Assembly: GCA_005808865.1 (NCBI GenBank)
Contig: SYKU01000088.1
Location: 1-32,270, forward strand
Origin: Acidobacteriota bacterium
Lineage (GTDB): Bacteria > Acidobacteriota > Terriglobia > Bryobacterales > Bryobacteraceae
Direction of reading: 5' to 3'
Length of the DNA stretch: 32,270 bases
Shown here: positions 1-32,270 of the stretch, one piece after another
How the letters are laid out: each line of letters starts with the position of its first letter
Numbering within the stretch: the first letter of the stretch is position 1
Made by a program: the position numbers and the translations under genes
Notes under the pieces: model-generated
The model's input: only the letters and a program-made list of their open reading frames with translations
What the model was told of the DNA's origin: nothing
Databases searched by the model: none

Positions 1-114
1 AAGATTACAAGAACAAACTAGCGATATACCGAACCATTTGCAAATAAACGTGACACTAGGATTTACGCCAGAACCGCATCCCTCCTTCGCGAATCAACAA
101 CTTACCGACAAAAA

Positions 115-423
115 TCAGCGATCACTGTAGAAGATGGGTTTGAGAAGGTAGACTTGCCCCCGGAAAACGCTGCGAGGGGTCCTTTTCGCGGCGGCGTAGA
201 GATTCCGGCGCAACTCCTTCCCATCGGAACTCGAGCTTGTGAAGTTCGCGATGGAGATGCCGGCGCCGCCTTTGAAGGCGAGAACCCATTCGCGGCCGTT
301 CTTGTACTCTACCTCAATAGATTGAGCGCCGAATGACGCTGCGTGCTCGCATAGTTTTTCGAGCAATGTTGCGGGCCTGCCCATGAGTCTAGCGTAGCGA
401 AAGTCGAAGCCCCATGCAGTCAT
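115..423 (-). CDS. hypothetical protein (102 aa)
   Basis: Uninterrupted ORF with plausible soluble-protein composition; no family recognised. Confidence 0.45.
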   Translation of the reverse strand: MTAWGFDFRYARLMGRPATLLEKLCEHAASFGAQSIEVEYKNGREWVLAFKGGAGISIANFTSSSSDGKELRRNLYAAAKRTPRSVFRGQVYLLKPIFYSDR

Positions 424-523
424 CGTAAGCGGCTTTGCGAAAGCGTTGGCCAGAGTAGTGTCGAGCCAGGCGCATTCGTCCCCCTTGGCCGCCCAACCCA
501 GTCACCTTTGCCTGCTGGAGGAT

Positions 524-2464
524 TTACTCACCCGGCCTCAGGCTTTTCCCGCGAGGCCCGAATGCAGGTTCCGGTTGCTCCAGTTCGTTGGCTCCGAGAT
601 CGGGCGCCTTACCTGTATAGCTGTCGTTCACGTTCGGTATGCGAATCCCGGCGTCCACGGCTTTGCCGCCGGGCTTGAGTCTGAAGTTCAAGTCGCGGGC
701 CCGATAAACGGCGCTCGGCTGTTCCGCGTCCGGCGCCCGAAGGTCTTCGAAGACGGCGTAGTCAACCTCGACGCCGTGAACCTCCTGCCCCGTCGCGGCA
801 CTTAAGGCGGCCAAAGAATAAAACGGCTGCGGGCTCGCCCGGTCAAGGTCATAGTCGCGCAGCAGGCCTTGCCGCGGCGACTTCCAAAGAAACTGATCTT
901 TGGCCTTCGGATTCAGCCGGTAGCCGTTGTAGTCGTAGGACGAGTAGGATGTCGCGTTGGAGAATCGGAAGACCGCCCTGCCTGGCGCGTCGATCCCCAG
1001 AAACAGGTTGTTCCGGAAGTGGGCGTTCGAAAAAAGATCTCCGGGAAGCCCTTCGGCAATGACGGTGTTGTGATAGAGAACCAGGCCGGCTGGCTTCACA
1101 TTGAACTTGAGTCCGCAGCCGGTGGGAACGTGATACAGGACGTTACGGATATAGTAGGCCGGTCCGCCGTAGATCGGCTGCGCACTCAGCCCGCACTGGG
1201 CCGCATTAACGCCCCGATTCCGCAGGACGCGAATGTTGTGTACTCCCCCGTCGGCCTCAATGAAATCGTCCGCCATCAGGTGGATGTCATTGTTGTAGAA
1301 ATCGATGGCTGTAGCTCTATGGCCCTCTTCCGCATCCGGAGCGCCGTGAGTGCAGACATCAATGCCGTCGTGAAAATACGCAATGTAGTTGTGGCAGACC
1401 ACATGACCCGCTCCGTAGACCTTCACCGCGTAATAGCTTTTGAGCCGGTTGCCACCATAAACTCCGGGATTGAACCAACCCAGCAGCCTGTAGCGGTCGT
1501 CGCGGCCGATCATGACGTTGTCGGCGATGTAGAAATCCTGCGATCCGGAGTACTGAGTTGTGACACCGATTCCGACGTCTTCCAACCGGCAGTTGCGGAC
1601 AGTGAGACCCTTCGCGCCAATAACGTCCTTCAAGCCGGCCTGAAACGCGATATCGGTGTTGCGGATGGTTAGCCCTTCGAAGATGTTGTAATCCGCCGCC
1701 ATCACGTTGAAGAGTTCGTGCGCGCCATCGCCGTCGAAGATCACCTCGCCGTCGCCGGCCGCGCGAATGACGATTGGGCGTTCAGGCGTGCCTTTCGCGG
1801 TCAGGACGTAGGTTCCGTCGAAATCGAGGCCAAGCGTTTCGGAGTATTTGAACCGGTCGCCTTTGTACAGCCCGGCGTGGACCAGAATGACGTCGCCTGC
1901 CCGCACCTTCCGCTCGCCGACCACTGCCCAATCTCCGCGGCCCGATCCAAAGTAGGCTTCCTTGAGGCCGGTGAACGCCGGCTCCTGTTTCGCGCCACGC
2001 CACGCCGGTGGATACACGTGCAGGATTCGCGCATTTTGTGCGGCTCGCGGCTCGCCGCGCGTGCGGGCCTTGACGGTGTGAACGGCTTGGCCGCGCACTC
2101 CGTCAGGATCGCGCATCTCGAATCGTGCTTCGTATTCGGTGTCGGGTTCCAGGTCGAGAATGCTGCCCGCGAACATCTCGGGCGCGGTGTAATCGAGGCC
2201 GAGACCCTTGCGAAAGACCTTCTCTCCGCCCAGCCTGAACAGCGGCATACCGCGCTTCCAGCTGCCGTCGCCGGTCTTTCGATAGCTGACTTCGACGATG
2301 GCGTCGCGGTTGTCATCGCCCGCGATCCGCCACTCAAAGCCAAGGCAGATCAGGGTGGGGCGCTCCACGACAAACCCGCCGGGGCTCACGGCATCAACGG
2401 CCCCAAACACGGAGGCGGACAATATAAGGAGACTCAAGCAGGGATTCGGCGTCAACCGCGGCAT
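524..2464 (-). CDS. Secreted right-handed parallel beta-helix (pectate-lyase-like) protein with N-terminal fibronectin-like region
   Basis: 646-aa ORF; signal-peptide-like N-terminus; repeated N/D-rich beta-helix rungs (NIFEGLTIRNTDIAF, GLTVRNCRLEDVGIG, YIRNVLYHVPTGCG). Confidence 0.85.
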   Translation of the reverse strand: MPRLTPNPCLSLLILSASVFGAVDAVSPGGFVVERPTLICLGFEWRIAGDDNRDAIVEVSYRKTGDGSWKRGMPLFRLGGEKVFRKGLGLDYTAPEMFAGSILDLEPDTEYEARFEMRDPDGVRGQAVHTVKARTRGEPRAAQNARILHVYPPAWRGAKQEPAFTGLKEAYFGSGRGDWAVVGERKVRAGDVILVHAGLYKGDRFKYSETLGLDFDGTYVLTAKGTPERPIVIRAAGDGEVIFDGDGAHELFNVMAADYNIFEGLTIRNTDIAFQAGLKDVIGAKGLTVRNCRLEDVGIGVTTQYSGSQDFYIADNVMIGRDDRYRLLGWFNPGVYGGNRLKSYYAVKVYGAGHVVCHNYIAYFHDGIDVCTHGAPDAEEGHRATAIDFYNNDIHLMADDFIEADGGVHNIRVLRNRGVNAAQCGLSAQPIYGGPAYYIRNVLYHVPTGCGLKFNVKPAGLVLYHNTVIAEGLPGDLFSNAHFRNNLFLGIDAPGRAVFRFSNATSYSSYDYNGYRLNPKAKDQFLWKSPRQGLLRDYDLDRASPQPFYSLAALSAATGQEVHGVEVDYAVFEDLRAPDAEQPSAVYRARDLNFRLKPGGKAVDAGIRIPNVNDSYTGKAPDLGANELEQPEPAFGPRGKSLRPGE

Positions 2465-2574
2465 GAGAGAAGCTTATCATTCCGTTCGTTGTCCGCAAAC
2501 CGATGGGAGTCGAGCGTCCCCGCGCCCTGAGTCAAAGACGCGTATACTGGCAAGGCGGGAGTAGCGAGAATTTT

Positions 2575-3255
2575 ATGAAGCGATTGATATTGTTGAGCGC
2601 GCTTTTGTACGCGGGCAGCGCCTCGGCTGAAGACTGGAAGCCCCTCTTCAACGGCAGAAACCTCGACGGCTGGGAGAAGAAAGGTGATGGTCAGTGGAAG
2701 GTTCTGGCTGTCGGGATGCTGATCGCCTACCCCGTCTCGGGCGAAAAGAATCCGTTCGGGCAGGCGTGGCCTATCGGGGAGAAGCAATACGTCAGTTGGC
2801 GCCAAACGCAGTCCTGGTTATATACGGTGGGTGAGTTCGGCGAATACGATTTGCACGTGGAATACATGACGCCGACGGGCGGGAACAGCGGCATCTCGAT
2901 CCGGGACAGCACGCGCGGCAGGTACTCGTATGGACCTGATCCGGACTTTACCAAGACTCCGGCGCATTTCGGTTACGAGATTCAGATCCTGGGCGCCGTG
3001 AAAACCAAATACCCAACCGGGAGCATCTACCTGTTCGCTCCGGCGGCGTTCGGGCATGAGAAAGAGAACGACTGGAACAGCCTGGACATCGAATCGCGGA
3101 GCGATATTATTCGCGTGCGGCTGAACGGTCATGAGGTGGCGAGCCATCCGGGCGAGCCTGGACGGCCAAAGACCGGCCCTATCGGCCTGCAGCTGCACGA
3201 TCGTTTCAGTGTGTTCCTTTTTCGCGATATCAGGATCCGGGAGATGAAGAAGTAG
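2575..3255 (+). CDS. DUF1080 (3-keto-disaccharide hydrolase-like) secreted protein
   Basis: Signal peptide MKRLILLSALLYAGSASA; EDWKPLFNGRNLDGWEKKG motif; GNSGISIRDS; start reassigned from ORF start 2503. Confidence 0.88.
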   Translation: MKRLILLSALLYAGSASAEDWKPLFNGRNLDGWEKKGDGQWKVLAVGMLIAYPVSGEKNPFGQAWPIGEKQYVSWRQTQSWLYTVGEFGEYDLHVEYMTPTGGNSGISIRDSTRGRYSYGPDPDFTKTPAHFGYEIQILGAVKTKYPTGSIYLFAPAAFGHEKENDWNSLDIESRSDIIRVRLNGHEVASHPGEPGRPKTGPIGLQLHDRFSVFLFRDIRIREMKK

Positions 3256-3409
3256 CTTGATTCACCGGCGGCGAGACGGCCCATCACTCCCGCCAAGAAA
3301 AACCTCGCGCCAGGTGGCGACCGCATTTGGCCCTTTACCGCCCGCGACATATCCGGAGCGAGGAGGGGCGTCACTTTCGGTCCGCACGCCGTGCGGATAT
3401 CATATCGGG

Positions 3410-4168
3410 ATGCTTCTATTTCTGCTGGCTCTCGCCTTCAATGCGGCCTTGGCCCAAGTCAACACTTTAACTGCGGACTCCGGCTCGCTCGAGGTGGGCA
3501 GGCAGATCTACATGGGTTCCTGTTCCGGCTGCCACGGCGCGACCGGCGAAGGAAGCCAAGGGCCGAGTCTTCTTTCCGGCCGCGCAAGCCGGCTGCCGTC
3601 AGGTACGCTTCTTAATTCCATCAAGAACGGCCTCCCCGGCACAAGCATGCCGGGCTTTCCCCTGCCGGATGACAAGATCAAGGCGATTGCGGCCTTCGTC
3701 CGCTCCCTTACGGCGCCCGCCATCTCCGCGCGCCCTGGCGGCGATTCAGCCCGCGGGCGAGCCATCTTCTTCGGAGAAGGAAAATGCTCAACCTGCCACA
3801 TGATTCTCAATCGCGGTGGATATCCTGGCCCCGACCTCTCCAATATCGGCGCCGAACGCACGCTGCAACAACTGCGCGAATCCGTCGCGAGGCCTTCTGC
3901 CCGAATCGAAACCGGCTTTCAAGGCGTCACCGCGGTTTTGAAGGACGGGCGCGCCGTGGATGGCGTCGCCCGGAACTATGACAACTATTCCGCGCAAATC
4001 GTCGACCGAGCCGGACGAATCCACTTGCTCGACCGCGGAAAAATCGCCAGCCTGGAATTCAAGGAAGGCTCGATCATGCCGGCCGTCTCGGACTCGGATC
4101 GCATCGAGCACCTGCTCGCGTTTCTTGCAGGCCAGTCCACTCGCCCCTACGGAGGATCGTCCCGATGA
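3410..4168 (+). CDS. Secreted di-haem cytochrome c
   Basis: Two CxxCH motifs (CSGCH, CSTCH); signal peptide from MLLFLLALAFNAALAQ; overlaps next gene by ATGA. Confidence 0.85.
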   Translation: MLLFLLALAFNAALAQVNTLTADSGSLEVGRQIYMGSCSGCHGATGEGSQGPSLLSGRASRLPSGTLLNSIKNGLPGTSMPGFPLPDDKIKAIAAFVRSLTAPAISARPGGDSARGRAIFFGEGKCSTCHMILNRGGYPGPDLSNIGAERTLQQLRESVARPSARIETGFQGVTAVLKDGRAVDGVARNYDNYSAQIVDRAGRIHLLDRGKIASLEFKEGSIMPAVSDSDRIEHLLAFLAGQSTRPYGGSSR

Positions 4169-5727
4169 AACGTGTATTTGTTCTACTCATACCCCTGCTC
4201 GTCCGAGCCCAGGTCAGCCAGGAGCGGATCGCCAGTTCGCCGAACGCGGATTGGCTCACTTACAACGGCGACTACGCCGCGACACGGCATTCGTCGCTAA
4301 GCCAAATTACGCCGGCGAATGTGAAGTCTCTGGTGGCGAAGTGGGTCTTCCGCGTCGATGGAGCGAAGAAGCTGGAAGCGTCACCCATCGTCCATGACGG
4401 GCTAATGTACGTCACGAACACCAACGAAATGTACGCCCTCGATGCGCGCTCCGGCCGCAAGGCCTGGCAGTATCGCGCCTCCGGCGCCAAGGGTACGCGT
4501 GTCAATCGCGGTTCCGCGATCCTCAACGACAAGGTCTACTTCGTCACCGCCGACTGTCATCTCATCGCTCTGAATCGCCTGACCGGGAACCTTGTCTTCG
4601 ACGTGGAGTACGCATCCGCCGAGGGCGGGTACAGTACTTCCATCGCTCCCCTCGCGATACGAAGCGGGATCCTTGTAGGCGTCGCCGGCGGCGGGTCCGG
4701 ACAGCGCGGGTTTGTCGCCGCCATACATCCTGATAGCGGGAAAGAGATCTGGCGATTCTGGACCGTTCCCGCCAAAGGCGAACCGGGCTCGGAAACATGG
4801 GGGAATTTCCCGGCGGAAATGGGCGGCGCTCCCACGTGGACTACCGGTTCCTACGATCCGGAGTTGAACACGATCTACTGGCCGACGGGCAATCCATGGC
4901 CGGATTTTTATGGCGGACGCAGACCCGGCGACAACCTCTATTCCGATTGCGTCGTCGCGCTCGATGCGAATACCGGCAAGTTGAAATGGCATTTCCAGTT
5001 CACGCCGCACGACGTTTGGGATTGGGATGCGAATGAGAGCCTGGTGCTGCTCGACGGCGCGTTCCGTGGCCGCCAGCGAAAACTGCTCGTGCAGGCGAAC
5101 CGGAATGGGTTTTACTACGTGCTTGACCGCGTGACCGGCGAGTTTCTGCATGCCGTCCCGTTTGTCAAGAAGCTGGACTGGACCAGCGGTATCGACGACA
5201 AAGGAAGGCCGAAGGTGATTCCCGCCAAGATCCCGACGCCGGCTGGAACCAAGGTGTGCCCTTCCGTGCGCGGCGCTTCAAATTGGATGTCGCCCTCCTT
5301 CAACCCTTCGACGGGACTCTTCTACGTAGTGACGCTCGAACAATGCGACATCATCGTTGCCTCGGCAAAGGAGCCGGTACCGGCTTCCGGCTTCCGCGGC
5401 ACAGGCAACGAGGGAATTCCCGCGGAACCTGGAAGATTCTATCTCAGGGCGCTGGATGTTTTCAACGGCAAATTGAAGTGGGAGCATCCCATGCCCGGTC
5501 CCGGTATCATGTGGGCGGGGACTGTCTCAACGGCCGGCGGCGTGCTGTTCAGCGGCGACGATGACGGCAACCTCGTCGCCCTCGATGCCACTACGGGGAA
5601 GGATCTGTGGCATTTTTCGATGGGACGCAGCCTGTTCGCATCGCCTGTAACCTACATGTTGGATGGGAAGCAGTACGTTTCAATCGCTGCGGAAAGCGAT
5701 GTGTTCACGTTCGGATTGTTCGAATGA
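4165..5727 (+). CDS. PQQ-dependent alcohol/glucose dehydrogenase-type beta-propeller
   Basis: 520 aa; ADWLTYNGDYAATRHSSLSQITPANV N-terminus, repeated GxxxWxF/W propeller motifs; coupled to cytochrome c gene. Confidence 0.9.
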   Translation: MKRVFVLLIPLLVRAQVSQERIASSPNADWLTYNGDYAATRHSSLSQITPANVKSLVAKWVFRVDGAKKLEASPIVHDGLMYVTNTNEMYALDARSGRKAWQYRASGAKGTRVNRGSAILNDKVYFVTADCHLIALNRLTGNLVFDVEYASAEGGYSTSIAPLAIRSGILVGVAGGGSGQRGFVAAIHPDSGKEIWRFWTVPAKGEPGSETWGNFPAEMGGAPTWTTGSYDPELNTIYWPTGNPWPDFYGGRRPGDNLYSDCVVALDANTGKLKWHFQFTPHDVWDWDANESLVLLDGAFRGRQRKLLVQANRNGFYYVLDRVTGEFLHAVPFVKKLDWTSGIDDKGRPKVIPAKIPTPAGTKVCPSVRGASNWMSPSFNPSTGLFYVVTLEQCDIIVASAKEPVPASGFRGTGNEGIPAEPGRFYLRALDVFNGKLKWEHPMPGPGIMWAGTVSTAGGVLFSGDDDGNLVALDATTGKDLWHFSMGRSLFASPVTYMLDGKQYVSIAAESDVFTFGLFE

Positions 5728-5730
5728 GCG

Positions 5731-7440
5731 TTAGCGGTACGCCCGCCGCGGGCTCTCCGGAATCGCCGCTCCGTCGCCACGCGGGTCGGACGCGGCGGAA
5801 TTTACCTTCGTCGCGGAGTCGTGCATCACGGCCTGGCCGGTCCCCGCGTGCATGATGTTATAAGGGCCTAATTCGGTGATCTTGTGGCCCCGGCGTTCAA
5901 GCGCCTGCCTGACCTCGACGGGCACGCGCGTCTCCATGCTTACCTCGCAGCCTTCGAGCTTGCGGCCCGGAGTGGCGCGCGTTTCGATGAACCGTGGAGC
6001 CTCGATCGCGGCCTGCAGGTTCATGCCGTGGTCGGCGATATTGGAGATAAACTGCGCGTGAGAGAGCGGCTGCACCGGACCGCCCATGATGCCGAATCCC
6101 AACCGCTGCCCGTCCTTTTCCGCAAAGCCCGGAATGATTGTGTGGAACGGCCGTTTGCGCGGCAGGAGGGCGTTGGCATGTTGCGGATCCAGTTTAAAAG
6201 ACCCACCGCGATTCTGTAAATGAAATCCGAATCCCGGCACGGCGACAGCCGAGCCCCACAAGCCCGACACGCTCTGTATCCACGAAGCGATGTTGCCGTC
6301 CGCATCCACCGTGGCGAGGTAGGTTGTGTTGCCGCTTACCCCTCCGCTCATACCAAAATCCCCCGGCTCCGTTTTGCATTGCGCGCGATTGGAGTCGATC
6401 CCCGCCGCCCGCCGCCGCGCATAGTCTTTCGACAGCATTTGATCCACGGGCACATTGACGAAACGCGGGTCTGAAACATATTTGCGCAAATCCGTGTAGG
6501 CAATACGCATGGATTCGATTTTCCAATGCAGCGCCGCCGCGCTCATTGCCTGATAGTCGCCGAGTTTGGCCGTCTCCATCAGATTCAGCATCTCGAGTGC
6601 GCCGATACCTTGGCCGTTTGGCGGCAGTTCGTAGACGCGCCAGCCGCGATAGGTAGTCGAGACCGGGTCCACCCATTCGGGTTCGAATTCAGCGAGGTCG
6701 GCCAACTCCATCGATCCGCCCAACTGCCGTTCGACTGCGACGATCGCCTTGGCGATGTCTCCCCGGTAGAACGCCGTCGCGCCTTCCTCGGCCACCCGCG
6801 TCATGGCCTTCGCGAGCGCGGGATTGCGGAATACCTGACCCTGCGCTGGAGGCTTGCCCTCCGGCAGGAAGATCTCGGGCGCGCCTTCGCTCATGGAGAG
6901 GCGTTTTATGCTGGCGCCGCCCCATGCCGCCGCAATGCGCTCCGTCACAGGGAAACCCTCGGTCGCGTAGTGAATGGCCGGTTCAAACAACGTCTTCCAA
7001 GGCAACTTTCCAAATCGCTTGTGCGCTGCGGCCCAACCAGCTACGCAGCCCGGCACGATGACGCTGTCGATGCCAGTGCCCGGCATGGCGGTGACTCCTT
7101 TTCTGGCGAAGTACCCGGTGGTCATGCCCTTCGGCGCCCAACCGCTCGAGTTCAACCCGTAAAGTCTGGCCGATTTGGCGTCCCAATAAAGGGCGAACAG
7201 ATCGCCCCCCATGCCGTCCATCATCGGCTCCACCAAGCCCAGCACGGCGTTGGCGGCAATCGCCGCATCCGCCGCGGACCCGCCGCGCGCGAGCATTTCG
7301 GCCCCAGCCTGGGACGCCAGGATTTGCGACGTTGCCGCGATGCCGTGACGCGTAACCGTCATCGAGCGGCCATAGTCGCGTGATACGGGCTGCGCGTTGA
7401 GCGCCGCCAAAAGAACGAAGGGTAACCAAGCGTGTCTCAT
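5731..7440 (-). CDS. ggt: Gamma-glutamyltransferase
   Basis: Catalytic Thr region SGNTTYLATVDADGNIASWIQSV; GMGGDLFALYWDAKS; start probably MRHAWLPFVLLAALNAQ at 7440. Confidence 0.9.
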   Translation of the reverse strand: MRHAWLPFVLLAALNAQPVSRDYGRSMTVTRHGIAATSQILASQAGAEMLARGGSAADAAIAANAVLGLVEPMMDGMGGDLFALYWDAKSARLYGLNSSGWAPKGMTTGYFARKGVTAMPGTGIDSVIVPGCVAGWAAAHKRFGKLPWKTLFEPAIHYATEGFPVTERIAAAWGGASIKRLSMSEGAPEIFLPEGKPPAQGQVFRNPALAKAMTRVAEEGATAFYRGDIAKAIVAVERQLGGSMELADLAEFEPEWVDPVSTTYRGWRVYELPPNGQGIGALEMLNLMETAKLGDYQAMSAAALHWKIESMRIAYTDLRKYVSDPRFVNVPVDQMLSKDYARRRAAGIDSNRAQCKTEPGDFGMSGGVSGNTTYLATVDADGNIASWIQSVSGLWGSAVAVPGFGFHLQNRGGSFKLDPQHANALLPRKRPFHTIIPGFAEKDGQRLGFGIMGGPVQPLSHAQFISNIADHGMNLQAAIEAPRFIETRATPGRKLEGCEVSMETRVPVEVRQALERRGHKITELGPYNIMHAGTGQAVMHDSATKVNSAASDPRGDGAAIPESPRRAYR

Positions 7441-7863
7441 GAGGCTCCGATTTAACGGAGTATACACCGAACCATCGGCTTCAGTAGGCGCGTGGAGAGC
7501 CGGGTCGAATACGTTGGGCGCGCCACTGCGGCACGGACTCGTTGTGGCGGACGTGGTGTCGAGAGATCATCCGGCAAGCCGCCCCGGTTAAGGCGAACCC
7601 GCGGCAATTCGTCGGGCGGAGTAAAGTAAGTGATGCGTACTACCCGTTACATCAAGCAAGCGGTTTTCATCGGTTCGGACAAGCCACAGGGCTGCGGCAA
7701 AGGGTTTTCCCTAAACATTTGGCGCCGCTTGCTCAGGCGCGAACCTCAACCTTCAAGGAACGCATGTCGAACGCAATCGGGGAATGCGCGTATTAGGATG
7801 CATCCTCCAGCGAAGCGTCGATCTGGCGTCCTCGTATCAATCAACGCCTAATGTGCGGGCGCA

Positions 7864-9402
7864 TCATTTGCCCTTCAGCCCGAAACAGTACACCTGCGAT
7901 TCGTAGTCAACGGTGAATATCCGCCCCTCGGCAATCGCGAGTCCGCTGAAGTGCACCCAGCTCGCGATGTCTTTGCCGCTGCTGTACAACTCCTTTCCGG
8001 TTTGCGCGTCGAGAGCGTAGAGTACACCAGGTTGTGTGTTCTGAACCCGGGCCGGTTTACCCCCTCGTTGATTGACGTTCTCGCCCGTGGCGAGCGCGAA
8101 CACCACTCCGTTGGCAATTGCCACGGGATCGGGAACCCTGAGATTCCCGGAAATCCAGGCCGGCTCGAGACTCGGCTTTCCCGTGCGCGCGTCAGTCGCG
8201 AGCTTGAAGGCCATAACGCTCCCGTCGGAGGTTGGTCCGTTGGTCAGCGGGAATTGCGGAGCAAAGCGGGACACCGGACCGTACATGGGAACGTAGATCC
8301 AGGTTTCCCCCCGGTCGTCCCGCCAGGTGGAAAGTCCGCCCCAGATGCCCTGGGAGGTGCTGGCGTTTGCGTCGTTCCCGAGTTTGCCGGCCGAGTAGAG
8401 GGGCGTCTGATGGTCCTTGCTTCCGAGAGAGGCTGCATCGAGCAGGTAAAGAACGCCTTCTTTGGCGCCGCTGGCGAGCAGGTTGTAATTCTTCCAGGAG
8501 AACCAGACGGGACTGGCGCCACCGAAATCGAGGTCGCGGCGGTAGAGTTCGCGCCAGTTGACCGGAGTGAAATAATCGGCAAGTGAAAGGTCGCGGACCG
8601 AAACGGCAACCACGCTATTTGAGTAATCGCCGGTAGCGGGATCGAACGGTCCATCCGCCGTCGATCCGTAGGCTCGGCCATCGGTTCCGATGACGGGACC
8701 GCCGCGGCCCCAGATGCCTCCGGTGTTTGTGTTCGAGAGCAGCATTTGCCGGACCACCGTGTGATGCGGGTCGCGGATATTCATCGAGTAGAAGCCGGAG
8801 AGTGCCCCGCCGCAGCCCTGCGCCAACACCGTGTAGATGGTGTCTTCAACCAGGTTCAGACTCCAGCTCTTAGCGAAAGGCGCCACGAACTGAACCGGCC
8901 CGAAACGCGTCTTCCCGCTGCCTGAGTCGAACCCGTACAGCGCTCCGTCCTCGGCCAGTACGTACAAGATACCTGTCCGCCGGTCAAACGTCGGCGTCGC
9001 GTTAATCCCATTGGGGCAATAGACCGATCCCTGCAACCCGACGTTATTCGGCAGCGCATAAGTCGTAAGCTTTCGCGTCCAGAGGATGTCACCGTCATCG
9101 GTATCGAGCGCGGACACCGTCCCCTGATTGCCAGCGATGTACACCACGTTCCGGACTCCGCGGCTTGTGGAGACGCCGGTCGCCACGACGGGGGCCGTCA
9201 GCGCAGCGAGCTGGAAGGCTTTGTTGTCGATCCTTGTCCGCCACTTCAGTTCGAGGTTCGAGACATTAGCCGTACTCAGGGTTCTCTCGTTCGAAGCCCA
9301 GCCAGTGCGCTGCGGATCATGGCCGAAGGTGGGCCAGTCGCCGGCGCTCACGGCAGCCCGGAGCAAGAGACACAGGAACAACCCTTTCGTTAACTGGGAC
9401 AT
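7864..9402 (-). CDS. PQQ-like beta-propeller repeat protein, secreted
   Basis: Start MSQLTKGLFLCLLLRAAVSAGDWPTFGHDPQRTGW at 9402; propeller repeats (GTVSALDTDDGDILW, GVLYALDAQTGKEL). ORF extension to 9771 is out-of-frame comM remnant. Confidence 0.85.
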   Translation of the reverse strand: MSQLTKGLFLCLLLRAAVSAGDWPTFGHDPQRTGWASNERTLSTANVSNLELKWRTRIDNKAFQLAALTAPVVATGVSTSRGVRNVVYIAGNQGTVSALDTDDGDILWTRKLTTYALPNNVGLQGSVYCPNGINATPTFDRRTGILYVLAEDGALYGFDSGSGKTRFGPVQFVAPFAKSWSLNLVEDTIYTVLAQGCGGALSGFYSMNIRDPHHTVVRQMLLSNTNTGGIWGRGGPVIGTDGRAYGSTADGPFDPATGDYSNSVVAVSVRDLSLADYFTPVNWRELYRRDLDFGGASPVWFSWKNYNLLASGAKEGVLYLLDAASLGSKDHQTPLYSAGKLGNDANASTSQGIWGGLSTWRDDRGETWIYVPMYGPVSRFAPQFPLTNGPTSDGSVMAFKLATDARTGKPSLEPAWISGNLRVPDPVAIANGVVFALATGENVNQRGGKPARVQNTQPGVLYALDAQTGKELYSSGKDIASWVHFSGLAIAEGRIFTVDYESQVYCFGLKGK

Positions 9403-9469
9403 CGTGCAAGAATACCTCAATCGACCCGACGGAAACCTGCCAGTGTCGATCGGCAGGTGTGAGCAGCGC

Positions 9470-9770
9470 TCAATTCCAGCAATTCCGGTCGGGATACCTG
9501 TGCCGCACCGCTTCCGCGATATGCTTCGCGGCGATGTTCCCGGTCCCTTCCAGCTCCGCCGCCGAGCGCGCGCGCCGATAAACCCATCCGGCGGACCGCC
9601 ATTTCGAGAGTCCGCTCGCCTGTGTCGTCGAGACCGCCCAGCTTCCGGATGAGTGCCGAGCATTGTAGAATCCGCGCCGGTGCCTGTACCCCCCGCGCTC
9701 GCTCCACGGATCCGCGAATGTCCGCCCGGGATACGCACGCCCCGTTCCCTCGTTGTTCTGTCTCCCGTCA
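9470..9770 (-). pseudogene. comM: comM (YifB/Mg-chelatase-like) 3'-end fragment
   Basis: By-eye nucleotide match (~85-90%, with indels) to 20350-20690 in intact comM. Confidence 0.85.
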
Positions 9771-9828
9771 CATCAGCCGTTCAGATGGGAGGTCCCACAA
9801 CCGAGTGTAGGCTGGAAGACACGGACCG

Positions 9829-9867
9829 ACAAGTAGATAGTTCCGGCGCTACACCTCGAAACAACCG
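9829..9867 (-). repeat. Left copy of 39-bp imperfect direct repeat, possible coding relic
   Basis: 32/39 identical to 14293-14331, ungapped; minus-strand reading GCFEV*RRNYLLV. Confidence 0.6.
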
Positions 9868-9998
9868 GGCATTCAACAGCGGGCACGAATTGCCGGCCTG
9901 ACCGGAGATATCCGGTTCCACCACGGCCTGGTGGGACCCTTCGCTCAGGCGTCGCGGCCTCAGAAGTCGCGCGGATATGATGCAGGGCGACCCACTGC

Positions 9999-10757
9999 CT
10001 ATTTGCCGAACGGACGACTGGTGAAAAAGGCAATCTGGAGCGTGTGGTTGGATTCGAGAATCGCGCTGTTCCTGCGGGCCAGAAGCTGATTCATATACCC
10101 GACTTCAATCTTTCCCGACTTCCGCAAAATGTGCCCAACGGCGGCGTAGGCGCGGTTCTGATCGAAGGTACCGGCACCGTGTTTGGGAGCGAAGTTGACG
10201 AAGATCTCGTCATAGAATGCCACGTACCAGTTGCTTCTCCCGCCCTTCCGGCCCAGAGGCACCTCGGCTTTGAAAAAATGGCGGTAACGGTTCTGATATC
10301 GCCAAGAATCCAGCTTGGCGGCTCCTCCGCCGCCGGGGATCATCCGTCCGATAAACCTCTGTTCCAGCCGGAGCCGGTGCTGTAGGCGGACGCCGGCGGC
10401 CTTCTGTTTCACTAACACCTGCTGGTACATGCGGTGTTCGGGGAAGGGATAATTTGCAGGGTAATCGCCATAGGGATGAGTCTTTACGTAGGCGTAGCCC
10501 AGTGTAAACATCGTGTTTTCGCTGAACTGGTAGTTGACGCCTGGCCTCAGCAGGAGCTGCTGCCATTTCGTAATGACGTCGTGCCTGCGCCACTGGCCCT
10601 CCAGGTGCGCGCCCCACTTGCCGCGAACCGGATGGTCGCCAAAGTACATGAACCAACCGTGGTGATTGGTATCCCACACTCTGCCGGTGGCACTCTGTCC
10701 GGCGGCGCTTTCAGTGACCAGGCAAAAGACGGCGGCGGCGATTAGCGACGCCTTCAT
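9999..10757 (-). CDS. DUF2490 family outer-membrane-like protein
   Basis: Signal peptide; WDTNHHGWFMYFGDHPVRGKWGAHLEGQWRRHD; alternating beta-barrel-like pattern; terminal F. Confidence 0.75.
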   Translation of the reverse strand: MKASLIAAAVFCLVTESAAGQSATGRVWDTNHHGWFMYFGDHPVRGKWGAHLEGQWRRHDVITKWQQLLLRPGVNYQFSENTMFTLGYAYVKTHPYGDYPANYPFPEHRMYQQVLVKQKAAGVRLQHRLRLEQRFIGRMIPGGGGAAKLDSWRYQNRYRHFFKAEVPLGRKGGRSNWYVAFYDEIFVNFAPKHGAGTFDQNRAYAAVGHILRKSGKIEVGYMNQLLARRNSAILESNHTLQIAFFTSRPFGK

Positions 10758-11630
10758 CTATACGCTCAGGACCGGACACGGGGAAGCGCGAACGATGGCG
10801 TAGGCATGTGCGCGGAGGCGGCCGAAAGGTCCTTCCGCGGAGGCGCCGCGGCCAACCACGAGCAGGCCGGCGTTCTCGCGCTGGACTGTGTCGCGGAGCG
10901 CCTTATGCGGATCGCCGTCCGCCACCACGACCTCCACCTTGCCGACCGCGGCTTGTTGGAGGCTGTCGATCTGCTCCCGCACCCGGTTGCTCAGCATGAC
11001 TCGCCAGTCGGCGTTGATAAACTCCCCCGCGCGTCCCCCGATGTCCGGAGTGGCGTGGACCACGGTGAGTTGTGCGGCGAATTCCTGCGCCAGATGGCTG
11101 GCCCAGTCCAGGACCCGAGCGCTGTTTGGTCCCAGATCGAGCCCGCACACGATATGGCGCGGCGGAAATGTTCCGGTGGTGTGCTCTTCGAAATGGACCC
11201 CGGTCAATACCGGAATTTTCGCTCCGTGGAGCACCTTCGAGGCGACCGAGCCGAGAAGAAATCTACGGATAGGATCGAACCCATGCGTCGGCATCACGAT
11301 CAAGTCCGCCTTCCCCGAGTTGGCGCATAGGAGAATCTGCTCCGCGGGATCTCCCTTGACCAACAGTCGCTTGACGGTGAGGCCGTCCGATTCCCTGCCG
11401 GGAAAGTGGTCCAGCGTCCCCTGAATCGTGCGCGACTTCGCCGCCATGAGCGCATCCAGCCGTTCGGGCGAGATGTCTATCGGCGAGAGGGCGAATTCGA
11501 CCGGCTCCAGCACGTGGAGCAGCGTCAGTTCGCATCCAACCTGCCGGGCGATGAACTGGGCATACCGTGCGGCTCCCTCGGAAGGCGGGGAAAAATCCAC
11601 CGGCGCGAGAATTCTGGTAATTGATGGCAT
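10758..11630 (-). CDS. Tandem-domain universal stress protein
   Basis: ITRILAPVDFSPPSEGAARYA and second half HIVCGLDLGPNSARVLDWA; two Usp-like halves. Confidence 0.88.
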   Translation of the reverse strand: MPSITRILAPVDFSPPSEGAARYAQFIARQVGCELTLLHVLEPVEFALSPIDISPERLDALMAAKSRTIQGTLDHFPGRESDGLTVKRLLVKGDPAEQILLCANSGKADLIVMPTHGFDPIRRFLLGSVASKVLHGAKIPVLTGVHFEEHTTGTFPPRHIVCGLDLGPNSARVLDWASHLAQEFAAQLTVVHATPDIGGRAGEFINADWRVMLSNRVREQIDSLQQAAVGKVEVVVADGDPHKALRDTVQRENAGLLVVGRGASAEGPFGRLRAHAYAIVRASPCPVLSV

Positions 11631-11641
11631 AGAATTCCTCC

Positions 11642-13192
11642 CTAGCGGGCGAGCGCTTCGCCCGCCGCAACGGGACTAAGAGCGTTCATCTGGCGGAACT
11701 TCTGCATCAACTCGTCAAACTCTATGGCTACCCTTCCCCCTTTCTTCACCCGCTGCTGTTCCCAATTGGAGAGCGCTTCAAGACAAGCATGATCAATGTA
11801 GTCGAGGTCATGAAAATGAACGTGGATCTCTTTGTCGGTGGGAAGCTTCTCCAGCTCATCCGCCAGCTTCGGCAGGCGCATAAAGGTGGCTGAGCCGTAC
11901 AGATGGAAGTCCACGCGGTGAGCGCTCGTCCGTTCGATCCGGATCCCCATATGCGAGAAAGCGTAAAGCAGCTTCACCAGCGACAGTCCAAGGCCCACCA
12001 GGATTCCCGTTAACAGGTTTGTGACAACAATCATGACTACGGTCACCGCGTAGACGGCGACGGGCAGTTTATCGTATTTGAGCAGGCGCCGAATGTTGGC
12101 GGGGTTGACCAGTTTATACCCGGTGTAAACCAGAAGCGCCGCGAGGCTGCTGGTGGGGACCAATTTAAGTACGAAGGGCACGGCCGCCACGAGGACCAGC
12201 AGCCACACGCCGTGAAGAACAGCGGATAGCCGGGTGGCTGCACCAGCGGTAACATTCGCCGAGCTGCGAACAATGACGCCGGTCATCGGAAGGCCGCCAA
12301 GCGCCCCGCAGAGCATATTGCCCATGCCCTGAGCTGCCATCTCGCGATCGTAATTAGTGCGCGGGCCATCGTGCATTTGATCGACAGCGTTGGCGCTTAG
12401 CAGCGATTCCGCGCTGGCGACGAAGGCCAGGGCGAAAGCCGCCAGCGCCACGTCGGTGTTCAATAGCCCAGCGAGCTTGTCTGGCGTCGACCACTGGATC
12501 GCTTGCCACAAGTTCTCCGGGATCTGGATGTACTGCACTGGCAGCTTCCAAATGCCGGCCAACGCACTGGCGAGGCCCACGGCGACAACCGCGCCCGGGA
12601 TCAGTTTCAGCTTCGCCGGGGCGAACTTGTTCCAGGCAAGAAGAATCGTGATCGTTAACACACCGAGGAAAGCCGCAAGATGATGCGAGCTCCCGTCCAG
12701 CGGAAAAACCCCTTTGTAAATAGCTTCCGGAATCGAAATCAGGTTCAGCAGCCCGCTTCCTTTGGGCTTGTCATCCACCATCACGTGGAACTGGCCCGCG
12801 AAGATCAGGACGCCGATGCCCGCCAGCATCCCGTAGATGACCGACGGAGAAATGGCGCGGAACAACTGTCCTGCTCTGCACAGACCCGCGGCGAGTTGGA
12901 TTGCCCCTGCCAATAGCACGATCGGTCCTAGCATCCCGATTCCGTGAGTCTGAATCAGCTCGTACACGATGACCGCCAGTCCGGCGGCCGGACCGCTGAC
13001 TTGAAGCGGACTTCCGGCGAGTAAGCCGACCACAATGCCGCCGATGATCCCGGTGACCAAGCCCGTGACAGGCGGTGCCCCGGAAGCGATTGCAATTCCC
13101 ATGCACAGCGGAAGCGCAACCAGGAAGACTACGATCGAAGCGAGGAAGTCCTTCGCGAAGTCTCCCCGATTCAAATTGAGATGTCGTCCCAT
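11642..13192 (-). CDS. SulP family inorganic anion (candidate bicarbonate/sulfate) transporter with STAS domain
   Basis: DFLASIVVFLVALPLCMGIAIASGAPPVTGL; GxxPMTGVIVRSSANVTAGAATRLSAVLHG; C-terminal STAS-like segment. Confidence 0.92.
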   Translation of the reverse strand: MGRHLNLNRGDFAKDFLASIVVFLVALPLCMGIAIASGAPPVTGLVTGIIGGIVVGLLAGSPLQVSGPAAGLAVIVYELIQTHGIGMLGPIVLLAGAIQLAAGLCRAGQLFRAISPSVIYGMLAGIGVLIFAGQFHVMVDDKPKGSGLLNLISIPEAIYKGVFPLDGSSHHLAAFLGVLTITILLAWNKFAPAKLKLIPGAVVAVGLASALAGIWKLPVQYIQIPENLWQAIQWSTPDKLAGLLNTDVALAAFALAFVASAESLLSANAVDQMHDGPRTNYDREMAAQGMGNMLCGALGGLPMTGVIVRSSANVTAGAATRLSAVLHGVWLLVLVAAVPFVLKLVPTSSLAALLVYTGYKLVNPANIRRLLKYDKLPVAVYAVTVVMIVVTNLLTGILVGLGLSLVKLLYAFSHMGIRIERTSAHRVDFHLYGSATFMRLPKLADELEKLPTDKEIHVHFHDLDYIDHACLEALSNWEQQRVKKGGRVAIEFDELMQKFRQMNALSPVAAGEALAR

Positions 13193-13250
13193 GGATATGC
13201 AATATCTCCTGTTTACGGATTTGATTTTTTAGAATCCCGTGGACGCCGTG

Positions 13251-13886
13251 CTACGCCAAAGCGGGCGTCCTCGCCTGAAGTGGAACAAAACGCGCTTGCG
13301 CCGGATCGAGGGTCCGGACTTCTCCGGATCCGATGTCGTACACCCAACCGTGGAGATTCAGCTGACCTTTCGCCAGCCTGGCCGAAACGGCGGGATGGGT
13401 CCGCAGGTTGTCCATTTGCGCTAGCACGTTCTGCTCGATCATCGCGTTGAGCAGATCCCTGCCGGTAAGGTGCGAGTGGTTTTCCTGAACCACGAACCGG
13501 GCGCTCTCTCCGTAGCGCAGCCACGCAGCCACCGCCGGCATGTGGGCCACGCTCTGCGGGTTCAGTAGCCCCTTCATCGCCCCACAGTCCGAGTGACCGC
13601 ACACGATGATGTCTCTTACCCCTAATGCAAGCACGGCATACTCGATGGTGGCGGAAACTCCGCCGATCACTTCGCCGTACGCGGGCACAATGTTACCGGC
13701 GTTTCGGCAGATAAAGATATCGCCCGGCTTGGTGTGGGTGAGCATGCAGGGATCGATTCGCGAGTCGCTGCAAGTGATAAACAGCGTCTCCGGACTCTGT
13801 CCCGAAGCCAGCCGCTCAAACAGATCGCGGTGCTTTGGAAAGGTCTCCTCCTGAAATTTGGCGAGGCCGGATATTACGTTCTTCAT
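13251..13886 (-). CDS. Beta-class carbonic anhydrase
   Basis: TCSDSRIDP and CGHSDCGAMKG zinc-ligand motifs; RBS before MKNVISGLAKFQEETFPKHR. Confidence 0.93.
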   Translation of the reverse strand: MKNVISGLAKFQEETFPKHRDLFERLASGQSPETLFITCSDSRIDPCMLTHTKPGDIFICRNAGNIVPAYGEVIGGVSATIEYAVLALGVRDIIVCGHSDCGAMKGLLNPQSVAHMPAVAAWLRYGESARFVVQENHSHLTGRDLLNAMIEQNVLAQMDNLRTHPAVSARLAKGQLNLHGWVYDIGSGEVRTLDPAQARFVPLQARTPALA

Positions 13887-13923
13887 TTTCAATTCTCCTC
13901 TTTCGCGGATTCTGACTATGACC

Positions 13924-14220
13924 TCAAGCGCTTGCCACCTTGGCAAACTGCGGTTGCAGAGCGCCAGCCGCCGGCTCGGCGGAAAAACGCTTAATGAAAT
14001 TTGTGTCGAAGTTGCCCGCCTCTGTTTGCTGTTGTGACAGATGGATGCTCCCAGTCCTTGTCACCTCGCTGGATGTATTGCGGATTTCCGCCGCAAACTC
14101 CCCGGCCAGCCTCTGGAGGATCTCAGTGCTCCCCCTGGCGGTGATTCGTCGCGGATGCGTGTGTCCTGATGTCCGCAAGGTGAGTGTCCGCGGAGGCCGG
14201 CGTGGGGCCAACACGGTCAA
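13924..14220 (-). CDS. Small hypothetical ORF upstream of carbonic anhydrase
   Basis: 98-aa ORF on the operon strand; weak. Confidence 0.25.
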   Translation of the reverse strand: MTVLAPRRPPRTLTLRTSGHTHPRRITARGSTEILQRLAGEFAAEIRNTSSEVTRTGSIHLSQQQTEAGNFDTNFIKRFSAEPAAGALQPQFAKVASA

Positions 14221-14292
14221 GCAGAGCGCGCCATTGAGTACGTGTTACGCGTTTCCTCCTCCTCTCCATACTAAGCTCGCGGCAAAAAATCT

Positions 14293-14331
14293 ACAAATAG
14301 ATAGTTTCGACGCCATACCTCGAAATATCCG
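14293..14331 (-). repeat. Right copy of 39-bp imperfect direct repeat, possible coding relic
   Basis: Matches 9829-9867; minus-strand reading GYFEVWRRNYLFV. Confidence 0.6.
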
Positions 14332-14519
14332 ATGGGTTCATAGGTGCCACCCAGGTAACGTTGGTTCGGTGGAGAATTAATTAAGCCGTGGCAAGAGCCT
14401 AACCATGCATGAAGCCGAGTCGAACCGCGTCAGGAGCCTGACGAAATAAGATAAGACTGTCGCGAGCCGCTTCCGCGACCTCTGCCACGTCCGGGTGCTT
14501 GAGCTTCCGTTCAACCGGC

Positions 14520-14880
14520 CTTCGCGTAGAAACCGATGACGTGCGCCGAAGACGTGTACGCCGTCCACAACCGCCGCTTCAACCGCGTTCTCCATGGGAA
14601 GCACAAGATTAGGATTCTCCTGCACAGCGAGCAGACCGTCACGGAAAGCGCGCCAGGCAAGCTGCGAACCCGCCATCGAGAGACAACTCGCCGATCAGCA
14701 GATGCTGGTCGAGCCGCGCAATGGAACCCATCGCGCCGAGGATTCCCATCGCCATCCGCAGGTCGAGCACGCCCCAGGGAAACCGAAGCCGGAATTGAGC
14801 AGCGCCGATTTGATGCGCGCGCGGCTCTCCCGAACCGCGGCGGCGTTCCAACTGTTCAAAGTAGCGCGCCGAGCCTGTAT
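14520..14880 (-). pseudogene. comM: comM 5'-half fragment with internal deletions
   Basis: Matches 21398-21785 of intact comM; minus frames read [28 protein letters not shown] and [25 protein letters not shown] in different frames. Confidence 0.9.
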
Positions 14881-14897
14881 CGGTGGTACGTTCGATG

Positions 14898-15533
14898 TTA
14901 CTCGATCAGGCCTTTGCGCATGGCAAAGCGGACGATTTCGGTCGAGCTGTGTAAGTCCAGCTTTTTCATAATCCTGCCACGATGCGCATCGACCGTATAA
15001 ACGCTGATGTCGAGTTGCGTCGCAATTTCCTTGGCTACCTTGCCTTCCGCCAGCAACTGAAGCACCTCGCGCTCCCGCGCCGTCAACAGGTCGAAAGGAT
15101 CTGCCACCTGTTGATAATCCTGCAACACGGTGCCCGATATTTCCGGGCTGAGGAAGCCGTTCCCCTGGGCCACGGCCCGGACCGCGCGCAGTAGGTCGGA
15201 ATCGATCGATTCCTTGAGCAGATACCCCTTGGCGCCCGCGCGCAGCGTTTCGCGCACGTAGACAGCGTCCTTATGCATGCTGAGGATCAACACCCTTGCG
15301 TCGGTGCAAGCCTCCAGGATTCGCCGCGTGGCTTCCACGCCGTTGACGCGCGGCATCGCGATATCCATGATCACCAGGGTCGGCCGCAACTGCTGTACCA
15401 GGCGAACCGCTTCGGCGCCGTCGCCGGCCTCGCCAACCACTTCCATATCGGGTTCCTGGCTCAGAATCAGACGGAAGCCTTGCCGAACCATGGCGTGGTC
15501 ATCGGCTAGCAGAATTCGTATCTTGCGATTCAT
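14898..15533 (-). CDS. NarL/FixJ-family response regulator
   Basis: MNRKIRILLADDHAMVRQGF receiver; LTAREREVLQLLAEGKVAKEIATQLDISVYTVDAHRGRIMKKL HTH. Confidence 0.93.
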   Translation of the reverse strand: MNRKIRILLADDHAMVRQGFRLILSQEPDMEVVGEAGDGAEAVRLVQQLRPTLVIMDIAMPRVNGVEATRRILEACTDARVLILSMHKDAVYVRETLRAGAKGYLLKESIDSDLLRAVRAVAQGNGFLSPEISGTVLQDYQQVADPFDLLTAREREVLQLLAEGKVAKEIATQLDISVYTVDAHRGRIMKKLDLHSSTEIVRFAMRKGLIE

Positions 15534-16797
15534 AGGCGGATTGAGGTAAGGGAAGCAATACGTTGATAGTGACACCCTGGCTGACACGAGACCGGACACT
15601 GATGCTAGCGCCGGCCGCGCGCGCGCGCGCGCGCATTCCTACGAGGCCGCTGCCGCGGCGGGCGGTGTCGGGATTCATGCCCTGGCCGTTGTCGCTGATC
15701 GTCAGGCTTAGGCCCACGGACGTTTCCCTGAGTTCGATCTCCACGCTGTTGGCCTTGGCGTGCCGGGAGACGTTGGTCAGCGCCTCCTGTGCGATCCGGA
15801 ATAGCTGCGTCTCGACGGACGGCTGCAGACGTCCGCTGAAAGTCGATGAGTAGTGAACCTGGTTGCTGTTGCGCTCGGCGAAGCTCTCGGCCAGCCAGCG
15901 CAGGCTGGCGTCCAAGCCGAAATCGTCCAGGATGCTGGGGCGCAGCAGTTGGGAAACCTCGCGGACGTTGCCCACGGCATCCTTCACCAGCCCGAGGCAG
16001 TCTTCGATCCGCCCCTGGTGGAAGGACTTGGCATTCTGCATTGAAACCAGGTTGGCCTCGATCGCGCTCAGGGTCTGGCCGAAGTGATCGTGCATTTCCC
16101 GCGAGAGCCGGCTGGCCATATCTTCGTGTTCGGACATGGTGCGCGAAGAAAGCCCGGCAAGTTCCTCGGCCTGCCAGCGAAGCTGCCGGACCATGCGGTG
16201 GACGTAATACACCGTGAGCAGGGCTCCCCCCAAGGCGACCAGCACCGCGACTCTGAGAAGGAGTAGCGAGAACTGTATGCGCGACGAAAACAACAGACGC
16301 TCTTCGTTCAGCGCGCCGCTCGAACTGAAATTCGAGCCAGTCAAATCCGCCAGCGCGGCCAGAAGAGTCTGGTGGCGTTGAAAGAATTCTGTCGAGGGCG
16401 ATTTACGCAGGCGGACGGTTTCGCGGCCCTCCGCGATGAATGCGTCGGCGGCGCGCCGCACGCTATTCCAGAGCGCCGCGTCCCGCGAAGCTCTACCCAC
16501 ATCCGTAGTTCGGTGGATGGAGTTTTCCAACGCGTTGAGCCGGTTCAGCAGCGGGTCGCCGTCGAGGTACTCCTGTCCCGCCGCCAGCGAATAGAAAACG
16601 CTGCTGAGGTTGCCCTCTTCGCTCTGAATTTCGTCGATCAGCCGAACTGTCGCCTGCTGCTGCGTGGCGTAGTTGGCCGCAATCGATTCCATCGACCGCA
16701 TGGACTCCACCGCGATCACGCCCGAGACCAGAAGAAGCACCAGCAGGAGGGCGAAACCGGCGATCAGGACTGGAAGGACATACCGCTCCGTGAGCAT
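15499..16797 (-). CDS. HisKA_3-type (NarX/DesK-like) sensor histidine kinase
   Basis: SREMHDHFGQTLSAIEANL dimerisation/phosphoacceptor motif; ISDNGQGMNPDTARRGSGLVGMRARARAAG ATPase motifs; CHASE3-like N-terminus; overlaps RR start by 35 nt. Confidence 0.9.
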   Translation of the reverse strand: MLTERYVLPVLIAGFALLLVLLLVSGVIAVESMRSMESIAANYATQQQATVRLIDEIQSEEGNLSSVFYSLAAGQEYLDGDPLLNRLNALENSIHRTTDVGRASRDAALWNSVRRAADAFIAEGRETVRLRKSPSTEFFQRHQTLLAALADLTGSNFSSSGALNEERLLFSSRIQFSLLLLRVAVLVALGGALLTVYYVHRMVRQLRWQAEELAGLSSRTMSEHEDMASRLSREMHDHFGQTLSAIEANLVSMQNAKSFHQGRIEDCLGLVKDAVGNVREVSQLLRPSILDDFGLDASLRWLAESFAERNSNQVHYSSTFSGRLQPSVETQLFRIAQEALTNVSRHAKANSVEIELRETSVGLSLTISDNGQGMNPDTARRGSGLVGMRARARAAGASISVRSRVSQGVTINVLLPLPQSAYESQDTNSASR

Positions 16798-16820
16798 GAG
16801 TACCTATCATAAGAGTCTTG

Positions 16821-16989
16821 CACAGGCCGCGCCGGACCGGCGGCCTGTGGTAGTGCGCTAATTTGACGCACTACCCGGCCTGTAGAACCGGGCGGCAGAT
16901 AGCGGCAAAGAACTGCTGGATCGCCGGAAAGCGCCACCAAAAGGTGGCGGAAGGGCGGCACAGGCCTATTGGACAATAACGCTTAAGCG
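16821..16989. repeat. Cluster of tandem inverted repeats
   Basis: 16821-16849 (10-bp stem), 16850-16874 (8-bp stem), 16874-16892 (5-bp stem), 16932-16949 (7-bp stem), palindrome CGCTTAAGCG 16980-16989. Confidence 0.75.
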
Positions 16990-17017
16990 AGGGGTAGGGA
17001 ACGCGAGGGATGTTGGG

Positions 17018-17926
17018 TCATCCGAAGCGCGGCGGGTCGTGAGGCCTGAAGTCTCGGTCCAGGAGAGCTCGAAGCAGCCCAATGCGTTCTCCGCGCCGTT
17101 TCGCGATCAGCACCGGCATCTTGGCGTGGATCAGCATATGGTCCGATTCGCTGCCCAGCAGGATGCTGGCGGAACGGCTCTTTCCGCGGCTGCCCATCAC
17201 AACCAGATCTGCCATGGAGTCTTCCGCGATCCGTTCCACGGCATGCACCACGTTCGGCCCCTCCACAAAGACCGGGCGCACCGCGATGCCGGAGGTATCC
17301 AGCGGAGCGACGAAGCGCTCGAAGGCTTCCTCCTCGCCCGCGCGCAGCGAAGTTTCGTATTCGGCGGAAACAGCTATCGCCTCGTCGAAGTAGACGTGCA
17401 GCCCGACGCACTCCGCCTTCACGCTCGCGGCAATCCGCGCAGCAATACTGAGCGCGTAGGCCGATGTCTCGGAATAATCGACTCCTGCGACCACGCGCCG
17501 GATCTCGTTCGTCGTGCCCTCGGGGTGCATCCACACCGAGCAGGGAGCCTTCATCGCCAGGCGCCGGGCTAGCGAACGCCGCGCGCCATGCCCCGCAGCG
17601 TGGCCCAGCAGCACCACGTCGGCGGCATTTTCGGCTATCGTCTCCAACAGCCGGTCGATCACGTCGCCGGTTAGCACGCTGCACACCGCGTTCGGCATCC
17701 CGAAGTGCTCCGCAACGGACGCTTCCAGCTGCCGCTGCGCCTGTTCGTAGGTCGTTAGTTCCTGGGTGCCGGGATTTTGGTTCCAGTTGAGTACGCGCAC
17801 GAAACGGCACTCGACCCCAGGGGAGATCCGCGGCAGAACGCGCGCATAACGCAGAAGGCCGGCGTCGCGGGTGGCGCCCCCACCAACCGCGATCACGGCC
17901 CGCTCGAACAGGCGGGTCGACATCAA
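17018..17926 (-). CDS. Tandem-domain universal stress protein
   Basis: RRVVAGVDYSETSAYALSIAARIA; ATP-binding-type GSRGKSRSASILLGSESDHML; 4-nt overlap with SulP stop. Confidence 0.85.
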   Translation of the reverse strand: MMSTRLFERAVIAVGGGATRDAGLLRYARVLPRISPGVECRFVRVLNWNQNPGTQELTTYEQAQRQLEASVAEHFGMPNAVCSVLTGDVIDRLLETIAENAADVVLLGHAAGHGARRSLARRLAMKAPCSVWMHPEGTTNEIRRVVAGVDYSETSAYALSIAARIAASVKAECVGLHVYFDEAIAVSAEYETSLRAGEEEAFERFVAPLDTSGIAVRPVFVEGPNVVHAVERIAEDSMADLVVMGSRGKSRSASILLGSESDHMLIHAKMPVLIAKRRGERIGLLRALLDRDFRPHDPPRFG

Positions 17927-19304
17927 GCTTGCACCGCCGCCGGCTCCTGGACTTCCACCGGCTTATCGAAGAAGCGGTACAGCACTGCCCACAGAACGAT
18001 CGCCGTGACGACGCCGATCAGGAAGTCCGTCAGCACCACCACCACTGCGGTATAGAGCATCAGCGAAATGTGGAAAGCGTTGTGGGCCAGCACCTGTTTG
18101 ACTTCGGACGGCTTTACCATCGCCGATGAAACGTAAAGCAGAATGCCGCCGATGCACGCCATCGGGACCATTTCCAGATAGCTCGCCAGGAAGAGCGCGA
18201 GCAGCAGTTTCAGGATGCACTTGAAGATACCGGCGAGCGGCGAAATGGCGCCCAGTTTGATATTCGTCGCGGTGCGGGCCAGCGCTCCCGTGTGCGGGAA
18301 GCCGTTCATCAGCGGGATGATGACCTGCACCAGGCCCTGTCCCCAGAGTTCCTTGTTCGGGTTGTACGGAATGCCGCGGTTATCTGCCAAACGGTCCGCC
18401 ATGCGCGAGCACAACAGGCTCTCAATGGCGGCCACGATCACGATCGCCACCACGTAATAGACCAGATCTGCCAGCGCTTCTGCCCTCACCGGTAACGGAG
18501 CGGGAGGCGTGAAAACGAAGAAGTCGGTGGGGATGCTGCCGTACTTGTCCTTGATCAGCGAGAAGCCCTTGTCGGCCCACACCGTGCTCGAGACCAGCGA
18601 AGCCGCCCCCAGCGCGATCAGCGGAGCCGGGATGAATACCGACATCCTGAGAATGTACTTGACCATCAGGAAGGTGGCCAGACCGATGATGATCGCATAC
18701 GGGTTCACCTCCCCGAGATTCTCGTAGATTACCGAGGCCTTCTCGATGAAGTGGCTCGGCATCCGCGCCTTCAGGCCCAGAACTTCACCAACTTGCGAGA
18801 GCGCGATCGTGAACGAGATGCCGATAGTGAAGCCCACTACAATAGAGTGCGGCACCTTGGCCACAATTTTCCCGAGCCGCGCAAGTCCGAAGAACACCAG
18901 AATCAGGCCGGAGATTAATGAGGCCAGCACCAGCATGCTGTGGTTGTACTTCGCCATCTCAGCCCCGCGATCACCGGAATGAACGCCGCCGTGGGGCCGT
19001 AGACCTGGTACTTCGAGCCTCCCCACAAGGCACCCACCATGCCCGCCACGGCCCCGCCCGCGATGCCCTGTTCGGGCCGCAGACCGCTGGCCATCGCGAA
19101 TCCCATCGCCAGCGGAATCGCCACCATGGCGACGATCAGGCCGGCCATGAAATCGCGTAGGATGTTGAGCCCGAGGCTGCCTTTAAACAGGTCTTCGTAG
19201 CGTCCGTCGTAAGGGTTGATGTAATACTTCAGCCGGCCAAGCAGGGGCCGCTCATCTGGCCGGGCCGCGGTACCGGAAGCCCGGGCTGTTTGGATCTCAA
19301 GCAT
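17923..19304 (-). pseudogene. SulP family anion transporter without STAS domain, interrupted by one frameshift
   Basis: Two overlapping-frame ORFs (19304-18915 and 19026-17923) are contiguous parts of one SulP; frame joins at VIAG|AEMAKYNHS near CCCC 18963-18966. Could be a sequencing error. Confidence 0.8.
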
Positions 19305-19485
19305 TCGCGAACTCCCCGGAACCGCCGGCTACCAGGGGCAACAGGTCGAGCGAAATCCGGGAATCCGAGCACGCGACGACCAGCGTCTCCGGACTCTGCG
19401 AGGCTGCCAGGGTCTGAGAGAGCTCCCGGTTCTTCGGAAATACGACGTCCTGAAAATGTCGAAGACCTTGGATAATCTTATCCAC
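19297..19485 (-). pseudogene. Truncated beta-carbonic anhydrase N-terminus
   Basis: VDKIIQGLRHFQDVVFPKNRELSQTLAASQSPETLVVACSDSRIS parallels the 13.3-13.9 kb CA; second zinc motif (HxxC) absent; GGAGG RBS before GTG. Confidence 0.85.
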
Positions 19486-19606
19486 TTGCTGTCCTCCTTG
19501 CTCCTTGAGGAAACGTATGCGTGACGTTGAGACGCCCGACCCCACGCAAAGGTGACAGGAAAATGAAGAACCTACAGAACAAGGCTACAAATCCGGCCGG
19601 AGTTTA

Positions 19607-19948
19607 GTTAGTCTCCTGCATCGCGCTGACTTTTCCGGGGCGATCTTTATCGTATGCGATGAGTTTTGGCCAGCAGCGAATCGGGTGTGGCGGGACGATC
19701 CAATCGCCGCAGACAGCGGTGTCCACGCGAATGCCGATTCCACCCGGCAGTTGCAGACCGGTAATGCGGCCGGGAGAAGGCATGAAGAGGTGACCCCTCA
19801 TCCGTACCGGAGTCTCGATCAGAGCATCTATATGCGCGCCTTGCGCGATCAGGATTTGACCCTTCGCCAAATCCACGCCAGTCAACAGTTCGGTGACCGG
19901 GTGTTCGGCCTGATGCGGGCATTCACCTTGATGAAATAGAAGTCGGAT
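19607..19948 (-). pseudogene. Biotin carboxylase (AccC-like) fragment, degenerate
   Basis: Reads AEHPVTELLTGVDLAKGQILIAQG...RGHLFMPSPGRITGLQLPGGIGIRVDTAV...VPPH...KLIAYDKDRP, colinear with the AccC segment xVEHPVTExxTGVDLV...PSPGxIxxxxxPGGPGVRVD...VPPYYDSLIAKLI. Confidence 0.85.
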
Positions 19949-20283
19949 GTCACCGCTATCGGTATCGAGCGCGGACACCATGATTGCCCGCGATGTACGC
20001 CACGTTTCCGTTACGTCCGGTCCCCTGGTCCCTTCAATGACTCTGCGGTTTGTGGAGGCGCCAGTTGCCACGACGGGAGCCGTCAGCGTAGCGGGCTGGA
20101 AGGCTCTGCAGTCGATCCTTGTCCGCCACTTCAGTTCCAGTTTCGAGACGTTCGCCGTACTCAGGGTTCTCTCGTTCGAAGCCCGTCAGTGCGCTCGGGA
20201 TCATGGCCGAAACGTGGCCAGTCGCCGGCGCTCACGGCAGCCGGAGCAAGAGGCACAGGAACAACCTTCGTTAACTGGGACAT
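19945..20283 (-). pseudogene. 5' fragment of the PQQ-like propeller gene
   Basis: Nucleotide match to 9084-9402, with frameshifting indels. Confidence 0.85.
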
Positions 20284-20352
20284 TGTACAAGAAAACCTCA
20301 GTCGACCCCGGCGGGAACCCGGTCCTTGTCGATCCGCATGTGTGAGCAGCGC

Positions 20353-21876
20353 TCAACTCCAATAATTCCGGTCGAGACTCCTGTACTGCACTGCTTCCGC
20401 AATATGCTTCGCGGCGATGTTCCCTGCCCCTTCCAGATCCGCCGCCGTGCGCGCGACCTTCAGAATACGGTCGTGCGCGCGCGCCGATAAACCCATCCGG
20501 CGGACCGCCATTTCGAGAGTCCGTTCGCCTGTGTCGTCGAGGCCGCACAGCTTCCGGATGAGCGCCGAAGGCATCCGCGCATTGTAGAATCCGCGCCGCT
20601 GCTGCACCTCCCGCGCTCGCTCCACGCGTCCGCGAATGTCCGCCGAGGACTCGCACGCCCCGTTTCCGCGGAGTTCCTTGTACGCCACCGCCGGCACTTC
20701 CATGTGAATGTCGATGCGATCGAGCAGCGGTCCGCTGATCTTCCCCAGATACCGCTGAATGATCCCCGGCGTGCAGCGGCATTCGCGGGTCGTATCGCCA
20801 TAGAAACCGCACGGACACGGATTCATCGCCGCAGCGAGCATGAAATTCGCCGGGAACGAAAGCGTCATCGCGGATCGCGCGATGGTCACCGACAGCTCCT
20901 CTAGCGGTTGGCGCATCAACTCCAGGACATTGCGCGGAAACTCGGGCAGTTCATCGAGAAATAGCAATCCGTGGTGCGCCATGCTCACTTCGCCCGGACG
21001 CGGCGTCCCAAGTCCGCCGCCGATCAGGCCTGCGTCCGAGATCGTGTGATGCGGCGAACGGAACGGCCTCTCGCGCAGCAGTCCCGCGCCGCCCGGCAGG
21101 ATGCCTGCGATGCTGTGAATTTTCGTCGTCTCGATCGCTTCGGCGAAAGTCAGCGAGGGCAGAATCCCGGCGAGGCGCTTCGCAAGCATCGTCTTGCCCG
21201 ATCCCGGCGGCCCTATCATCAGAATGTTGTGCCCGCCCGCTGCCGCGACTTCGAGCGCCCGCTTCGCGCTCCCCTGTCCGCGCACGTCGCGGAAATCCGG
21301 CGCGGTGGATTCCCCGGCCTGTAATTCGGGCGCGGCGCGCTTGATTGGCTCGAAGGCCCCGGGCTTCGCCAGCAACTCGACGACTTCGGAGAGATGCCGC
21401 ACGCCGAAGACGCGCACGCCATCGACCACCGCCGCTTCCGCCGCGTTCTCCATCGGCAGCACGAGATTCGGAATGCCCTGAGCAAGCGCGCAGACCGCCA
21501 CGGAAAGCGCGCCGCGCACGCTGCGAATCGCGCCGTCGAGAGACAACTCGCCGATCAGCAGATGCTGGTCGAGCCGCGCAATGGAACCCATCGCGCCGAG
21601 GATTCCCATCGCCATCGGCAGGTCGAAGCCCGCCCCTTCTTTCCGGACGTTCGCCGGAGCCAGATTGATGGTAACTCCCTTGTTGGTGGGGAAACCGAAG
21701 CCGGAATTGAGCAGCGCCGATTTGATACGCTCGCGGCTCTCTCGAACGGCGGTGTCCGGCATTCCAACTGTTACAAAGTCGCGCGCCGAGCCTGACGGGT
21801 ACATGTCGACTTCGACATCGATCAAATGAGCATCGATGCCGTAAACGGCGGCGCTGCGTGTCTTGAACAGCGCCAT
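20353..21876 (-). CDS. comM: YifB/ComM family Mg-chelatase-like AAA+ ATPase
   Basis: 507 aa; Walker [29 protein letters not shown] Walker B; CxCG...C zinc-like motif; [19 protein letters not shown]-terminus. Confidence 0.95.
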
Positions 21877-22537
21877 GAGGCGGGCCTCTCTTTGATGGTA
21901 CGCATCCAGTATATACCGGCGGCTGCCCGGAAAGTCGCGGCGCTGCGCGCTTTCCGAATTTGCACAGGCCTGAGGCCACCGCGGCGCGCATCAGGTTCTT
22001 GGTTTTCTGACTCTGATCCCTATGGCCTCCCGGCGCCAAGGGCGGACCATCCGACAGGCTGAACGAAACGCAAGTTCGGCGCAACGCCGCATGGGCTTGC
22101 GCGCTTAGCGTCGGACACGCGTCCGGCACGTCTGCTTTTTACAGCGACATCGACCGACGGTATGGACGCGGACTCAGGCGGGCGCCCGAGGACGTTGCGC
22201 CTTGATCATTTACCGCGGTAGTCATTTTCGACGGACAGACAAGAATTGCGAAACCGGAACAACGCTGGCCGGCCCGATTGAGAGCAAGGCTCCGAGTGCC
22301 GCGTTCGCGATTTGGACGAGCGTTGCGGCTGATCCGGGCGCCTTCCTTATTGGCCGGCGTCCCACTACGCGCTGGGCTCAATGCCACAAAAAAGGAAAAC
22401 TCGCGGACCGGCGCAGTCGCACCAACCGAAGCGGTCCTCCTTGCGCAAACCAACACCCGCTGAGTGTATACTACGGTCACAGAGTTCGCGTTCCAACTTG
22501 GAATTCCCCAGGTAAAGTTCGTAACCAGGAGGTTCAG

Positions 22538-25500
22538 ATGCGTCGAAGTTTGATCACGTTTTTCCTGATTGCCGCCGCCGCCCAGGCACAGGAGGTTCGC
22601 GCCACTATCACGGGCACCATAACCGATCCCAACGGGGCGGTGATTCCCAGAGCGAAAGTTATGGCCCGTAATTCCGCGACAGGCGCTGCTGTCGATGTGA
22701 CATCGAATGAAGCGGGCCTCTACGTCGCGCCGTTTCTTCCGATCGGGAGGTACCAGGTAGCCGCCTCCGCTGAAGGATTCAAGACTTCGACGCGCCCCGA
22801 GGTCGAACTGCGCGTGGGCGATCGCATTCGAATTGATTTCCAACTGGAGATTGGCGGCGTGACCGAACAGGTGACTGTGACGGGCGAAACCGCGCTCCTC
22901 GAAACGTCTTCCGCTTCGAACGGGCAGGTGATCGATTCGGCGAAGGTGAGGGATCTGCCGTTGCTTGGCCGCAATCCGTTCCTGCTGGCCGCAATCTCGA
23001 CGGGGGTTCAGTATACCCCTGCACGCCAGTCCCGCTCGAATCGTCCTTTTGACAACGGTGGAATGGATAGCTTCTCCATTAATGGCGGCCGTCAGACCAC
23101 CAACGAATTCCTGTTGGATGGCGTGCCCGACACAAATACCGAGACCACAGCTCCATCGAATTTGTCGTTCGTGCCGTCTCCCGATGCGACTGAAGAGTTC
23201 AAAGTCCAAACAAACACGTTTGACGCCCAGTACGGCCGCACGGGCGGCGGGGTGGTCAATGTGTCGCTACGCGCGGGAACAAACGATTTTCACGGCGTGG
23301 CGTACCACTACTTTCGCAACGACAAACTGAACGCAAACGCCTTTGAGACGAACGCGGCCGGGCTTCCCAGGAACTCATTCAAGTGGAATCAGCCAGGTGT
23401 CGTCTTTCATGGTCCGGTATTGCTGCCGAGGCTCTACAATGGCCGCAACAAGACGTTTTTCATGTTTTCGTGGGAGAAAATCAAATCGGCCATTCCGCTC
23501 CCGCAGAACTATACGGTTCCAACGGCTGAGCAGAGGGCCGGCGATTTCTCGCGCACTCTACAAACCAACGGCCAGCCCATCACCATGTTCGATCCGCTGA
23601 CGACCCGCCCGGAAGGCGCCGCATTTACGCGCCAGCCCTTTGCGGGCAACCGCATCCCGGCAGCCCGGTTCGATCCGGTAGCCCTAAACATTGCCAAGTT
23701 CATCCCGAACCCCAACCAGCCCGGCAATGCGCAGGGTTTCTTTAACCTGATTTCGAGCCCCAATACGGTCTCGGACGAATATGACCAGTTCGCGTTTCGG
23801 CTGGATCAGCAACTCTCAACCAGACACCGCTTCTTCTCCCGCTACGTTCGCGGTAACCGGCACGAGACGAATAGTTTTGCGAACTTCAGCCAAGCCTCCT
23901 CCCCCTGGTACAACCACTGGCGGATCAATCAGGGTGGCAACTTTGATCTGACGTCCACGCTCGGACCCACTCTTGTGTCCAGCTTCCGGATGGGGTACAT
24001 CCGCCACCAGTTCGCGATCGCTCAGCACACCGAAGGCTTCGATCCAAAACAACTGGGATTCCCGTCCTCCGCCGTCGACTCCCTGCCACGAAAGTTCTTC
24101 CCGAGAATCGACTATACCGACTACACCGCCTTTGGGCCCCAGCGGTCCACCGGATCTGAGTTCACATTCTCCGACACCTGGTCGATCGCCGAAACCCTCT
24201 CGAAGGTCGTTTCCACTCACTCCTTGAAGTTCGGTTTTGAAGGCAGGCAGATGTTCAACAACCAGGACCGTCCAACCTCCTCGTTTGCACGCTTTAACTT
24301 CCGCCGGAACTTCACCCAGCGCGACCCGCTTCGGGCCGACGCGGCCAGCGGTAATGCTTTCGCTTCGCTCCTGTTGGGTATGCCGGAGAGCGGCGAGTCC
24401 GTGCGGCAGCCCGCGCTCGCCTATGGCAATCGCTACCACGTCCTCTTCTTCCAGGACGACTGGAAGGTGTCCCGCCGCTTGACGGTAAACCTCGGTTTGC
24501 GCTGGGATTACGAGACGCCTCAGACCGAGCGCTTCGACCGGCAGAATGGCGGCTTTGATGCGAACGCCGCATCTCCGCTGCAGGTCCCGGGGGTCCAGAC
24601 AAAGGGCGGCCTCCTTTTCACCAGCGCGGACAACCGGTATCCCTTCTCGAGGGATTTGAACAATTTCCAGCCTCGCGCCGGCGTGGCTTGGCAGCTTTCC
24701 GAGAAGACGGTCTTTCGCGGCGGTTATGGCATCAGCTACCTGCCGACGTTCGACACAGGGTTTAACAACGGCTTTGCCGTAACCAGCCCGATGGTCACAT
24801 CGGTGGATGGCGGCCTGACTCCTCAGAACCGTCTTGCGAACCCCTTTCCGGAGGGGTATCTTGCCATTGCAGGCCGTTCGCAGGGATTGGGTACGCTGCT
24901 TGGCCAGGGGTTCTCCTTCGGATTCTCCGGCCGTGATATTCCCTTCGTGCACCAGTTCTCGGCCGGGTTCCAACATGAGCTACCCTGGCGCCTGTTGATC
25001 GACGCTTCGTACTCTGGATCGCGTACTCGCGGATTGCAGACGGGCAAGGGTATTAATGAGGTATCCGCAACCCAACTCGGGCTTGGCAGCGACCTTTTGA
25101 CTCAAATTTCGAATCCATTTGCCGGGCGGCTGCCGGGAAGCCCGTTCAACGGCGCGACCGTACCGAGGCAGCAGTTGTTGCGGCCGTACCCGCAGTTCGC
25201 GGGCATCACGCAGGATCGCCATACCATCGGACGGTCCACTTACAACTCGTTCCAACTCCGAGTGGAGAAGCGGCTATCTCACGGCGTGCATGTGCTATTC
25301 AGCTACACGCTGTCGAAATCGGTGGAGGCCATCGGTTATCTCAACCCACAAGACAATTTCGGAGACTTGGCGAGCGTGCTCACGGGCGTCGATACTCCGC
25401 ATCGCGGAATTATTTCCGGCGCCTGGGCGCTGCCCTTTTTCCGCAACGGCCGCGGTATCGCGCATCAGGCGTTCGGCGGATGGCAGTTGACGGGAATCGT

Positions 25501-25948
25501 CTCGATCCAGTCCGGAATTCCGATCGGAGCGCCCGGTGGCGTTTATTCGACTGGCCTCGATCCCAGGCTTGCCGACGATCAGCGCAGCCGCCAGCGCTGG
25601 TTCAACACCTGCACCCTTGCCTTGAATGGCGCGCGCCAGAATTGCGTAAGCGCGGCTGACCCGGTGGCATTCTCGGTTCAACCGCCTTTCACGCTGCGGC
25701 GGCTTTCGACGCGTTTTCCCAATATTCGCGACCTGCGTCCGGTGAACGTCGATTTCTCGATCTTTAAGAGGTTTCCCGTCACGGAGCGAGTCAACCTGGA
25801 GTTCCGCGCCGAATCGTTTAACATGACGAACACCGCATGGTTTGGCGGTCCCAACCTCACGGTGGGAGGCGCCAACTTTGGCGCTGTTACGCCAAGCCAG
25901 GCGAACGACCCACGCAACGTTCAGCTTGCGCTTCGCCTGAGTTTCTGA
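22538..25948 (+). CDS. TonB-dependent receptor / Oar-like outer membrane protein with carboxypeptidase-regulatory N-terminal domain
   Basis: MRRSLITFFLIAAAAQAQEVRATITGTITDPNGAVIPRAKV; plug region; beta-barrel to terminal F; AGGAGG RBS; start reassigned from ORF start 22202. Confidence 0.93.
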   Translation: MRRSLITFFLIAAAAQAQEVRATITGTITDPNGAVIPRAKVMARNSATGAAVDVTSNEAGLYVAPFLPIGRYQVAASAEGFKTSTRPEVELRVGDRIRIDFQLEIGGVTEQVTVTGETALLETSSASNGQVIDSAKVRDLPLLGRNPFLLAAISTGVQYTPARQSRSNRPFDNGGMDSFSINGGRQTTNEFLLDGVPDTNTETTAPSNLSFVPSPDATEEFKVQTNTFDAQYGRTGGGVVNVSLRAGTNDFHGVAYHYFRNDKLNANAFETNAAGLPRNSFKWNQPGVVFHGPVLLPRLYNGRNKTFFMFSWEKIKSAIPLPQNYTVPTAEQRAGDFSRTLQTNGQPITMFDPLTTRPEGAAFTRQPFAGNRIPAARFDPVALNIAKFIPNPNQPGNAQGFFNLISSPNTVSDEYDQFAFRLDQQLSTRHRFFSRYVRGNRHETNSFANFSQASSPWYNHWRINQGGNFDLTSTLGPTLVSSFRMGYIRHQFAIAQHTEGFDPKQLGFPSSAVDSLPRKFFPRIDYTDYTAFGPQRSTGSEFTFSDTWSIAETLSKVVSTHSLKFGFEGRQMFNNQDRPTSSFARFNFRRNFTQRDPLRADAASGNAFASLLLGMPESGESVRQPALAYGNRYHVLFFQDDWKVSRRLTVNLGLRWDYETPQTERFDRQNGGFDANAASPLQVPGVQTKGGLLFTSADNRYPFSRDLNNFQPRAGVAWQLSEKTVFRGGYGISYLPTFDTGFNNGFAVTSPMVTSVDGGLTPQNRLANPFPEGYLAIAGRSQGLGTLLGQGFSFGFSGRDIPFVHQFSAGFQHELPWRLLIDASYSGSRTRGLQTGKGINEVSATQLGLGSDLLTQISNPFAGRLPGSPFNGATVPRQQLLRPYPQFAGITQDRHTIGRSTYNSFQLRVEKRLSHGVHVLFSYTLSKSVEAIGYLNPQDNFGDLASVLTGVDTPHRGIISGAWALPFFRNGRGIAHQAFGGWQLTGIVSIQSGIPIGAPGGVYSTGLDPRLADDQRSRQRWFNTCTLALNGARQNCVSAADPVAFSVQPPFTLRRLSTRFPNIRDLRPVNVDFSIFKRFPVTERVNLEFRAESFNMTNTAWFGGPNLTVGGANFGAVTPSQANDPRNVQLALRLSF

Positions 25949-26055
25949 GGAAGAAGCCCATCGCGGCCGCGTGCCTCCAGTGATGGGACAGCTACGCTCC
26001 CGGTCGCCCGGACAGATGAACTTGGTATTCAGCCAGATCTCCGAGGGGGAGACCG

Positions 26056-26196
26056 ATGGAATCCTTCATGAAGCTTTTCGAACGCTTCCTGGTCTTTGTG
26101 TACCGCTGCTTCGATCGCATCGCCATCCAGGGCTACATGCCGCTACTGAGCCGGATGTGCCGCTTATGTCGCGAGGAGCAGGCGGGCTGGAAATGA
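26056..26196 (+). pseudogene. 46-aa N-terminal relic similar to the ORF at 32109
   Basis: MESFMKLFERFLVFVYRCFDRIAIQGYMPLLS aligns ungapped with MKEFTAKFGDRINGVLSGFDRLVFRGHLRGIS (M,F,F,V,FDR,G,S conserved); RBS present. Confidence 0.5.
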
Positions 26197-26272
26197 TGTG
26201 CGCCTGTGGGCCCGGATCGGCCCGTCGTGGGGGAACCGCGACTGCCTTATCCTCTAACTACAAATAACATAA

Positions 26273-26800
26273 CTAACCCTTCTTCCCCTCCAGGTACTTA
26301 TTCCGGCTGTCCTGAATCATCTTACGCGCTTCCTTGGGTCCCTGCCATCCCTGCATTTCCGTCTTCCGCCCTTCGAGTTCCTTGTAGATCGTGAAAAAAT
26401 GCTCGATTTCACGCCGCACATGCGCAAACACCTGATCGATAGTATGAATCGACTCGTAACGCGGATTTCGGTTCGGTACCGCCAGGATCTTCTGGTCGCC
26501 CTCCGAATTGTCCATCATGTGCAGGACGCCCACCGCCCGCACTTCGATCAAACAGCCCGGAAAGCTCGGTTCCTGAACGAGCGCCAACACGTCCAGCGGA
26601 TCGCCATCGTCGGCGAGCGTGCCCGGAATGAACCCGTAGTCGCCCGGATAATGCATCGGCGAATAGAGCGCGCGATCGAGCCGGAAGACGCCCAACTCCT
26701 CATCGTATTCGTATTTGTTGCCGCAGTTCTTCGGGATCTCCACGATCATCCGGACGATTTCCGGAGACTCGGGGCCTGGGTCCAGATCGTAGAGGTTCAC
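26273..26800 (-). CDS. ppa: Inorganic pyrophosphatase
   Basis: [51 protein letters not shown]. Confidence 0.96.
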
Positions 26801-27933
26801 AGGAAGTAGTCCTTTACCTTGTCGAACAACCCTTTTTCTGCTGGTTCATTCTCGACGGGCAGCGTCTCCCGCAGTTCTTCGAACAGCTTGCGCTGATCTT
26901 TTGTGAGACGGACCGGCGTCTTGATCTGGGCGTGAACGAACAAATCGCCGCGCGCGTGCGAGTTCACGTGATGAACTCCCCTGCCCTTGACCCGGAACTG
27001 CGCGCCGTTCTGCGTGCCCTCGGGGATCTTGAGCGTATACGCTCCGTCGAGCGTGGGTACCTGAATCTCGGCGCCCAAGGCCGCCTGCGCGAAATTGATC
27101 GGAATCGAACAGTGCAGGTTGTTCTCCTGGCGCTCGAAGAAGGGATGCTCGTTGACGGTAAGGACGACGTACAGGTCGCCTGGAGGTCCGCCGTTCGCGC
27201 CAGGCCGGCCTTTCTGCGATAGCCGCATGCGAGTGCCGTTGTCGACGCCGGCGGGGATGTTTACATGCAACTTGCGCTGTACCTGCTTGACGCCCTGGCC
27301 GCGGCACTCCGTGCACGGGGCTTTGATCACCTGACCCGAGCCTCCGCAAGTCCCGCATGTTCGGCGGATCGTCAGAATGCTCTGCTGGAAAAGAACCTCT
27401 CCCTTCCCTTGACAGGTTCCGCAGGTCGAACTCCCCGTGCCGGGCTCCGCGCCCTTACCCTGACACCGGTCGCACGCCTTCAGGTTGGGCACCTGTATCT
27501 CGACGCCCTTGCCGAACATGGCGTCCTCGAAGCTGATTTCGAGGTCGTACCGGACGTCCTCGCCTCTATGAGCGCGGGTGCGGCGGTGGCCTCCCCCGCC
27601 GCTCTGGCCGAAGAGATCTCCAAGTCCGAAAAAATCGCCCAGGATGTCTCCGAAATCGGAGAATTGGTTCGGGTCGAACCCCTGCGCGCCGCCCGCGCCG
27701 CCCACCGCCTGATGGCCGAACCGGTCGTATGCGGCGCGCTTTTGGGCGTCGCTCAGCACGCTGTAGGCCTCCGCCGCCTCCTTGAACTTCTCCTCCGCCT
27801 CCCTATTGTCCGGATTTCGGTCCGGATGATGCTGCAGGGCAAGCTTACGGTAGGCGCTCTTCAGTTCCGGTTCGCCGGCGTCACGTCCAACGCCCAGCAC
27901 TTCGTAGTAGTCTCGTTTCCGCACAGGATTCAC
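26797..27933 (-). CDS. dnaJ: Chaperone protein DnaJ
   Basis: [14 protein letters not shown]-domain with HPD; four CxxCxGxG-type zinc repeats. Confidence 0.97.
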
Positions 27934-27943
27934 TTCGGGGCCT

Positions 27944-28525
27944 TCATGAGGGCTTCACCGCTACCTTTACCATGGACGGCCGCAGCAGCTTGCCCTTGAA
28001 GTTAAAGCCCTTCTGGTATTCTCCCAGTATTGTGTGGTCTTCCACCTCATCGGTTTCCACGCGGTCCACCGCCTGATGCCGATGCGGATCAAACAATTTT
28101 CCAGCAGCCTCTATCGATTCAAGGCCGGCCTTTTTCAGCGTGTCCTGGAAACGTTGATAAATAAGCTCGATACCCTTAACGTAATCCTTATCCGCGCATT
28201 CGACTCTTAGCGCGCGATCGAAATCGTCAACCACGGGCAGCAACTCGCGCACGATTTCCATTCCAGCGAACTCAAAAAACCGGAGACGATCCTGTTCCGT
28301 GCGACGCCGGAAGTTTTCAAATTCGGCCTGCCGCCGCAGCAGCCGGTCCTGTAAATCCGCCTTCTCCGCCAGGAGAAGGTCACGTTCCGAGCTGAGCGCA
28401 TCGAGGGGTCCCGGCGCGGTTTCTGAAGTTCCGGAGTCGGGTGTGTCGTTCCCGAAAGGGGCATCCGCCGAAGCGGTTTGTTCGGTCCGAGGCGCCGCAG
28501 CCTCGGAAGTCTGGTCGGTTTCCAT
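27944..28525 (-). CDS. grpE: Nucleotide exchange factor GrpE
   Basis: [17 protein letters not shown]...[12 protein letters not shown]...[40 protein letters not shown]. Confidence 0.95.
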
Positions 28526-28573
28526 AAGTGTTGTAAGTGACGCCGGAACTGCGGGAAGCCGGAGCGCCGGCGT

Positions 28574-29593
28574 TTAGATCGGCAAACCTTCAAACGCCCG
28601 CGCCATTCCCAGGACGGCGGACATCACGTGCTCGTAATTCATTCTCATCGGGCCAAGCACCGCGATCTTCGTCGAAAGGCCGCCAGGCAGGGCGAACGAA
28701 ACGCCGATCAGCGACAACTCCTTCATTGAGGGATGCGCCTCGGAGAGACCGATCTGTACCGCGACCTCTCCGTCCGGAGCCTCAAGGAACCGATCCAGCA
28801 GTTCCTTTAGCCGGTTCTTTTCCTCAAGCGCCCGCAGCAAATCGCGAAGCTTTTCTTTGGTTAGATGAAGGTCGATGCCCACAAGATTCGACGCCCCCTC
28901 CATGTGAATTTCCGGAGATGGGTCCGATTCGAGCAGGCCCTTCGCGCACAGCAGCGTCAGCCTTCGCAGCATCGCGTCGTACATTGTCCGCTCCTGATCG
29001 ATCAACCGCAGGAGATCCTGCCGCGCTTCGCTAAGAAGCCGGCCGCTGAAATGCGAGTTCACGTAATTGCGGATCGAATCGAGTTCGGGCTGCGTAACGG
29101 GTTCGCCGATCGTCACGACGCGATTGCGCACCCGCTTGTCGCGCGTCACAAGAATCATCAATACGCGCCGGTCGGTCAACGCCAGCAGTTCGATATGGTC
29201 CAATTCCTGACCGGAACTGTGCGTGGCGGCCGCGATACCGACGTTATGCGTCATCTCCGTGAGCAGGTGCGAGGACCGCTCGACGCGCTCCTCCACCGTA
29301 TCCGCGTCGCTCAGTTCCGCCCGCAGGCGCTCTGAAGTGGCCGCGTTCATTCTACCCGCGTGCAGCGACCCCGCGTACAGCCGGAAAGCTTTGTCCGTGG
29401 GCACCCGGCCGGCCGAGGTGTGCGGCTGCGCGATGTAGCCTGCCTCCGCGAGATCGGCCATAACGTTCCGGATCGACGCGGGACTCAGCGGCTCGGCGCG
29501 CCTCTTCGAGATCGTGCGCGACGCCACCGGCTCACCGGTGTCGATGTAGGTCTTGACGATTGCGTTCAGGACTTCCAGTGCTCGCGATGTCAT
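28574..29593 (-). CDS. hrcA: Heat-inducible transcription repressor HrcA
   Basis: VLNAIVKTYIDTGEPVASRTISKR...SPASIRNVMADLAEAGYIAQPHTSAGRVPTDKAFRLY; GPMRMNYEHVMSAV. Confidence 0.96.
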   Translation of the reverse strand: MTSRALEVLNAIVKTYIDTGEPVASRTISKRRAEPLSPASIRNVMADLAEAGYIAQPHTSAGRVPTDKAFRLYAGSLHAGRMNAATSERLRAELSDADTVEERVERSSHLLTEMTHNVGIAAATHSSGQELDHIELLALTDRRVLMILVTRDKRVRNRVVTIGEPVTQPELDSIRNYVNSHFSGRLLSEARQDLLRLIDQERTMYDAMLRRLTLLCAKGLLESDPSPEIHMEGASNLVGIDLHLTKEKLRDLLRALEEKNRLKELLDRFLEAPDGEVAVQIGLSEAHPSMKELSLIGVSFALPGGLSTKIAVLGPMRMNYEHVMSAVLGMARAFEGLPI

Positions 29594-29608
29594 AGCGCTC
29601 CCGTTACG

Positions 29609-31660
29609 CTACCTCGGCTTATCCCTTCCAGCGGACGCCTCTCTTGCAACGCGAATTCGCGCCCCTTCGAGCTTCTTTGAAACCTTCGCTATCTCCGTGG
29701 TATCAAGCTCGGACTGAGGACTGGATTCCCATTCCTTGATCGAGATCTGCCACTGCGCGATCGCCTCCTTAATCTTGCCCTGTTTGAAGTAGACGTCGCC
29801 CAGATGGTCGTACACCGTGGGGTCCTTGCCCACGCGCTCGAGGGAACGGATAAGCTGCGTCTCGGCTTCGGGCAGCAGATTCAGACGGTAGTAGACCCAT
29901 CCGAGGCTGTCCAGATACGCGCCGTTGTTCGGGTCGAGTTCCACCGCCCGCGAGATCATCTTGCGGGCTTCATCGAGCCGTACGTTGCGGTCCGCCAACA
30001 TGTAGCCGAGATAATTCAACGCACCCGGATTATCCGGATTCACAGCGAGAACCTTTCGGAATTCCGCTTCGGCGTCGTCGAAACGCTTCATCTTTTCAAA
30101 CATCGCGCCGCGCATGAAATAGATCCCCTCTTTCTCGGCGGCGCTTGTGGACAATTTTTCGGCTGAAGCGAGAGACTTCTCCATCTCTCCGTAATTCTTG
30201 CCTTTCTCCCATATCTGCGCGAGAGCGATATGCGTTTCCCTGTCCCTCTCGCCGTTGAGGAGCGCGCGAATTTCCTTAGCGGCTTCCGGGGCCTTTCCCA
30301 TGTCGGCCAACAGCGTTGCGTGAACCAGAATCACCATGCGGTCTTTGGGGAACTGCGCCTTCGCGCGGTCCGCCTCTTCGCGCGCCTTCGTGAGGTTCTT
30401 CGCCTGCCGGTAGGTGTCCACGATATGAACAGCCACGCGGGAGGCTGTTTGCGGATCGACTTCCGTGATCTTCCGGAAGGACGCGACCGCCTCCTCGAAT
30501 CGTCCGCCGTTCCTCTGAAGGTAGCCCAACCGTTCGAGCAGCATGACTCGCGTGCTTTTCTCGGAACCCGAGTAACTCCTCTTGGTGGTCTCATCGACCA
30601 TTGCCTGCAAAGCCTTTACGGCTTCGTCGTTCTTGCCTTCGGCTTCGAGCAGGCTCACTTCGTCGAACCGCGTCTCAAGGCTGTTGTGGTCGAGTTCCTT
30701 AGCCTTGGCTAGGGCTTCATGAGCCTTCGCGAACTCGCGTTTGGCTCTATAAATCTCTGCCAGACGCAACTGAATCTGACCGTCCTTCCCATCTTCGGCG
30801 GCGATCTCCTGGTAAAGTTTCAGCGCCTCGTCCAGCCGTTCGGAGAGCAAAAGATTCTGCGCGAGCGCCCGCTTCATCTGATCGTTGCCCGGATTCAACG
30901 CGAGCGCGCGCCGGAGAATTTCGACCGCATTCGCATAGTCGCGCATCTGCTCGTAGGCTCCCGCCAGCGCCGTAAGCGTCCGTGCGCTCGGATTTTTGTC
31001 CGTAACGCGCCTGAGCATCTCGATGGTCTTCGCCGTGTCGCCGAGGTCCGCGTAGACCATCGCCAGACCTGTTAGTGCATCTTCATTGTTAGGGTCGGAT
31101 TCGAGGACCTTCCTGTAAGCCTTCTCGGAATCCACCGAATTCCGCGCCACGCGATGCAGGCGTCCAAGGATCTGCCAAGTTTCGGTATCCTTCGGTTCCA
31201 ACGCGGCGATTTTCTGGAACTGCTCGATCGCCTGTTTCAGGATCTCTTCATTGATCTTCCCCTGCTGCACGTCGCCGATCATGCGCATGTAGATCCTGCC
31301 GAGTATCCGGCGCGCATCCAAATTGTCCGGTTGCTTTTTGAGAATATCTTCCGCTTCAGTGACCGCGTCCCTTAGCCGTCCGGCCTGGACGTAGAGGTCT
31401 GTGAGTTCCTCGACCAGAAAACCAGCCGCGGGATCGAGCTTCATCGCCTGCTTATAGTGGTCGATGGCCCGTCCGAAGTACTCACCGCGGTTTCCGTATG
31501 CCGCGGCAAGTTCAGAATACAGGTGGCCCATGGCGAAGTTGTAGTATGCATTCGCCTTATCGGCGGCCGGTGGAGAGGCGGGTGCCGTCGACTTCTGAGC
31601 CCACGCCGGGGCGAGGCACACGGCAAGGAATAGAATTGACCCACTGAATCGTCGCATCAT
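29609..31660 (-). CDS. Secreted tetratricopeptide-repeat protein
   Basis: 683 aa with many TPR units; signal peptide. Confidence 0.93.
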   Translation of the reverse strand: MMRRFSGSILFLAVCLAPAWAQKSTAPASPPAADKANAYYNFAMGHLYSELAAAYGNRGEYFGRAIDHYKQAMKLDPAAGFLVEELTDLYVQAGRLRDAVTEAEDILKKQPDNLDARRILGRIYMRMIGDVQQGKINEEILKQAIEQFQKIAALEPKDTETWQILGRLHRVARNSVDSEKAYRKVLESDPNNEDALTGLAMVYADLGDTAKTIEMLRRVTDKNPSARTLTALAGAYEQMRDYANAVEILRRALALNPGNDQMKRALAQNLLLSERLDEALKLYQEIAAEDGKDGQIQLRLAEIYRAKREFAKAHEALAKAKELDHNSLETRFDEVSLLEAEGKNDEAVKALQAMVDETTKRSYSGSEKSTRVMLLERLGYLQRNGGRFEEAVASFRKITEVDPQTASRVAVHIVDTYRQAKNLTKAREEADRAKAQFPKDRMVILVHATLLADMGKAPEAAKEIRALLNGERDRETHIALAQIWEKGKNYGEMEKSLASAEKLSTSAAEKEGIYFMRGAMFEKMKRFDDAEAEFRKVLAVNPDNPGALNYLGYMLADRNVRLDEARKMISRAVELDPNNGAYLDSLGWVYYRLNLLPEAETQLIRSLERVGKDPTVYDHLGDVYFKQGKIKEAIAQWQISIKEWESSPQSELDTTEIAKVSKKLEGARIRVAREASAGRDKPR

Positions 31661-31766
31661 GTTCGCTGACTCTCAATCGTCTTCCCGGCGGCGGGAAAAC
31701 ATTGCTATTGCTAATGATAGTATACCGCCGATTTCGAGCGTGGCTTCCACTGCTGCCCGCTCTGCC

Positions 31767-31802
31767 CGTCCGTCCCGTCCGTCCCGTCCGTCCCGTCCGT
31801 CC
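31767..31802. repeat. 9-bp tandem repeat, (CGTCCGTCC)x4
   Basis: Four perfect copies read directly. Confidence 0.95.
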
Positions 31803-32041
31803 AGCCGCTCGTTTTCCGATGCTCCGAAGCTTGACTCCGGGTCGAGAATCGTTTCCCTGCCTGTTGCCGTTGATAGCCTAACCTCATTTGAGACTGGGAC
31901 CAGGAAAACATCAGCGGCCACGGGCTGGACGCAGGGACCGCCTCCCTTGCTGCCCCGGGATACATCTCCGTGAATGACCAGGCCTATCATGATCGTAGCT
32001 GCCTCAATCACAGGGCGGCATGGCCGCAACCAAAAGATGAA

Positions 32042-32108
32042 GGCGTTCCCACTATCGTAGAGGATGTTTGTTGTTCGACGACAAGAATCCAATCGATAGG
32101 AGAACGCC
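32042..32108 (+). promoter_or_regulatory. Long inverted repeat sequestering the RBS of the edge ORF
   Basis: GGCGTTC-CC-(ac)-TATCG pairs with CGATA-GG-(a)-GAACGCC; SD AGGAG 32098-32102 lies in the right arm. Confidence 0.7.
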
Positions 32109-32270
32109 ATGAAAGAGTTTACGGCAAAATTCGGGGATCGGATCAACGGGGTGCTATCCGGGTTTGACCGGCTGGTATTTCGAGGCCACCTGCGAGGGAT
32201 CTCGTACGTGGCGGGGATGAAGGGGTACCTATGGGCGAATCAGGTGCTGAACAAGGAGTTCGGCGCGCAT
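32109..32270 (+). CDS. N-terminus of uncharacterised, possibly mobile-element-encoded protein (truncated by window end)
   Basis: MKEFTAKFGDRINGVLSGFDRLVFRGHLRGISYVAGMKGYLWANQVLNKEFGAH, open to end; good SD. Confidence 0.65.
   Translation, partial: MKEFTAKFGDRINGVLSGFDRLVFRGHLRGISYVAGMKGYLWANQVLNKEFGAH

Follow-up and report, generated by a model that had tools for sequence, protein, structure and literature searches.

A hairpin-ended insertion sequence with a candidate Rep_trans-like tyrosine transposase and a covarying stem over its ribosome-binding site

The window is the whole 32,270-nucleotide stretch of DNA that was analyzed. It is contig C15 of a 5.7-Mb assembly in 493 contigs, and it stops at 32270 within an open reading frame. 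An insertion-sequence-like element starts at 32012 and is cut by the contig end at 32270. The features at this locus are as follows.

32009..32011, + strand: CAC target trinucleotide left of the element (core CAC^RG), from 74 left junctions and from empty alleles in relatives
32012..32270, + strand: left 259 bp of the insertion-sequence-like element; shared sequence starts here in C15, C326, C261, and related genomes
32012..32034, + strand: left-end hairpin, AGG-GCGGC-ATG-GCCGC, followed by conserved AACCAAA
32042..32057, + strand: 5' arm of the stem that occludes the ribosome-binding site (RBS), GGCGTTCCCACTATCG, from fold and covariation
32058..32065, + strand: -10-like hexamer region between the two arms, here TAGAGG/GAGGAT
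32071..32084, + strand: nested hairpin TTGTT/GACAA in the loop, from RNAfold
32094..32108, + strand: 3' arm of the stem, CGATAGGAGAACGCC, from fold and covariation; it contains the Shine-Dalgarno (SD) sequence AGGAG (32098-32102), and the ATG is at 32109
32109..32270, + strand: first 54 codons of a transposase candidate of about 520 aa (MKEFTAKFGDRINGVLSGFDRLVFRGHLRG...), with a nearly invariant D-R in GFDRLVFRG

Other repeats are present elsewhere in the window. About 600 bp at 9154-9758 is duplicated 10.9 kb away at 20039-20676 (direct repeats D1, D2, D4, D5, D7, and D9; 84 to 95% identical). The duplicated segment covers a portion of a ComM-like Mg-chelatase gene as well as the beginning of a PQQ-type protein region, both named by eye. 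A ComM-like gene fragment at 14626-14840 is repeated 6.9 kb away at 21485-21752 with up to 98% identity (D3, D6, and D8), which suggests past local rearrangement. A perfect 9-bp tandem repeat (CCCGTCCGT, 4.2 copies) is located at 31765-31802, shortly upstream of the element. Two pairs of SulP-like transporter and carbonic-anhydrase-like genes (11642-13946 and 17923-19545) were recognized by eye from translations, each near a UspA-like gene, also named by eye.

The left end of most copies is a hairpin, AGCGCGGC-N3-GCCGCAACCAAA. The copy in the window reads AGGGCGGC. Its GCGGC-ATG-GCCGC hairpin at 32015-32027 lies upstream of the RBS stem and is better conserved than that stem. This hairpin shows where the element truly begins on the left and is absent from the sequence-only reading of this DNA. 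Copies from Planctomycetota carry paired changes in it (GCGGGC/GCCCGC). Subfamily 2, with about 30% protein identity, also carries paired changes (CCGGC/GCCGG) and has the same AACCAAA. The hairpin is absent in L029 and displaced in L043, L045, and L051. In these three (L043 1142, L045 1644, and L051 145) it is found 200 to 550 bp upstream of the gene, compared with the usual distance of about 100 bp, and the intervening sequence is unexplained.

At the right end, an imperfect hairpin (type TCTTYGC..GCRAAGA) precedes ..GTAGTAC. The complete copies contained 1,716 bp (L016), 1,710 bp (L027), 1,712 bp (L028), 1,721 bp (L074), and 1,745 bp (L024). Each element encodes one gene of about 520 aa. 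No terminal inverted repeats were found on comparing copies, and the two ends are dissimilar. The comparison of copies and flanks proposed earlier thus gives an element of 1.71 to 1.75 kb with defined ends and no clear target duplication.

The sequence-only reading had taken the open reading frame for a member of a possibly mobile, multicopy family common in acidobacterial genomes, and all three parts of this claim hold. In its own assembly, the identical left end was retrieved on three unrelated flanks (contigs C15, C326, and C261), and the 3' end of the gene with the right end was retrieved on two (C348 and C289). At least two further copies were found at contig ends. The interior of the element is missing from the window's bin, where the ends alone are visible. 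The flanks differ between copies; a single-copy gene in a conserved context was not what was found. A degraded IS6-like transposase was seen by eye near one left-end copy (L003 about 1010-1500; G000:C261).

The 54 visible residues retrieved 47 relatives from the genome collection. Many of these are at contig ends, as expected because such repeats break assemblies. The left-end motif was counted 32 times in G019, 10 times in G021, 3 times in G001, and 2 times in the window genome, and most relatives contained none. The reversed pattern, used as a control, occurred 0 to 1 times. A strong match was found in 25 of the 237 genomes of the window's taxonomic family. Full-length relatives (about 516 to 533 aa) were found in metagenome-assembled genomes (MAGs) labeled Acidobacteriota, Planctomycetota, Magnetococcales, Acetobacteraceae/Rhodopila, Myxococcales, Poribacteria, and others. 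Distant relatives were found on plasmids of Rhodococcus, Mycobacterium, Caballeronia, and Paraburkholderia. None were found in the phage records and IMG/VR that were searched.

The plasmid pOLGA1 of Paraburkholderia phytofirmans OLGA172, a named and fully sequenced strain, contains a 30%-identical relative annotated as an ArsR family regulator (L187 4924-6560; NZ_CP014580.1). Its left end is of the same type (CCTAAGCCGGACGAGCCGGAACCAAACAGG), and its right hairpin is GTCTTC..GAAGAC. In G213:C53 (L158/L096), a complete copy runs directly into the left end of another. The second copy stops after about 45 codons and is joined to a BshC-like gene, as a 3'-truncated product. A more distant group with 16 to 20% identity (L065, L070, L079, and L066) shares a downstream hairpin type, CGAGAACAAAATTCTCG then TTACGCTTCGCATAACGG. 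It is probably another mobile branch.

Many gene-less derivatives with the same ends were also retrieved. They range from 35 to 210 bp, with copies of 210 bp in G019 and of 199 to 207 bp in G021. The 35-bp and 43-bp derivatives contain the left hairpin and right tail alone. Multiple copies, identical ends, unrelated flanks, and an encoded candidate mobility gene are what identifies an insertion sequence, and all were found here. From these sequence comparisons, mobility of the element is near certain. The element can be taken as established as an insertion sequence, of a family that appears undescribed as judged against Pfam, NCBIfam, PHROG, and PDB.

The insertion site was read from 74 distinct left junctions and 36 right junctions, with search patterns that excluded the flank on either side. 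On the left, position -3 was C in 71 of 74, position -2 was A in 57 of 74, and position -1 was C in 59 of 74 (T in 13); positions -4 to -8 were near random. On the right, the first base was A in 25 and G in 8, and the second was G in 27. The left junction reads CAC^AG, the right end reads TAC^RG, and the target reads CAC^RG. They share one motif, which suits a single nicking enzyme. Three copies in tandem repeats show the site restored. The joined flanks continue the target repeat in register in L016 (CACAGAGGCAC|AGAGGACACAGAG), L028 (CCACAGAGACAC|AGAGGCACAGAG), and L139 (GGCCACGGATGGCCAC|GGATGGG). In L161, a second element begins exactly at the right end of the first (..GTGGTAC|AGCGCGGC).

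Empty sites were searched with concatenated flanks. One usable site was retrieved, the right flank of C348, matched on one flank; left-flank matches were to chromosomal relatives without a clear junction. In C348, the element interrupts an aminotransferase-like gene. The occupied site reads TAC|AGGGATTCGAAGG, and the empty alleles in G001 and G005 contain uninterrupted codons, CAC|CCGGATTTC and CAC|AAGGACTTC. The C348 site differs in length by 1 nt from its G001 and G005 homologues, the position is ambiguous, and the left half is unassembled.

No target duplication beyond the shared AC was seen at the joined flanks. The shared AC leaves the placement of the junction ambiguous by 2 to 3 nt, and there may be a 2-bp (AC) target duplication. 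In a check for a 2-bp or 3-bp duplication, L134 would fit (GCCC left, CCCC right) and L019 and L145 would not. The L134 derivative (G019:C44) has CCCC and not GTAC at its right end and GCCC in its left flank, which looks like a joint change of end and flank.

The gene could in principle be an immobile chromosomal regulator with an attenuating leader. Its product has a predicted C-terminal winged helix that resembles transcription regulators, and the relative on the plasmid carries an ArsR-family annotation. Every copy has unrelated flanks, the ends are exact and conserved, the gene is multicopy, and its distribution is patchy. The junction data contradict an immobile regulator, and we consider it scarcely credible.

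The RBS stem was described exactly by the sequence-only reading, including the arm coordinates, the SD within the 3' arm, the ATG at 32109, and the nested hairpin. RNAfold of 32035-32125, proposed there as a check, gave -32.2 kcal/mol compared with -17.9 +/- 3.1 for shuffles (z = -4.67; 0 of 200 shuffles were as stable). A stem that closes just ahead of the start codon is also present in homologues from Acidobacteriota, Planctomycetota, Pseudomonadota, Myxococcota, and others. In all cases its 3' arm overlies the RBS and stops at the start codon.

Pairing over the seven outer pairs was counted in 36 sequences whose arms had been anchored by hand, with GGCG and the start codon as the anchor points. 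Hand anchoring was used because the MAFFT alignment of the leader misplaces the arms, as loop lengths differ. L011, which is without the 5' arm, was omitted. Pairing was found in 95.6% of cells compared with 88.1 +/- 0.9 in shuffled data, and 25 cells were changed on both sides compared with 7.4. The covariation score was 0.264 compared with 0.116 +/- 0.016, and none of 500 shuffles reached either the score or the paired percentage. Positions 5 to 7 of the stem contain T-A/C-G and C-G/T-A/G-C exchanges, and sliding the arms destroys pairing. The stem is present in homologues beyond chance, and a lack of covariation, named beforehand as evidence against it, was not what was found. A search of Rfam with the leader gave no match.

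A -10-like hexamer is present between the arms. In relatives it reads TAGGAT, TATAAT, or TATACT, and in most copies it is 43 to 53 nt before the start. TATAAT-likeness at this offset was greater than in all 1,000 mononucleotide shuffles (36 loci). A strict sigma-70 scan of the window retrieved no promoter. It is plausible that the stem damps translation of transposase from read-through mRNA. This silencing role gains support because of the covariation and because of the -10-like hexamer between the arms. The earlier comparison with the control of IS10 and IS200 expression appears apt, by analogy.

The stem might instead work mainly as DNA, as an end structure bound by the transposase, and not as a regulator of translation. 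Transposases of hairpin-ended elements bind subterminal hairpins, as is established for IS200/IS605, and the RBS stem is less than 100 nt from the left end. The non-autonomous copies have dropped the stem but retain both the first hairpin and the right end. These derivatives show which end DNA is conserved, and the long RBS stem is not part of it. Subfamily 2 is also without the stem and keeps the first hairpin. Together with the fixed position of the 3' arm over the RBS up to the start codon and the hexamer between the arms, these observations make a mainly DNA-level role rather unlikely. A damping role in translation is preferred.

The gene product matches no known transposase family, as the earlier reading had supposed. 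No family protein searched had a significant match in Pfam, NCBIfam, PHROG, or PADLOC, and NCBIfam includes transposase models. Current annotations are hypothetical protein or ArsR regulator. The best match of the family profiles in a sequence search of PDB was a MarR regulator (E=0.9) over the winged helix. An AlphaFold2 model from 30 aligned sequences had a pLDDT of 89.3 and a pTM of 0.83, and a model of another member's catalytic domain had a pLDDT of 88.4 and a pTM of 0.84. Foldseek retrieved no match in PDB at E<=0.001. Among viral models, it retrieved the TATA box binding protein (TBP) of Terrestrivirus (E=3.4e-4, probability 0.99) with low TM-scores of 0.2 to 0.3. Weaker viral matches include TFIID of Marseillevirus and B263R homologues, which are TBP-fold proteins (TM 0.2 to 0.3), and the viral matches include A0A2N9QVX7. 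Weak helix-turn-helix matches cover the C-terminal winged helix.

The catalytic domain was aligned for 24 sequences, with residues numbered as in L016. The invariant residues are R21, G150, P161, N169, N190, E247, F254, K325, Y327, R339, E341, and an L. The near-invariant D20 adjoins R21 on strand 1. In the predicted models, K325-x-Y327-x-K329 and L338-R339-x-E341 are on strands in the order of Rep_trans, the invariant tyrosine is on the strand adjoining the RxE strand, and the winged helix follows. The family residues follow the order of the Rep_trans motifs N', I, III, and IV. The counterpart of motif I is E247 without RxD, and motif II and the E of motif III are not evident. From the predicted fold and the conserved motifs, the enzyme is probably a Rep_trans-like TBP-fold tyrosine endonuclease. 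PF02486 had no match in Pfam scans of nine family proteins. Its best match in the window's own genome was to an unrelated contig (E=0.2), and it was found in 0 of 396 Acidobacteriota genomes, with a positive B. subtilis control.

A very divergent HUH transposase of the IS91 or IS200/IS605 type, with its histidine motif and fold unrecognized, would have the same architecture of hairpin ends, no terminal inverted repeats, a short target motif, and small REP-like derivatives. The TraI relaxase is also among the weak PDB fold matches (9f10, E=0.2). Membership in the HUH group fails because no invariant or nearly invariant histidine is present in the 24-sequence alignment of the catalytic domain. 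The invariant tyrosine is predicted on a strand next to the RxE strand, as in Rep_trans, whereas it is on a helix in HUH enzymes, and no significant Pfam match was found. We consider an HUH enzyme quite unlikely. Traits of DDE insertion sequences were not found either: the ends are dissimilar, the joined flanks run on continuously with no duplication of greater length, and the predicted fold is different.

An integrated rolling-circle replicon, as a plasmid or phage remnant, would also fit a Rep-like enzyme, a hairpin resembling a double-strand origin, and the plasmid locations in Rhodococcus, Mycobacterium, and Paraburkholderia. It is very improbable in view of the single gene in 1.7 kb and the absence of relatives from the phage and IMG/VR searches. 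Tens of copies, 35- to 210-bp derivatives, and exact ends at CAC^RG are the behavior of a transposon.

A hairpin-ended transposon with a Rep_trans-like tyrosine nuclease, and with a stem that damps read-through expression, is the best overall explanation, and we consider it likely. The catalytic residue would be Y327 in KxYxK, with D20, E247, and E341 as putative metal ligands from the predicted fold and motifs. The transposase would recognize the hairpins in single-stranded form and would cut at YAC^RG in the target as well as at the left junction and right end. Transposition would probably proceed via a single strand, which may be moved by peel-and-paste or rolling-circle transposition. Read-through mRNA would carry both arms, and the RBS stem would keep it from yielding transposase. 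A promoter between the arms would give element-initiated mRNA without the 5' arm, which would be translated.

The known chemistries of transposases are DDE/DEDD, HUH tyrosine, serine or tyrosine recombinase, reverse transcriptase, and Cas1. We lean modestly toward a new catalytic class, in which a Rep_trans-like TBP-fold tyrosine endonuclease without HUH moves hairpin-ended DNA into CAC^RG in many bacterial phyla. It would be convergent with IS200/IS605 and IS91 and would have its own REP-like derivatives of 35 to 210 bp. If so, a Rep_trans-like nuclease would add one more transposase chemistry and a new transposon class. It would be a second link between plasmid rolling-circle replication and transposition, independent of HUH enzymes. 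It would account for AGCGCGGC-N3-GCCGCAACCAAA, a repeat that is common in environmental genomes and lacks annotation. It would also give a testable function to a family annotated as hypothetical protein or ArsR regulator. The covarying leader would illustrate, across phyla, how a transposon may silence its own read-through expression.

Among known systems, the Rep_trans group (PF02486; pT181-type Rep and MobT relaxases) shares a TBP-like sheet, predicted here, and hairpin substrates. The order of motifs on the strands, predicted here, is also alike: an acid comes early, R/K-x-Y-x-K comes late, and R-x-E is on the strand after it. TBP is the only DALI neighbor of Rep_trans catalytic domains (PMC4797284). 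In RepDE, the nucleophile is Y191, flanked by R189 and K193, and the metal is bound by D46, D142, and E214, with R212 nearby (PMC4797284). The present family differs in that the PF02486 profile does not match it and E replaces RxD in motif I. The known Rep_trans enzymes serve in plasmid or phage replication or in the initiation of conjugation, and no description of one as a transposase was found. Open PMC literature on Rep_trans or TBP-fold transposases yielded replication, conjugation, and general mobile-element papers only. In the parts available of a review of rolling-circle enzymes, transposition is described for HUH enzymes and not for Rep_trans.

The archaeal Rep-Arvir (DUF7845), a Rep of viruses and plasmids, has a TBP-like fold and a winged helix and was found via the viral TBP entry A0A2N9QVX7 (PMC13107129), which is also a Foldseek neighbor here. 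Both combine a TBP-like catalytic domain and a winged helix downstream of it, as predicted for the present family, with a tyrosine and two acids (essential in Rep-Arvir) and a hairpin, which in Rep-Arvir is the origin. Rep-Arvir differs in belonging to archaeal replicons and not transposons and in its KHYYM motif, and the likeness seen is in predicted fold rather than in sequence. IS91, ISCR, and Helitron elements (HUH Y2, rolling-circle) resemble the present family in having a Rep-like transposase, in lacking inverted repeats and target duplication, and in forming 5'- or 3'-truncated and tandem copies. The present family differs in having a single invariant tyrosine and no HUH or Y2 motif.

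In the RNA-level control of IS10 and IS200, as may occur here, read-through transcripts would fold the start region away and limit expression from outside promoters. For IS200, PMC3733652 cites control of transposase translation by a hairpin. The present stem differs in covarying across phyla and in the promoter-like hexamer between its arms. The earlier comparison with IS200 holds for architecture, with hairpin ends and no terminal inverted repeats, but not for the enzyme. IS200/IS605 elements (HUH Y1, peel-and-paste) and the RAYT/REP REPtrons share subterminal hairpins, the lack of terminal inverted repeats, a short target motif beside the left end, and REP-like non-autonomous copies. The present family differs in its enzyme of about 520 aa without HUH, with a predicted TBP-like fold and winged helix, in its CAC^RG target, and in the AACCAAA after the left hairpin. 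REPtrons are the nearest analogue in architecture.
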